This document shows positions 1 to 64,000 of a stretch of DNA of 64,000 nucleotides, piece by piece; position 1 is the first letter of the stretch; each line of letters starts with the position of its first letter. Made by a program: the position numbers and the translations under genes. Under the pieces are notes generated by a model. It did no database searches and was not told where the DNA came from. It saw only the letters and a program-made list of their open reading frames with translations. Source of the DNA: Flavobacteriaceae bacterium (lineage in GTDB: Bacteria; Bacteroidota; Bacteroidia; Flavobacteriales; Flavobacteriaceae); assembly GCA_002723295.1 (NCBI GenBank), contig PBNP01000013.1, positions 45,389 through 109,388 on the forward strand, given 5' to 3'.

Positions 1-1
1 G

Positions 2-3000
2 GATTGTGCTGCTGTTATGTTCTTTATATTAAATGTTGTAGCACCTCAAGAGGGAGGAGTATGTGAAGTAACAGGAGAATATCCACCAATATTTGTTACA
101 CCCGAAGTAGAAGATATAACAATTGATCTTACACCATACTTTAATTCCTTTGGTGGATTTGAAGCCTTCTCTCAATCATTTAAATTAGAAATTGTTGATC
201 CATACCTAAGTATTGGTCAAGCTGAATTAGAAGGAGTTAAATTAACTATTAGATTTACTGGACAAGAAGGTTTTGATATTATTCAATTCCAAACTAATGA
301 CTTAAATGGAAATTGTTTGAATATAGTTGAAGTGCCTGTTATTGTTGATCCAAATGCTGGAGACTTTACAACAGATGCAGGTGGTGGATTTGGAGATGGC
401 GGCCCTGGAGAGGGTGGTCCAGAAGGAGTCGAATGTCAATGGTATGAGTTAGGCAATATATATGCTGACCAGAGTCAATCTATCTTAGGAGTTGATCTTA
501 CTCCTGCATTATCGCAAATGCCTGATTTTGACATAAATAATGTAGAGGTTCAAACTACTTTTTATGGAGATGAACTACTTGGCTGGAGTATTGAAGCACC
601 AACTGCAACAAGCCCAGCATTAATGACTTTAACTCTACCTCCAGCATTTTCGTATGTAGGTGTAGACATAGCAATTATTGACTCATCAACAGGAGAATGT
701 TATGGTATAATATGGTATGATGTATATCCTGTAGATTATACAACCGAGGAGTGTATTGTTTATTTTGGTGATGATCCAAGTCAACCTCAACATGAGATTT
801 GGTTCGCTCCATCTTCGCAAGAAACTTCTGGAAGCCTTTATGATTTCTTCTTTAGCCCAGCTGGAAATGAACTTGTTTTTGATGTTTATACAGACAGTGA
901 TGATCTTCTTTCTTTATCTATTAATGATAAAAATGAGATAGAAATTGTAACAGGTGAAGAAACAGGAACTGGAAACATATATATAGATGCAAATGATCCT
1001 AATGCTAACTGTTTTATTAGCATTGTTTTCCCGTTTGTAATTGATTCTGAAGGTCCTCAGACAGAGGCTCCGCCAGACTTCAATTGCCCACAATATGTAG
1101 AAGATATTTGGCCATTATGGGCTGCAAATGATGATCCAAGAGAATATATGTTAAACTTGAGTGATTACTTCTTCATTCCATCATCAGGAATTAAATATTC
1201 ATTATTAATGCCTGAAGATTGGGGCGGAGCAATTGAGCCATTCATAGATATTGAAATAGACGGATCGTTCTTAAAAGTGAGAACTGACCAAAGATATGGA
1301 GAGGTTGCTTTTCAAGTTGCATATGAGCCATTGAATCCTTCTTCAGAAAGTACTTGTGAGGTTTCTTATATAGATCTTATGATTACAGTTGAAGATGTTT
1401 TAGGAGCTACACAGGCTGAATTTGAAGCAAATTGTAGTAATACTGAACTTATTTCTGTAGACCAAGTAGAGACACTTCTAACTTTCGAACTTGGTGTTGT
1501 AGAGGATATTTATGTCGATTTAAGAGAATACTTAATAGAGTATAATTCTGATGTTGATTTTTATATTAGATATGATATAATGTTCCCTCCAATGACTGAT
1601 CCTGATCCAGCTAATTACTCAATGCCAATAGTAGATGGATTTATGACTGGAATGAGTGACTTGATAATCTTTGCACCTGCATTTGAGGCTGGTACTGGAT
1701 CTATTCCAGTGGAAGTATTTGATTTTGTTACAGGTTGTAATGAAGTATTCTACGTTAATGTGGAGGTAGTTGATAATCTTGGACTATCTGAGATTGATTG
1801 TCCTGCACCATTAATTGATTTTGCTGAGTTTACAGGACAAGCAGATCAACCACTTGAAATTAATTTAGGTGATTTCTTTGGTGTTTCTGGTGATGTATCA
1901 GGAACAACAACATCTCAATTCATTTATGAAGTCGGATCAGATCGTCCAAATAAAGTATATTTAGAATTAAATCAAGCTGAGAATAAATTAATTATTTCTC
2001 CAAATCCTGGACCTGAAGTCTTTGGAGATGTATTTGTTTATATTATGGCAGCAGACTCTCAAGAATATTGTGAGACTTTTGTAGATCTTAGGGTAACTAT
2101 TTTACCTGCAGGTGTAACTGCAAATGAATGTCCTTATGTTTATAGTGAATATTTAGATGACACCTATCAGTTCCCTTCTGATCAAACTACAGCTGAAGTA
2201 TATTTAGGAGAGTGGATAACAGATGATCAATCTATTGAAGATTGGTGGGTTCATATGGATATGAATCCTCAATTAGACTATAGTGTAGACGATATTGGTA
2301 CAGTTACTTTATATCTGAAAGAATTTATTCCAGGAGATGTTACTTTCTGGGTTGATGCAATAGATCCATTTGGATGTATTCTTTCAAAACAGTTTGTTGT
2401 TAGAGTAGGCGAAGTTTCTGCAGAGTTTGCTTTCAACAGATGTCCTGAGATTACTGAAGACGGTCAAAGAGATCTTAATAATCAATTATCTGCACAAGGA
2501 GTTACAGATAATATTATTGCTAGCTCACAAGACTTTGTAAGTGTTGACCTATCAGGAGTTTATTCAGATCCAGATGGGGATCAAATATTCTTTGAAGCAT
2601 TTAGTAATAATCCTGCAATTGCCTCAGTAGGTATTGAAAGTAGTACATTGACTATTTTCTATCTACCACAAAAGTATGGAGATGTAAGCTTTGAGTTTTT
2701 CGCAAGAGATGGTGATCCATTCTGTGATATTGGACAAACAATTCATATATCTAGAGACGCTCCAGCTGGGGTTGTAGCTGAAGTAATTTGTCCTGAACTT
2801 ATTACTGAATTGCCAGATATTGAAGTAGTTCAAGGCTCCGCATTAGATATAATTCCATTAAGCCAAGTCTTTGCTGATATCAGCACATCTACCTTTAACA
2901 TTTTTGCAGTGAGTGCAAATCCACAAATAGTTGAAGCAGAAGTGGATGCAGATAAATTGGTATTAGAGTATGCTTCAGATATAGATGGAGCCGCTAGTGT

Positions 3001-4783
3001 AACAGTAGTTTCTAGTAATGTTTCTGGAACTTGTGAGCGTGAAATAAGTTTTGATGTAAGAGTTGTACCTCCTGCTGTAAACCTTTCACCAGTATTTGAG
3101 CCTCAAAGTATTACTTTACAGGAGAATGATGCTGATGAAACTAGTGCTGCTATTGAAAAATTTGCTGCTACTATTTTAGTTTCAGACCCAGAAGGATCTG
3201 CTCTTAGTGTAACTATTACTTCAGGTAATGATGCAAACATTTTTGATCTAAGAGAAAATAGTGGACATCATGACCTTTATGTAATTGGTAAGCTGGATTA
3301 TGAGGATGCCGAATTCCATGAATTAGAACTTGCTGCTTCAGATGGTGAAAATACTACTAAGTATATGTATAGAGTAAATGTGGAGGATATTCAAAATGCT
3401 TCCGTAGATCAAGATTTCAATTTCACTGTTTACGATCAGGAAAATGAGTCTGATACTGCTTCTGGTACAACTGGCAGAATAGGCAGAAATCAATCTTACA
3501 AACGCTTCATTAATCCTAGACACAGACAAATGGAAGTTGGAAAATGGAAAGTTCGTAAGAAAATTACCGGTGGTGCTGATAAGGATTTATTTACAATTAA
3601 CTCAGTAGAAGAAGGTGGTGGTGGCCCTGAACAAAGAGAGACTAACATGGTTGATGTTCTAGCCTTTAAGACTCCTCCTGATTATGAAAATCCAATAGAT
3701 CATAATATGGATAATGTATATGAGGTAATTGTAGAACTTATTAATGAGGATGATGGTGGATCTGAAATTCCTGTACCCGTTACTCAGGCTGAGTTAATCG
3801 TTCCGGAGAATGATGATAAGGTAATTGAGATTCAATCAATAGGTTCTGATCCAACTCAAGATACTGATGGTGATGGTATTCCTGATGTAACTGATAATAG
3901 TCCATTATATGCTAATCCGGATCAAGCTGATGCAGATGGTGATGGTGTTGGTGATGTAACTGATGATGATGATCAAGATGGTGTGTGGAATCCAAATGAT
4001 GGATGTTCTTCTACACCTCTTGGAGATAGAGTTGATATAAATGGTTGTTCAATATTCTATCTGCCTACCAACAACTTTACAGTTAGTAAGTCAGAGAAAT
4101 GTATTGGCACGAATAGTATTTCAGTAGGCGCATTAAATACTACTTACACCTACAACTATACAGTATCTGGAACAACAGGCACAGATATATCAAGTCAATT
4201 CACTGGTGATAATATGCAGATTGAAAATCTTTCTGCAGGAACATATTCACTTTGTTTGACAGTAGATGGTATTGCATCTTCAGTTTATCAGCGTTGCTAT
4301 ACACTTACAATTACTGAGCCTGATCCATTAAGTGTATACAGTATAACTGATCCTGGTAATAACTCTGTAACATTTAATCTTGAAGGAGGAACAGTTTATA
4401 CCATTATTCATAATGGAATTGCTACTCAAACTGATAAATCTACCTATACAGTTTCGTTAGATGCAGGAATGAATGAAATAAGTATTACAACTGGAATTGA
4501 ATGTCAAGGCCAATTTGCAACTACTTACTTCAATTCGAGTCCAGTTGATTTAGCACCTAATCCATTTAAGAGTTCAGTTAACTTGTATGTTGGTGGAGAT
4601 GATGAAGCTGTTACAGTTACTGTATTCGACATGGGTGGAATGCAGGTTATGACTATGGAGAAAGTGTTACAGCTTAATTCTCGTAATATTGAAGTGAATA
4701 CTTCTTCTCTTATGGCGGGAACATATATTATTAAAATAAAAGGAGCAACAACTAAACAAACATTTGTTGCAATAAAACAATAA
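2..4783 (+). CDS. Giant T9SS-exported surface protein: tandem Cys-paired Ig-like modules, cadherin-like domain, TSP type-3 DxDGDG repeats, C-terminal sorting domain; 5' end lies outside the window
   Basis: Reading frame is open upstream of the ATG at 17 (DCAAV-MFFILNVVAPQ), so the gene is truncated by the window edge. TDGDGIPDVTDNSP/DADGDGVGDVTDDDDQDG repeats; C-term PNPF...VTVFDMGG...AGTYIIKIKG..KQTFVAIKQ typical of T9SS type A. Confidence 0.85.
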   Translation, partial: DCAAVMFFILNVVAPQEGGVCEVTGEYPPIFVTPEVEDITIDLTPYFNSFGGFEAFSQSFKLEIVDPYLSIGQAELEGVKLTIRFTGQEGFDIIQFQTNDLNGNCLNIVEVPVIVDPNAGDFTTDAGGGFGDGGPGEGGPEGVECQWYELGNIYADQSQSILGVDLTPALSQMPDFDINNVEVQTTFYGDELLGWSIEAPTATSPALMTLTLPPAFSYVGVDIAIIDSSTGECYGIIWYDVYPVDYTTEECIVYFGDDPSQPQHEIWFAPSSQETSGSLYDFFFSPAGNELVFDVYTDSDDLLSLSINDKNEIEIVTGEETGTGNIYIDANDPNANCFISIVFPFVIDSEGPQTEAPPDFNCPQYVEDIWPLWAANDDPREYMLNLSDYFFIPSSGIKYSLLMPEDWGGAIEPFIDIEIDGSFLKVRTDQRYGEVAFQVAYEPLNPSSESTCEVSYIDLMITVEDVLGATQAEFEANCSNTELISVDQVETLLTFELGVVEDIYVDLREYLIEYNSDVDFYIRYDIMFPPMTDPDPANYSMPIVDGFMTGMSDLIIFAPAFEAGTGSIPVEVFDFVTGCNEVFYVNVEVVDNLGLSEIDCPAPLIDFAEFTGQADQPLEINLGDFFGVSGDVSGTTTSQFIYEVGSDRPNKVYLELNQAENKLIISPNPGPEVFGDVFVYIMAADSQEYCETFVDLRVTILPAGVTANECPYVYSEYLDDTYQFPSDQTTAEVYLGEWITDDQSIEDWWVHMDMNPQLDYSVDDIGTVTLYLKEFIPGDVTFWVDAIDPFGCILSKQFVVRVGEVSAEFAFNRCPEITEDGQRDLNNQLSAQGVTDNIIASSQDFVSVDLSGVYSDPDGDQIFFEAFSNNPAIASVGIESSTLTIFYLPQKYGDVSFEFFARDGDPFCDIGQTIHISRDAPAGVVAEVICPELITELPDIEVVQGSALDIIPLSQVFADISTSTFNIFAVSANPQIVEAEVDADKLVLEYASDIDGAASVTVVSSNVSGTCEREISFDVRVVPPAVNLSPVFEPQSITLQENDADETSAAIEKFAATILVSDPEGSALSVTITSGNDANIFDLRENSGHHDLYVIGKLDYEDAEFHELELAASDGENTTKYMYRVNVEDIQNASVDQDFNFTVYDQENESDTASGTTGRIGRNQSYKRFINPRHRQMEVGKWKVRKKITGGADKDLFTINSVEEGGGGPEQRETNMVDVLAFKTPPDYENPIDHNMDNVYEVIVELINEDDGGSEIPVPVTQAELIVPENDDKVIEIQSIGSDPTQDTDGDGIPDVTDNSPLYANPDQADADGDGVGDVTDDDDQDGVWNPNDGCSSTPLGDRVDINGCSIFYLPTNNFTVSKSEKCIGTNSISVGALNTTYTYNYTVSGTTGTDISSQFTGDNMQIENLSAGTYSLCLTVDGIASSVYQRCYTLTITEPDPLSVYSITDPGNNSVTFNLEGGTVYTIIHNGIATQTDKSTYTVSLDAGMNEISITTGIECQGQFATTYFNSSPVDLAPNPFKSSVNLYVGGDDEAVTVTVFDMGGMQVMTMEKVLQLNSRNIEVNTSSLMAGTYIIKIKGATTKQTFVAIKQ

Positions 4784-4788
4784 AAGTT

Positions 4789-5526
4789 ATGAAACGATTA
4801 ATATATACATTTTTAGGTTTAATTATAATAACAGCTTGCTCTAAGAGCAGTGGAGGAGGAGAAGATCCGGCAGTAGTGACACCACCGCCTGAACCACCTC
4901 CTGTAATTTTGCAACCAGGAACTCCTAATTTGGAATTCCCTGCTGATAATGAACCTTGTCAGGATGGTACTTCAGTTAGCGATACTCAAAGTTCGATTAC
5001 ATTTCGTTGGAGCGCTACTGCAAACACAAACAATTATGTGCTTAATGTTGAGAATTTAGCAACTCTCTCTACTTTCTCGTTTGAGTCAACTTCTGCAAGT
5101 AAAGCAGTAACTTTAAATAAATCTGAACCATACCGTTGGAGTGTTACAGCACAAGGTGAGGCTGGGTCTAATCCTGCTACTAGTTCTGCATGGAGATTTT
5201 ATTTAGCTGGTGATGCACAAGTTAACTATGCTCCTTTCCCTCCAGATTTATTATTGCCAAGATCTGGTTCGAATGTATTTGCTGTTAACAATCAAGTTTC
5301 ACTGAGTTGGAGCGCATCAGATGTTGATAATGATCTGGCAACTTATGATGTTTATTTAGATACTAGTGATGGTAGTACTCTTCTTGGAACTTACAATCAT
5401 GTTGCTGAAACAACTAATCTTGATGTTACCGTAACAGGTAATACACTTTATTATTGGAAGGTTGTTGCTACTGATGCAGATGGAAATACTAGTAATTCAG
5501 GAGTATATACTTTTAGAGTTCAATAG
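4789..5526 (+). CDS. Fibronectin type III-like lipoprotein
   Basis: Lipobox LIIITACSKSS; two FnIII-like repeats (SSITFRWSATANTNNYVLNV..; QVSLSWSASDVDNDLATYDVYLDTS...YYWKVVATDADGNTSNSGVYTFRV). Confidence 0.75.
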   Translation: MKRLIYTFLGLIIITACSKSSGGGEDPAVVTPPPEPPPVILQPGTPNLEFPADNEPCQDGTSVSDTQSSITFRWSATANTNNYVLNVENLATLSTFSFESTSASKAVTLNKSEPYRWSVTAQGEAGSNPATSSAWRFYLAGDAQVNYAPFPPDLLLPRSGSNVFAVNNQVSLSWSASDVDNDLATYDVYLDTSDGSTLLGTYNHVAETTNLDVTVTGNTLYYWKVVATDADGNTSNSGVYTFRVQ

Positions 5527-5556
5527 TATAATACTTTAAGTATTCATGTTTAATTT

Positions 5557-5588
5557 AAAAAGGCTTGGAATTCTCTCCAAGCCTTTTT
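5557..5588 (+). terminator. Rho-independent terminator (likely bidirectional)
   Basis: aaaaaggcttgga-attctc-tccaagccttttt: long GC-containing stem with flanking A and T tracts, just after the CDS stop. Confidence 0.9.
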
Positions 5589-5614
5589 AAATTTAATTCA
5601 TTAGACAGTGTATA

Positions 5615-5863
5615 ATGGAGAAACAAAATAATTACTGGAGAAAGAATCTAATTTATTTAAAATACCTTTTATTTATTTGGTTTATTGTCTCTTATGGAGC
5701 TGGAATTTTATTCAATGACTTTCTAAACAACTTTCATATAGGGGGTTTTCCTCTAGGCTTTTGGTTCGCTCAACAAGGCTCTGTCTATGCGTTTGTAATC
5801 ATAATTTTTGTATATGTTTATCTTATGAATAAACTAGATAAATCTCATGGTTATGAAGATTAA
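5615..5863 (+). CDS. DUF4212-type small membrane subunit of sodium/solute symporter
   Basis: 82 aa, two TM segments, KYLLFIWFIVSYGAGILF...GGFPLGFWFAQQGS...FVYVYLMNKLD; directly upstream of an SSS symporter. Confidence 0.8.
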   Translation: MEKQNNYWRKNLIYLKYLLFIWFIVSYGAGILFNDFLNNFHIGGFPLGFWFAQQGSVYAFVIIIFVYVYLMNKLDKSHGYED

Positions 5864-5888
5864 TTTTTCAAAAGAATATTTATAATAT

Positions 5889-7601
5889 ATGAATGTCCAA
5901 CTATGGACCTACGTAATTGTAGGCATAACATTTGCGCTATATATTGGAATAGCTATTTGGTCAAAAGTATCATCTACTAGTGATTTTTATGTAGCTGGTG
6001 GTGGAATTTCTCCATGGGCTAATGGGATGGCTACAGCTGCTGATTGGATGTCTGCAGCCTCCTTTATTTCTATGGCTGGACTTATTTCACTTATGGGATA
6101 CGATGGCAGTGTATATATAATGGGATGGACTGGAGGATATGTTCTTTTAGCACTTCTATTAGCTCCATATCTTCGAAAGTTTGGTAAATATACTGTTCCG
6201 GATTTTATTGGCGAAAGATATTATTCAAAGAGTGCAAGAATTGTTGCTGTACTTTGTGCTTTATTAGTATCATTTACATATATAGCAGGTCAAATGCGAG
6301 GAGTGGGAGTTGTTTTTTCTAGATTTTTAGAGGTTGATATAAATACTGGAGTAATTATTGGGATGATAATTGTATTATTTTATGCTGTAATGGGTGGAAT
6401 GAAAGGAATAACCTACACACAAGTTGCACAATATTGTGTGTTAATTTTTGCCTTTATGGTTCCTGCAATTTTTATTTCTTTTCAAATGACAGGTAATTTA
6501 ATCCCTCAGATAGGTATGGGGTCAAAAATCAGTGATGGATCTGGATTAAATATATTGGAAAAACTCAATATGATATCCCTAGACTTAGGGTTTAATGAAT
6601 ACACTAGAAGGAGTAAATCATTGTTTGATATATTAGCGATTACTTTAGCATTAATGGTTGGAACAGCAGGCCTACCCCATGTAATTGTTCGTTTTTTTAC
6701 GGTAAAAAAAGTTAGTGATGCAAGAAAATCTGCTGGACTAGCATTATTATTTATAGCAATTTTATACACAACTGCTCCTGCTGTTTCTGTATTCTCTCGA
6801 ATAAACCTAATAGAAACAGTAAGCAATAAACCTTATTCATCTATGCCAAATTGGTTTAAAAATTGGGAAAAGACAGGTCTTTTAAAGTTTAATGACAAGA
6901 ATAATGATGGAAATATTCAATATCTCTCAAATCAAAATTTAAATGAACTTTATGTAGATCCTGACATCATGGTCCTTGCAAATCCTGAAATTGCTGATTT
7001 ACCTCCTTGGATAATTGCTTTGGTAGCAGCTGGAGGACTCGCAGCCGCATTATCAACAGCTGCAGGGTTATTATTAGTAATTTCATCATCTATTTCTCAT
7101 GATCTTATAAAAAATATTTTTAATCCATCTATATCTGACAAGGGTGAATTATGGGCTGCAAGAATTTCTGCAACTCTTGCCGTAGTAGTTGCTGGGTATT
7201 TCGGAATTAATCCGCCAGATTTTGTCGCTGCAGTGGTTGCATTAGCCTTTGGACTGGCTGCAGCATCTTTTTTTCCTGCAATCATTTTAGGTATTTTTTA
7301 TAAAAAGATGAATAAAGAAGGAGCAATTACTGGTATGTTAGTAGGAGTATTATTAATGTCTTTTTATATATTAAAATTTAAATTCGGAATTTTTGATGGA
7401 GGTAAAGAGGCAGTGCCTTTATTAAAAGAGCAATGGTGGTTTGGTATTTCACCTGAAGGATTTGGTGCTGTTGCTATGATTATACATTTTTTAGTCGCTT
7501 TGCTAGTAAATAAATTTACATCAGATCCACCAAAATATGTTCAGGAAATAGTTGAAAATATTCGTATTCCAGTTGGTGCCCCTCCTGCAAAAAATCATTA
7601 G
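5889..7601 (+). CDS. Sodium/solute symporter (VC_2705/ActP-like, probable acetate or monocarboxylate uptake)
   Basis: SSS-family signature (DFYVAGGGISPWANGMATAADWMSAASFISMAGLI); followed by acetyl-CoA synthetase. Confidence 0.85.
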   Translation: MNVQLWTYVIVGITFALYIGIAIWSKVSSTSDFYVAGGGISPWANGMATAADWMSAASFISMAGLISLMGYDGSVYIMGWTGGYVLLALLLAPYLRKFGKYTVPDFIGERYYSKSARIVAVLCALLVSFTYIAGQMRGVGVVFSRFLEVDINTGVIIGMIIVLFYAVMGGMKGITYTQVAQYCVLIFAFMVPAIFISFQMTGNLIPQIGMGSKISDGSGLNILEKLNMISLDLGFNEYTRRSKSLFDILAITLALMVGTAGLPHVIVRFFTVKKVSDARKSAGLALLFIAILYTTAPAVSVFSRINLIETVSNKPYSSMPNWFKNWEKTGLLKFNDKNNDGNIQYLSNQNLNELYVDPDIMVLANPEIADLPPWIIALVAAGGLAAALSTAAGLLLVISSSISHDLIKNIFNPSISDKGELWAARISATLAVVVAGYFGINPPDFVAAVVALAFGLAAASFFPAIILGIFYKKMNKEGAITGMLVGVLLMSFYILKFKFGIFDGGKEAVPLLKEQWWFGISPEGFGAVAMIIHFLVALLVNKFTSDPPKYVQEIVENIRIPVGAPPAKNH

Positions 7602-7622
7602 ATTAACTAAAGTTTTATTAAC

Positions 7623-9533
7623 ATGTCTGATTATCACATTAAAAATTTAGAAGATTATTCCAAAAATTATAAATCTTCTGTAAATAATCCAGAAAAATTT
7701 TGGGCTGAAATTGCAAAAAATAATTTTGTTTGGAAAAGAGAATGGAATTCTGTTTTGAACTGGGATTTTAACAAACCAGAAATAAAATGGTTTGAGGGAG
7801 CTATTTTAAATATTACAGAGAATTGTATTGATAGACATCTTGATAAGCATGCCAATAAAACTGCAATTGTTTTTGAACCAAATGATGAGAATGAAAAAGA
7901 GAAAAAAATATCTTACAAAGAGCTCTATATAAGAGTTAATAAAATGTCAAATGTATTAAAAAGCAAAGGAGTAAAAAAAGGTGATAGGGTTTGTATTTAT
8001 CTACCAATGATTCCAGAATTGGCAATTTCAGTTTTAGCCTGTGCAAGAATTGGAGCAATTCATTCAGTTGTTTTTGCTGGCTTTTCTTCAACGGCATTAG
8101 CTACTAGAATAATTGATTGTGACTGTAGACTTGTTATCACCTCAGATGGATCTTTTAGAGGCAATAAAATTCTTGATTTGAAAGCTATAGTTGATAAAGC
8201 TTTAGATAATTGCCCACAAGTTTCAAAGGTTTTATTAGTAAATAGGACAAAGAATAAAATTTCATTAAAAAAGGATAGGGACGAATTATTAGCACCATTA
8301 TTACAAGAAGCTAAAGAGGAATGTGTTGCTGAACCTATGCAATCTGAAGACCCTTTGTTTATTTTATACACATCAGGTTCAACAGGAAAACCTAAAGGCA
8401 TGGTTCATTCAACTGCAGGATATATGGTAGGAGCCGCATATACTTTTAAAAATATATTTCAATATGGAGATGAAGATATTTACTGGTGTACAGCTGATAT
8501 TGGATGGGTAACTGGCCATTCATACATTGTTTATGGCCCACTATTAAATGCTGCAACCACTGTTATGTTTGAAGGCGTGCCATCATATCCTGATTTTGGC
8601 CGTTTTTGGAAAATAGTTGAAAAATACCGAGTAAATCAATTTTATACTGCTCCAACAGCTATAAGGGCACTAGCAAAAGAATCTTTAGATTTTGTAAATA
8701 AATATAATCTATCTTCATTAAAAGTGCTTGGATCAGTTGGTGAGCCAATTAATGAAGAGGCTTGGAATTGGTACAATAATCATATAGGAAAAAATAAATG
8801 TCCAATAGTAGATACTTGGTGGCAAACCGAAACAGGTTCTATTATGATCTCTTCTATACCTAATGTAATAAAAGGAAAAGCAACTTTTGCAACTTTACCC
8901 TTTATAGGAATTCAACCTGTATTAATGGATAATAATGGAAAGGAAATACTTGAGAATTCAGTTGAGGGAAGATTGTGTGTAAAATTTCCTTGGCCATCAA
9001 TTGCAAGAACAATTTGGGGAGATCATCAAAGATATAAAGACACCTATTTCTCAACATTCGAAAATCATTATTTTACAGGAGATGGTTCTTACAGAGACGA
9101 CCAGGGATATTACAGAATTACTGGAAGAGTTGATGATGTAATAATTGTTTCAGGTCATAATTTAGGAACTGCTCCTATAGAAGATGCTATAAACGAACAC
9201 AATGAAGTTGCTGAGTCTGCAATAGTTGGAGTTCCTCATGAGGTAAAAGGGAACTCTTTGTTTGGATACATCAATTTAAAGTCGAAGATTGATCCAACTA
9301 AACAGAATCAACTGAGAAATGAAATAAATGGGTTAATTTCTAATCAAATTGGACCTATTGCAAAGTTAGATCAGATTGAATTTGTCCCAGGATTACCAAA
9401 AACAAGGTCTGGAAAGATTATGCGAAGAATTCTAAGAAAAATTGCTCATAATGAAGTAGATAATTTAGGAGATGTATCAACTCTGTTAAATCCAGAAATT
9501 GTCAATCAAATAATCAATCAAATAATAAAATAG
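7623..9533 (+). CDS. acs: Acetyl-CoA synthetase
   Basis: AMP-binding motif YTSGSTGKPKG; ...DTWWQTETGSIMI; GRVDDVIIVSGHNLGT; C-term PKTRSGKIMRRILRKIA. Confidence 0.95.
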   Translation: MSDYHIKNLEDYSKNYKSSVNNPEKFWAEIAKNNFVWKREWNSVLNWDFNKPEIKWFEGAILNITENCIDRHLDKHANKTAIVFEPNDENEKEKKISYKELYIRVNKMSNVLKSKGVKKGDRVCIYLPMIPELAISVLACARIGAIHSVVFAGFSSTALATRIIDCDCRLVITSDGSFRGNKILDLKAIVDKALDNCPQVSKVLLVNRTKNKISLKKDRDELLAPLLQEAKEECVAEPMQSEDPLFILYTSGSTGKPKGMVHSTAGYMVGAAYTFKNIFQYGDEDIYWCTADIGWVTGHSYIVYGPLLNAATTVMFEGVPSYPDFGRFWKIVEKYRVNQFYTAPTAIRALAKESLDFVNKYNLSSLKVLGSVGEPINEEAWNWYNNHIGKNKCPIVDTWWQTETGSIMISSIPNVIKGKATFATLPFIGIQPVLMDNNGKEILENSVEGRLCVKFPWPSIARTIWGDHQRYKDTYFSTFENHYFTGDGSYRDDQGYYRITGRVDDVIIVSGHNLGTAPIEDAINEHNEVAESAIVGVPHEVKGNSLFGYINLKSKIDPTKQNQLRNEINGLISNQIGPIAKLDQIEFVPGLPKTRSGKIMRRILRKIAHNEVDNLGDVSTLLNPEIVNQIINQIIK

Positions 9534-9564
9534 ACATATAATCATTAATAATAAGTTCTTTCAT

Positions 9565-10380
9565 ATGCTAAAATTTTTTTATCCACTCTTTTTATCTTCA
9601 AGTATTTTATCAGGACAATTTGATATTAGCACAGTTTATTTATCTAAAAAGATAGATGAAACTTCTGCACTAGAATTTCATAAAGGTATTTTTATAACCC
9701 TGAATGATTCTGGAGGAAAACCAAAACTTTATTCTTTTACAAGTGAAGGTGACCTTATAGACTCTCATAAAATAAATAATGCCAAAAATAAAGATTGGGA
9801 AGATCTTACTGCAGATAATGATTTTATTTATATATCTGATACAGGTAATAATTCTGGAAATAGAAAAGATTTAAAAATATATAAGATAGACAAAGAATTA
9901 AAGCTGAAAGATTCTATAGCTTTTCGATATGCAAATCAAAAGGAATATAAAAAAAAGAAAAAGAATAGATATGATGCTGAAGCATTAACTGTTGTAGATT
10001 CAGTTTTATTATTGTTTTCAAAAGATAGAAAAAAACTCACTACTCAGGTATATTCAATTCCTAAAAAAGGAGGTACATATATAATCAATCCAATTGCAGA
10101 ATTTAATGTTGGATCGCTCATTACAGCCGCAGACTATGATTCATTTTCTCAAACACTTGCACTTACTTCATATAATTTTGAAGGCCAGCAATTCTTATAT
10201 AGATTTTTAAATTTTGATATCAATAATATAAATGAAATGAAATTTGAGAAATATCTTTTGCCAATATATCCCGCACAAATTGAAGCAATTAAAGTAGAAG
10301 GGGTTGACTTTTTTTGGCTAACATCTGAGGATGAAGGAAAAGGACTACCAAGATTATTTAAAGTATGTTTAAATAACTAA
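9565..10380 (+). CDS. Secreted hypothetical protein, beta-propeller-like
   Basis: Hydrophobic N-terminus; ALEFHKGIFITLNDSGGKPKLYSFTSEGDLID...DWEDLTADNDFIYISDTGNN pattern. Confidence 0.5.
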   Translation: MLKFFYPLFLSSSILSGQFDISTVYLSKKIDETSALEFHKGIFITLNDSGGKPKLYSFTSEGDLIDSHKINNAKNKDWEDLTADNDFIYISDTGNNSGNRKDLKIYKIDKELKLKDSIAFRYANQKEYKKKKKNRYDAEALTVVDSVLLLFSKDRKKLTTQVYSIPKKGGTYIINPIAEFNVGSLITAADYDSFSQTLALTSYNFEGQQFLYRFLNFDINNINEMKFEKYLLPIYPAQIEAIKVEGVDFFWLTSEDEGKGLPRLFKVCLNN

Positions 10381-10439
10381 TAAAAGATTAGGTTTATTTA
10401 TATTGTGCTAGAATATAGAAAAAGAAATTTGAATTTTTA

Positions 10440-11816
10440 ATGAAAGAAGCAGAACAAATATATAAATCACAGAAGGAGTTCTTTGAATCAAAGAAAACAG
10501 ATTCATTAAACTATCGAAAGAAGACTTTAATTAAACTTTCAAATTGTATTTCTAAATATGAAGATTCAATATATCAAGCTTTAGAAGAAGATCTTGGTAA
10601 ACCACGTTATGAAACTTATTTGAGTGAAATTTTATTTGTTCAAAAGGAGATAACGACAATGGTTAAAAATTTAAAGTATTGGTCTCATCCAAAAAGGATT
10701 CCGGGATCTATATATTATTTTCCTTCTAAGGATTATATAATACCGCGCCCTTTCGGATGTGTATTAAGTATAAGTCCATGGAATTATCCCTTTCAATTGG
10801 GTCTTTGCCCAATAATTGGAGCTGTTGCAGCAGGAAACACTGTGACTTTAAAGCCATCTGAGCATTCACCCAAAACAAGTGAAATAACCAAAAAAATTAT
10901 TGAAGAATCATTTGAAAAAGGGCATGTTTCAGTCCTAATTGGTGACTCAAAAGAAGCACAAGCACTTTTAGCTTTTAGATGGGATTATATATTTTTTACT
11001 GGCAGCACATCTATTGGGAAGATTGTAGCAAAATCTGCAGCTGAATTTTTAACCCCAATAACTCTTGAGCTAGGCGGAAAAAATCCCTGTGTAATAGAAA
11101 AGTCTGCGAAAATTAAACTTACTGCTAAAAGAATTGTTTGGGCAAAGTTTTTGAATTGTGGACAAACATGTATTGCACCTGATTATTTAATCGTTCATGA
11201 AAGTATTATAGAGATTCTTATAAAAGAACTAAAAAAAGCTATTGAAGAAGCATATGGAAAGGCCCCTATAGAATCAAAAAGTTATGGCAGACTTATAAAT
11301 ATTAAACATTTTAATAGGATTAGCAAAATGGCTAAAGGAGCTAAAATAATATATGGAGGAGAATCAGACTCTAGCAAAAAGTTTTTTTCTCCTACACTCT
11401 TGTTAGACCCTGACCTTAAGAGCGGCGCAATGAAAGAAGAAATTTTTGGCCCTTTGCTTCCCATAATTGAATATAATAAAGAAGATGAAATCTATAATAT
11501 TATTTCAAAATTTGAAAAACCATTAGGAGCATATATATTTTCAAAAAACAAAAAGAGTATAAAAAGATTTAAGACTCAAGTTTCTGCTGGAGCTATTGTT
11601 GCAAATGATAGCGTTATTCAATTTATTAATTCTAATTTGCCCTTCGGTGGTATTGGTAATAGTGGGGTTGGAGCTTACCATGGTAAGCATAGTTTTGATT
11701 TATTCACACATTCCAAACCTTTTATTCACCGAAGTTTTTTCCCAGACCCATTTATAAGATATGCCCCATATCCTAAGAAGTGGGGCTTGATAAAAAAGAT
11801 CTTAAATTGGATATAA
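10440..11816 (+). CDS. Aldehyde dehydrogenase family protein (class 3-like)
   Basis: SPWNYPFQL, TLELGGKNPCV, FLNCGQTCIAPDY, NLPFGGIGNSGVGAYHGKHSFDLFTHSKP. Confidence 0.9.
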   Translation: MKEAEQIYKSQKEFFESKKTDSLNYRKKTLIKLSNCISKYEDSIYQALEEDLGKPRYETYLSEILFVQKEITTMVKNLKYWSHPKRIPGSIYYFPSKDYIIPRPFGCVLSISPWNYPFQLGLCPIIGAVAAGNTVTLKPSEHSPKTSEITKKIIEESFEKGHVSVLIGDSKEAQALLAFRWDYIFFTGSTSIGKIVAKSAAEFLTPITLELGGKNPCVIEKSAKIKLTAKRIVWAKFLNCGQTCIAPDYLIVHESIIEILIKELKKAIEEAYGKAPIESKSYGRLINIKHFNRISKMAKGAKIIYGGESDSSKKFFSPTLLLDPDLKSGAMKEEIFGPLLPIIEYNKEDEIYNIISKFEKPLGAYIFSKNKKSIKRFKTQVSAGAIVANDSVIQFINSNLPFGGIGNSGVGAYHGKHSFDLFTHSKPFIHRSFFPDPFIRYAPYPKKWGLIKKILNWI

Positions 11817-11827
11817 TAGTTTGGTAT

Positions 11828-14800
11828 TTAATTAATACTATTTAAAAATTTAATCTGATTTTCAGTTAATAAATTATTTATTTCACTTATATAAGAATCT
11901 GTTAACTTATATAGGTCAGTGATTTCTTTATCTAGTTCTTTTTTAACTTCAATAAAAAACTCTTTAGCTTGGTCAGTAGGAGGAAAATCCCCTCTTTGAG
12001 AATCAGCCATCAAAAATGCCAATCTATTATTAATTCTAATCCCATAATTTAAAGGATCCTGCCTGCTTTGATTTTTAGTCATATGAATATTGTTTTCAAT
12101 AATTGATAGCTTATTCATAAATTCATTAATTAAAGTATTAATTCCTTTTTTATTGGATGTTTTTTTAGATATATATTCTAGCTCCCCTTTTAAATTTCTA
12201 ATATTAATTATTGTTTGATTTGCTTTGGAAACTTCATTTCTTACATCAATTAAAAAATCGAATTGTTTTTTATAATCATCTTGAGAATTTGATAATCTTG
12301 GATCTTTAACTATTTCAAAATCTTGGGACATCTCTTGATTATTGTATGTTAATTTAACTATATATTTTCCAGGGACTGCTTTTGGCCCAACATTAGGAGA
12401 GGAATAAAACACCATTCCTTCAAAGGCTTTAAAACCTGGATGTCTCATATCCCATATTAGTCTATTGCCTCCACTTTTTGGTTTCAAAGACTTAATATTA
12501 TCTCCTTTTAGTGCATATTCAATATCGTTTTCATTACTTAATACCGGATTTTCCTTAGTTATTGATAGTAATTGTTCTTTGTTATTTGTATATGACCTGA
12601 TTAAATTACCTTTTTGATCTAAAATTTCTATTTTAATAAAGTCATCCTCGGAAATATTTTTTATATAATAATTTATTATTACACCATTTGGATGATTTTC
12701 TCCATTTAAAAGACTAGCTGAACCACTCCAACCAGATTGGATTCTATATGATAGATCAGGCTTAAATAAATAAGAGGCAGCAGATTTTATTTCATTAGAA
12801 ATTTGATGAAGAGGGGTAAGATCATCAATAACCCAAAAGCTTCTTCCGTGAGTTGCAACAACTAGATCATTTTCTTTCACATGTAGATCTCTAATAGACG
12901 TAATAGGCAGATTTAATTGAAATGATTTCCAGCTATTACCATCGTCAAAAGATATAAACATACCCCATTCTGTTCCTGCATATAAAAGCCCAGGTCTTTT
13001 TTTATCAGCTCTAATAACCCTTGTGTAATAATTTCTATCTATACCATTGGTTATTAAAGCCCAAGATTCTCCGTAATCTTCTGTTTTATATAAGTAAGGA
13101 GTATAATCTCCAAATTTATATGAGGTAGCTGCAACATAAGCTTTTCCTTTTTTGAAAGGGCTTATATCTATACTATTAATCATATTTAGTTTTGGAGAGA
13201 TTGATTTTGGAGGAGTTATATTTTTCCAGGATTTCCCACCATCTCTTGTTATGTGAATTAGTCCATCATCACTTCCTACCCAAATAACGTTATCATCAAA
13301 TTCTGATTCTGCAATAGCAAATATATTTGCGTAAAATTCTGCCCCAGTATTATCCTGAGTAATTAATCCTCCTGATGATTTTATAGTTTCAGGGATATTC
13401 CTTGTTAAATCTCCTGAAATAGTTTCCCATGTTTGTCCTTCATTTGTTGTAACATGAAGATAGTTTGATCCTGCATACAATTTTTTTGGATTATTGGGGC
13501 TAAACATAACTGGAAAATTCCAGTTGAATCTATATTTCATAATTTCAGCACCAGATCCTGCAGGATTATCAGGCCATACATTAACAGATCTTATTTGGTT
13601 TGTAGAATGATCCATTCTCATCATATAACCCTTATATGTACCACCATATACTATATCATTATTTAAGGGATCAGGTGCTAAATGTGCACTTTCCCCACCA
13701 GCTGAACGCTCCCAATCATTTTCAGTAATTGATCTTCCTTCTGATCGATGTTTAATTCTAATAGTGCTGTTATCTTGTTGTGCACCATATATTCTATAGG
13801 GAAAAGAATTGTCTGTAGTTACTCTATAAAATTGAGCTGTTGGTTGATTATAATAAGTAGTCCAATTATTACCTCCATCATTTGAAATTTGTGCTCCTCC
13901 ATCATCTGCAATGATCATTCTTAAATTATTGTTCGGATCAATCCATAAATCATGATGATCTCCATGAGGAGCATTTTTTAATTCAAAAGTTTTCCCTCCA
14001 TCTTTTGATACACCATAGCTAACATTCATAACATAAATTTTGTCTTCATTTTGTGTATCTGCATATATCCTAGTATAATACCAAGCTCTTTGCCTTAATG
14101 CTCTATTTGTATTTACTTTTTTCCAATTATTCCCTCCATCATCTGACCTAAATAGGCCTCCTTCTTTAGCTTCAATCATTGCCCATATCCTTTTTGAGTT
14201 TTTTGGAGAAATAGCAATTCCTACAATTCCCCAAGGGGTTTTAGGAAAACCATTAAAAGATGAAATATCTTCCCAACTATTTCCTCCATCAAAACTTCTA
14301 AAAATTTTACTATCATCTCCACCGCTATCCATTCTATAGCCATTTCTTTTCATTTCCCAAGAAGATGCATATAGAATTCTAGAATTATTAGGATCAAGAA
14401 TTAAATCTCCTATTCCTGCTTTTTCTGAAACATATAAAATCTTTTTCCAGTTTTTTCCGCCATTAGTTGATTTGTACAACCCCCTTTCTCTATTAGATTT
14501 CCATAAATTCCCTATTACTGCTACATAAACAATTTCAGGATTTTTTGGATGTATTCGAATTCTAGATATATGTTCAGATTTAGGTAATCCCAGGTATTTC
14601 CAGGTTTCACCAGCATCTAAACTTTTCCAGATTCCTTTTCCTGAAGAAACATTACCGCGAAGAGTTTGCTCTCCTTCACCAACGTAGATAATGTTTGGGT
14701 CAGATTCAGCCACAGCTATTGCACCAATGGAGCCTCCAAAAAATCCATCACTGATACATTTCCATGTATTTCCTGCATCTACAGTTTTCCATACACCTCC

Positions 14801-15019
14801 ACCAGCTGTACCCATATAATAAGTTTTGCTATCATTAATTATTCCAGTAGCAGTACCAGCTCTTCCTCCTCTAAAGGGACCAATTAATCTATAATTAATA
14901 GAATTATATAAATTCTCATTAAAAGACAATTCTTGCTTAGCGTTCTTTCTTTTTTGGGAAAGCAAGTCATTATTATAACTGAAAAATATTAATAGTGAAA
15001 TAAGAATAGATTTTTTCAT
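11828..15019 (-). CDS. Secreted BNR/sortilin-like repeat protein (VPS10/glycosyl hydrolase BNR type)
   Basis: Repeated GGxxWKxxxDGG/SxDGGxxW Asp-box motifs; signal peptide; C-terminal region of the type common in Bacteroidota BNR proteins. Confidence 0.85.
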   Translation of the reverse strand: MKKSILISLLIFFSYNNDLLSQKRKNAKQELSFNENLYNSINYRLIGPFRGGRAGTATGIINDSKTYYMGTAGGGVWKTVDAGNTWKCISDGFFGGSIGAIAVAESDPNIIYVGEGEQTLRGNVSSGKGIWKSLDAGETWKYLGLPKSEHISRIRIHPKNPEIVYVAVIGNLWKSNRERGLYKSTNGGKNWKKILYVSEKAGIGDLILDPNNSRILYASSWEMKRNGYRMDSGGDDSKIFRSFDGGNSWEDISSFNGFPKTPWGIVGIAISPKNSKRIWAMIEAKEGGLFRSDDGGNNWKKVNTNRALRQRAWYYTRIYADTQNEDKIYVMNVSYGVSKDGGKTFELKNAPHGDHHDLWIDPNNNLRMIIADDGGAQISNDGGNNWTTYYNQPTAQFYRVTTDNSFPYRIYGAQQDNSTIRIKHRSEGRSITENDWERSAGGESAHLAPDPLNNDIVYGGTYKGYMMRMDHSTNQIRSVNVWPDNPAGSGAEIMKYRFNWNFPVMFSPNNPKKLYAGSNYLHVTTNEGQTWETISGDLTRNIPETIKSSGGLITQDNTGAEFYANIFAIAESEFDDNVIWVGSDDGLIHITRDGGKSWKNITPPKSISPKLNMINSIDISPFKKGKAYVAATSYKFGDYTPYLYKTEDYGESWALITNGIDRNYYTRVIRADKKRPGLLYAGTEWGMFISFDDGNSWKSFQLNLPITSIRDLHVKENDLVVATHGRSFWVIDDLTPLHQISNEIKSAASYLFKPDLSYRIQSGWSGSASLLNGENHPNGVIINYYIKNISEDDFIKIEILDQKGNLIRSYTNNKEQLLSITKENPVLSNENDIEYALKGDNIKSLKPKSGGNRLIWDMRHPGFKAFEGMVFYSSPNVGPKAVPGKYIVKLTYNNQEMSQDFEIVKDPRLSNSQDDYKKQFDFLIDVRNEVSKANQTIINIRNLKGELEYISKKTSNKKGINTLINEFMNKLSIIENNIHMTKNQSRQDPLNYGIRINNRLAFLMADSQRGDFPPTDQAKEFFIEVKKELDKEITDLYKLTDSYISEINNLLTENQIKFLNSIN

Positions 15020-15167
15020 GATTGATAGTTCTATGATTGTTTATGATTATATTAAATTACAAAATTAATTTGTAGACATTATTTAAATTTAAAACACTAT
15101 ACTATTGTATGGTGTTTTTTTATGCAATAAATTTAAAGACTAACGGAATATTATAATAATCTTCAAA

Positions 15168-15956
15168 ATGGAATTAGATATTTATCAAATAGATGCTTTT
15201 GCTGAAAAAGTTTTTCAGGGAAATCCAGCATGTGTTGTGCCTTTAAAAAAATGGCTAGATGATGAGATTCTTAAGAAAATAGCTCAAGAAAACTATGTGC
15301 CTGAAACTGCATTTTTTGTTAAACAAGACAATGGGTATCACCTTAGATGGTTTACTCCTGAGGTAGAAATGGATCTATGTGGTCATGCAACTTTAGCATC
15401 TGCATATGTTATTAAAAAGTATTTGAATTTTTCAGAAAACACAATTTTATTTAAGACTTTAAGTGGTATTTTAAAGGTTTATATAGAAGAAGAAAAGATT
15501 AAACTTGATCTTCCTAGTAGAGAACCAAAAAATTCTGATCTCCCTGATTTTATAAAAAAATCATTAAATATACAGCCTATAAAAATACTTAAATCTAGAG
15601 ATTATTTCTTGGTTTATGACAAGCAGGAGGAGATTGAAAAAATAACTATAAACACCGATATGTTTAATCAAGTTGATCTTAATATAGGAGGAGTCATTGT
15701 TACTTCAGTTGGTAATAATTCTGATTTTGTGTCAAGATTTTTCACACCAAGATCTAGTATTTTAGAAGATCCAGTTACTGGATCAGCTCATTGTTCTTTA
15801 ATACCTTACTGGAGTAAGGTTTTGAATAAAAAAGAAATGACAGCAATTCAACTTTCTAAAAGACAAGGTAAATTATATTGCATAGATAAAAATGAAAGAG
15901 TTTTGGTAAGTGGTTCTGCAAAAACTTATTCAATAGGGAAAGTGTTTTTAGCCTAA
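15168..15956 (+). CDS. PhzF family isomerase/epimerase
   Basis: YQIDAFAEKVFQGNPACVVPL...LRWFTPEVEMDLCGHATLASAYV...EDPVTGSAHCSLIPYW. Confidence 0.92.
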   Translation: MELDIYQIDAFAEKVFQGNPACVVPLKKWLDDEILKKIAQENYVPETAFFVKQDNGYHLRWFTPEVEMDLCGHATLASAYVIKKYLNFSENTILFKTLSGILKVYIEEEKIKLDLPSREPKNSDLPDFIKKSLNIQPIKILKSRDYFLVYDKQEEIEKITINTDMFNQVDLNIGGVIVTSVGNNSDFVSRFFTPRSSILEDPVTGSAHCSLIPYWSKVLNKKEMTAIQLSKRQGKLYCIDKNERVLVSGSAKTYSIGKVFLA

Positions 15957-16022
15957 ATTATTGATTTGTCCAATTTTTATATCTTTAAAAAAGTAGAAAT
16001 TCCTTTTTTAAACTTAAATAAC

Positions 16023-18545
16023 ATGAAATATTTTTTACCAATTTTTCTTTTAATTTCTATAAATGTTATAGGACAAGAATATTATACAAAAAAATACGAG
16101 CCTTTTAATGAAAAAATCAAGAGTCCTGAAGAATTTCTTGGATACCCAATAGGTTCAGAGCACACTCGACACGATAATATTATAAATTATTTTGAAGAAT
16201 TAGCTAACAACTCTGATCGTGCGATTCTAAAAACATATGGAAAGACTCATGAAGGAAGAAAACTAGTTATGCTAGTAATAAGTTCTCCAGAAAACTTGAA
16301 CAATATAGAAGAAATCCAAAAAAAACATTTATCATTATTAAACACCTCTAATACTGATAAAGCATTATCGAGCGATCCATTGATTATAAATTTAGCGTAT
16401 AATGTTCATGGGAATGAACCATCAAGTTCTGAAGCAGCACTATTATCAGCTTACACACTAACTGCATCATCACATAAAGAAATATTAAATTATTTGGATA
16501 ATAGCATAATATTTTTAGATCCAACAATTAACCCTGATGGAAGAGATCGGCATACTCAATGGGTAAACACCTATAAAGCAAACCCATTAGTTGATGACCC
16601 AAATGATGCTGAACACAATGAAAACTGGCCTAGAGGAAGAACTAATCATTATTGGTTTGATTTAAACAGAGATTGGCTTTTGGCTATTAATCCTGAGAGC
16701 CAAGGGAAACTTAACTGGTATCATAATTGGTATCCTAATGTAGTAACAGATTTTCACGAAATGGGAAGTCAAAGCACATATTTCTTTGAACCGATGAAGC
16801 CTAATGGATCATTTGACCCAATAATGCCAAAAGAAAATTATATAGAATTAAATAATTTATTTGCTTCATATTTTACTGAATCACTTGATAGTATTGGATC
16901 TTTGTATTTTTCAAAAGAAGTTTTTGATGGAACATACCCTGGATATGGATCTTCATATCCTGATCTTCAAGGAGGACTAGGTCTTCTTTTTGAACAAGCC
17001 AGTTCAAGAGGCTTACTTCAAAAAACAGAATATAATGAAATCAAGTTTTCTTTTACTATTAGGAATCAATTTGTTTCAAGTATGGCAACTCTTAAAGCTG
17101 CAACTGAAAATAAAATCACACTTAAAACTTATCAAAAGGAATTTTTTAAGTCTGCTATTGAAAATGCTTCAAAAAAGAAGATAAAAGGATACAATTTCCA
17201 ATCAAAAGATCAAAACTTGACAAAAGCATTTTTGGACAAATTATTAAGACATAAAATAAAAGTTTACAAAAAATCAAAGGGGAGTTATTTTGTTCCTACA
17301 ATACAACCACAATATAGAATGGTTCAAACTTTTTTTGAAACTTATGAAAAATATAGAGATAGTGTTTACTATGATGCCTCAGCCTGGTCAGTAGCGAATT
17401 TTTATAATATTAAATATTCATCAACTAATAAAAGCTTTATAGGGAAAGAATTAATAAATCTTGATGGGACTATTGAGTGGAATCCAGTTGTAAAATCAGA
17501 ATACGCATATTTAGTCGATTCAAATGATTACAATATTCCTGCGTTAATTTATGCACTTCAAAGAAATAAAATAAAAGTTGCATCAGCATTTAAACCATTC
17601 AGTATTATTACAGATAAAGGGAAGAAAAAATTTGATTATGGATCATTAGTAATACCAATTTCTGTTCAAAAAAAGGATTCAGATTATATTTTTGAAATAA
17701 TTTCTGATCTACAAAAAAAACTTGATATAGAAATTTACTCTGTAGATTCAGGTTATAGCTTAAATGGTATAGATTTAGGTTCTAGATATGTTCAACCATT
17801 AAAAACACCTAAAGCCGCAATGTTAATAGGGAATGGCATTAGGTCATACGAGGCAGGTGAGGTTTGGCATTTACTTGATACAAGGGTAAAAATGCCAATT
17901 ACAAAAATTTCTTTAAGCTATTTTAGCAGAGTTTCTCTAGATAATTATAATGTTTTAATAATGGTTTCAGGGAGTTATAATTTTGATAAAAAGAATTTGG
18001 AGAAAATTAAGGAATGGGTTTCAAAAGGGAACACTTTAATCACAATCGGAACTGCTAATAATTGGGCTATTAAAAAAAAGATAGTAAAAGAGAAATTAGT
18101 TCAAATTAAAAAGGATTCGACATCTAATTCTTCTATAAGAGAACCATATATAGATGCTTCTGAAAATATAGGAAGAGAAAAAATTGGTGGAGTTTTTCTT
18201 AAAGTTAATTTAGACATAACACACCCTCTTTCATTTGGATATAGGAGCAAAAATCAAGTAGTTTACAAAAATAATTTAGTTTGGTTAAAACCAACTTTGA
18301 ACAGCTATGCAAATGTTGCTGTATATGATAAAAACCCTCATGTAGATGGATATGTTTCAAAAAATATTAGAAAAGAATTTTTACCTAAAAGTACTTCTCT
18401 ATTAGTAAGCAGAGTTGGTAAAGGAAAAGTTATAATGTTTGCAGATAACCCAAATTTTAGAGGGACATCATATGGGACAAATAGACTTTTTTTGAATGCA
18501 ATATTTTTGTCGGATAAAATACAAATTCCAAAAAGTAGTAATTAA
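16023..18545 (+). CDS. Secreted M14 family metallopeptidase (zinc carboxypeptidase-like)
   Basis: ATG at 16023 gives a clean signal peptide (MKYFLPIFLLISINVIGQ) and is preferred over the TTG at 15966; NVHGNEPSSSEA, DPTINPDGRDRH, VTDFHEMG. Confidence 0.85.
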   Translation: MKYFLPIFLLISINVIGQEYYTKKYEPFNEKIKSPEEFLGYPIGSEHTRHDNIINYFEELANNSDRAILKTYGKTHEGRKLVMLVISSPENLNNIEEIQKKHLSLLNTSNTDKALSSDPLIINLAYNVHGNEPSSSEAALLSAYTLTASSHKEILNYLDNSIIFLDPTINPDGRDRHTQWVNTYKANPLVDDPNDAEHNENWPRGRTNHYWFDLNRDWLLAINPESQGKLNWYHNWYPNVVTDFHEMGSQSTYFFEPMKPNGSFDPIMPKENYIELNNLFASYFTESLDSIGSLYFSKEVFDGTYPGYGSSYPDLQGGLGLLFEQASSRGLLQKTEYNEIKFSFTIRNQFVSSMATLKAATENKITLKTYQKEFFKSAIENASKKKIKGYNFQSKDQNLTKAFLDKLLRHKIKVYKKSKGSYFVPTIQPQYRMVQTFFETYEKYRDSVYYDASAWSVANFYNIKYSSTNKSFIGKELINLDGTIEWNPVVKSEYAYLVDSNDYNIPALIYALQRNKIKVASAFKPFSIITDKGKKKFDYGSLVIPISVQKKDSDYIFEIISDLQKKLDIEIYSVDSGYSLNGIDLGSRYVQPLKTPKAAMLIGNGIRSYEAGEVWHLLDTRVKMPITKISLSYFSRVSLDNYNVLIMVSGSYNFDKKNLEKIKEWVSKGNTLITIGTANNWAIKKKIVKEKLVQIKKDSTSNSSIREPYIDASENIGREKIGGVFLKVNLDITHPLSFGYRSKNQVVYKNNLVWLKPTLNSYANVAVYDKNPHVDGYVSKNIRKEFLPKSTSLLVSRVGKGKVIMFADNPNFRGTSYGTNRLFLNAIFLSDKIQIPKSSN

Positions 18546-18561
18546 ATAAAAGCAATACATT

Positions 18562-20064
18562 ATGAAAAAATTTATAACAATAATATTTATATTTTGCTGC
18601 CATATTAATCTTTTATCTCAAAGAAAATATGAGCAAAGTTCCAAAAATGAAGGAATAAAAACGTTATCATTATTTAAAGAATTTTTATCTATACCCAATG
18701 ATGGAAAGAACAAACAAGAAATATTAAATAATATCACCTGGGCTTCAGATCAATTATCTCAGTTTGCCTTTGAAAGAGTAGTGTTAGAGACATCTTCACT
18801 TCCACTTCTTTTGGCAAACAAAATAATTGACAAGAAGCTTCCAACAATTGCTTTTTATATGCATCTGGATGGTCAAGCAGTTGATAATTCAAAATGGTCA
18901 CAAAAAAGTCCTTGGCAACCTGTAATAAAAAGATATGATGGCGAAAAATGGAGTCAGGTTGAATGGGATAATATTTACTCTGAAGAAAATCAAGACTTAA
19001 GAATTTTTGCTAGATCGAGTTCTGACGACAAAGGTCCTTTCTTAATGTTTTTAACTGCACTTAGAGTTATAGATAATTATGAAAAAAAACCAGCATTTAA
19101 TATAAAGCTAATTTTGGATTTTGAAGAAGAGAAAAGTTCACCTGGATTACCTGAAGCTGTTTCAAATTTTAAAGATGATCTTAAAGCAGATATGTTATTA
19201 ATTTTGGATGGACCCAAACATTTTTCTGGAAAACCAACTTTAGTTTTTGGAAATAGGGGAATTGCTGATATAACACTTACAACATATGGCCCAAAAGCAC
19301 CTCAACATAGTGGTCATTATGGGAATTATATCCCTAACCCAGCTTTAAGATTATCCCAAGTTCTTGCCTCAATGAAAAGTGAGGATGGAAAAGTTAAAAT
19401 TCCTGGGTTTTATGATGGAATTAAAATTGATAATGAAGTACAGGAAATATTGAATAATGTTCCAGCTGCTGAAGAATCAATTAAATTAAGAACAAAAATA
19501 AAATCACTTGATAAAGTTGGAAATAATTATCAGGAGTCTATTCAATATCCATCTTTAAATATTCGAGGTCTTCAGAGCGGATGGGTTGGCAATCAAGCAA
19601 GGACAATTATACCTTCAACTGCAATTGCTGAAATTGATGTTAGACTAGTTTTAGAGAGTAATCCTGAAAGGTTAATCAAATTAATTAAAAACCACATTAA
19701 ATCATTAGGATATACAATTATAGATCATGATCCATCAGATACAGAAAGGATGAATTTTGATAAGATAATGAAAATGGAATATAATATTGCTTATCCAGCT
19801 TTTAGAACTCCAACAAGTGCTCCAGAAGGAAAATGGTTATCATCTATATTAAGAAAGTATTATAAAAGTGAACCAGTTTTAATTAGAACCAGTGGAGGTT
19901 CAGTTCCAATATCACCATTTGTAAACGAACTTGGTCTTCCTGCTATTGGTATACCTACTGTTAATCTTGATAACAACCAACACAGTCCTAATGAAAATTT
20001 AAGATTAGGCAACTATTTTGAAGGAATTGAAACCTTTGTAAGCATATTACTTACAAAGTATTAA
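18562..20064 (+). CDS. M20-family peptidase/dipeptidase
   Basis: Signal peptide; FYMHLDGQAVD, ARSSSDDKGPF, LDFEEEKSSPG, RTSGGSVPISPF. Confidence 0.88.
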   Translation: MKKFITIIFIFCCHINLLSQRKYEQSSKNEGIKTLSLFKEFLSIPNDGKNKQEILNNITWASDQLSQFAFERVVLETSSLPLLLANKIIDKKLPTIAFYMHLDGQAVDNSKWSQKSPWQPVIKRYDGEKWSQVEWDNIYSEENQDLRIFARSSSDDKGPFLMFLTALRVIDNYEKKPAFNIKLILDFEEEKSSPGLPEAVSNFKDDLKADMLLILDGPKHFSGKPTLVFGNRGIADITLTTYGPKAPQHSGHYGNYIPNPALRLSQVLASMKSEDGKVKIPGFYDGIKIDNEVQEILNNVPAAEESIKLRTKIKSLDKVGNNYQESIQYPSLNIRGLQSGWVGNQARTIIPSTAIAEIDVRLVLESNPERLIKLIKNHIKSLGYTIIDHDPSDTERMNFDKIMKMEYNIAYPAFRTPTSAPEGKWLSSILRKYYKSEPVLIRTSGGSVPISPFVNELGLPAIGIPTVNLDNNQHSPNENLRLGNYFEGIETFVSILLTKY

Positions 20065-20071
20065 TAAAAAA

Positions 20072-20671
20072 ATGATGAGATATAAAGAGCTTTTTATATT
20101 TATACAATTATTCTTTGCAATTAATTTATCAAGTCAAGAAATACAACTTTTTAATTCTAAAAATATTGATGGCTGGAATGTTCATGGAACTGAAAAGGGG
20201 TATGTAGAAGATGGGAATTTAGTTTGTGAAAGTGGTCCTGACAAAGAATATGGATATCTATCAACTTCTGATTATTATAAAGACTTTGAATTAAGTTTAG
20301 ATTTTAAACAAGAGGCAGATGGAAATAGTGGTGTTTTTTTTAGATCCACAGTTGACGGGACAGTTATATCTGGATGGCAAGTTGAGGTTGCTCCTCCTGG
20401 AAATGCAACGGGTGGAATTTATGAATCATATGGTAGGGGCTGGCTAATAAAGCCTGAAATTGAAAAAGATAAAGCTTTAATAATGGGAGAGTGGAATAAT
20501 ATGAAAATTAAAGTAAATAGAGATTCTGTAATTACATGGTTGAATGGAGTTAAAATGATAGAATTAATCGATAAAAAAATTGGTTCAGCTAATGGGTCAA
20601 TTGTTCTTCAGATTCATGATGGAGGTGGAATCAAGGTTAGATGGAAAAACATTATTTTAAAACAATTATAA
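20072..20671 (+). CDS. DUF1080/3-keto-disaccharide hydrolase-like secreted protein
   Basis: LFNSKNIDGWNVHG...YYKDFELSLDFKQEADGNSGVFFRS...GWQVEVAPPGN..GGIYESYGRGW. Confidence 0.85.
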   Translation: MMRYKELFIFIQLFFAINLSSQEIQLFNSKNIDGWNVHGTEKGYVEDGNLVCESGPDKEYGYLSTSDYYKDFELSLDFKQEADGNSGVFFRSTVDGTVISGWQVEVAPPGNATGGIYESYGRGWLIKPEIEKDKALIMGEWNNMKIKVNRDSVITWLNGVKMIELIDKKIGSANGSIVLQIHDGGGIKVRWKNIILKQL

Positions 20672-20695
20672 TTAAAGGCTAATTGTTTGTAATAG

Positions 20696-21802
20696 ATGAA
20701 ATTTTATTTAATAATCTTATTTGGTTTTTCAATTTATGTTAATGGACAATCAACAGTTTTTGTCTCCAGCGAAAGATTAGTGTTGGGTAATTTGAAAGAA
20801 AAAACAGCCTCATTAGATGTAGGAGATATAGATAATGATGGAGACCAAGATATAGTAGTTGCTAATGGCAGACACTGGCCAGGTCAAAATCGCATTTTTT
20901 TAAACAATGGCAAAGGCATTTTTTCTGTATCAAAGCTTTTGGGAAATGAAAAATCAACTAGTTATTCATCAGAGTTAGCAGATTTTGATAATGATGGAGA
21001 TTTAGATATTGCTGTTGGTAATGATAGAGCTCCAAACAATTTATATATTAATGATGGAGCGGGAAACTATGCAAAATTAAACACCTTTGGAAAAAATCAA
21101 TCACCAACTCGAAATATTTTTGTAATTGATATTGACTTAGACGGAGATCAAGATATTTTAATAACAAATAGAAGAAGTGAAAATGAAATTTGTTTAAATG
21201 ATGGCAGGGGAAAATTTGATAGAACTTTTGTGTTTGGAACAAAAACAGACTCAACAATTGATGTTGAAGCAATAGATATTGATAAAGACAGTGATATTGA
21301 TTTAATTCTAGCAAATAGAGACGGACAACAAAATTTTATTTATCTAAATGATGGAGATTTGAAATTTGAACAAAGGATTAAGTTTGGAACAGGAAATGAT
21401 ATAACAAGATCTATTTCAATAGCGGATATTAATAATGATGGGTTTTTGGATATAATATGTGCAAATATTAGTGAACCCAATTATATATATTTTGGTGACT
21501 CTAAAAATAAGTTTAATTCAAAAGTACAATTTGATCAATCTTTAGGAAAATCATATTCAATAGATGTTGGAGATTTAGACTTAGATGGTGACATAGATAT
21601 AGTTGTTGGAAATTTTAAAAGCCCAAACACTATTTTTTATAATAATGGAGATGGGCAATCTTGGGAAAGAATCCTTTTAAGTGAAAAGAAATTCAATACC
21701 TATGACATTAAAATATCAGACTTGAATAATGATGGAAGACCAGATATAATAGAGAGTAATTCTGATGAAAAAAACGTATATTATATTAATAAAACTCAAT
21801 AA
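20696..21802 (+). CDS. Secreted FG-GAP/VCBS repeat protein (seven-bladed propeller)
   Basis: Seven D-x-[DN]-x-D-G/S-x-x-D-[IL] repeats at about 45-50 aa spacing. Confidence 0.85.
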   Translation: MKFYLIILFGFSIYVNGQSTVFVSSERLVLGNLKEKTASLDVGDIDNDGDQDIVVANGRHWPGQNRIFLNNGKGIFSVSKLLGNEKSTSYSSELADFDNDGDLDIAVGNDRAPNNLYINDGAGNYAKLNTFGKNQSPTRNIFVIDIDLDGDQDILITNRRSENEICLNDGRGKFDRTFVFGTKTDSTIDVEAIDIDKDSDIDLILANRDGQQNFIYLNDGDLKFEQRIKFGTGNDITRSISIADINNDGFLDIICANISEPNYIYFGDSKNKFNSKVQFDQSLGKSYSIDVGDLDLDGDIDIVVGNFKSPNTIFYNNGDGQSWERILLSEKKFNTYDIKISDLNNDGRPDIIESNSDEKNVYYINKTQ

Positions 21803-21805
21803 CTA

Positions 21806-22783
21806 ATGAATAGAAGGAATATAGTTTGCATGTATCTTTTTTGTTTTATTTTACTGATATTTAATTATGATTTATTTGGTCAGGATCAAAACAGAGATTT
21901 AAATTTTAAATATTTTGGAGCAGCAGGATGGGAAATTTCCGATGATAAAACAATTGTTTTAATTGATCCTTATTTATCAAGATTAAAATTGGGAGAGTCT
22001 TCAGTTAAATTAGACATTAATTCTAACAATGTTTCATCTTCAATTAGTAAAAGTGATAATAGAAAAAGTTATAGTAGAGAGGATTACTATGAATCAGATA
22101 CAGTGTTGATTGATAACATAATCAAAAAAGCTGATTATATTTTTATTCATCATTCTCATTTTGATCATCTATCGGATGTGCCTTACATAGCAAAAAAAAC
22201 TGGAGCTAAAGTAATTGGAACTGAAACAACAATTTCAATATTAAAAGCTTATGGAGTTGATTCTGAAAATCTCTACACGGTTAAAGGGGGAGAAGATTAT
22301 CAGTTTGAAAACTTATCAGTTAGAGTTATACCAGGGATTCACTCAGCATTGGCAGACAAACATTATTTTAGCTCTAAAGTTTATAAGGAAGGAGATATAA
22401 AAGCCCCATTGAAAATAAAAGAATTTATTGAAGGAAATTCTTTAATGTATTTTATTCGATTTAAGTCTCACAAAGTTTTAACAATGGGTTCAATGAATTT
22501 TATTGAAAGAGAGCTGGAGGGCTTAAAACCTGATATTCTTCTTGCTGGGATTAATCTTTCTAGATTTAACATGTACAAATATGACGAAAGGTTGATTCAG
22601 GTTACTGGTTTCCCAAAATATATTATTCCAACTCACTGGGATAATTTTAGATTACCCTATGATTTTGACCAGTCTTCTTCTGTTGAGAAAAAAATCATGC
22701 CCTTTATTAAAACTGCTAATCTGATTTCACCTAATTCAAAAGTTATTATACCAAAACATTTGAAGTCCTTTAAAGTAAATTGA
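21806..22783 (+). CDS. MBL-fold metallo-hydrolase (UlaG-like)
   Basis: YFGAAGWEI...VLIDPYLSR; HHSHFDHLSDVPYIAKKTGAKVIG; VIPGIHSA. Confidence 0.85.
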   Translation: MNRRNIVCMYLFCFILLIFNYDLFGQDQNRDLNFKYFGAAGWEISDDKTIVLIDPYLSRLKLGESSVKLDINSNNVSSSISKSDNRKSYSREDYYESDTVLIDNIIKKADYIFIHHSHFDHLSDVPYIAKKTGAKVIGTETTISILKAYGVDSENLYTVKGGEDYQFENLSVRVIPGIHSALADKHYFSSKVYKEGDIKAPLKIKEFIEGNSLMYFIRFKSHKVLTMGSMNFIERELEGLKPDILLAGINLSRFNMYKYDERLIQVTGFPKYIIPTHWDNFRLPYDFDQSSSVEKKIMPFIKTANLISPNSKVIIPKHLKSFKVN

Positions 22784-22793
22784 AAAGGAATTA

Positions 22794-24257
22794 TTAGTTA
22801 ATTGAAGTTAACAAAGAATCAATAGATTTCTTGTTGATGTAATTTCCATTTTTTATAACTGCATGAATTTTTCTTGTATTTGAAATGTTTTTTAATGGAT
22901 TGTCATTTAAAATAACTAAATCTGCTATTTGCCCCTCTTTTATATAACCAAGTTTGTCATCCATATTGAAATATTTTGAAGGATTTGAGGTTGCTGACTC
23001 CAAAGCTTCTGAGTTAGTAAGGCCACTTTCAACTAACATTTCTAATTCTTTATGGAGACTATATCCAGGTGTTTGAAACCCTATAGGAGTATCTGTGCCC
23101 GCCATAAATTTTATACCTGATTTATTCATTAATCCAGTCATAGATTTCCCCCAATTTGAAAAAATTTTACGATCTGTATTATCTGTTTTTGGAGCTGAGG
23201 CGATTTGATAATTCCACTTTTCTTTTATTTCTAATGGTAAATAATCAAATGTATTTTTCCATTCGGAATCCTCATAAAGTTTATACGCCCATCCTTTGTA
23301 TAAAATCAATGTTGGTATTTGCCAAGTTTCATTCTTAGCTAAAATCTCAAAAACTTTTTTGAGTTGGACACTATCTATTTTATTTATTGAACTTATTCTT
23401 TGAGATTTATGAAGATTTCTTCTTAAAGTACTACCTAAAATTTTGTCTTTATTCTCTAAAGCTATTCTTCTAATATTAAGCAATTCTTCAGTATTAGCTG
23501 TAGATGACATTTCGAGATTTCGTAGATGCTCTATACTATTTATTCCGATATTTGAAACTGAGATAGCATCCATGCTAAGGGGAATATGACCAGTTACTTT
23601 TAATCCATGTTCCTTAGCTATTTCTATTATTTTTTTAAATTGTTCAGGAGTAAGCATTTCATATGCTTTTAAAAAGTCAACCCCATTATCAATTAATTCT
23701 TTTACCCTTTTTTCTGTTTCACTAACAGTAGTAGTTTTAATAGACAAAGGGGGAAAAAACACACTATTACCATCATAAACATTATACTTGCCATCAATTA
23801 AAGGGCCTGCAATTTTTACCCTTGGATAAATATTAGGATTATTATTTGAAATATTTTTCCAATGATTTACAAAATCAAATTCTCCACCAGTATCCCTAAC
23901 ACTAGTAACACCATAAGCTATAAATAAATTAAACATTGAACTTGCTAGATTTTCCTCGAAAGCAAAGTGTACATGTGAATCCCATAGACCTGGGATAATA
24001 AATTTATTTTTTCCATCAATAATTTTGTTCTTATTAGATAATTGAATTTCTGAGCTTTTTTCAACTCTAATTATTTTATCTTCTGAAACAATAATTGTCA
24101 TGTTTTCCTGAAGACCTTTTTCTGAATCAATAACATTAATGTTTTCTATACAATATCCATTTTCAATAAAAACAGAATTATTAGAACAAGAAAAAAATAA
24201 AAACACTATGGTAATTAACCCTATAAGCCTATTGATATATTTAAACAAAAAAATCAT
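22794..24257 (-). CDS. Amidohydrolase family lipoprotein (imidazolonepropionase-like)
   Basis: Lipobox FLFFSCSNN; GLWDSHVHFAF, YGVTSVRDTGG, VTGHIPLS, MAGTDTPIGFQTPGYSLHKELEML...GYIKEGQIADLVIL. Confidence 0.9.
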   Translation of the reverse strand: MIFLFKYINRLIGLITIVFLFFSCSNNSVFIENGYCIENINVIDSEKGLQENMTIIVSEDKIIRVEKSSEIQLSNKNKIIDGKNKFIIPGLWDSHVHFAFEENLASSMFNLFIAYGVTSVRDTGGEFDFVNHWKNISNNNPNIYPRVKIAGPLIDGKYNVYDGNSVFFPPLSIKTTTVSETEKRVKELIDNGVDFLKAYEMLTPEQFKKIIEIAKEHGLKVTGHIPLSMDAISVSNIGINSIEHLRNLEMSSTANTEELLNIRRIALENKDKILGSTLRRNLHKSQRISSINKIDSVQLKKVFEILAKNETWQIPTLILYKGWAYKLYEDSEWKNTFDYLPLEIKEKWNYQIASAPKTDNTDRKIFSNWGKSMTGLMNKSGIKFMAGTDTPIGFQTPGYSLHKELEMLVESGLTNSEALESATSNPSKYFNMDDKLGYIKEGQIADLVILNDNPLKNISNTRKIHAVIKNGNYINKKSIDSLLTSIN

Positions 24258-24361
24258 ATTTTCATAAACACTATGTAATAATAGTAAAATATAATGAGTA
24301 TAAAGATATAATTGAATTGATTTTTTATATTAGCTAAGAACATTATACAATAGTATTTTTT

Positions 24362-25117
24362 ATGGGTTTTACTAGAAGAAAATTTTTGTCAAGTTCTATT
24401 GGTTCAATAGGTCTTTCTTCAATGATTGGATCAATTGTTTCTTCATGTGTTGAAGAAAAAAAGGGAAAAAAGAAGAGTGTAATTTCTTCTAATGACATAA
24501 TATTATTTCAAGGAGATTCCATAACAGATGCTGGAAGAGAAAAAGAATTGGAACTTTCTAATAATTCAAATTCTTTTGGAAATGGATATGCTTTATTGAC
24601 AGCTTCAAATTTGTTATATACGCACCCTGATAAAAACTTAAAATTGTTTAATAGAGGAATTAGTGGAAATAAAGTTTTTGAGCTCTCTAACAGATGGGAA
24701 AAAGATTGTTTAGAATTAAAACCAAATATTTTGAGTATTCTTATTGGAGTTAATGACTATTGGCACAAAAAAGATGGGTTGTATGATGGTAGTGTTGAAG
24801 TATATGAAAATGATTATAGGAAATTGATTAAAAGGACAATAAAGGCAATCCCTAATATAAAAATAGTAATTTGTCAACCATTCATATTACCCGACACTTC
24901 AGTGGTCGATGATTCTTTTGTGGAACCATTTAAAGAGTACCAGTTAAGTGCAAAGAAAATAGCTGATGAGTTTAATGCTTTTTGGGTTCCTTTTCAGGAA
25001 GTTTTTGATGAGGCTGTAAAGCATGCTCCTGCTGAATATTGGCTATATGATGGTGTTCATGCAGCAATGCCAGGCGCTCACCTTATGGCTTTGACTTGGC
25101 TTAAAACTCTTATTTAG
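24362..25117 (+). CDS. SGNH/GDSL hydrolase with Tat-like N-terminus
   Basis: MGFTRRKFLSSS Tat motif; FQGDSITDAGRE, LIGVNDYW, YDGVHAAMPGAHLMA. Confidence 0.9.
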   Translation: MGFTRRKFLSSSIGSIGLSSMIGSIVSSCVEEKKGKKKSVISSNDIILFQGDSITDAGREKELELSNNSNSFGNGYALLTASNLLYTHPDKNLKLFNRGISGNKVFELSNRWEKDCLELKPNILSILIGVNDYWHKKDGLYDGSVEVYENDYRKLIKRTIKAIPNIKIVICQPFILPDTSVVDDSFVEPFKEYQLSAKKIADEFNAFWVPFQEVFDEAVKHAPAEYWLYDGVHAAMPGAHLMALTWLKTLI

Positions 25118-25135
25118 TTTTACTGAAAACTAAAT
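25112..25135. terminator. Perfect hairpin between convergent genes (candidate bidirectional terminator)
   Basis: ATTTAGTTTT-ACTG-AAAACTAAAT, 10-bp perfect stem overlapping the stop codon at 25115-25117. Confidence 0.5.
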
Positions 25136-25138
25136 AAT

Positions 25139-25465
25139 TTACTTTTTAAATTTAGCGCCTTTGTAAACCATATAAAAAAGGGATAATGAAGTTATAACAG
25201 CCCAAATAAGGATTGAACTTAATGCATCATATAATACAAAAAGTATAATAAAAATTATACCTGAGTATATAGCAAGATTATAAAAAAACCTTTTAAAAAA
25301 AATAAGATAATTTTTTAAATCAAAAGCTTCTCTTTGTTCTTTAGACATGGTGTTATATCCTGCTAGAAGATACTTGGCATTTCTTTCATTGATTGTATAT
25401 CCAATTATAAAATATATCACACAACAAAACATCACAACCATAAATATTATTGAATCTTCATCCAT
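25139..25465 (-). CDS. DUF3784-like membrane protein
   Basis: IIGYTINERNAKYLLAGYNTMSKEQREAFDLKNYLIFFKRFF plus TM segments. Confidence 0.7.
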   Translation of the reverse strand: MDEDSIIFMVVMFCCVIYFIIGYTINERNAKYLLAGYNTMSKEQREAFDLKNYLIFFKRFFYNLAIYSGIIFIILFVLYDALSSILIWAVITSLSLFYMVYKGAKFKK

Positions 25466-25527
25466 AAATCAAATTTAACTAAATTAAATCGCCTGTTTTT
25501 ATAATTACTTTTTTATATATTTATTTT

Positions 25528-25755
25528 ATGAGTTCTACAGAATATTATAACACACGAAAACAACAGTTTATTAAAGATTTAATTGAGCTTATAAATAAAC
25601 ATATTAATCTTGAATATGATGCAATTGAAAGTTCAGTTAAAGAATATAATGAGGCTAGTAAAGATTATGCTTCTAAAGAATGGATTAAGGTTTACAAAGA
25701 GGTAATAAAAGATGCTCTAAATGAAGGAACAGATTTTGTAAATAAAACATTATAA
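25528..25755 (+). CDS. Small hypothetical protein
   Basis: 75 aa ORF with ATG immediately upstream of nnr and co-directional. Confidence 0.6.
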   Translation: MSSTEYYNTRKQQFIKDLIELINKHINLEYDAIESSVKEYNEASKDYASKEWIKVYKEVIKDALNEGTDFVNKTL

Positions 25756-25767
25756 ATAATCTTAAAA

Positions 25768-27285
25768 TTGGATTATCCTCTAAAAATTTTATCTGTTTCT
25801 CAAATTAGAAAAGCAGATAATTATACTATTGTAAATGAACCCATTAAATCAATTGATTTAATGGAAAGAGCAGCAGATCGATGCTTCAAATGGATAACTG
25901 ACAGATATGATAAATCTGTAATTTTTTATGTTTTTTGTGGAACTGGAAATAATGGTGGTGATGGTCTTGCAATATCTAGAATGCTTAACTCATTAGACTA
26001 TAAATGCAAATGCTATGAACTGGAATTAGGTAATAGCTTTTCAGAAGATTATATTATAAATAAAAAAAGACTTGGTTTTTCATCTAAATCAATAAAAAAG
26101 ATCAAAGATTTCCCAGAAATCCCAAAAAGCTCTAAGACAATTATTATAGACTCAATATTGGGGACAGGAGTAAACAGAAAATCTACTGGTCTAATAAAAG
26201 ATGTAATTTCAAAAATAAATGAAATTGGAGTTGGTGTTATATCAATTGATATTCCTTCGGGGTTATTCTCAGAAGATAATTTTTTAAATGACAATGAGGG
26301 GATAATTAATTCAAATCACATTTTGTGTTTTGAATCACCTAAACTATCATTTGTTTTGCCTGAGAATAATCAACGAATTAACAAATTCCATGTCCTTGAT
26401 ATAGGATTAAATAAAGACTTTATTAAAGCATTAATTTCACCATACTATTATATCACTAAAGGATATTTAGAAAAAAAATTAAAACAAAGAAAAAAATTTG
26501 ATCATAAAGGAAGTTTTGGGCATCTATTATTAGTATCGGGCTCTAAAGGAATGATGGGAGCTGCAATACTTGCCTCGCAAGGAGCTTTGAAATCGGGAGT
26601 TGGACTATTAAGTGTTTTATCTCCTAAATGCGGAGAGCATATTCTTCAAACAAGTGTTAGTGAAGCTACTTTAGAAGAAAATGATGGTGAAAACTATTTG
26701 AAAGGCAGTTATGATTTAAATTATGATTGCATAGGAATAGGTCCAGGAATTGGAAAGAATTCTAAAACCAAAGAATTTTTTATTTCACTTTTGAAAAAGG
26801 TAAAGAAACCTTTGGTAATAGATGCAGATGCATTAAATATAATAAGTGGTGAAAAAAAGCTTTTAGATGAAATCCCAAATAATTCCATTTTAACCCCTCA
26901 TCCAAAAGAATTTGAAAGAATAGTTGGTAAATGGAAATCAGATATTGAGAAACTTCAAATACTTAGAGATTTTTCAAAAAAATATAAATTAATATGTGTT
27001 TTAAAAGGAGCCAATACTTCAATAGCTCTTCCAGATGGAAGAATATTTTTTAATAGCACTGGAAATCCTGGTATGGCTACTGCCGGAAGTGGAGATATAC
27101 TAACTGGAATTATAGGAAGTTTATTAGCTCAAGGGTATAGCCCTGAAACATCTTCAAAATTAGGAGTTTTCATTCATGGAATGTCAGGAGATTTTGCTAG
27201 AGATTATTTAGGAGAAATATCGATGACTGCTTCTGATATTCAAGATTTTATTTCAAAAGCATTTAAACAAATGCTGGATAGATAA
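25768..27285 (+). CDS. nnr: Bifunctional NAD(P)H-hydrate epimerase/ADP-dependent dehydratase
   Basis: TTG start; N-domain FCGTGNNGGDGLAISR, ...SIDIPSGL; C-domain LVIDADALNIIS, LTPHPKEFERI, GNPGMATAGSGDILTGIIGSLLAQG. Confidence 0.93.
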   Translation: MDYPLKILSVSQIRKADNYTIVNEPIKSIDLMERAADRCFKWITDRYDKSVIFYVFCGTGNNGGDGLAISRMLNSLDYKCKCYELELGNSFSEDYIINKKRLGFSSKSIKKIKDFPEIPKSSKTIIIDSILGTGVNRKSTGLIKDVISKINEIGVGVISIDIPSGLFSEDNFLNDNEGIINSNHILCFESPKLSFVLPENNQRINKFHVLDIGLNKDFIKALISPYYYITKGYLEKKLKQRKKFDHKGSFGHLLLVSGSKGMMGAAILASQGALKSGVGLLSVLSPKCGEHILQTSVSEATLEENDGENYLKGSYDLNYDCIGIGPGIGKNSKTKEFFISLLKKVKKPLVIDADALNIISGEKKLLDEIPNNSILTPHPKEFERIVGKWKSDIEKLQILRDFSKKYKLICVLKGANTSIALPDGRIFFNSTGNPGMATAGSGDILTGIIGSLLAQGYSPETSSKLGVFIHGMSGDFARDYLGEISMTASDIQDFISKAFKQMLDR

Positions 27286-27295
27286 AAGTAAAGGG

Positions 27296-27364
27296 AATTG
27301 TTATTTTTTGATCATTTTAAATGATTTGCTTACTCTTTCATCCTCTATTTGAATAATATAAATT
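27296..27364 (-). pseudogene. Orphan 3' remnant of a T9SS sorting domain (about 20 codons plus stop)
   Basis: 64/69 nt identical by eye to 28535-28603, the 3' end of the 28540-30936 CDS; minus-strand translation IYIIQIEDERVSKSFKMIKK* versus IYIIQIEGETVSKSFKIIKK*. Confidence 0.75.
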
Positions 27365-27394
27365 CATATATTGAGTTAAATAACAATCAATTCA

Positions 27395-28522
27395 ATGAAA
27401 AACAATTACTATAGTCGTCGTAGATTTACTTCTCAACTGTTGGGGGGAGTAATCACTTTAGGTCTTTCCCCAAGTTTATTCTCTCAAAACACTTCAATAT
27501 TCAAAGAAGAAATTGATTGGTATAATGTTAAAGACATAGGAGTAGAAGGAAAAGGATGGAAAGACACCAAAAGATATTTTGATCGTTTACCCTCAAAGGC
27601 AGAAGGTTTTGTTCGTAATCCAGTGTGGAACCTGTCTAGACATTCCGCTGGTATGTGTTTACGGTTTGTTACTGACTCACCCAATATATATGTTCGCTAT
27701 AAATTACATCTTGAAAGGCTTTCGATGTCCCATATGCCTGCAACTGGGGTGAGTGGTATAGATTTATATGGTGATGATGGTAAAGGTATTGACCGTTGGG
27801 TGTCTGTTGTAAAACCTGAAAAACAAAAAATCGATACGTCAATAGCAAAAGATTTAGCGCCAGGTTCTCGACGCTATACAATGTATTTACCATTGTACAA
27901 TGGAGTTGACGATATGGAAGTTGGTATCACAAAAGGTGATTTTTTTAAACCATTGGTTCCTCGAAAGGAAAAACCAATACTTTTTTACGGAACTTCAATC
28001 ATGCATGGCGCCTGTGCTTCAAGACCGGGATTGGCATTTCCTGCTATTTTGGGCAGAAGACTGAGACGACCAATTATCAACCTTGGCTTTTCAGGAAATG
28101 GACGCATGGAGCCTGAAGTTGCATCTCTACTGACAGAGTTAGATCCCTGCGCATTTGTAATTGATTGCCTTCCAAATATGAATGAAACTACTGTTTCAGA
28201 GCGAACAATCCCATTGGTTAAAAAGCTTAGGGAAGCGCACAACAAAACACCTATACTTTTGGTTGAAGACAGAAGCTTTACCAACACTCCGTTTTTCCCT
28301 TCAATAAAAATTCATCATCATAAAAGTAGAACAGCACTCAAAAAGGCATATGCGGAATTGACTGATTCAGGGGTAGGATATCTTTATTATTTAGATGGGG
28401 ATTATTTATTGGGTGATGATGGAGAGGGGGCTACTGATGGTTCCCATCCCAATGATCTAGGAATGGTTCGATATGCTGATGCCTACGAACCTGTTTTAAG
28501 ATCTATGCTAAAGCAGTTTTAA
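27395..28522 (+). CDS. SGNH/GDSL hydrolase, acetyl-xylan-esterase-like, exported
   Basis: Twin-Arg-like N-term YYSRRRFTSQLLGGVITLG; LFYGTSIMHGACASRPGLAFPAILGRRLRRPIINLGFSGNGRMEPEVA; DGSHPNDLGMVRYADAY. Confidence 0.88.
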   Translation: MKNNYYSRRRFTSQLLGGVITLGLSPSLFSQNTSIFKEEIDWYNVKDIGVEGKGWKDTKRYFDRLPSKAEGFVRNPVWNLSRHSAGMCLRFVTDSPNIYVRYKLHLERLSMSHMPATGVSGIDLYGDDGKGIDRWVSVVKPEKQKIDTSIAKDLAPGSRRYTMYLPLYNGVDDMEVGITKGDFFKPLVPRKEKPILFYGTSIMHGACASRPGLAFPAILGRRLRRPIINLGFSGNGRMEPEVASLLTELDPCAFVIDCLPNMNETTVSERTIPLVKKLREAHNKTPILLVEDRSFTNTPFFPSIKIHHHKSRTALKKAYAELTDSGVGYLYYLDGDYLLGDDGEGATDGSHPNDLGMVRYADAYEPVLRSMLKQF

Positions 28523-28539
28523 TACTTAAAAATTAATTC

Positions 28540-30936
28540 TTATTTTTTGATGATTTTAAATGATTTGCTCACTGTTTCACCCTCTATTTGAATAATATAA
28601 ATTCCATTATTGTATGAAGACAAATCGAGTTCAATTTTTCTAGAATTAGTAACGGACATTATTTGATCATAGTAACAATATCCATTAATTCCATTAATAC
28701 TTATATTAGCTTTAGTATCCTCTCCTGAAACAAATATTTGAAGAGGCCCAGTTGTTGGATTAGGATAATACTGAACTTGTTCACTAACAAAAATTTCTTC
28801 CGTATAAACCCCTTGGCATTCTTTGTCTGTGTACACCTCTAAAAAGTTAATGCCAGAGTTTAATTTAAGTTCAGAATAGTTTGATGTAGCTATCGATGTT
28901 TTCCCATTTAATATAACAGTATATTGATCTGACCCCTCCATGTTTATCGATAATAATTTTTTTGAAGAATCTACTCTAGAATAAACTGATAGTGGGAGAG
29001 GAGCTTTAACATTTAGTGTAAAACACTGGATGTAATTAGATTGTCCCTCAACACTAAAACAAAGTTCATAGAATCCATCCTCTAGAGAATCAATATTTTG
29101 ACTATATCCAACTGCAGCATTAAAATTGATGGATTCATTTCCATTTAAAGTTGTAGTATAGTTTATGGCTTGGTCAACTAATGAAATATTTATTTGACCA
29201 TTACTTTGATCAATACAGGAAGTGCCTTTAACCCCTATGTTATAGTTATTAGAGGGCAAATAAAAAATTGGATTTCCATCAATGTCCTGAGAAATTGCAT
29301 AACTATTATTTGGAAAAGCATCCTCTGTATTTCTAACACCATCATTGTCATTATCATAAGCAATTTCAATTAAATCCAAACCTTGAAATCTTATTTGAAG
29401 AATTTCATAAAACCCGTCGTTATTTATATCTACAGGAAACCTAAATCCATTCAAAACAGATATACTTGGCGGATATAACCCCTGGTAAAGACCAGCAGAA
29501 TTTTTGTGTTCAGAAGAAAAATCCATATAGTAAATTTCAAAATTTTCCCCATTATTCATAAAAACAAGTGAAGTAAAGTTTGAATCTAAAGAGGAATCCG
29601 ATCTGTCAAAAAACCATCCATTTTCAGGGATAATATCAATATATCCATCCCCATTTAAATCCTTCAAATGAATTCCATTTGCATGATGATTTGAGAGGTC
29701 GAAACTATAGTCAAAACCTCCCTGATCCTTGTCAATCCAGGTATCTGTAATATTAACGCCATTAATATCATAGATAACAATCCTGCCAAAATAACCCTGG
29801 TCGAGGGGTACTACATGTTGTAATGTGACAATTTCTACTTCCCCATCATTGTCAAGATCAACAGGATATGTCCCCCAAGTATCGCACAATGTAATACCCT
29901 CATTTTCATGTAATGGAAGATCTATTGATGTATCTAAAAGAATGTTTTCAACACCCAAATCATTGTTTATTTCAAAATCAACAATTCCAAAACTTGTATA
30001 GGTGGTGGTAGAAGATTTTCTATAAGGTGCTGAAAATGAAACTTTATTGTTTTCTGTATTAATCAACAAAGGCCTTACTGGGTATTGAGAAGTACCGTGC
30101 ATATCGGTCTTTGAGGGGATACTGAAAAGATTCCTATCAAATACCTGAGCGCTTGTATAAGTCCCATCACTATTAAATTTATGTAAAACATACCACCCCA
30201 CTGAATCTTCAAGAGGAACTCCCTGCGCCATATTTGTTAAAATTCCATATCTATTTTCATTTGGTAAATAGATCGCTTGTCTTTCAACAGAGTTTGGACA
30301 ATCAGGACTAGCCCCTCCCGAAACTTCAAAGTCACCAATGATATACTTATCAAATCCAGTTCCATTATTTATAAAAAGTTTATCGGGAGTATGATAACAA
30401 TCATCAGCATAATATTCCGGAAAATTATTTGGATCTCCATGATAGTTTGCCGTTGGCAAAACCATATCTACTAATCCATCACCATCTAAATCACCAATAT
30501 TTATCCAAAAACTTCCAACATCTCCCTCACTAGTAACGAAATAATTAGAATCCGATTCAAATATTATTTGATCGTTTTCCTTTTTTTGCATATAAACCCC
30601 TACAACGCCATTAATTTCTGGCCGTCCTGCAGGAGTAATAACTATGTCATTTAATCCATCATTATTCCAATCAAAATCTAAATTGTGCTTTCTGTCATAA
30701 CCAGGTGTTCCTGGAATCCAGGGATCATAGTCTGGAGGAGTTAATCCAAGATTTATAATAAAATCCCTTGATAATTCATCTAACCTAAGAATATCTTTAT
30801 TTACCTTATATACTTGTAGTTTTTTTTGATTTTCCCAGGGTCCCTTAGGAATAGAGTCTAAAAACACCAATTGACCTTGAATAGGAGAAGTGAAAATAAA
30901 AATAAAAAACATAAATAAACTAAAAGTATTTCTCAT
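28540..30936 (-). CDS. FG-GAP/VCBS-repeat T9SS-exported protein
   Basis: Signal peptide (MRNTFSLFMFFIFIFTSPIQG); FG-GAP motifs (DWNNDGLNDIVIT, DLDGDGLVDMVLP, DLNGDGYIDIIPE); C-term YYPNPTTGPLQIFV...YNNGIYIIQIEGETVSKSFKIIKK. Confidence 0.85.
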   Translation of the reverse strand: MRNTFSLFMFFIFIFTSPIQGQLVFLDSIPKGPWENQKKLQVYKVNKDILRLDELSRDFIINLGLTPPDYDPWIPGTPGYDRKHNLDFDWNNDGLNDIVITPAGRPEINGVVGVYMQKKENDQIIFESDSNYFVTSEGDVGSFWINIGDLDGDGLVDMVLPTANYHGDPNNFPEYYADDCYHTPDKLFINNGTGFDKYIIGDFEVSGGASPDCPNSVERQAIYLPNENRYGILTNMAQGVPLEDSVGWYVLHKFNSDGTYTSAQVFDRNLFSIPSKTDMHGTSQYPVRPLLINTENNKVSFSAPYRKSSTTTYTSFGIVDFEINNDLGVENILLDTSIDLPLHENEGITLCDTWGTYPVDLDNDGEVEIVTLQHVVPLDQGYFGRIVIYDINGVNITDTWIDKDQGGFDYSFDLSNHHANGIHLKDLNGDGYIDIIPENGWFFDRSDSSLDSNFTSLVFMNNGENFEIYYMDFSSEHKNSAGLYQGLYPPSISVLNGFRFPVDINNDGFYEILQIRFQGLDLIEIAYDNDNDGVRNTEDAFPNNSYAISQDIDGNPIFYLPSNNYNIGVKGTSCIDQSNGQINISLVDQAINYTTTLNGNESINFNAAVGYSQNIDSLEDGFYELCFSVEGQSNYIQCFTLNVKAPLPLSVYSRVDSSKKLLSINMEGSDQYTVILNGKTSIATSNYSELKLNSGINFLEVYTDKECQGVYTEEIFVSEQVQYYPNPTTGPLQIFVSGEDTKANISINGINGYCYYDQIMSVTNSRKIELDLSSYNNGIYIIQIEGETVSKSFKIIKK

Positions 30937-30950
30937 TGTAATCAAAAAGA

Positions 30951-31214
30951 TTATAGTTCTACATAATCAACTATTATTTGACCTAAATTCCAAGAAGGAA
31001 TATAATAATTATAAGTAGTATACTGAAGAATTTCATTAAAAATTAGTTCTTGAAGAACAGAAGAATTTCCTGTTATAATAGTAAGGGAAAAAGAACCTTT
31101 AGATTTTACTTCATCAATTTTTTCTCTTACCATTTCCAAAGCTTCTTTATGACGAATACCATGTAGGTCAATACTGTCCAATCCATTTGAAGAGGGAAAC
31201 ATTTTGTTTTTCAT
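30951..31214 (-). CDS. Smr-domain-like protein
   Basis: DSIDLHGIRHKEALEMVREKIDEVKSKGSFSLTIITG resembles the Smr LDLHG...E/ITGKG pattern. Confidence 0.7.
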   Translation of the reverse strand: MKNKMFPSSNGLDSIDLHGIRHKEALEMVREKIDEVKSKGSFSLTIITGNSSVLQELIFNEILQYTTYNYYIPSWNLGQIIVDYVEL

Positions 31215-31220
31215 TTCAAA

Positions 31221-31793
31221 TTATTTTATGATTTGACCAATATTACTTGCAAATAATTTTACGGCCATAGCAAGTAAAACTATTCCAAAAACTTTCCTAA
31301 TGATATTCAATCCTGATTTTCCAAGTAATTTTTCTAGAAAAGAGGAGGACTTTAAAATAATATAAACTATTATAACATTAATAATTATAGCAACAATAAT
31401 ATTAATCATATGATACTCAGCTCTTAAAGAAAGTAAAGAAGTCATCGTCCCAGCTCCTGCTATTAAAGGAAAGGCAAGTGGAACTACTGAGGCTGTTTCT
31501 GGCTGTTCATCTTTATATAATGTTATACCAAGAATCATTTCAAGAGATAGAAAGAAAATAATTATTGAACCTGCCACAGCAAAAGAATTAATATCTATTC
31601 CAATTAAGTTTAAAATTTCTTCCCCAATGAAAAGAAAAATTATCATGATAATAGCTGCTATAATTGAAGCTTTTCCAGACTGAATATGCCCTACTTTTTG
31701 ACGAAGGGATATGACAATGGGAACATTTCCAATTATATCAATAACAGCGAATAAGACTACTGTTGCAGTTATAATTTCTTTAAGGTTTAACAT
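31221..31793 (-). CDS. MarC family integral membrane protein
   Basis: LFAVIDIIGNVPIVISLRQ, PLAFPLIAGAGTMTSLLSL. Confidence 0.9.
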   Translation of the reverse strand: MLNLKEIITATVVLFAVIDIIGNVPIVISLRQKVGHIQSGKASIIAAIIMIIFLFIGEEILNLIGIDINSFAVAGSIIIFFLSLEMILGITLYKDEQPETASVVPLAFPLIAGAGTMTSLLSLRAEYHMINIIVAIIINVIIVYIILKSSSFLEKLLGKSGLNIIRKVFGIVLLAMAVKLFASNIGQIIK

Positions 31794-31912
31794 ATTATTT
31801 TAAATTTTCGCAAATGTAGTTTGATTATTTAAAATATTGATTAATATCACCCACATTTGTTTAATAAATTTTATGTTTGTTCTAAAATAGTCCATTTTTA
31901 AAATTTTATTCA

Positions 31913-32269
31913 TTGAAAAATATCACCTGGCCCATTGTTTCCACCTTTATTTTTTTATTAATTGTTTTTCTTAGTTTTTATGATTTCTCTTTAGATGATG
32001 GCCCTCCACTTTTCCCGAACATTGATAAACTGGGTCATTTTGTTTTATATGGAATGCAATTTTCAAGTTTGGTTATTGCATTAAACAAAAACCTCATAAA
32101 TAGAGCTATAATTTTTTCATTTGGATTTTGTTTACTATTGGGAATAAGTATTGAATTTTTACAACCTATCATTAGCCCTAATCGTATGTTTGATATTTTA
32201 GACATTATTGCTAATTTGTCAGGAATTCTAATTGCATTTTTTTTATTAAAAAACTTTAGGATTACATAA
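31913..32269 (+). CDS. VanZ-like family protein
   Basis: TTG start; PNIDKLGHFVLYGMQF...GISIEFLQPIISPNRMFDILDIIANLSGILI. Confidence 0.85.
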   Translation: MKNITWPIVSTFIFLLIVFLSFYDFSLDDGPPLFPNIDKLGHFVLYGMQFSSLVIALNKNLINRAIIFSFGFCLLLGISIEFLQPIISPNRMFDILDIIANLSGILIAFFLLKNFRIT

Positions 32270-32278
32270 AAGGAAAAT

Positions 32279-32959
32279 ATGTTATCTAAATTAAATATCA
32301 GAAAAATTCATCGTTATCTTGGCGTTTTTATAGGAATACAGTTTATGATGTGGACCATATCAGGATTATATTTTAGTTGGACTGATATTGACGAAATTCA
32401 TGGAGATCATTTTTTAAATGATTCTGAAATAATTGATTCTTTTAACAATTTAAAACCTTTTGATCAACCAAACATGGATATAAATTCTTTAGAATTACTT
32501 TCTGTTGCAGGAAAACCATATTATTGGGTAAATCAAAATACTCTTTATGATGCTATAACAGGCAATAGTAAAGATGAAATTTCAGAAGAAGAAGCTCGGA
32601 AGGTTATTTCCAAACTTTTAAAAGAAGATCTTGAAATTATAAAAGTTGAAAAAATATTTGAAGTTGGGTCACACCATGAGTATAGAGGGAGGCCTTTACC
32701 TGCTTATGCTATTCATTTAGATCATCCTGAGAATTTAGTGGCATATATAGATGCTAAAAGTGGAAAATTTCAAAGAGTTCGTCATAGGAATTGGCGTTGG
32801 TTTGATTTCTTATGGATGACCCATACAATGGATTATCAAGGAAGGGATGATTTTAATAATATTTTATTAAGAATTTTTTCCGTTTTTGGATTATTTGCAG
32901 TTTTGAGTGGATTTTTACTTTGGTTTATTACCTCTAAAACAATACGAAGATTCTTTTAG
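32279..32959 (+). CDS. PepSY-type membrane protein
   Basis: IRKIHRYLGVFIGIQFMMWTISGLYFSW ... RNWRWFDFLWMTHTMDYQGRDDFNN. Confidence 0.75.
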   Translation: MLSKLNIRKIHRYLGVFIGIQFMMWTISGLYFSWTDIDEIHGDHFLNDSEIIDSFNNLKPFDQPNMDINSLELLSVAGKPYYWVNQNTLYDAITGNSKDEISEEEARKVISKLLKEDLEIIKVEKIFEVGSHHEYRGRPLPAYAIHLDHPENLVAYIDAKSGKFQRVRHRNWRWFDFLWMTHTMDYQGRDDFNNILLRIFSVFGLFAVLSGFLLWFITSKTIRRFF

Positions 32960-32961
32960 CA

Positions 32962-33474
32962 TTAATTTTTCTTGACTTTTTTTAATGCTTTAATCAATCT
33001 TTTTTCTACACGTTTAGCTTTTTTTGCAGCTCTTATTGAGTCCCTTTGATCTCTAGTATAAGGTATTTCTTCATACCAAATATTTTTTCCGCTATTTGCA
33101 TCACTCTCACTTAATTGAGTTTTAATAATAATAACTCCTGCACCCCCTTGTGAACCATATCTGTTTGTAGCAGATAGACTTTCTAAAACCTCCAAATATT
33201 TTATCTGATTTACATCAAATGGTGGGGGGTATTGATAAATCATTCCATCAACAACCCAAAGAACTTCATCTCCGGCTGTTTTGAAAGAGGATCTACCTCG
33301 TATGGCTATAGTTTTTATCCCTCTAACGGTATAAACTCTTGCATTTGGAATGCGATTGGCTATAATTGAAACTGGATCAGCGCCAGTAATTATAGCTTTT
33401 TGATTAATCTTAGCATTATTTTGAGCAAAGAATAGTGTAGGCAACAACACAAAAAATAAAATAATCTTTTTCAT
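32962..33474 (-). CDS. TonB-dependent receptor plug-domain-only protein
   Basis: Signal peptide from the internal Met (MKKIILFFVLLPTLFFAQ); IAIRGRSSFKTAGDEVLWVVDGMIYQ...VNQIKYLEVLESLSATNRYGSQGGAGVIIIKT plug motif; no barrel. Confidence 0.75.
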   Translation of the reverse strand: MKKIILFFVLLPTLFFAQNNAKINQKAIITGADPVSIIANRIPNARVYTVRGIKTIAIRGRSSFKTAGDEVLWVVDGMIYQYPPPFDVNQIKYLEVLESLSATNRYGSQGGAGVIIIKTQLSESDANSGKNIWYEEIPYTRDQRDSIRAAKKAKRVEKRLIKALKKVKKN

Positions 33475-33555
33475 TATTAAAACCATTATAATCAATATAA
33501 AGATATTGTATATTTAGTTTATTGAATCTAATTTTTAATTTTTTATATTAATAAC

Positions 33556-34605
33556 ATGAAAATTAGTTTTCATAAAATATTAATAAAAAAAAGATTTCCT
33601 CTTGCTATAAGCAGGGGCGTTCATGGGGATTCTTATAACGTTTTTGTGCGGTATGAGAAAGATGGACATATTGGTTGGGGAGAGTCTGCTCCAGGTGAAA
33701 ATGAAGGCGCAAAAACTCCAGAAAAAGTTATAGAAGAACTACAAAGATTAATTGACACAAATATAGAAGGGCTGTCAATTTATGAAATAGAGAACCGAGC
33801 TAGAAAACTTAAAATACCTCCATGCGCATATGCAGGTCTAGATATTTCTTTATGGGATTGGACAGCAAAAAAATCAGGATTACCATTACACAATTTACTT
33901 GGACTTCCAATGCCATCCTGTAAAACATCAATTACTTTAGGTATAATGAATCCTCAGTCTGTAAAGGAAAGAATACCCATTTTATTTAAAAATAATAATA
34001 CGAAATTCCTAAAGGTTAAATTAGGCTCACCAGAGGGAATAGAGGCGGATAAGTCGATGTATGAGCAAGTAATTGAAAGCACAGAATCATTGGATGTTAA
34101 GTTAAGAGTTGATGCAAATGGCGGATGGAATTTAAATCAAGCAAATCAAATGATTCAATGGCTTTCAAAAAGAAAATGCGATTACATTGAACAGCCTTTA
34201 GCAGAGGGTGAAGAAGACAAGTTAAAAGAACTTTATCCTAATAGTAAGCTTCCAATTTTTGTTGATGAATCTTGTCGTTACTCTAATGATATAATACCTT
34301 ATGCAAAATTTGTAGATGGGATTAATCTAAAATTAATGAAGTGTGGTGGAATTACTGAAGCAATGAGAATTCTTGCCATTGCTAAAACTTATGGATTAAA
34401 AACAATGATTGGTTGTATGAGCGAATCTTCAATTTCAATATCAGCTGGTGCTTCTATATCAGGCATAATCGACCATGTTGACCTAGATTCGCATTATAAT
34501 CTCAATCCCGACCCTGCATCTGGTGCTGCAATGATTAATGGGGTTACAACTCCAAGAATAGCTCCAGGACATGGCGCATTTTTAATAAAAGAACCATCAT
34601 GTTAA
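33556..34605 (+). CDS. Enolase-superfamily racemase/epimerase (dipeptide epimerase / N-acetyl-D-glutamate racemase DgcA-like)
   Basis: KVKLGSPEGIEAD, RVDANGGWN, YIEQPLAEGEE, PIFVDESC, NLKLMKCGGITEA, IGCMSESS. Confidence 0.85.
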   Translation: MKISFHKILIKKRFPLAISRGVHGDSYNVFVRYEKDGHIGWGESAPGENEGAKTPEKVIEELQRLIDTNIEGLSIYEIENRARKLKIPPCAYAGLDISLWDWTAKKSGLPLHNLLGLPMPSCKTSITLGIMNPQSVKERIPILFKNNNTKFLKVKLGSPEGIEADKSMYEQVIESTESLDVKLRVDANGGWNLNQANQMIQWLSKRKCDYIEQPLAEGEEDKLKELYPNSKLPIFVDESCRYSNDIIPYAKFVDGINLKLMKCGGITEAMRILAIAKTYGLKTMIGCMSESSISISAGASISGIIDHVDLDSHYNLNPDPASGAAMINGVTTPRIAPGHGAFLIKEPSC

Positions 34606-35087
34606 AAAATAATCAAAAGGTTGCTATTTATATGGAAGGGCATTTGTTTACCGAAAATGGTAAAATGGGATATGGTGCCCTAAGGTATCTTAATAATCCA
34701 GTTGTTGCAGTTATTGATTCAGAGAACAATGGAAAAAACATTAAAGATTGTCTTCCAATAAGTAGAAATGTTCCAGTTGTTGAAAATCTTGATGCTGCAA
34801 TTTCTTATGGAGCGGAAGTTCTCCTTCTTGGAATAGCTAATTCTGGTGGAATTATACCAGAACCATGGTTTTCTGTAATTGACAATGCAATAGTTAAAGG
34901 CCTATCAATAATTAATGGTCTTCATGATGAGCTAGCTAATAAGTATAAAAGTTCATTGAAAAACAATCAATGGATTTGGGATGTTAGAGTTCCTCAATTT
35001 GTACCGAAAATTGCAACTGGAAAATCATTAAAAATAAATAATAAGAGAATATTATGTGTAGGAACTGATATGGCTTCAGGCAAATGA
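34599..35087 (+). CDS. DUF1611 protein (D-glutamate N-acetyltransferase DgcN-like), N-terminal part
   Basis: Rossmann-like N-domain ending in VGTDMASGK*, interrupted within the Walker A motif; overlaps the upstream gene and the next ORF (ATGA). Confidence 0.75.
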   Translation: MLKNNQKVAIYMEGHLFTENGKMGYGALRYLNNPVVAVIDSENNGKNIKDCLPISRNVPVVENLDAAISYGAEVLLLGIANSGGIIPEPWFSVIDNAIVKGLSIINGLHDELANKYKSSLKNNQWIWDVRVPQFVPKIATGKSLKINNKRILCVGTDMASGK

Positions 35088-35635
35088 CTACTAGTTTAGA
35101 GCTATTTAAATGGGCTAAAGAAAAAAAAATTAAAAGTAGTTTTATAGCAACGGGTCAAATAGGAATTACTGTTACAGGGAAGGGGATTCCTCTGGATGCT
35201 TTTAAAGTTGATCATGCATGTGGAGCAGTAGAGCATATGATTTTGCAGGATTCTAAAAGTGATTGGATTTTTATTGAAGGCCAGGGGTCATTATTACATC
35301 CAGGAAGTTCAGCCACCCTTCCATTAATGAGAGGGAGTTGTCCTACCCATTTAATTTTATGTCATCGAGCTGATTTGAAAAACTTAAGACCTCCAGTTGA
35401 GCATGTGAAAATTCCTAATTTAAATGAGGTAATTGAGTTAAATGAATCTTTGGCAAAAGCATGCGGAACTTTTCCAAAAGTTAAAGTGGTTGGAATTTCA
35501 CTAAACACTGTTAAATTAGATTCTGTTTCTGCTCAAAAATCTATCGATTTTTGGGAATCAGAAACCAATCTTCCTGTAACTGATGTTGTGCGTTTTGGCG
35601 CTGAAAAACTTGGAATGGCAATAAAAAACAACTAA
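35084..35635 (+). CDS. DUF1611 protein (DgcN-like), C-terminal part in the -1 frame
   Basis: MTTSLELFKWAKEKKIKSSFIATGQIGITVTGKGIPLDAF...IEGQGSLLHPG; completes the GTDxxxGKMTTxLEL motif of DUF1611. Confidence 0.75.
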   Translation: MTTSLELFKWAKEKKIKSSFIATGQIGITVTGKGIPLDAFKVDHACGAVEHMILQDSKSDWIFIEGQGSLLHPGSSATLPLMRGSCPTHLILCHRADLKNLRPPVEHVKIPNLNEVIELNESLAKACGTFPKVKVVGISLNTVKLDSVSAQKSIDFWESETNLPVTDVVRFGAEKLGMAIKNN

Positions 35636-36558
35636 TATCCTTTCTGTAAATTAATTTCATTAATTAGCTTTTCATTTTTTTTGTTTCTAGTATAATTTTC
35701 AATTATTTGTTTTGCACCAGCTTCAGCATTTGTAATGCTTGCTATATGTGGTGTTATTTTTATTTTTTCATGATTCCATAATGGACTTGATTCAGGAAGC
35801 GGTTCTTTTTCAAAAACATCTAAAAATGCTCCTGTAAGGATACCATTATCTAAAGCTTTTATGATATCTATCTCATTTTGAACCTTTCCTCTTGCTACAT
35901 TAATTAAATATGTTGGGGTTTTTAATTTATTGAAAAGCTTTTCTGAAAGAAGGTTGTGTGTTTTTGGCGTATAAGGAACAGTGCAAACTAAAACATTTAT
36001 TTTACTTAAAAACTCCTTCATTTGGTTGCCATAAAAACAATTAATCCCGTCAATTTTTTTATGACTTAGGCTATAACCACAAACATCAAAACCAATATTT
36101 TTTAGTTTAATAGCTGCATCACTTCCAAGAACACCCAAACCTAGAAAACCTATCGAAATATCAATTTCAGGACTTAAATTGTGATCCCAAACTTTGTTTT
36201 TCTGATCCTTAATATACTTATCAAATTTTCTATGATATTGAAGAATAGCCATAATTATATAATTAGACATAGAAAACGAAAGCAAAGGGTCAACTATTCT
36301 TGTAATTTTCACTCCCTTTGGAATATCTGGATCTGAAATTAAGTGATCAACTCCAGCACCAAGAGAACAAATCAAATTTAAGTTTTTAAAAGTTTTTAAA
36401 ACCCCCTTTGGATGGTTCCAGACTAGGGCAGTAGTAATTAAATCTTTGTTTTGAATTTCTTCTAATGATTGAATATCCCAATTGGGAATTAATTTTCCAA
36501 AAGCATCAATCCATTTTTCCCTCTCGGAATAGGGACATATTAGAATTACATTTTTCAT
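35632..36558 (-). CDS. D-isomer-specific 2-hydroxyacid dehydrogenase (glyoxylate/hydroxypyruvate reductase-like)
   Basis: IGFLGLGVLGSDAAIKLKNIGFDVCGYS; INVARGKVQNEIDIIKALDNGILTGAFLDVFEKEPLP; TPHIAS. Confidence 0.9.
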   Translation of the reverse strand: MKNVILICPYSEREKWIDAFGKLIPNWDIQSLEEIQNKDLITTALVWNHPKGVLKTFKNLNLICSLGAGVDHLISDPDIPKGVKITRIVDPLLSFSMSNYIIMAILQYHRKFDKYIKDQKNKVWDHNLSPEIDISIGFLGLGVLGSDAAIKLKNIGFDVCGYSLSHKKIDGINCFYGNQMKEFLSKINVLVCTVPYTPKTHNLLSEKLFNKLKTPTYLINVARGKVQNEIDIIKALDNGILTGAFLDVFEKEPLPESSPLWNHEKIKITPHIASITNAEAGAKQIIENYTRNKKNEKLINEINLQKGY

Positions 36559-36737
36559 TTTTGTTTATACCACTTTAACCCTGTAATAATTATCAATATT
36601 GAAAATAAAAAAAAAGGGATATTAAGCATCCATTCCTTAAATATTTGTTTGTTGGCGACTATATTAATTGTCCATAGTAACTGTCCAATAAAATAAATAA
36701 TGAATGATATTAAAAAAAGTAGTTTGACCCTTTTCAT
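36555..36737 (-). CDS. Small membrane protein
   Basis: 60 aa with two hydrophobic segments; overlaps the next gene by 4 nt (coupled). Confidence 0.55.
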   Translation of the reverse strand: MKRVKLLFLISFIIYFIGQLLWTINIVANKQIFKEWMLNIPFFLFSILIIITGLKWYKQK

Positions 36738-36786
36738 TAATTACAAATTAACCCATTATAAATTCAAAGACAAGAATGTTCTTATT

Positions 36787-37236
36787 TTATTTACAATTAT
36801 AATCTGCTGCTTTTGTTGCAATCTGTGTTTGAGGTTTTACATTTACTTTATATCCTAGTGAGTTTGCCCATCCTTTGGCTGCTGAAATTAATTTATTTGA
36901 TTTAAAATTTTCATCTTCATTGTAGTCCATATCTATTTGAAGATTAACATTAATCTGTTTGCTTAACCATTCAGCGACATCAATACTAAGTTCAGCCTCA
37001 TGCCATAGTCTATTCCACATATCTTCAATAATAATCTGTTTTTTTTTATTTAAGATATAGTGAACACCTCTGTTTCCATATCTATAGGCTATTACGGTAC
37101 AATAAACAGTTTTCTTTCCAACATTTTGTGAATCTGACCCAATATGAATTTGCAGATAAGGATAATCTTTCAGTAAATTCAACGTGTGTTGTAAGGGTTC
37201 TATTCTATTGCCTTTTATATCTTTGAAAACTAACAT
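36787..37236 (-). CDS. RNase H-like YkuK family protein (DUF458)
   Basis: IHIGSDSQNVGKKTVYCTVIAYRYGNRGVHYI...WHEAELSIDVAEWL...KGWANSLGYKVNVKPQTQIATKAADY. Confidence 0.85.
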   Translation of the reverse strand: MLVFKDIKGNRIEPLQHTLNLLKDYPYLQIHIGSDSQNVGKKTVYCTVIAYRYGNRGVHYILNKKKQIIIEDMWNRLWHEAELSIDVAEWLSKQINVNLQIDMDYNEDENFKSNKLISAAKGWANSLGYKVNVKPQTQIATKAADYNCK

Positions 37237-37283
37237 AAGTAAATTAAACCTTCAATAAGGTAGTAATTTTTTATATTGATAAA

Positions 37284-37463
37284 ATGAGCAATTCTTTTTT
37301 TTATTTTTCATTGGCAATAGGAGTTGCTCTAGGCGCTTGGGGGAGCTATTTAACTGAGCAAAAAAACAGAAGCAGACAATTAGGCTTTTTATTAGGTTTT
37401 TTCTTTGGAATTATTGGTATTTTAATAATAGTTTTATTAATTAATAAAAAACCTAGATCTTAA
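37284..37463 (+). CDS. Small two-TM membrane protein (59 aa, absent from the supplied ORF track)
   Basis: Manual translation MSNSFFYFSLAIGVALGAWGSYLTEQKNRSRQLGFLLGFFFGIIGILIIVLLINKKPRS*. Confidence 0.6.
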   Translation: MSNSFFYFSLAIGVALGAWGSYLTEQKNRSRQLGFLLGFFFGIIGILIIVLLINKKPRS

Positions 37464-37495
37464 TTTTTTTATAACTTCAATAAAAACTAAAAACT

Positions 37496-38923
37496 ATGAA
37501 AATTAAACATATTGCTATTTCCTTTTTAATTTGTGGATATTTAAATGCACAAAAGAGCATCAAGTTAAAAGATGAGGTTATAAATTCTATTGATGTGCAA
37601 TCTAAACAATTAATAAATATTAGTAATAAAATATGGAGTGCTGCGGAAATTGCATTTCAAGAATCTATCTCTTCACAAACTTTAATTGAATATGCTAAAG
37701 CTAATGGTTTTAATGTTAAAGAGGGCGTAGCTGAAACACCAACTGCTTTTGTTGCTAGTTATGGATCTGGAAGGCCTATTATTGGCATATTAGGGGAGTT
37801 TGATGCACTACCTGGGCTTTCTCAAAAAGCAAACCCATATAAAGACCCTTTCAAGGAAGGTAATCCAGGACATGGGTGTGGTCATAATTTGTTTGGAACA
37901 GCTAGTCTTGGTGCAGCAGTAGCAATAAAAAATTTAATTCAACAAGGTAAAATAAAAGGAACGGTCAAGTTTTATGGCACTCCTGCCGAAGAGAAGTTTT
38001 TTGGAAAATTATGGATGGCAAGAGAAGGCCTGTTTGATGACCTAGATGTATGTTTAGATTGGCATCCTGGAGATAATACTGAAGCAGATGTACAAACTTC
38101 CCTTGCGCTTGTTGATTTTATTATAGAGTTCTATGGACAAGCTGCACATGCTTCTGCCGATCCTTGGAATGGAAGAAGTGCTTCTGATGCTTTAGAGTTA
38201 TATACCCACGGAATTAATGCATACCGAGAACATGTAAAGCCTACAGTTAGAATACATTATGATATTCAAGATGCAGGAAAAGTTGTTAATGTTGTTCCTG
38301 ATTATTCAAGAATTTGGGTCAGAGTTCGTGATACAAAAAGGGAGGGAATGACACCCGTTTACAATCGCGTGAAAGCTATGGCAGAAGGAGCTGCTATTCT
38401 TGCTGATGTTACTCATAAATTTAGCCTAGTCTCCGGAATTCATGAAATTTTACCCAATAGAGCCGGCGGTGAGGCTATTCAGAAAAATTTAGAATATTTA
38501 GGAAATATTGAATATACTCAATCAGAATTAGAGTTTGCTTACAAAATTCAAGAAGCTACAAAAAAACCAAAATTAGGAATTGACGGTAAAATAAAGCCAC
38601 TAAGACAAACACTTGAAAATCCTGGAGGAGGTTCCACGGATGTTGGAGATGTTAGTTTTATTGTTCCTGTTGTTCGATTAAGTGCAACCACAGCACCAAT
38701 TGGCACCCCTTGGCATTCATGGGCTGTTGTTGCGTGTGGGGGAATGTCTATAGGTCATAAAGGAATGGTACACGCATCTAAGGCGTTAGCGATGACAATG
38801 GTTGATATGTTTACAAATACTAAACTTGTAGCTAAAGTTAAACAGGAATTCAAAAAAAGGAAAGGGGATTATAAATATAAAGGAATGGTGCCTGAAGGGC
38901 CTCCTCCAATTGGCAAGGAGTAA
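37496..38923 (+). CDS. M20-family amidohydrolase (AbgB/HipO-like)
   Basis: IGILGEFDALPGLSQ, GHGCGHNLFGTASLGAAVAIK, FYGTPAEEKFFGK, DWHPGD, GQAAHASADPWNGRSASDA. Confidence 0.9.
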   Translation: MKIKHIAISFLICGYLNAQKSIKLKDEVINSIDVQSKQLINISNKIWSAAEIAFQESISSQTLIEYAKANGFNVKEGVAETPTAFVASYGSGRPIIGILGEFDALPGLSQKANPYKDPFKEGNPGHGCGHNLFGTASLGAAVAIKNLIQQGKIKGTVKFYGTPAEEKFFGKLWMAREGLFDDLDVCLDWHPGDNTEADVQTSLALVDFIIEFYGQAAHASADPWNGRSASDALELYTHGINAYREHVKPTVRIHYDIQDAGKVVNVVPDYSRIWVRVRDTKREGMTPVYNRVKAMAEGAAILADVTHKFSLVSGIHEILPNRAGGEAIQKNLEYLGNIEYTQSELEFAYKIQEATKKPKLGIDGKIKPLRQTLENPGGGSTDVGDVSFIVPVVRLSATTAPIGTPWHSWAVVACGGMSIGHKGMVHASKALAMTMVDMFTNTKLVAKVKQEFKKRKGDYKYKGMVPEGPPPIGKE

Positions 38924-38924
38924 C

Positions 38925-40274
38925 TTAAATCCAATTACGAGATTTCATTTCTTTTTTTACATGAGGAGAAAGCCAAATTATTGCAATCATATTAGGAATG
39001 CACATTAATGCAAAGGCTAAGTCTATAATTCCTATTACTACCTCTACGGTAACTATTGCTGAAAAAACTATACTTGCGATATAGAAGTAGTTATATAGAT
39101 ATCCCCACTTAGTACTTGTAATAAAACCAAAACATTTTACTCCATAATAAGAATAGGTAAGTAAGGTGGATATGCCAAAGATAAAAACCATAATTAAAAG
39201 CAAAACATCTCCAAATCCAAAGAATAATCTTCTAAAAGCCTCTAAAGTAAGGACAATGCCATTTAATCCTGGCTCAAGATATGCACCACTAATTATAACA
39301 ATTAATCCTGTTATTGTACAAACTAAAACGGTGTCTAATAGCGGTCCTAGCATTGCAACTAGACCTTCATCTGTTCCTTTAGAGCTTTGAGATTGACCGT
39401 GATACATAGGGGCATTTCCCACACCACTTTCATTAGAAAAAACAGCCCTTCTAACCCCAAGTATAACTAGAGCCCAAAAACTTCCTGTTACAGCACTCCC
39501 TAATTGAAAAGCTTCAAAAAATATCATTTTAAATGTAGGTATGATTGCATTATAGTTATTAGCTAGAATAAAAACCCCTAGCAAAAAGTACAAACCCACC
39601 ATAAATGGAACGAGGTTTGATGTAACTCTTACAATTGATCTAAGGCCTCCAAAAATAACTGAAGCACTTATTATTGATAATAGAATTCCAATTAATACTT
39701 TCCACCCTAAATCTCCAAATAAAATATATTGATTAGGATCTATAACATTCATAAAAGTTTGTGTCAATTGATTAGCAGTGAAAGCAGGGAGAACTCCAAA
39801 AAAACCTGCAATAGAAAACCATATTGCTAGTGGTTTCCCCCATCTTTTAATTCCAATATTCATATAATACATAGGCCCCCCCAAAGGTTCTCCTGTAATT
39901 GTTGTTTCTCTTAATTGAACTGATAAAGAGCAGGAAAAAAACTTAATTATGGAACCAATAACCGCTGTTATCCACATCCATATTAATACACCTGGCCCAC
40001 CCATGTGAATTGCTATTGCTACACCAGAGATGTTTCCTAAGCCAACAGTTGCAGCTAAAACAGCAGACAATGCTTGAAATCTAGAAATCCCTTTTTTTTC
40101 TTCTTTTTTTAAAAGCAGATTAAACGCTTCTTTAATTCTTGTTAATGGAAATGCTTTTGAATAAAACATTAGAAAAAGACCTCCTCCTATAACAACAAAT
40201 AACATTACCCACTCTAATGGAGCTATAATGATGGATAAAACATATTCTATAGAGGAAATTAATTCATTCATCAA
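38925..40274 (-). CDS. AGCS family alanine/glycine:sodium symporter
   Basis: LAATVGLGNISGVAIAIHMGGPGVLIWMWI, GGPMYYMN, RRAVFSNESGVGNAPMYHG. Confidence 0.93.
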   Translation of the reverse strand: MMNELISSIEYVLSIIIAPLEWVMLFVVIGGGLFLMFYSKAFPLTRIKEAFNLLLKKEEKKGISRFQALSAVLAATVGLGNISGVAIAIHMGGPGVLIWMWITAVIGSIIKFFSCSLSVQLRETTITGEPLGGPMYYMNIGIKRWGKPLAIWFSIAGFFGVLPAFTANQLTQTFMNVIDPNQYILFGDLGWKVLIGILLSIISASVIFGGLRSIVRVTSNLVPFMVGLYFLLGVFILANNYNAIIPTFKMIFFEAFQLGSAVTGSFWALVILGVRRAVFSNESGVGNAPMYHGQSQSSKGTDEGLVAMLGPLLDTVLVCTITGLIVIISGAYLEPGLNGIVLTLEAFRRLFFGFGDVLLLIMVFIFGISTLLTYSYYGVKCFGFITSTKWGYLYNYFYIASIVFSAIVTVEVVIGIIDLAFALMCIPNMIAIIWLSPHVKKEMKSRNWI

Positions 40275-40289
40275 TATAATTTTTGCTAA

Positions 40290-40955
40290 TTATTCTTTAA
40301 TAACTATATAAGTCGCTTTAACTCCAGTAGCCAAATTCCATCTATTAGCTCCTGCCAATATACCAGAATGAGTATAAACTTTAACCTCTGCAGTATTTGG
40401 ACCACTTTCTCCTTGATTTAGAGCGATAAAATCAACTCGATTAAACCCTTCTTCTAATTCTACATTAAGACTTTTAAATCGCTCTTCAAGTAATATGCTG
40501 CCTATAACAATTTTGTCATTAACTTTTATTTGTATTAAATCCCCATCTGGATATTCATGATCTCTAAGGATAATGTTAACAAAACCTTCTTTAGTTCTGA
40601 AATCTCCTAAATACATGTCGTTTTTGAAATTATTAGGGTTTTTATTTTTCTCACCTTTTTTTCTATTTAGTTTTGAAGTGTAAAATTCTCCAGGATTTAT
40701 AAATTTTTCTTGATTACTCATATCTATTTTTGGGGAAGAAATATTTGATGGAGTTTTTAAGTCAATTTTTTTGTTTTTCAATGTATATTTCAAAAAATTG
40801 TTTTTTTCTGGCTTAGAATTTAATAAGGGGGTCAAATTTTCTTTAGATTGTTGAAGCAACTCCTTTTTATTATCAGATTGTGCATTAATAATCAATGCAT
40901 TAGAAAACAACACAAAAGTTAAAGAATATTTAAAAAGAAGATATAAACGCACCAT
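40290..40955 (-). CDS. Secreted hypothetical protein
   Basis: Signal peptide; YLGDFRTKEGFVNIILRDHEYPDGDLIQIKVNDKIVIGSILLEERFKSLNVELEEGFNRVDFIALNQGESGPNTAEVKV. Confidence 0.6.
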   Translation of the reverse strand: MVRLYLLFKYSLTFVLFSNALIINAQSDNKKELLQQSKENLTPLLNSKPEKNNFLKYTLKNKKIDLKTPSNISSPKIDMSNQEKFINPGEFYTSKLNRKKGEKNKNPNNFKNDMYLGDFRTKEGFVNIILRDHEYPDGDLIQIKVNDKIVIGSILLEERFKSLNVELEEGFNRVDFIALNQGESGPNTAEVKVYTHSGILAGANRWNLATGVKATYIVIKE

Positions 40956-41094
40956 AATTTCTAAAAATACTAATAACTTAACAAATGGAATGTTTTAGTT
41001 TGGATCATTAACATTGTTTTAGTATAGAAATTTATTTGTAACATTGAGATATTAAGAATCAAATAATATATCTTGAACTGCTTATTTTTTATTT

Positions 41095-42885
41095 ATGAAA
41101 CTTGAAATTATTGATTGGTCTATACTTGTAGTTTTTTTTATAATACTCCTATCTATAGGGTTTTTTGCATCAAAAAAAGCAGGAAAAAACATAAATGAGT
41201 TCTTTCTTTCTGGAAGAAATATGCCATGGTGGCTTTTGGGGGTATCAATGGTTGCTACTACTTTTTCAGCAGACACTCCTAATCTTGTAACTGATATTGT
41301 TAGAACTAATGGTGTTTCTGGAAATTGGGTATGGTGGGCTTTTTTATTGACAGGGATGTTAACGGTTTTTGTTTATGCCAAACTATGGAGAAGATCAGAA
41401 GTATTAACTGATCTTGAATTTTATGAATTAAGATATGGTGGAAAGGGAGCAGCCTTTTTAAGAGGATTTAGAGCTGTTTATTTAGGAGTTTTTTTTAATA
41501 TTATGATAATGGCTACAGTATGTTTAGCTGGAATTAAAATTGGAAGCGTCATGCTAGGGCTTTCTCCTGTTCAAACACTCTTAATTGCTTCTACAGTAAC
41601 AGTCATTTATAGTTCACTTGGTGGACTTAAAGGAGTAATAATGACAGATTTTTTTCAATTTAGTTTGGCAATGTTAGCTACTTTTTGGGCAGCTGGAGTA
41701 ATTGTTAATTTACCTCAAGTTGGAGGATTATCAGAACTTATTTCTCACCCCAATATAATTCCTAAACTTGATTTAATCCCTGATATTTCTAATCGAGAAT
41801 TATTTTTGATTGTTTTTATTTTACCTATTGCTGTTCAATGGTGGAGTGTTTGGTACCCTGGCGCTGAACCTGGAGGAGGAGGATATGTTGCGCAGCGAAT
41901 GTTATCGGCTAAGGACGAAAATCATGCTGTATGGGCAACATTGCTTTTTAATTTTATGCATTATGCTGTTAGGCCTTGGCCATGGATATTAATCGCATTA
42001 GCATCATTAATCGTTTTTCCAAGTCTTAATGATTTAGAGTTGGCGTTTCCACAAATTGATAAAAGTATAATTGGACATGATTTAGCATATCCAGCAATGA
42101 TGACACTTTTACCCCCAGGACTTTTAGGGTTATTATTAGCTTCTTTAGCAGCAGCATTTATGTCAACCATTGCTTCCCATTTAAATTGGGGATCTTCATA
42201 TGTGGTTAATGATTTTTATAAGAGGTTTTTCGATCCAAAGGCTTCAGAAAAAAAACTTGTACTTATGGGAAGAATTACAACAATTTTATTAATGCTTCTT
42301 TCTTGCCTTTTAGCTCTTTTATTAAGTAATGCTCTTCAAGCTTTTGCTATTTTACTTCAAATTGGCGCTGGAACAGGATTATTATTTATACTTAGATGGT
42401 TTTGGTATAGAATCAATATCTACAGTGAAATTTCTGCTATGGTTATTTCATTTATTATAGCATTGTATCTACAAATTATTCATCCAAGATTAGGCTTTGA
42501 AATTATATCTGTTGAGAGCCAATTAATTATTGGCGTTTCAATTACAACTTTTTCATGGATTGTAATTACCTATTTAACACCTTTAGAAGACAAAGAGGTT
42601 TTAAGAGAATTTTATAAAAAAATTCAACCAGGTGGAAGAGGCTGGAAAAAAGTAGTAGAGCAAGCGAGAAAGGATGGAATAAATATTGAAGGGAAAAAGG
42701 AAGCTTGGGATGTTCCTAATGGAATTATTTGTATGATTTTAGGTTGTTTTTTTATTTATAGTATTCTTTTTTCAATAGGCTATTTTCTTTATTCTAAATT
42801 TAAGTTTGCAATTTTTTTACTTATAGTTTCCGTTATTTCTTTAACCCTTTTACAAAAAGCCTGGAAGAAGCTAAAAACGGATTAA
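41095..42885 (+). CDS. Sodium:solute symporter family protein
   Basis: SSS features: FFLSGRNMPWWLLGVSMVATTFSADTPNLVTDIVRTNGVSGNWVWW; YSSLGGLKGVIMTDFFQF. Confidence 0.9.
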   Translation: MKLEIIDWSILVVFFIILLSIGFFASKKAGKNINEFFLSGRNMPWWLLGVSMVATTFSADTPNLVTDIVRTNGVSGNWVWWAFLLTGMLTVFVYAKLWRRSEVLTDLEFYELRYGGKGAAFLRGFRAVYLGVFFNIMIMATVCLAGIKIGSVMLGLSPVQTLLIASTVTVIYSSLGGLKGVIMTDFFQFSLAMLATFWAAGVIVNLPQVGGLSELISHPNIIPKLDLIPDISNRELFLIVFILPIAVQWWSVWYPGAEPGGGGYVAQRMLSAKDENHAVWATLLFNFMHYAVRPWPWILIALASLIVFPSLNDLELAFPQIDKSIIGHDLAYPAMMTLLPPGLLGLLLASLAAAFMSTIASHLNWGSSYVVNDFYKRFFDPKASEKKLVLMGRITTILLMLLSCLLALLLSNALQAFAILLQIGAGTGLLFILRWFWYRINIYSEISAMVISFIIALYLQIIHPRLGFEIISVESQLIIGVSITTFSWIVITYLTPLEDKEVLREFYKKIQPGGRGWKKVVEQARKDGINIEGKKEAWDVPNGIICMILGCFFIYSILFSIGYFLYSKFKFAIFLLIVSVISLTLLQKAWKKLKTD

Positions 42886-44202
42886 TTAGCCTATTATCAT
42901 CCCTGCTATAGTAGCTGAAAGAAGAGAGACTAGTGTGCCAGCTATCATCGCTTTTAATCCCAACTCAATTAAAATAGGTTTTATTTTAGGCGCTATTACC
43001 CCTATACCTCCAACTTGTATTCCAATTGAAGCAAAATTTGCAAAACCACATAACATATAAGTCGCCATGACCACCGATTTTTCATAGCTAAAATGAAGTG
43101 CATTTCCAGCATTTTTTAGGTCAACAAGTTGAGGAAATGCAATAAATTCGCTTGCCGCTAATTTGACTCCAAGTAATTGTCCCATTAGCATAATATCTGT
43201 TTGAGAAACTCCTATTATCCACATTAGTGGAGCAAAAATAGAGCCTAGAATAAATTCTACTGATAGTTTTGAATATGGAGTGTTTTCTGCGATTAATGAA
43301 TTAATTCCAAAATCACCAATTGCACCTAGAATACCATTTAAAAGGGCAATTAAGGCTATAAAAACTAAAAGCATTGCTGCAACATTTATTGCCATTCTTA
43401 CACCTTCATTAGTGCCTTTAGAAATTGCCGATAGAAAATTTTCTCCAATTTTCGAGTATGATACTGAAAGAGAACAATTTATTTCTTGAGTTTGAGGGTA
43501 AATCATTTTGGAGATTACTATTGCGCCTGGTGCAGCCATTACTGATGCAGCAATTAGACTTTTTGCAAAAAAAAGTCTTTCAACAGGACTGTCTCCACCT
43601 AGAAGAGCAATATATGCACCTAAAACACTTCCTGCTACTGTTGCCATTCCCCCAACCATAACTAAAAATATTTCTGAACGATTCATTTTTTCCAAATAAG
43701 CTTTTATTAATAGAGGAGCTTCAGTTTGTCCTAAAAATATATTTCCCCCAATAGATAAACTCTCACTACCAGATAAATTAAAAACCTTGGTTAAACACCA
43801 GGCAAGAAACCTTACAATTTTTTGAATTATTCCATAATAATACCCGATTGAGGTTAGAGCAGAAAAGAAAATTATAACAGGTAGAGCTTGGAAGGCAAAT
43901 ACAAATCCAGTTGTTTCAGTTTTTCCCAAATCACCTAATAGCATATATGTCCCAGCGCCAGTATATTCAAGAATATTAACAAAAAAACTACCAACAATTT
44001 CAAATAAATATGAGATTAAATCAATTTTTATAACTCCAACACCAATAAATATTTGAGCAAAAAGGCCAATACCAACAACTCTCCAGTTAATTGCTTTTTT
44101 GTTTGTGCTAAAAACATAAGCTAGCAATAATAAAAACCCTATACCAACTATACCTCTAAGGGTTGATTCAATTGAAATTCCAGTACTTGGTGTTAATTCC
44201 AT
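42886..44202 (-). CDS. NupC/CNT family nucleoside transporter
   Basis: GESLSIGGNIFLGQTEAPL-type motif (SESLSIGGNIFLGQTEAPLLIKAYL); VMVGGMATVAGSVLGAYIALLG; CGFANFASIGIQVGGIG. Confidence 0.93.
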   Translation of the reverse strand: MELTPSTGISIESTLRGIVGIGFLLLLAYVFSTNKKAINWRVVGIGLFAQIFIGVGVIKIDLISYLFEIVGSFFVNILEYTGAGTYMLLGDLGKTETTGFVFAFQALPVIIFFSALTSIGYYYGIIQKIVRFLAWCLTKVFNLSGSESLSIGGNIFLGQTEAPLLIKAYLEKMNRSEIFLVMVGGMATVAGSVLGAYIALLGGDSPVERLFFAKSLIAASVMAAPGAIVISKMIYPQTQEINCSLSVSYSKIGENFLSAISKGTNEGVRMAINVAAMLLVFIALIALLNGILGAIGDFGINSLIAENTPYSKLSVEFILGSIFAPLMWIIGVSQTDIMLMGQLLGVKLAASEFIAFPQLVDLKNAGNALHFSYEKSVVMATYMLCGFANFASIGIQVGGIGVIAPKIKPILIELGLKAMIAGTLVSLLSATIAGMIIG

Positions 44203-44260
44203 ATAATTGGAGATGTTAATTGAAAAATAGATAAATTATTAATTCTACAATTTTTAAAAG

Positions 44261-44530
44261 TTAATTTTTTGATTTTTTTTTGTCCATAGATTCTTTTTTA
44301 CGCTTTAATTTTTCTTGAGCGGCAATTACAGTGTCAATTAAATCAGATTTGGTATCCATATATTTTATAAGCTCTTTTATTTTTTCTTCTTCTTCTTGTT
44401 TTTGCTTTTCCTTTTCCTTTTCCTCTGAAATAGTATCACGAATATTTTGAATTGTACTTAGTGTAAATCCAATAACAATACATATACATATGAAAATTGC
44501 AAACCATTCTTCAGCTTCAGATAAATACAT
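44261..44530 (-). CDS. Small protein with TM segment and coiled coil
   Basis: TM IFICICIVIGFTL followed by SEEKEKEKQKQEEEEKIKELI coiled coil. Confidence 0.55.
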   Translation of the reverse strand: MYLSEAEEWFAIFICICIVIGFTLSTIQNIRDTISEEKEKEKQKQEEEEKIKELIKYMDTKSDLIDTVIAAQEKLKRKKESMDKKKSKN

Positions 44531-44609
44531 GATACCAATTTAGATTAAAAAAAATCATCTTGCCAATTTTATTTAAGAACTTTAATCAAACTCTTTTGTA
44601 TTTTTATAC

Positions 44610-45884
44610 ATGCGATATTCTTTTCTTTTATTTTTTTTAACCCTAGGTCTTCAAGCCCAAAAAATAAGATCATCAAAAATTAAAAGAATAATTAAAAAAG
44701 TGGTCTCCTTTGAAAAAGCTCATGTTGGAATTGCCATTCAAGCTTTGGAATCAGATAAGAGAATAACGGGTATTGGATATGAAAAGTATATGACCCCGGC
44801 ATCTAATATCAAATTGCTAACTTTTTTTGGTTCTATTCAAGAATTTGATTCATTGCCGATACTAAAGTATAAAATTGAAGAAAAAACTTTACACTTTAAA
44901 CCTACCGGATATCCCTTACTTTTTCATCCTTTTTATCCTGATAAAAAATTAGAAGATTTTTTAAATTCTTTTGAAAAAATAATTTATCATCCAAACCAAA
45001 AATATGTTCAAAAATTTGGTCCTGGGTGGTCTTGGGATGATTATCCGTTTTATTTTTCAGCTGAGATTAGCACATTGCCATTACATGGAAATGTAGCACG
45101 AATTTCTAAATCTAAAAAACAAACACTTAATATCTATCCATCATTTCTTGAATTAAAAGAAGATTCTCTTTTGCCTTATAATGCATTTAGAGATGAATCA
45201 AAAAATATTTTTAAAGTAAATCCAGATAAATTATCAGTTAATGACAGTGTTTACATTCCAATAAAGACTTCTGTTGAATTAAATCTTAAACATTTAAATG
45301 AAAGATTACAGCCCAAAGTTGTAATTGGAATAAATGACATCAAAACTGATAGGATTTTATATTCAAATGATTTAGCCAGAATTTATAAACCACTTTTGCA
45401 AAACTCTGATAATTTGATTGCTGAATCTCTATTAATTATGATAGGAGAAAATTTAAAGGTTGATTATCATAATACTCAAACGATAGAGATATTAAAAAAT
45501 AAATGGAAAACTTGGATCCCAGATCAAATTCTATGGTTTGATGGCTCAGGAGTTTCTAGATATTCAATGATTACACCAAGGACAATAATTGCGGTTCTTC
45601 AACAAATAAATAAAACTATTGGGTTAGATTCAATTAAAAAATACTTCCCAGCTGGTGGTATATCAGGAACAATTAGACAGTATTATAATAAACTTGATGC
45701 TGAACCTTATGTTTTTGCTAAAACAGGAACATTAAAAAATAATCATAATCTTTCAGGATATATAATATCTAAAAGTGGCAGATGGTATGTTTTTTCAATT
45801 ATGGTTAATCATTATAATAGTTCAACAAAAGAAATTAGGTTAGGTATGGCTCAAATAATTGATTATATATATAATAGGGGATAA
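44610..45884 (+). CDS. dacB: D-alanyl-D-alanine carboxypeptidase/endopeptidase, PBP4 (DacB) family
   Basis: TPASNIKLLTFF (SxxK), SDNLIAESLLIMIG (SxN), FDGSGVSRYSMITPRTI, FAKTGTLKNNHNLSGYI (KTG). Confidence 0.9.
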   Translation: MRYSFLLFFLTLGLQAQKIRSSKIKRIIKKVVSFEKAHVGIAIQALESDKRITGIGYEKYMTPASNIKLLTFFGSIQEFDSLPILKYKIEEKTLHFKPTGYPLLFHPFYPDKKLEDFLNSFEKIIYHPNQKYVQKFGPGWSWDDYPFYFSAEISTLPLHGNVARISKSKKQTLNIYPSFLELKEDSLLPYNAFRDESKNIFKVNPDKLSVNDSVYIPIKTSVELNLKHLNERLQPKVVIGINDIKTDRILYSNDLARIYKPLLQNSDNLIAESLLIMIGENLKVDYHNTQTIEILKNKWKTWIPDQILWFDGSGVSRYSMITPRTIIAVLQQINKTIGLDSIKKYFPAGGISGTIRQYYNKLDAEPYVFAKTGTLKNNHNLSGYIISKSGRWYVFSIMVNHYNSSTKEIRLGMAQIIDYIYNRG

Positions 45885-45889
45885 ACACT

Positions 45890-47158
45890 TTATTTTAACC
45901 TCATTTCTTTTGAAACCTGTTCAACCCTTTCCATTACTCTTAGCAAATTTCCTCCCCATAATTTTCTAATTTGCTCTTCACTATATCCTCTTTTAACTAA
46001 TACCCTTGTTACATTTAATGTTTCTGAAGCATCTTGCCACCCTTCAATACCACCACCACCATCAAAATCTGAACTAATTCCAACATGATCAATACCTATT
46101 TTTGATACCATGTAATCAATATGATTAACAAGATCTTCTATACTTACAGGAGGGATATTTTGTTTTATTTTCTCTATTTCAGGTTTAGCGGCATCAGTAA
46201 TTTTTTTATAATCATTTCTGTATTTATTTATCTGATCCAATGTCAATGACCTTAAACGACTTCTTGGAATCATTTCTATACCCATATTTTTACTTATTTC
46301 TTTATAGATAGTGTCTCTTGCAGCATTAAACGCTTTGTTTTTTTCAGCATTTAAATATGCATTAAGAGCTACTGTTTGAACCACTCCTCCATTTTCTTTA
46401 ATTGCCATTAATTGCTCGCCATCTAGATTTCTTGGATGATCACACAATGTTCTAGCTGAGGAATGAGAAGCAATAACTGGAGCTTTAGAAAGCTCTAAAG
46501 TCTGTAGGTTTGCTTTTTTTGATGGATGTGATAAATCAATCATTATCCCATAGTAATTCATTTTGTGAACCATCTGTTTGCCTAATTCACTTAATCCATT
46601 ATGAAGCCATATACTATCATATTCTCCAGTATTAGAATCAGCAAACTGACTATGACCATTGTGTGCTAAGGAAACATAACGTGCGCCTCGATCATAATAA
46701 CGCTTCAGATTTGATGTATCCAATCCCATAGGATATGCATTTTCAACACCAATCATGGCAACTTTTTTCCCTGATTCCCAAATTCTACTTACATCACTAG
46801 CTGTTAATGCAAGTTCAATCTGATCACTCGCATATTTGTTTACTAGATTATGAATAGCATCAAATTTAGCTTCTGCATTTGCTGAAGCTTTTAAGTAGCC
46901 TTGTTCATTAAGGCTGTCTTGACCTGTATATACAATAAACCATGCAACATCAAGGCCTCCTTTTTGCATTTTCGGAAGATTTACTTGAGTGTCTGTATTC
47001 ATAGTATAGTTTAGAGAATCTGTGAAATTTCTTACATCAATATCATCGTGTGTATCAATTGTGATAACATTTTTATGAATCTGCTCTGCTGAGCTTTTAT
47101 TATTTATTTGGCACCCTATCAAGGCGATAGAGATGAATAAAAGGAGTGTTTTTTTCAT
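45890..47158 (-). CDS. M19 membrane dipeptidase (renal-dipeptidase family) lipoprotein
   Basis: Lipobox ALIGCQIN; VITIDTHDDID, GVENAYPMG, RYVSLAHNGHSQFADS, MIDLSHPSKK, VIASHSSARTLCDHPRNL, HVGISSDFDGGGG. Confidence 0.92.
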   Translation of the reverse strand: MKKTLLLFISIALIGCQINNKSSAEQIHKNVITIDTHDDIDVRNFTDSLNYTMNTDTQVNLPKMQKGGLDVAWFIVYTGQDSLNEQGYLKASANAEAKFDAIHNLVNKYASDQIELALTASDVSRIWESGKKVAMIGVENAYPMGLDTSNLKRYYDRGARYVSLAHNGHSQFADSNTGEYDSIWLHNGLSELGKQMVHKMNYYGIMIDLSHPSKKANLQTLELSKAPVIASHSSARTLCDHPRNLDGEQLMAIKENGGVVQTVALNAYLNAEKNKAFNAARDTIYKEISKNMGIEMIPRSRLRSLTLDQINKYRNDYKKITDAAKPEIEKIKQNIPPVSIEDLVNHIDYMVSKIGIDHVGISSDFDGGGGIEGWQDASETLNVTRVLVKRGYSEEQIRKLWGGNLLRVMERVEQVSKEMRLK

Positions 47159-47357
47159 AATTGGGCATGGATTTTGTTCAAAAATAGTGATTCTATAATA
47201 TTACATCGACTAATATATAAATTTGGTCCTTAAATTAGAGATTATTGCTCAAAAACAGGATTGTGGCACAGTATTTGTATTTATGTTTTGGTTGCGCGAA
47301 AATTTATTTTCAAGCGACATGAATAAACATTATTAATATTAATTAAATTTTTATCAA

Positions 47358-49751
47358 ATGAAAAAAAGTTTATTAACCATTTTGGCACTGGCTCTTGTAG
47401 CTGTAGGATGTCAAAATTATGATGACCAGTTTGATAGTCTTAATTCCGATATTGCGGCGTTAACCACTAAGGTTAACGGACTTGATACATCTGGTATTGC
47501 TGGTATTACCTCTGCGATTGGCACAATCAATCAGAGTCTTACAGATCTTCAAAATGCTCAACTTTCAGAAGCTGATATAACTACTGCTCTTGCATCCACT
47601 ATTGCTCAAGTAACACAACTTGTTGCTGACATGGCGGCTCTTGATCAGTCAGTTGCTTCTCAAATTGCGGGTGTTGAAACTTCTGTAGCTTCTTTGACGA
47701 GTCAACTCTCAGATGTACAAACAAATGCTCTAACTACTGCTGACATTGCTGCACTTGACGAAGTTGCAAATTTGAATCAGGAGATAGCAGACATTCAGCA
47801 AGATTTAACCGATTTATTAGCGGCTAACGCTTCAGTTAACGCTAATGTAGTTATCACTAACCAAGCTCAGCTTGATTACTCGAAGACTTTATTTACCGGT
47901 GATGGACCGTACATTGTTAATGGAAACGTTAACATTGTTGCTAGTGCAGCCACTGGTTATAGTGCAGGTTATACAGCAGAAATTTCTGCTATAACTGCAA
48001 AAATTGCTTCTGTAATTGGAACGGTAACTATTACTACTGCAGCTGCTGATGCAACTGCATTGGACATTTCTAATATGGCATACATTGATGGTGCGTTATC
48101 TATTTCAGGTAAAATGCCTTCAGGATTTGCTGTTACTACATGTGCAAGCCTTGCTTTAGCTGTTGAAGAAGCAGATATTTCATTACCTACTTTATCTTCA
48201 GCTGCTGGTGGTGTTGCTATTACTGCAGGAACTACTACTATTACCAATGTAGCTATTACAAACCTTACAAATGGGGCTGTAACTACTGCTGCTAACACAC
48301 TTAGTCTTGCAAATGCTGATGTTAATTTAGGCTCAGGAGATCCTGCTGCTACAACTACTGTTAAGAGTTTAAATGCTGGAGGAGCTACTTCTACTTATGA
48401 AGGATCTATTACAGCTTCTGGAGCTGTGACTCTAGGATCTAAAGTAGTTACTAATACAGTTATTGATGCTGGGGGTGCTGTTACACTTTCTAATAGTGCT
48501 GCTGGTTCTGGACTGTATTCTTCTACGATTAACTCAGGAGGTGATATAACTGCTAGTGGATTAGGCCTTGGATATACTCAAGGTGCTGGTGTTTCACTTG
48601 TGTGTGATGGTGCATCTGGTGCTGTATCTGTACCTAATGCAACTGCTACTGCGAAAGCTTTTACTGCAACTGCATCTGGAAGTTCTGTTAGTTTACCATC
48701 ACTACATACTATTGCTGGTGGTATAGCTACTTTAACTGGTGCTACTGTAGACGTTTCAGCTGTAGCTACAAACACTACTGGTTTAACCGTGTCAACTGCT
48801 ACTGCTCTTAATTTACCAGCTTTGGTTAATGGAACAGGAAAAGTAACTGCAACTGCTGTTACTGATTTTGATGCTCCATTATATACTAGTAATGGTACTA
48901 TTGATTTAGGTGCTGGTGCTGATGTTGTTCTTAAGGCTATGACTGCTATTGGCAACTTATCTGACCTTACTACTATTTCAGGATTAACTCTTAGTGAGCA
49001 AGATGCATCTTTAGATTTATCTACTGCTGTTAAGTTGGTAACTCTTAATTACACTGCTAAAGCTATTGCTGCTGGAGGAAATGCTGCAGAAGCAACTGAT
49101 TTAACTGTTGCTCATTTAACTTCTGCAAGTTCGTTAACTACTGTTAATATAACTGGTGGTATGGACAATGTTGTTCTTAAGGCTCCATTGATGACTTCTA
49201 TTACAACTGGAGGTTTTATTAGAACCTTTACTACTACAGGTACTGCGTTAACTTCTGTAGTTATAGGTCACCAAGGACTTAATGGTGGTGCTCCTAGTGA
49301 GCTTAGTGTTACTGGCACTTTAATTCAATCACTTGATTTATCAGGTTTAAAATGGATAGGTGGAATAACAGTTACTGGAAATGCTTCATTAACAGCTATT
49401 ACAATGCCTACTGCTACTGCTGCGGCAGATAATGCAAACGTTGCTACAACAGGTAGAGTAACCGTTACTATTAATAATAATGCTCTAACTGGTGCTTGGA
49501 CTCGTTCAGTAACCGCTACAGGATCTAACGTTTATGTTGAAGGATTTTGGTCTACTGCTCCTGGTATTACAGGTGCTAAAACTTGGATAACTGCATTACT
49601 TGGTAATGTTGTTATTGCAACTTCTTCTGTAACATATGCTATTGAGGTTGATGCTGCTGATGCTGACTTAGCTGCAAATAGTGATAGTACTGCTGTAGAT
49701 GGTACAGCCGCAATTGATACTGCTGCTGAATTAGCATTACTACCTAACTAA
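47358..49751 (+). CDS. Ala/Thr/Val-rich surface lipoprotein: coiled-coil N-terminus plus repetitive beta-structure-like region
   Basis: Lipobox ALVAVGCQNYDDQFDSLNSDIAALTTKVNGL; heptad-like region, then repetitive short beta-like strands; strongly GCT/ACT/GTT/GGT-biased codons. Confidence 0.8.
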   Translation: MKKSLLTILALALVAVGCQNYDDQFDSLNSDIAALTTKVNGLDTSGIAGITSAIGTINQSLTDLQNAQLSEADITTALASTIAQVTQLVADMAALDQSVASQIAGVETSVASLTSQLSDVQTNALTTADIAALDEVANLNQEIADIQQDLTDLLAANASVNANVVITNQAQLDYSKTLFTGDGPYIVNGNVNIVASAATGYSAGYTAEISAITAKIASVIGTVTITTAAADATALDISNMAYIDGALSISGKMPSGFAVTTCASLALAVEEADISLPTLSSAAGGVAITAGTTTITNVAITNLTNGAVTTAANTLSLANADVNLGSGDPAATTTVKSLNAGGATSTYEGSITASGAVTLGSKVVTNTVIDAGGAVTLSNSAAGSGLYSSTINSGGDITASGLGLGYTQGAGVSLVCDGASGAVSVPNATATAKAFTATASGSSVSLPSLHTIAGGIATLTGATVDVSAVATNTTGLTVSTATALNLPALVNGTGKVTATAVTDFDAPLYTSNGTIDLGAGADVVLKAMTAIGNLSDLTTISGLTLSEQDASLDLSTAVKLVTLNYTAKAIAAGGNAAEATDLTVAHLTSASSLTTVNITGGMDNVVLKAPLMTSITTGGFIRTFTTTGTALTSVVIGHQGLNGGAPSELSVTGTLIQSLDLSGLKWIGGITVTGNASLTAITMPTATAAADNANVATTGRVTVTINNNALTGAWTRSVTATGSNVYVEGFWSTAPGITGAKTWITALLGNVVIATSSVTYAIEVDAADADLAANSDSTAVDGTAAIDTAAELALLPN

Positions 49752-49804
49752 TATTAGTTAGCACATAAAATATTTCTTTATTTAATTAAAGAGATTTTTA
49801 TTAG

Positions 49805-49835
49805 AAAAGCCCCCTTAGAATAGGGGGCTTTTTTT
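49805..49835 (+). terminator. Strong Rho-independent terminator after the abundant-type lipoprotein
   Basis: aaaAGCCCCCT-tagaat-AGGGGGCTttttttatt. Confidence 0.93.
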
Positions 49836-49871
49836 ATTGTGTAATAAGTAATTATTATTTTTTTTATGAGT

Positions 49872-50807
49872 TTATTTAAGTTTAAATAAGAAAAATATAG
49901 CTGTACTTATCATTAAAAAACCAATTGGTAGAATAATGGATATTTTCCAATGTGAATATCCCCTTTTTAATAAAAGATGATGGAGATGGTTATTATCTGG
50001 TTGAAATGGGGATTTTTTATTAATAACACGAATAATAAATACTCTGAGTAGATCAATTAATGGATATAAAAGGATAAGAATACTAAATAAAGGTTTATTA
50101 AAAGCATATTTTAGCTCATACTTTGGTCCCAATAAATAAAATGTATAAATGGCAAGTATGGTTCCTAAATATAAGGAGCCTGCATCTCCAAGAAATATTT
50201 TGTTATTTTTTTTAAAATTATATAAGTAAAGCGGTATAATTGCGGCTATAGTAATTAATCCAAGGACTGATATAGCTGAATTAGTAGCATTTAGAAATTC
50301 AAATAAAACTATAGCTTTAATTATCTCGGTTAATGCAAGCCCATCTATTCCATCAATAAAATTTATACTATTTACTATGATTAAAAAAACAAATATGGTA
50401 AATAATTGTGCTGGGATTCTCCCTATTTCTTCAAGCCCTAGTATTCCATAAAAATTATCAATTAATAAGCCTTGGTCAATAATCATTTTTGCTACAATGA
50501 TTTGTATAAAGAATTTTAATTTAAAATCAGCATTATAAAAATCATCATAAATTCCAATAACAAACATCATGCTTATTGGGACAAGCAAAGAAAAATCATA
50601 CGGCTCATTACCTATTGAATACCAAAACAGACTTATTAAAAATATTGTTATAAAGCTAGAGGCTCCACCTGTTCTAGTTGCTATAACAGAATGGGAGGAT
50701 CTTGGATTGATTAAATCAATTTTATTTAAACTAATAAATAATTTTTGAATTATAGGAGCTATTATAGCTGAAAGGATTATTATAAGAAAACATAAATACA
50801 TATCCAT
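49872..50807 (-). CDS. MraY/WecA-family undecaprenyl-phosphate glycosyl-1-phosphate transferase
   Basis: NPRSSHSVIATRTGGASSF, GIYDDFYNADFKLKFF, NSINFIDGIDGLA, FLGDAGSLYLG, QPDNNHLHHLLLKRGYSH. Confidence 0.92.
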   Translation of the reverse strand: MDMYLCFLIIILSAIIAPIIQKLFISLNKIDLINPRSSHSVIATRTGGASSFITIFLISLFWYSIGNEPYDFSLLVPISMMFVIGIYDDFYNADFKLKFFIQIIVAKMIIDQGLLIDNFYGILGLEEIGRIPAQLFTIFVFLIIVNSINFIDGIDGLALTEIIKAIVLFEFLNATNSAISVLGLITIAAIIPLYLYNFKKNNKIFLGDAGSLYLGTILAIYTFYLLGPKYELKYAFNKPLFSILILLYPLIDLLRVFIIRVINKKSPFQPDNNHLHHLLLKRGYSHWKISIILPIGFLMISTAIFFLFKLK

Positions 50808-50874
50808 CTGGTAAAGGTATTAATTATCTTTTTGTGTTAAAAAGTCTTAAATTTGAAAGCCAAATACCCACCTC

Positions 50875-53211
50875 ATGTCAATTGCTAACAATAGATCAGA
50901 CATAGATACTAGTAATTTTATTCCTTCAATTTTAATTATCGCTTACTTATTAGTTGGATTTGTGCCAAACATGGAGGCGGTAGATAAAGTCTCTCCTCAA
51001 TGGGTCTATATGAATATAGTAAACATATTTTCCTCTATTTATTTATTTGTAAATAGAAACAATTTTCAGAAGATTATAAAAAATTTAATTTATACTGGAA
51101 TTTCAATCTTTTATATATCATTTTTTGTCTGGACTGCTCTATCCTATTTTTATGCTATTAATCCTATTGAAGCACTTGTAAATATTCCTAGACATCTAAA
51201 CACATTATTAATGTATCTATTTATTGGAATATTTATTCATAATGTAAGAAACAAGAACCGATTAATTTCTTGGTGTATTGCTATAATATTAACAGTCGAG
51301 GTATATGCAGTTTTTGTCCAAGCAATGGATATGATAAACACAACAGGGTCAATTTATACTGATAACCTTAAGGGAGTAACAGCAAACAGGAACATAACAG
51401 CCTTTTCTATTGCTTTAAAAATTCCTTTTATTCTTTATTTATTGGAAAATATTAAAGGAAAGTTTTTTAAAATATCATTGTTTATGCTAGTGACCTTTGC
51501 CTTAATCGATCTTTCTATGATTGAGAGTAGAGCTTCTTTTCTAGGAGTTGGATTAATCCTTTTTGGATATTTATTTATATGCGGTTATAAATACATATTG
51601 ATAAATAAAAATAAAAGAGTTTTTTATAATCTTGGATATTACATCCTACCTCTTTTCTTTTCAATTTTAGTAAATCAGCTATATTTCTCAAACAAAGGGG
51701 CAGATGCAGTCTCTCGAGCTGCGACAATAGCTATAAATACATCTGATGACTCTATTTCTAAACGATTAAGATATTATGAGGACGTAATGACTCATATGTT
51801 TTCTAATCCAATTTTTGGTACTGGGATTGGAAATTGGAAATTTGAATCTATTAGATATGATCGTTTAGATATTGATGGATATATTGTGCCCTATCATGCA
51901 CACAGTGATTTTATTCAATTAGGAGCTGAACTGGGTTTTATTGGATTCTTTTTATACATTCTTGTTTTTGTTAGTGCGGTTTATTTTGTTTTTTTTATAT
52001 TATTTAAGTCTAAAATTTCAAATACTGATAAATTATTTTCCTTTTTTTTAATTTTAAGTTTAGGGGTTTATCTTATTGATGCAAACTTGAACTTTCCTAT
52101 TGCTAGACCTCAAGAATTAGCTCCTTGGGCATTGGTAATGGCGCTAATTAACTTTTATTATGTTCGCGCCAAATTAAATGAAAAACAATTGAATAAAAAG
52201 CCTTTACCTTCTTTGAAAATGGCTTTTCCAATTGTTTCATTAATATTATTATTACCAGGTTTATTTGTAACTCATAAAACTTATAAATCGCAAATTGCTC
52301 AAATGATTATTTTAAATGATTTTAATTCTGACAAGCATAATATTCCACTTAATCAAATTGAGACTTATATTCCTTCAATTCCAAATGTTACCGTTACGAC
52401 CATACCAATGGATGCAATAAAAGCTAGGTACTATTTTCACTATCAAAAGTATGATAAAGCCCTTGAATATGCAATAAAAAGTGAATTGGCTAATCCATAT
52501 TTGTCTTATGGTGATATAATTATATATAAAGTTTACAGATTAAAAGGAAATCTTGAAAAAGCAAAAGAGGCTGTTAAAAAGGCGTTTAAAAATTTACCAA
52601 ACAACAATTTACATATGGGTGAATATGCCAAGTTAATAATTGATTTACAAGATGATAATGAATTAGAAGAGGCTTATCCATTAATGACTGGAACTAATAA
52701 AAAAAATGGTTGGAAAACATATTTAGTAGCAAAATCGACTATGGTTCCTGCTGGGGACCCTATATACATTAAAAGAGCAGAAAAGGCTGTAAAATTATTT
52801 CCTCTTGATAATGAGTTTAAGAAAATTTTAAAAACAGCTAGAATTGGAGATAATAATATTAGCGCAGCATTTAGTCTTGGGGAACAAGCTCGAATAAAAT
52901 ATCAAGAACAATCTTACCTAGAAGCCGCTCAATTATATGATAAAGCTACAGATTTGGACCCATATGAATATTCTTATTTTGAAAATGCAGCCCTTAGTTA
53001 TTATAGTATCCAAGATGGAGAAAATGCCTTAAAGAGAATAAATGTTGTAGTAGATCAAATGAATCCTTTAAATGGAAAATGTGAATATATTAAAGGATTA
53101 ATTTATTTGCAATATGGACTAACTAATGAAGCGTGTGATCTTTTCAAAACTTCTGAATCAAGTGGTTATGGTGATGCTAAAACTCTTCAACAACAATATT
53201 GTTCAAATTAA
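50875..53211 (+). CDS. O-antigen ligase/polymerase-like membrane protein with C-terminal TPR region
   Basis: Multiple TM helices; SRASFLGVGLILFGY, GTGIGNWKFE, VPYHAHSDFIQLGAELGFIGFFLYI; TPR-like C-terminus (YDKALEYAIKSELANPYL, YLEAAQLYDKATDLDPYEYSYFENAALSYYSI). Confidence 0.88.
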   Translation: MSIANNRSDIDTSNFIPSILIIAYLLVGFVPNMEAVDKVSPQWVYMNIVNIFSSIYLFVNRNNFQKIIKNLIYTGISIFYISFFVWTALSYFYAINPIEALVNIPRHLNTLLMYLFIGIFIHNVRNKNRLISWCIAIILTVEVYAVFVQAMDMINTTGSIYTDNLKGVTANRNITAFSIALKIPFILYLLENIKGKFFKISLFMLVTFALIDLSMIESRASFLGVGLILFGYLFICGYKYILINKNKRVFYNLGYYILPLFFSILVNQLYFSNKGADAVSRAATIAINTSDDSISKRLRYYEDVMTHMFSNPIFGTGIGNWKFESIRYDRLDIDGYIVPYHAHSDFIQLGAELGFIGFFLYILVFVSAVYFVFFILFKSKISNTDKLFSFFLILSLGVYLIDANLNFPIARPQELAPWALVMALINFYYVRAKLNEKQLNKKPLPSLKMAFPIVSLILLLPGLFVTHKTYKSQIAQMIILNDFNSDKHNIPLNQIETYIPSIPNVTVTTIPMDAIKARYYFHYQKYDKALEYAIKSELANPYLSYGDIIIYKVYRLKGNLEKAKEAVKKAFKNLPNNNLHMGEYAKLIIDLQDDNELEEAYPLMTGTNKKNGWKTYLVAKSTMVPAGDPIYIKRAEKAVKLFPLDNEFKKILKTARIGDNNISAAFSLGEQARIKYQEQSYLEAAQLYDKATDLDPYEYSYFENAALSYYSIQDGENALKRINVVVDQMNPLNGKCEYIKGLIYLQYGLTNEACDLFKTSESSGYGDAKTLQQQYCSN

Positions 53212-53233
53212 TTTTTGATTTTTAATATATTTT

Positions 53234-53250
53234 AAGTACTTTTGGTACTT
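53234..53250. promoter_or_regulatory. Inverted repeat AAGTAC-N5-GTACTT upstream of the regulator gene; candidate operator
   Basis: Direct reading: aagtacttttggtactt, 29 bp upstream of the start codon at 53279. Confidence 0.35.
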
Positions 53251-53278
53251 GATAATATTTTGATTAATTAAATTAATA

Positions 53279-53797
53279 ATGTTAGGTGAACTGATAACAT
53301 CAAAAACACGATTACGTCTGATGATAAAATTCTTTATATCACAGGCTAATCGTGGTTATCTAAATGGTTTAGCTAGTGAAATGGGAGAATCTACAAATGC
53401 AATAAGAAAAGAGCTTAATCACTTATATGGTGCAGGTTATTTGAAAAAAGTAAAATCTGATAATAAAGTTGAATATAAGGCAAATACAAAGCACCCATTA
53501 TTTAGTGTGTTAAGAAAGGTCGTTTTAAAACATCTTGGCTTAGAAGATATGGTTGAAACGATTCTTGGAAGAATGGGAAATGTTAAAGAAATTATTTTAG
53601 TTGGAGATTATGCTAAAGGAATAGATTCGGGTAAAATTGAAGTGTTTTTAATTGGAGAAAATCTGGACATGGAATATATAGCGCAATTAGAGGATAAGAT
53701 TGAAAAATTAATTAAAAGAAAAGTTAGTTTTTATTTAGCAAATAAATTCTTAAGTGATCAACAAAATATAGTTTTATTTAAGGAAAAAAGCCAATAA
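53279..53797 (+). CDS. Winged-HTH protein with NTase-like C-terminal domain, at the head of the polysaccharide operon
   Basis: LITSKTRLRLMIKFFISQANRGYLNGLASEMGESTNAIRKELNHLYGAGYLKK wHTH; GNVKEIILVGDYAKGIDSGKIEVFLIGENLDMEYIAQLEDKIEKLIKRKVSFYL. Confidence 0.8.
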   Translation: MLGELITSKTRLRLMIKFFISQANRGYLNGLASEMGESTNAIRKELNHLYGAGYLKKVKSDNKVEYKANTKHPLFSVLRKVVLKHLGLEDMVETILGRMGNVKEIILVGDYAKGIDSGKIEVFLIGENLDMEYIAQLEDKIEKLIKRKVSFYLANKFLSDQQNIVLFKEKSQ

Positions 53798-54147
53798 TGA
53801 TATCTATTGAAAATGAAGAAAGACCATGGGGTCGTTTTTTTGTGATTCATGATGAAAAAAATTATAAACTAAAAAGGATTGAGGTTAATCCTGGGGCAAA
53901 ATTATCTTATCAATATCATAATAAAAGATCCGAAGCTTGGACTATAGTTCAGGGAAAAGGAAAAATAACTTTAGATGGAAAAGTTTTTAGTGTTAGTCAA
54001 GGAGGAACTTTAGTGATACCCCAAGGCGCTAAACACAGGATTGAAAATAATTCTAAAGAGAAAGTTGTTTTTATTGAAGTTCAAACTGGATCATATTTTG
54101 GAGAAGATGATATTGTAAGATTAAAGGATGATTACAATAGAATTTAA
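53797..54147 (+). CDS. Cupin (type II phosphomannose isomerase C-terminal-like)
   Basis: RPWGRFFVIHDEKNYKLKRIEVNPGAKLSYQYHNKRSEAWTIVQGKGKITLDG...IPQGAKHRIEN. Confidence 0.88.
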   Translation: MISIENEERPWGRFFVIHDEKNYKLKRIEVNPGAKLSYQYHNKRSEAWTIVQGKGKITLDGKVFSVSQGGTLVIPQGAKHRIENNSKEKVVFIEVQTGSYFGEDDIVRLKDDYNRI

Positions 54148-54150
54148 ATT

Positions 54151-54588
54151 ATGAAAAAAGGAATCATTGTTTCTGGATATTTTAATCCTTTACATAAAGG
54201 ACATATAGAATATTTTAAACTTGCTAAAATTAATGGTGATATTCTCATTGTAATTGTAAATAATGATTTTCAAAGGGAGCTTAAAGATTCAAAAGAGTTT
54301 ATGCTAGAGGAAGAAAGGCTATTAATTATTAATGAACTTGAAGTTGTTGACAAAGTTTTTTTATCTATAGATAAGGATCGAACTGTTTGCAAAACACTCG
54401 AAAAGATTCACGAAAATTTATCATCTAATTATCAATTGTTTTTTGCAAATGGAGGAGATCAGAACAATAATTCTATACCGGAAATAAATACTTGTGAAAA
54501 GTTGAATATTATGCTCATTGATGGACTAGGAAAGAAAATTCAGTCTTCATCTTGGCTTTTAAAAAAGGAGAATAATATTGACCTATGA
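54151..54588 (+). CDS. Cytidylyltransferase-like (HxGH nucleotidyltransferase)
   Basis: GYFNPLHKGHIEYFKLAKINGDILIVIVNNDFQ; EEERLLIINELEVVDKVFLS; FFANGGDQ. Confidence 0.85.
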   Translation: MKKGIIVSGYFNPLHKGHIEYFKLAKINGDILIVIVNNDFQRELKDSKEFMLEEERLLIINELEVVDKVFLSIDKDRTVCKTLEKIHENLSSNYQLFFANGGDQNNNSIPEINTCEKLNIMLIDGLGKKIQSSSWLLKKENNIDL

Positions 54589-55970
54589 AAATCAAAAATA
54601 TTTGTTGTATTGGAGCTGGCTATGTTGGAGGCCCTACCATGGCAGTAATTGCATTAAAATGCCCTGAAATAAAGGTTACTTTAGTTGACAATAATCCTAG
54701 TAAAATTGAAGCATGGAATGGAGACTTGGATAATTTACCGGTTTATGAACCAGGTTTGAAAGAAATAATTGCTAATGTTAGAAACAAGAATTTATTCTTT
54801 TCTTCTGAGATTGATAATGCAATAGATAAATCAGAGATGATTTTTATGGCAGTTAATACTCCTACTAAGACAAAAGGAAAAGGTAAAGGAATGGCTGCTG
54901 ACTTAACACATGTTGAAAATTGTGCTAAAAATATTGCTAGAGCAGCATCTTCTTATAAAATAGTTGTTGAAAAGTCTACACTTCCTGTAAGAACAGCTGA
55001 AAAAATAAAAGAGATACTAAATTCTCAAGGAAATGGAGTAAAATTTGAAATATTATCAAACCCAGAATTTTTAGCTGAAGGCACAGCAATTCAAGATTTA
55101 TTTAAATCAGATAGAGTTTTAATAGGGAGTGATTCAACAAAAAGGGGTAAAATGGCAGCTAAAGCATTGGTTGAAATTTATTCACGGTGGATTCCCAATA
55201 ATAAAATTTTAACTACTAATGTTTGGTCATCGGAATTATCTAAACTTGCATCTAATGCAATGCTAGCTCAAAGGATTTCATCAATAAACAGTTTTTCTGT
55301 TCTTTGTGAAAAGACAGGAGCAGAAATTGAGGAAGTTTCCGAAGCAATAGGCATGGATCATAGGATTGGACCCAAATTTTTAAATGCTTCTGTTGGTTTT
55401 GGAGGGAGTTGTTTCCAAAAGGATATTCTAAATTTAGTTTATTTATGCAATTATTATGGGTTAAAAGAAGTTGCCGAATATTGGTATCAAGTAGTTAAAA
55501 TAAATGACTATCAAAAAATTAGATTTGCTAATAAAATTATAAATAAATTCAATGGTAATTTGCAAGATAAGGTTATCTGTTTTCTTGGATGGGCATTTAA
55601 AAAGAACACTAATGATAGCAGGGAATCTGCATCAATATATGTTGCAAAAAAACTTCTAGAAAATGGAGCTAATATTCAGGTGTTTGATCCGATGGTAAAG
55701 GAGTTAAGAATTAAATTGGATTTAAAAAAATTATTTGAATTTAATGGATTAGAATATAGTGAAATAGAAAATAGATTAGAAAAAGTCACTGTTTATAAAA
55801 ATCATAATCTTGCAATAAAAAATTCTAATGCTATTGCAATTCTCACTGAATGGGAAGAATTTATAGATTATAATTGGCATGATTATCTTAAAAAAGGGAT
55901 TAAAATCTTTGATGGAAGGAATTTGATAAAGAAAGATTTTAAAAAAACGAAAAACTATTTTGAATTATAA
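54585..55970 (+). CDS. UDP-glucose 6-dehydrogenase family (nucleotide-sugar dehydrogenase)
   Basis: CCIGAGYVGGPTMAVIALKCPEIKVTLVD; FMAVNTPTKTKGKGKGMAADLTHVE; NPEFLAEGTAIQDL; GFGGSCFQKDILNLVY; FLGWAFKKNTNDSRESASIYV. Confidence 0.93.
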   Translation: MKIKNICCIGAGYVGGPTMAVIALKCPEIKVTLVDNNPSKIEAWNGDLDNLPVYEPGLKEIIANVRNKNLFFSSEIDNAIDKSEMIFMAVNTPTKTKGKGKGMAADLTHVENCAKNIARAASSYKIVVEKSTLPVRTAEKIKEILNSQGNGVKFEILSNPEFLAEGTAIQDLFKSDRVLIGSDSTKRGKMAAKALVEIYSRWIPNNKILTTNVWSSELSKLASNAMLAQRISSINSFSVLCEKTGAEIEEVSEAIGMDHRIGPKFLNASVGFGGSCFQKDILNLVYLCNYYGLKEVAEYWYQVVKINDYQKIRFANKIINKFNGNLQDKVICFLGWAFKKNTNDSRESASIYVAKKLLENGANIQVFDPMVKELRIKLDLKKLFEFNGLEYSEIENRLEKVTVYKNHNLAIKNSNAIAILTEWEEFIDYNWHDYLKKGIKIFDGRNLIKKDFKKTKNYFEL

Positions 55971-56022
55971 TTAAAATAGATAATTAGAAATTTAATTTTT
56001 GATAAAATTAAAAGATAGAGAA

Positions 56023-57939
56023 ATGTTAAAAGTTATACATAAACCATGGGGTAAAGAGGAATGGATAGAATTAAATGATTCATACTGCTATAAAAGGATT
56101 TATATAAAAGCTGGCTATAAAACAAGTTATCAATATCATAAATACAAGAAGGAAACTAATTATATAATTTCTGGTAAAGCAGAAATATGGTTAGAAAATG
56201 ATAAAGGAGTAGTTGAAAGAAAGATAATGAATAAGGGTGATTATTTTAATGTTAAACCTCCAAAAAAACATAGAGTTATAGCGCTAACTGATTTAATTTT
56301 ACAAGAAGTATCTACACCAGAGGTAGATGATGTTTTTAGAATTAATGATGAATATAACAGAGAAGATGGGAAGATAGAAGCTGAACACAAAACACCAGCA
56401 GTACTTATTTTATCAGCTGGATTAGGATCTAGGCTTGGCAATTTAACTAAATACATAAATAAGGCCATGTTGCCAATCAATAATGAGGCAATTATTTCTT
56501 TAATTATAAAAAAGTTTCCCAGAAGTTATGATTTTGTAATTACACTTGGATATAAAGGAAATCAGTTAAAAGAATTTCTCGAACACTCGTTTCCAACACA
56601 TAATTTCATTTTTGTTAAAGTTGACAATTATGACAAAAAAAATACAGGACCAGGTTCAACAGCTATAAAATGTAAAAAACATCTTCAAAGACCCTTTTAT
56701 TTTGTTGTTTCTGATTGTATAGTAGATTCTAAAATCCCTCATATTGATGGGAATTGGCTTGGTGTTCAAGAGACTAGTTTTCCTGAAAAATATTCAACTA
56801 TTAAAATAAATGATGCTTCAAAAATATTAGACTTTAGTCAAAAAAGTAAAAATGGACATGAAAATGCATTTATAGGATTAGCAAGTATTCGGGATTATAA
56901 AGTTTTTTGGAATGAACTTGATAAAAACATGATCAATGGTGAAATCGTAAATGCTTTCAACAATGTTTCAAAATATAATAATTTAAAAGCAAAAAATTTT
57001 AAATGGTTTGATGCAGGGAACCTTGATGATCTAAATTATGCAAAAAAGTATTTTAAAGATAAGCCTTTGTCATTATCAAAAAACACAGGTGAAATTACTT
57101 ATTTGGGGGAATCATTTTTAAAATATAATCCATCAAAAGATAAAATAAAAAACATATCTAAAAGAGCAAGATATCTATCTAAAATTATCCCAAAAAACTT
57201 TGTTAATTCAAACTACTTTATTAAATATGATTGGTTAGAAGGAAAAACATTATACCAAATAGATTCCTTAAAAACATATTCAAATTTTTTAATAAAATTT
57301 AGTGATTTAATAAAAAAAAGTGAATTTAAAAAAATTAATAATAATGAAATTAAAGAGTTTTACATTAACAAGACAAAAAAAAGGGTTGATCTATTTATTA
57401 AAAAAAATGGAATAAACTTTTTAAATAGTTCTTTTAAAGTTAATGGAATATCAACAAAACCAATGAAAGATTATCTTGAAAGAATAAACGTAAAGAAATT
57501 TGATAAGACAAAAAAATATAATATGTTTCATGGGGATTTACAGTTTGATAATATATTGTTTGGGAGTAAAGAAGGAAAATATTATTATATAGATTGGAGA
57601 GAATCATTTGCAGGAGACACTTCTGGAGGAGATTTATATTACGATTTGTCAAAACTTTATGGGGGTTTAATAATTAATTATTTTATGGTAAAGCAAAACA
57701 AATCATTCGAATTTGAAGAAGGAGCTACAATAATTAATTACAAAATATTTACCTCAGAAGCATTAAAAATGTTTAAAAATGAATATGAAAACTGGATTGT
57801 TAAAGAAGGTTATGACTTGACCTTAATTAAATATATAACAGGGTTAATTTTTTTAAACATGTCTCCATTACATGATGATAATTTTGGAAAATTATTATGG
57901 TTTAAATCAATAGAAATGTTTAATCATGAAAATAAATAA
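56023..57939 (+). CDS. Three-domain fusion: cupin + NTP transferase + APH/choline-kinase-like kinase
   Basis: Cupin HKPWGKEEWIELNDSYCYKRIYIKAGYKTSYQYH; NTase AVLILSAGLGSRLGNLTKYINKAMLPIN; kinase YNMFHGDLQFDNILFGSKEGKYYYIDWRES. ATG at 56023 preferred over TTG at 55999. Confidence 0.85.
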   Translation: MLKVIHKPWGKEEWIELNDSYCYKRIYIKAGYKTSYQYHKYKKETNYIISGKAEIWLENDKGVVERKIMNKGDYFNVKPPKKHRVIALTDLILQEVSTPEVDDVFRINDEYNREDGKIEAEHKTPAVLILSAGLGSRLGNLTKYINKAMLPINNEAIISLIIKKFPRSYDFVITLGYKGNQLKEFLEHSFPTHNFIFVKVDNYDKKNTGPGSTAIKCKKHLQRPFYFVVSDCIVDSKIPHIDGNWLGVQETSFPEKYSTIKINDASKILDFSQKSKNGHENAFIGLASIRDYKVFWNELDKNMINGEIVNAFNNVSKYNNLKAKNFKWFDAGNLDDLNYAKKYFKDKPLSLSKNTGEITYLGESFLKYNPSKDKIKNISKRARYLSKIIPKNFVNSNYFIKYDWLEGKTLYQIDSLKTYSNFLIKFSDLIKKSEFKKINNNEIKEFYINKTKKRVDLFIKKNGINFLNSSFKVNGISTKPMKDYLERINVKKFDKTKKYNMFHGDLQFDNILFGSKEGKYYYIDWRESFAGDTSGGDLYYDLSKLYGGLIINYFMVKQNKSFEFEEGATIINYKIFTSEALKMFKNEYENWIVKEGYDLTLIKYITGLIFLNMSPLHDDNFGKLLWFKSIEMFNHENK

Positions 57940-58543
57940 AGACACAAAAATTTATTGTTCTTTTTCAGAAAATCCTGGAAATAATGGATGTATTTTCTTT
58001 AATAAAAAATTTAAGAAAAATAATATTAATGCTATTTACAAATCTTTTTATTCAAATAATCTATTAAATTCAATAAATGCAGTAAAGGCATTGAATTTTT
58101 CTGGTTTTGCCCTGAGTATGCCATTCAAAATTGATGTTTTAAATTATGCAAATAAAATTAATCAAGAAGTAAAAAGAATAGGAAGCTCAAACACAATAAT
58201 TAATGATAATGGAAAATTAATTGCATATAATACAGACTGGCTAGGTGTTTTAAGATTCTTTGAAGAAATAAAAATGTATGATGAAATAGCAATTGCTGGC
58301 AATGGAGGCTTTAGTAAGGCTATACAATATGCGTGTAAAGAATTATCAATAAAATTTGAAGTTATTAGTAGAATTAATTGGGGAAGATTTGAATCTTTAA
58401 ATGTTCCAGTATTTAATGCCACACCAATTGATTTAACATATTCGGGTGAGATTATCGATGGAAGGCCAAACACTAAAATAGGAAAAACAATTGCTATGTT
58501 TCAAGCTGAAGAACAATATAAATTATACATAAAATGGATGTAA
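57926..58543 (+). CDS. Shortened shikimate dehydrogenase (AroE)-like protein
   Basis: FSGFALSMPFKIDVLN (K), GSSNTIINDNGKLIAYNTDWLGV (D), AIAGNGGFSKAIQYAC, VFNATPIDL; 205 aa. Confidence 0.75.
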   Translation: MKINKDTKIYCSFSENPGNNGCIFFNKKFKKNNINAIYKSFYSNNLLNSINAVKALNFSGFALSMPFKIDVLNYANKINQEVKRIGSSNTIINDNGKLIAYNTDWLGVLRFFEEIKMYDEIAIAGNGGFSKAIQYACKELSIKFEVISRINWGRFESLNVPVFNATPIDLTYSGEIIDGRPNTKIGKTIAMFQAEEQYKLYIKWM

Positions 58544-59499
58544 AATTTTTTATAGGGCCAATGTCTAAAAACGTTGTTGATACTATTATTGATTTTCAAA
58601 AAGAAACAAAGGAAAAAGTTGGATTTATTCCTAGTCGAAGACAAGTGGAATATAATGGTGGATACTCAAATAACTGGACAACAGCTGAATTTTGCAAATA
58701 TGCGACTAACCATCTTTTAGTTAGAGATCATGCTGGGCCTGGTCAGGGAAATGTTAATGATGATGGCTATGAGTCTCTTAGTCAAGACTCTAATTATTTC
58801 GACATAATTCATGTGGACCCATGGAAGCAATATCCAAAATATAAAGACGGATTAAAATGGTCAATTAATATGATTAACTTTTGCTTTTCAAAAAATAAGG
58901 ACATAATCTACGAGGTTGGAACTGAAGAAGCTATTCGAAAATTTGAAGTAAATGAATTAGATAATTTTATTTTAGACTTAAAAAAAAATTTAAACACTAA
59001 TGTTTTTAAAAAAATCAGATATTTAGTTATTCAATCAGGAACATCTCTTTCTATTGATAAAAATACTGGTGTATATGATAAAAAGAGATTAAAAAGAATG
59101 ATTGAGTTATCAAAAAAACATAATCTTATTTCTAAAGAGCATAATGGGGATTACATAAGTGAGAATATTATTCTTGAAAAAATGAATGAGGGACTTGATT
59201 CAATAAATATTGCCCCTGAATTTGGGTTAATTGAAACCCAAACTTATCTTGATAACATTCAAGATAAAAAAACTTTTGACTTATTTTGGAAAATTTGTTT
59301 TGAGTCAAATAAGTGGATTAAATGGGTTCCAAAAAATTTTAATCCATTAAAAGAAAAAGAAACATTAATTAAAATTTCTGCACACTATATTTTTTCAAAT
59401 TCTTTTTTTATAAAAGAGATTAAAAATAAATTACCAGAAATTGATATAGAAATTAGAAAAAACATTTATAGAAAATTAAACAAATTATATGGATACTAG
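58534..59499 (+). CDS. GatZ/KbaZ-like (class II tagatose-bisphosphate aldolase non-catalytic subunit-like) TIM-barrel protein
   Basis: LLVRDHAGPGQG, YFDIIHVDPWKQYPKYKDGLKWSINMINFC, DIIYEVGTEEAIRKFE, NLISKEHNGDYISE parallel the GatZ GGDHLGP / IHLD / EVIGTEVP motifs. Confidence 0.5.
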   Translation: MDVKFFIGPMSKNVVDTIIDFQKETKEKVGFIPSRRQVEYNGGYSNNWTTAEFCKYATNHLLVRDHAGPGQGNVNDDGYESLSQDSNYFDIIHVDPWKQYPKYKDGLKWSINMINFCFSKNKDIIYEVGTEEAIRKFEVNELDNFILDLKKNLNTNVFKKIRYLVIQSGTSLSIDKNTGVYDKKRLKRMIELSKKHNLISKEHNGDYISENIILEKMNEGLDSINIAPEFGLIETQTYLDNIQDKKTFDLFWKICFESNKWIKWVPKNFNPLKEKETLIKISAHYIFSNSFFIKEIKNKLPEIDIEIRKNIYRKLNKLYGY

Positions 59500-59848
59500 A
59501 CCTAAAACAATTATTTGTGACATTGATGGAACAATAGTTAAACATAAACTTCCAACAGAAAATTGTAAACCTAACATTAGATTAGAGCTTTTGGAAGGTA
59601 CTATTGAAAAATTTTCTGAATGGGATCAAAAGGGATATTTTATTATTTTGATAACTGGAAGAAAAGAATCACTAAGAAAACATACAGAAAAGCAGTTATC
59701 TGAAGCTGGAATTTTTTATGACAAATTAATTATGGGAATTGGAGGCGGAAAAAGAGTTTTAATTAATGATTGCAAGCCAAATGGAGAAGATACAGCTTTG
59801 GCTTTTTCATTAAAAAGGAATAAAGGGATAAAAGACATTAATATATAG
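59489..59848 (+). CDS. HAD-like phosphatase
   Basis: TIICDIDGTIVKHKLP (DxDGT), FIILITGRKESLRKHTEKQLSEAGIFYDKLIMG, GKRVLINDCKPNG. Confidence 0.85.
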   Translation: MDTRPKTIICDIDGTIVKHKLPTENCKPNIRLELLEGTIEKFSEWDQKGYFIILITGRKESLRKHTEKQLSEAGIFYDKLIMGIGGGKRVLINDCKPNGEDTALAFSLKRNKGIKDINI

Positions 59849-59850
59849 TT

Positions 59851-60180
59851 GTGAATAATATTGAATTAAAAACAAAAAAATATTTCTATTTTTGGAAAAG
59901 TAAAAACATTAAAGAATTATCAAAATTATTTGATAATGGAGTTATACTTCAAGATTGGGAAAATGTTGTAAATGGCAAAGAAGACCTAATTAAATTTAAC
60001 ACTCAATTTTTCAATTCGGTTGATAATATTGAATTAGATGTTGTTAATATTTATAATTATTCAAACATAACTTTTTCAGAATTGATTATTAGAGTGAATA
60101 ACAATATTATAAAGGTTTTAGATAAGATTGAGTATAATAAAAAAGGATTAATTACAAAAATAACAGCATATAAGGGATAG
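59851..60180 (+). CDS. NTF2/SnoaL-like small protein
   Basis: GTG start; FYFWKSKNIKELSKLFDNGVILQDWENVVNGKEDLIKFNTQFFNSVDNIELDVVNIY. Confidence 0.65.
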   Translation: MNNIELKTKKYFYFWKSKNIKELSKLFDNGVILQDWENVVNGKEDLIKFNTQFFNSVDNIELDVVNIYNYSNITFSELIIRVNNNIIKVLDKIEYNKKGLITKITAYKG

Positions 60181-60203
60181 AATAATCAAAATTTAATTAA
60201 GAA

Positions 60204-60365
60204 ATGTTATCATATATTATATTTTATCTCGACCCAGGAACTGCAATGATTATTCTTCAGCTAATAGTTTCAGTTTTTGCTGGGATTGCAATTTTTTTTA
60301 AGAAACTAAGAAAAAAATTTATCAGCTTTTTTAAAAACTTAAAAAACAGATTTAAAAAGTCTTAA
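60204..60365 (+). CDS. Small membrane protein with DPGT motif (53 aa, absent from the supplied ORF track)
   Basis: Manual translation MLSYIIFYLDPGTAMIILQLIVSVFAGIAIFFKKLRKKFISFFKNLKNRFKKS*. Confidence 0.65.
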   Translation: MLSYIIFYLDPGTAMIILQLIVSVFAGIAIFFKKLRKKFISFFKNLKNRFKKS

Positions 60366-60371
60366 AAATTA

Positions 60372-63300
60372 ATGCAGGTATTTATTCTAGGCGCTCAAAA
60401 AATTAAAGGATGGTTTTTATCTAATGACAGTTCAGTATTAGTAAAGAAGTTAATTAGTGGTAAAAGTTTTTTGGATTGGAATATTAATTCACTAAATGAA
60501 AAAGGAATTAAACATGATTCAATTTCTTTAATTGCAGGGCATAAGTTTAAAGAAATTCAAAAATCAATTCCAAAAATAAATTATATAGTAAATCCAAAAT
60601 GGGAACATACACATGTTGTAGGGTCTGTTAGACATGCTTTGGATTATTGGAACGGAGAAGACCTTTTAATTTTTTATGCTGACACTTTATTTAAACCAAA
60701 TGCCTTAAAAGAGTTTATAAATTTATGTACAGAAAACTTAATCGCAACTAGTGATGTCTCTTCAGATAATTATAATTTCAGACATAAAAAACCAAAAGAA
60801 GAAATATTACAACTAAAAAATAATTACTATAAAAATTTCAAAAAAACTGAAATAACAAAACCAAAACACTTTTCTGGATTAACTTTTTTAAAAAAAGAGA
60901 CAGTTAAAAAATTTAAACTTTTACTAGAAAAAAGCAATAATTCACTAGATAATTTAAGATTTTCAAATGCGCTTGATGAATTGATAAAATTAGACTCTAA
61001 AATAAAATTTAAATCATTTGATATTAATAACTCTTGGGTTGAATTAGATTCATTAGATAATATAACTAAATTCATTTTTGGCTCAAAGGCTGAAACTTTA
61101 TATAGATTGAAGCCATTTATAAAAAAATCCTTTGTTTGTGACCAAATTTATTTTGATATAAATGAATGGAATTCTTCCAAAGAATCAGTTATCAATAAAA
61201 TTCAAGAAGAGTTCAATGAAAATATAATAATTAGAAGTAGTTCTCTAGAAGAAGATTCTTGGGAAAATTCTCAAGCTGGTTCATTTTTGAGTATTAAAGA
61301 TATTAACCCAAAAAATAGAAGATTACTTACGAGTAATATTAAAAAAGTAATAAATCAATATAGTAAAAAAGGGAATAAGCCTAATCTAAATAATCAAGTT
61401 TTAATTCAGCCATTTATTAAAAATACTTCAATTAGCGGTGTGGTTTTTTCAAAAACTCTTGAAGAGGGACTTCCATATTATTGTATAAGTTATGACGATT
61501 ACTCTAAAGAAACAGATGTGGTAACTTCTGGAAAAACAAACAAAATCAAGACATTTACTATTCAGAGAAACTGTAGTAGAGATATATTAAACCCAATAAT
61601 TAAAAAGATTATTTATTCTGTTGAAGAGATAGAAAAAATATTAGAATATTCATCACTTGATCTAGAGTTTATAATTGATGAAAACAACAAGTTATTTATT
61701 GTTCAAGTTAGGCCAATTACTTCACATAAAAGTTTAATTGAAAGCGAAGAATTCAAAGACAATTTTAAAAAAACTAAATCTATCTTGGCTAATAGATTGA
61801 AAAATAAGAGTCACTTAAGAGGAAAAATTAATTTGCTTTCTGATATGTCTGATTGGAATCCGGCTGAAATGATTGGGGTAAAGCCAAAGCCTCTTTCATT
61901 GTCTTTGTATAAATATTTAATAACTGATTCAACGTGGAGGAAATCAAGGGGTATGATAGGATATAATAACCCTTCTCCAGAAAAACTATTATTTTGTTTA
62001 GGAGGACATCCATATATAGATTTAAGAAACAGCTTAAACAATTTAATACCTAAAGGGTTGTCAATAAAGTTATCAGACAAGTTGATAAATCATTATTTAA
62101 ATTTAATTAAACAAAAGAATCATTTACATGACAAGATTGAGTTTGAAGTTGCAATTACATGTTATTCACCCGATATTGACAAACACCTTTTAAGATTAAG
62201 GAATGCTAATTTTTCAGAAAAGGAAATAAATGAACTGAAAACAAAATTAAAAGATTTAACCAACAACATTATAAATCAGAATAAATTCAAAATTGATGAA
62301 CTTGTTAATCGCACACTTATTTTAGATGAAAAAAGAAAAAAAACCATTGAAAAAAAATATAAAATAAATGAAATCCCTAGTATGATTAAATATTTATTAG
62401 AGGAATGTATCAAACTGGGAACTTTGCCATTTGCTATTTTAGCTAGATATGGATTTATTGGCACATCAATGATTAGAGGATTAGTTAACAATAAAATAAT
62501 TGATGAAAATCAAAAAAATAAATATTTAAACTCAATAGAAACTATAGTAACAGAGATGTTAAATGAAATGAATAATGTAATTGAAAATAAATTAACATTA
62601 GAAAAATTCTTAAACAAATTTGGACATTTAAGGCCTAATTCATATAGTGTTGAATCGTTTACTTATAGAGAAAAGCCAGAATATTATTTGCCATCAAAAA
62701 AGAATGATTACCCTAAAATTAATTCAAAGGTAAAATCTAGATTTAAGTTTAATAAAAAAACTAAATCATTGATTAATCAGGAATTAAGTGAAATGGATTT
62801 TGATGTTGAGCAATTGCTTAATTTCATTGAAAAATCAATTTCTGCTAGGGAGTTATCTAAGTTTCAATTTACTAAAACATTGAGTACAATTCTTGATTTA
62901 ATTATTGAGTACTCTAAAAATCATTCAATAACGAGAGATGATATTTCTTTTATATCTATAAATCAAATTTTATTTACTAAAACAAAGACAAATCTTAATG
63001 AATTAGTTCTAAAAGGGAAGAAAAACTTTTACAAATCTAATGAAATTTTAACCCCAGGTTTTATATCTTCATTAAATGGACTTGATATTATTGAAAGAGA
63101 TGAGAATTTGCCAAATTTTGTTTCAATGAAAAATATAAATGCAGAAATTTTCTATTTAAATAATTTATCAAATAATAATGATATTAAAAACAAAATTGTA
63201 TTAATTGAAAGTGCTGATCCTGGATATGATTGGATATTTTTATATAATATTAAGGGATTAATTACAAAATATGGAGGAGCTGCATCACATATGACAATAA

Positions 63301-63422
63301 GGTGTGCTGAGTTTGGTTTGCCTGCTGCGATAGGATGTGGAGAAAGTTTGTTTAATGAATTAAAAAAATCAAACATGATTAATCTAAATTGTAATTTAAA
63401 GGAAATAACAATATTAAAATAA
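60372..63422 (+). CDS. Fusion: N-terminal nucleotidyltransferase + PEP-synthase-like ATP-grasp/swivelling-His kinase (candidate CTP:phosphoglutamine cytidylyltransferase/glutamine kinase)
   Basis: NTase: THVVGSVRHALDYWNGEDLLIFYADTLFKP...WVELDSLDN; PPDK_N-like: FGSKAETLYRLKPF...IIIRSSSLEEDSWENSQAGSF...FIIDENNKLFIVQVRPIT; swivel: ITKYGGAASHMTIRCAEFGLPAAIGCG. Confidence 0.8.
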   Translation: MQVFILGAQKIKGWFLSNDSSVLVKKLISGKSFLDWNINSLNEKGIKHDSISLIAGHKFKEIQKSIPKINYIVNPKWEHTHVVGSVRHALDYWNGEDLLIFYADTLFKPNALKEFINLCTENLIATSDVSSDNYNFRHKKPKEEILQLKNNYYKNFKKTEITKPKHFSGLTFLKKETVKKFKLLLEKSNNSLDNLRFSNALDELIKLDSKIKFKSFDINNSWVELDSLDNITKFIFGSKAETLYRLKPFIKKSFVCDQIYFDINEWNSSKESVINKIQEEFNENIIIRSSSLEEDSWENSQAGSFLSIKDINPKNRRLLTSNIKKVINQYSKKGNKPNLNNQVLIQPFIKNTSISGVVFSKTLEEGLPYYCISYDDYSKETDVVTSGKTNKIKTFTIQRNCSRDILNPIIKKIIYSVEEIEKILEYSSLDLEFIIDENNKLFIVQVRPITSHKSLIESEEFKDNFKKTKSILANRLKNKSHLRGKINLLSDMSDWNPAEMIGVKPKPLSLSLYKYLITDSTWRKSRGMIGYNNPSPEKLLFCLGGHPYIDLRNSLNNLIPKGLSIKLSDKLINHYLNLIKQKNHLHDKIEFEVAITCYSPDIDKHLLRLRNANFSEKEINELKTKLKDLTNNIINQNKFKIDELVNRTLILDEKRKKTIEKKYKINEIPSMIKYLLEECIKLGTLPFAILARYGFIGTSMIRGLVNNKIIDENQKNKYLNSIETIVTEMLNEMNNVIENKLTLEKFLNKFGHLRPNSYSVESFTYREKPEYYLPSKKNDYPKINSKVKSRFKFNKKTKSLINQELSEMDFDVEQLLNFIEKSISARELSKFQFTKTLSTILDLIIEYSKNHSITRDDISFISINQILFTKTKTNLNELVLKGKKNFYKSNEILTPGFISSLNGLDIIERDENLPNFVSMKNINAEIFYLNNLSNNNDIKNKIVLIESADPGYDWIFLYNIKGLITKYGGAASHMTIRCAEFGLPAAIGCGESLFNELKKSNMINLNCNLKEITILK

Positions 63423-63424
63423 TT

Positions 63425-64000
63425 ATGCAAATTGCAATATCTCAAAAAGTTGTTTTTGATAAAAGCTCTAGAGAAACAAGAGATGTTCTAGATCAAGGTT
63501 GGCAGGAATTTGCAAGTTCAATCAATATTAGATTATACCCTATACCTAACAAGATTAATAATGTTGAAGAATATATTTATAAACTTCAATTAGATGGGAT
63601 AATTTTTTCTGGAGGAAATAATATAGGGTCACAAAATAAAATTCTTTTTAAAAACAAAACTCTTATAAAAGATGATGTTTCTTTAAGCCGAGAAAAAGTC
63701 GAGATAAAACTTTTAAATTGGTCAATTCAAAATAAAAAACCAGTTATTGGGGTATGTAAAGGAATGCAATTTATAAACTCTTATTTTGATGGCAAACAAG
63801 GCCTTATAAATGCCTCAAAACATGTAAATAAAATGCATGAAGTGAAATTTATTGACAAAGAATTCATCGAAATTTATGGTGAATCTCAAATAGTAAACTC
63901 TTATCATAATTTTGGAATAAACCAAAAAAAATTGTCGCCTAAACTTATTCCAACTTCAATTTCTGATAATGAGGTTGAGAGTTTTAAACATATAAATAAT
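63425..64000 (+). CDS. Class-I glutamine amidotransferase-like hydrolase, C-terminally truncated by the window (candidate gamma-glutamyl-CDP-amidate hydrolase)
   Basis: Manual translation MQIAISQKVVFDKSSRETRDVLDQGWQEFASSINIRLYPIPNKINNVEEYIYKLQLDGIIFSGGNNIG...KPVIGVCKGMQFINSYFDG...QIVNSYHNFGI; no stop before the window end, hence missing from the ORF track. Confidence 0.82.
   Translation, partial: MQIAISQKVVFDKSSRETRDVLDQGWQEFASSINIRLYPIPNKINNVEEYIYKLQLDGIIFSGGNNIGSQNKILFKNKTLIKDDVSLSREKVEIKLLNWSIQNKKPVIGVCKGMQFINSYFDGKQGLINASKHVNKMHEVKFIDKEFIEIYGESQIVNSYHNFGINQKKLSPKLIPTSISDNEVESFKHINN

Follow-up and report, generated by a model that had tools for sequence, protein, structure and literature searches.

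A variant glutamine kinase locus, predicted to serve a P-N surface-sugar pathway, at a contig end of a Flavobacteriaceae bacterium

Introduction

P-N bonds are uncommon in living systems, and L-glutamine kinase is classified as EC 2.7.3.13. The closest described system is that of Campylobacter jejuni, in which L-glutamine kinase is Cj1418 (PMC10971088) and Cj1415-Cj1418 jointly convert Gln, ATP and CTP to CDP-phosphoramidate 3'-phosphate (PMC11800397). Unmethylated phosphoramidates were reported in the LPS of Xanthomonas campestris and Shewanella sp. MR-4, as cited in PMC3907429, and no genetic basis for them was found in those parts of the open-access literature that were searched. The open-access literature that was searched, which left aside the primary Cj1415-1418 papers, gave no description of the fused locus type reported below, or of the pathway outside Campylobacter.

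The window, that is, the whole stretch of 64,000 nucleotides that was analyzed, ends in a locus which has in common with C. jejuni the families of the kinase, hydrolase and cytidylyltransferase, the gene order and the capsule or glycan setting (PMC3907429, PMC11800397). Differently from C. jejuni, the kinase was fused to an extra cytidylyltransferase-like domain, and loci of this fused type were without the Cj1419/1420-like methyltransferase, CysQ, the NF058596 transferase and, usually, the CDP-amidate kinase. Judged from sequence, the right end of the contig is predicted to encode two enzymes of a P-N surface-sugar pathway of variant type.

Results

Window position 64000 was the final base of contig G000:C13 (109388 bp), and the assembly (G000) comprised 1.27 Mb and was 68.8% complete. 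According to the ORF list, 60372-63422 (+) was a single frame of 1016 aa which held the nucleotidyltransferase-like and kinase parts together, and a further ORF at 63425-64000 (+) started 2 bases past its stop and ran off the contig end. The preliminary description had placed a nucleotidyltransferase domain, a kinase and an amidotransferase-like ORF one after the other inside a surface-polysaccharide operon. All three parts were present, but the nucleotidyltransferase-like and kinase parts shared one ORF; the polysaccharide setting was borne out by glycan genes upstream on the same strand. The features were as follows.

53797..59848 (+): same-strand upstream genes, surface-glycan context (ORF list, Pfam/NCBIfam matches), with the seven entries below given by position
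53797 (+): cupin
54151 (+): HxGH-type nucleotidyltransferase
54585 (+): UDP-glucose-dehydrogenase-like (label from sequence reading and tblastn matches)
55999 (+): cupin, NTase and kinase-like parts, 646 aa
57926 (+): shikimate-DH-like
58534 (+): orphan, 321 aa
59489 (+): HAD
60372..61058 (+): N-terminal domain of the fusion (residues 1-229), paralogous to phosphoglutamine cytidylyltransferase and with a cytidylyltransferase fold (hhalign, AlphaFold, residue table)
61059..63422 (+): L-glutamine kinase-family domain, residues 230-1016, with ATP-grasp and swivelling-His parts (NF004508, tree)
61089..61751 (+): PPDK_N/ATP-grasp region (IIRSSSLEED; LDLEF; VQVRP), PF01326 E 6.4e-12, residues invariant in the alignment
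63189..63392 (+): PEP-utilisers mobile (swivelling) domain, His973 (codon 63288-63290), PF00391 E 3.6e-10
63425..64000 (+): class-I amidotransferase resembling gamma-glutamyl-CDP-amidate hydrolase, incomplete at the contig end (NF045546, PF07722, alignment)

Most of the upstream neighbours were without a counterpart at the other kinase loci, and prediction of the glycan from these genes was dropped for this reason.

Residues 230-1015 matched NCBIfam NF004508/PRK05849 with 810 bits (E 1.9e-243; cut-off 501 bits), and the same ORF gave at most 41.5 bits with PEP synthase and 21.3 bits with rifamycin phosphotransferase models. Based on these scores, the PEP synthase and rifampin phosphotransferase identities were dropped in favour of the glutamine-kinase family, as had been claimed before. 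The ATP-grasp residues and the swivelling-domain His, carried as residue 973 by the GGAASHM motif, were conserved in the alignment, and identity to plasmid relatives was 32-34% across the full length. The name of NF004508 is only 'hypothetical protein', and its tie to Cj1418 is the gene order in Campylobacterales loci. The Campylobacterales members have 766-829 aa and are followed directly by hydrolase and cytidylyltransferase genes; in most cases an APS-kinase-like gene is present as well, and the unfused loci among them show the order Cj1418-1417-1416-1415. Because of this order and the biochemistry of Cj1415-Cj1418, the window kinase, as a member of NF004508, is likely a glutamine kinase.

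The ORF at 63425-64000 matched NF045546 (gamma-glutamyl-CDP-amidate hydrolase) with 90.3 bits (E 1.7e-25), which for this incomplete ORF is below the cut-off of 250 bits. All other models gave at most 27.5 bits; PuuD, with 12.4 bits, was rejected as an identity, and the earlier assignment of the amidotransferase to the hydrolase type was retained. PF07722 was matched with E 3.8e-17. The motifs SGGNN, GVCKGMQ (with Cys111) and VNSYHNFG were present, and the C-terminal catalytic His/Glu region (WHPER in relatives) falls beyond the contig end. The hydrolases of syntenic relatives scored 101-181 bits, all eight tested being below 250; the cut-off of NF045546 thus leaves out most of this hydrolase family outside Campylobacter. 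Chance matches of the kinase and hydrolase were excluded by the E-values together with the conserved gene order in relatives.

The N-terminal domain alone gave weak library matches only. In the hhalign profile comparison it was aligned over its full length to the Cj1416-like family (probability 99.9, E 3.6e-37), and a Cj1416-like profile search of its own genome matched the fused domain with E 7.9e-14. The AlphaFold model of the domain (pLDDT 85.7) had PntC (6pd2) as the best PDB match, with TM 0.73, and other cytidylyltransferases matched as well. The fold and full-length homology were thus common to the fused domain, the PntC/LicC cytidylyltransferases (6pd2, 1jyk) and the Cj1416 family. Unlike the Cj1416 family, the fused domain was without the GxGxR..PK CTP signature, in place of which the window domain has Q9, G13 and V22, and it occurred beside a separate intact family member: such a Cj1416-type gene followed the hydrolase in 25/25 fused-type loci with wide flanks. 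The window domain keeps Y102, D104, R137, E144, W222 and E224, positions which were conserved in the fused loci. When 30 fused domains were compared with 83 separate Cj1416-type enzymes (L054 numbering), the signature Arg was kept in 7/30 and the Lys in 0/30 fused domains, and Tyr99 and Asp101 (30/30), Arg134 (27/30), Glu143 (29/30), Trp230 (30/30) and Glu232 (29/30) were retained. The second metal-binding Asp was changed to Asn in 17/30, and the equivalents of D234 and D238 varied, D238 being missing in the window domain. The pocket residues were decayed in six loci which had a weakly matching N-terminal domain and a Cj1415-like gene; the only strong fused domain with a Cj1415-like gene was that of L030, in which Lys replaces Glu232. 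On these comparisons, the fused domain is a full-length paralogue of the Cj1416 family whose CTP signature was lost. The preliminary description had taken it as the Cj1416 equivalent and had proposed a profile or structure comparison with Cj1416. Homology was confirmed by that comparison, but the signature was missing, and the equivalence was abandoned because a separate Cj1416-type gene is present in all 25 loci.

Other pathway genes were searched for in the window's own genome, which is 69% complete and whose contig ends at the locus. No match above the cut-off was obtained there for a Cj1415-like gene (PF01583, APS kinase), and the Cj1416-like (A2) search gave nothing above the cut-off but the fused domain itself; the match on C34 was glucose-1-phosphate cytidylyltransferase-like and was rejected. 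The MeOPN transferase NF058596 was not found in this 69%-complete genome, nor in G067 and G245.

When 85,462 species genomes were scanned, at least 542 glutamine-kinase-family relatives were found in bacteria and archaea. Fused and unfused kinases were compared at about 110 loci, and the wide-flank subset was used for gene-presence counts. Hydrolase and cytidylyltransferase genes were found near the kinase in 79/80 wide-flank loci. A Cj1415-like gene was near the kinase in 1/25 fused versus 32/40 unfused loci with wide flanks (Fisher p 5.6e-10, inflated by kinship). The second locus set, which came from three other genome draws with the incomplete unfused contig L222 excluded, gave 0/7 fused versus 17/18 unfused (p 1.7e-5, also inflated by kinship). 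On the kinase tree, 5 changes of the fusion trait (F) were counted, at least 3 of them on starred branches, and the independent-pairs test of fusion against the Cj1415-like gene had only 2-3 contrasts, too few for significance, so that the Fisher p-values overstate the evidence. The Cj1419/1420-like methyltransferase family was present at 23 loci and the CysQ-type 3'(2'),5'-bisphosphate nucleotidase at 10, all unfused (0 fused in both cases), and the MeOPN-transferase-like family occurred at 11 loci, exclusively with unfused kinases. Some fused loci had other methyltransferases nearby. The presence of CysQ in unfused loci would fit a 3'-phosphorylated donor.

Further fusions of the kinase were also observed. 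In Woesearchaeota and other archaea, an HxGH-type cytidylyltransferase-like domain occupied the same N-terminal place of the kinase; in L069 (Bryobacteraceae) a Cj1415-like kinase was at the N-terminus of the glutamine kinase, and in L027 the hydrolase was fused behind the kinase. These varied fusions support a working association of the activities, and do not point to a mechanism. Apparent N-terminal extensions in L066, L075, L079 and L091 were open frame only and were judged to be non-domains.

Glyphos_transf genes (CDP-glycerol glycerophosphotransferase-like) adjoined the trio in the fused loci L153 (E 4.6e-55), L021, L023 and others. One such family was found at 14 fused, 2 unfused and 1 archaeal locus, and Glyphos_transf-like genes were also near 7/60 unfused kinases. 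An alkaline-phosphatase-superfamily protein was in the place of the transferase at G067, which belongs to the window's order, and at L053 (Bacteroidetes). No single transferase common to the fused loci was found; Glyphos_transf-like, alkaline-phosphatase-superfamily and sulfotransferase-like genes vary by lineage.

Discussion

Our analysis suggested, with a probability of about 0.6, that a variant P-N donor cluster begins at the right end of the window, in which CDP-NH2 would be used directly and an unmethylated phosphoramidate would be placed on a surface glycan. The P-N product of the preliminary description was in this way supported as a predicted product. The data establish the family memberships, the fold, the gene order in relatives and the split into two locus types; each chemical step in this organism is inferred, and so are the transferase, the target glycan and what the N-terminal domain does. 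The kinase domain would use ATP to phosphorylate the side-chain amide of L-glutamine, and the resulting phosphoglutamine would be converted to CDP-glutamine by a Cj1416-type cytidylyltransferase with a gene of its own, which should lie immediately beyond the contig end. The hydrolase at 63425 would then release glutamate and cytidine diphosphoramidate (CDP-NH2). Since the fused branch would normally proceed without 3' phosphorylation of the ribose of CDP-NH2 and without O-methylation of the product, CDP-NH2 itself is the likely donor, from which the unmethylated phosphoramidate would pass to a surface glycan, with release of CMP. The transferase presumably differs by lineage and would often be CDP-glycerol glycerophosphotransferase-like. 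Enzymes of this kind (TagF family, PF04464) would draw on a CDP-activated donor and release CMP, and their genes adjoin the trio in several fused loci; they may accept CDP-amidate as well, and none was seen in the window. The fused N-terminal domain, a former phosphoglutamine cytidylyltransferase in which most of the pocket is retained, probably holds phosphoglutamine or a CDP-linked intermediate and hands it on. The unmethylated phosphoramidate of X. campestris and Shewanella sp. MR-4 LPS, as far as the citing paper describes it, is the product predicted for fused-type loci.

The preliminary description had instead favoured the standard MeOPN pathway, with the fused domain acting as Cj1416 and with Cj1415, methyltransferases and the MeOPN transferase downstream. 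The kinase and hydrolase families match such a pathway, the fused domain and Cj1416-type enzymes are homologues, and the region downstream of the locus lies past the contig end. The separate Cj1416-like gene in every wide-flank fused locus argues against it, however, as do the loss of the signature R and K from the fused domain (K kept in none of 30) and the lack of Cj1415-like, methyltransferase and CysQ genes in fused loci, one kinase in L030 excepted. With NF058596 also not found in the 69%-complete genome, we regard this pathway as quite improbable, and its MeOPN end product was likewise not supported, a Cj1415-like kinase accompanying but 1/25 fused kinases, the Cj1419/1420-like methyltransferase and CysQ being confined to unfused loci, and the transferase being not found in G067 and G245 either.

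The near mutual exclusion of the fused domain and the Cj1415-like gene could also mean that the domain is an active enzyme, whose new reaction replaces the CDP-amidate kinase, for example as a transferase acting on CDP-amidate. The pocket residues are conserved only where Cj1415 is missing, and the same N-terminal place is taken by an HxGH-type cytidylyltransferase-like domain in archaea and by a Cj1415-like kinase in L069, both in favour of such activity; but the change of the second metal-binding Asp to Asn in 17/30 domains and the 2-3 independent contrasts weigh against it, we know of no chemistry for such a fused domain, and we consider this reading unlikely. That the locus has lost its role in surface glycans, and either makes a small phosphoramidate metabolite or consists of idle genes acquired horizontally, is highly improbable. 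On an Agrobacterium vitis plasmid the trio does have LysE and CDP-alcohol phosphatidyltransferase genes as neighbours and lies apart from glycan genes, and the placement of the window kinase on the tree (see below) would suit acquired genes; against this, glycan genes are present in the upstream operon, the frames are intact and the catalytic residues are conserved.

Direct use of CDP-NH2, as preferred here for the window, might tentatively be extended to a second widespread branch of the pathway, marked by a repurposed cytidylyltransferase domain on the glutamine kinase, in which 3'-phosphorylation and methylation would be bypassed. Such a branch would explain unmethylated phosphoramidates on the surfaces of bacteria and perhaps of archaea, and the fused domain would have a new function, made unnecessary where a CDP-amidate kinase is present. 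Taken jointly, this wider proposal is possible but rather doubtful. Loci of the glutamine-kinase family exist in more than 540 places in bacteria and archaea, in two locus types, and this split makes it testable which organisms produce unmethylated phosphoramidate. It also raises an enzymological question, namely the role on a glutamine kinase of a cytidylyltransferase domain without the CTP signature.

In the kinase tree, the window kinase grouped with that of L071 (marine alphaproteobacterial) and, more widely, with those of archaea, a Bacteroidetes single cell and fused Campylobacterales, and did not group with G067 of the same order. Because its relatives in the tree are from distant taxa rather than G067, the window kinase was probably acquired by horizontal transfer. 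The glutamine-kinase family was detected in about 2% of the sampled genomes of the phylum (7/396).

Other domains fused ahead of the kinase

In archaeal relatives of the glutamine kinase, the GT-A type cytidylyltransferase-like domain was found to be replaced at the start of the kinase frame by a cytidylyltransferase-like domain of the HxGH type. The archaeal loci carrying this N-terminal domain were L044, L065, L067, L068, L072, L074, L081, L084, L087 and L102, and phosphoramidate chemistry in archaea would be new. In a Bryobacteraceae MAG, the glutamine-kinase-like domain was preceded by a fused Cj1415-like (APS-kinase-like) domain (L069:2738-5764).

A formyltransferase-like gene (PF00551) recurred near fused and unfused kinases alike, at 31 loci (e.g. 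L042:9253-9978). Both types were present in a single Helicobacteraceae genome (G392), which had one unfused locus resembling that of Campylobacter alongside one of the fused type (L134 and L153).

Upstream genes of the glycan operon

Inside the glycan operon of the window, the following genes were located:
55999-57939, 646-aa protein in which a kinase-like part is joined to a cupin and to a part resembling sugar nucleotidyltransferases
57926-60180, four small genes in a row: shikimate-dehydrogenase-like N-part, 321-aa protein, HAD and SnoaL-like

The kinase-like part of the 646-aa protein matched the APH fold weakly. No family match was obtained for the 321-aa protein, and no counterpart of the four-gene run was found in other kinase loci.

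Trio away from glycan genes and doubtful source labels

On an Agrobacterium vitis plasmid (L028), the kinase-hydrolase-cytidylyltransferase trio was followed by LysE and CDP-alcohol phosphatidyltransferase genes, with no glycan genes near the trio; its product could possibly be a phosphoramidate small molecule or lipid.

A kinase-hydrolase fusion was carried by L027 (MT837632.1), which is labelled 'Bacteriophage sp.'. Its neighbours looked like genes of a bacterial chromosome, with similarity to thioredoxin reductase, PRPP synthetase and MurC, and the record is probably a mislabelled scaffold. In the L080/L085 pair, a 'Bifidobacterium breve' MAG contig was almost identical to a Solirubrobacterales contig, and the former was probably mis-binned or mislabelled.
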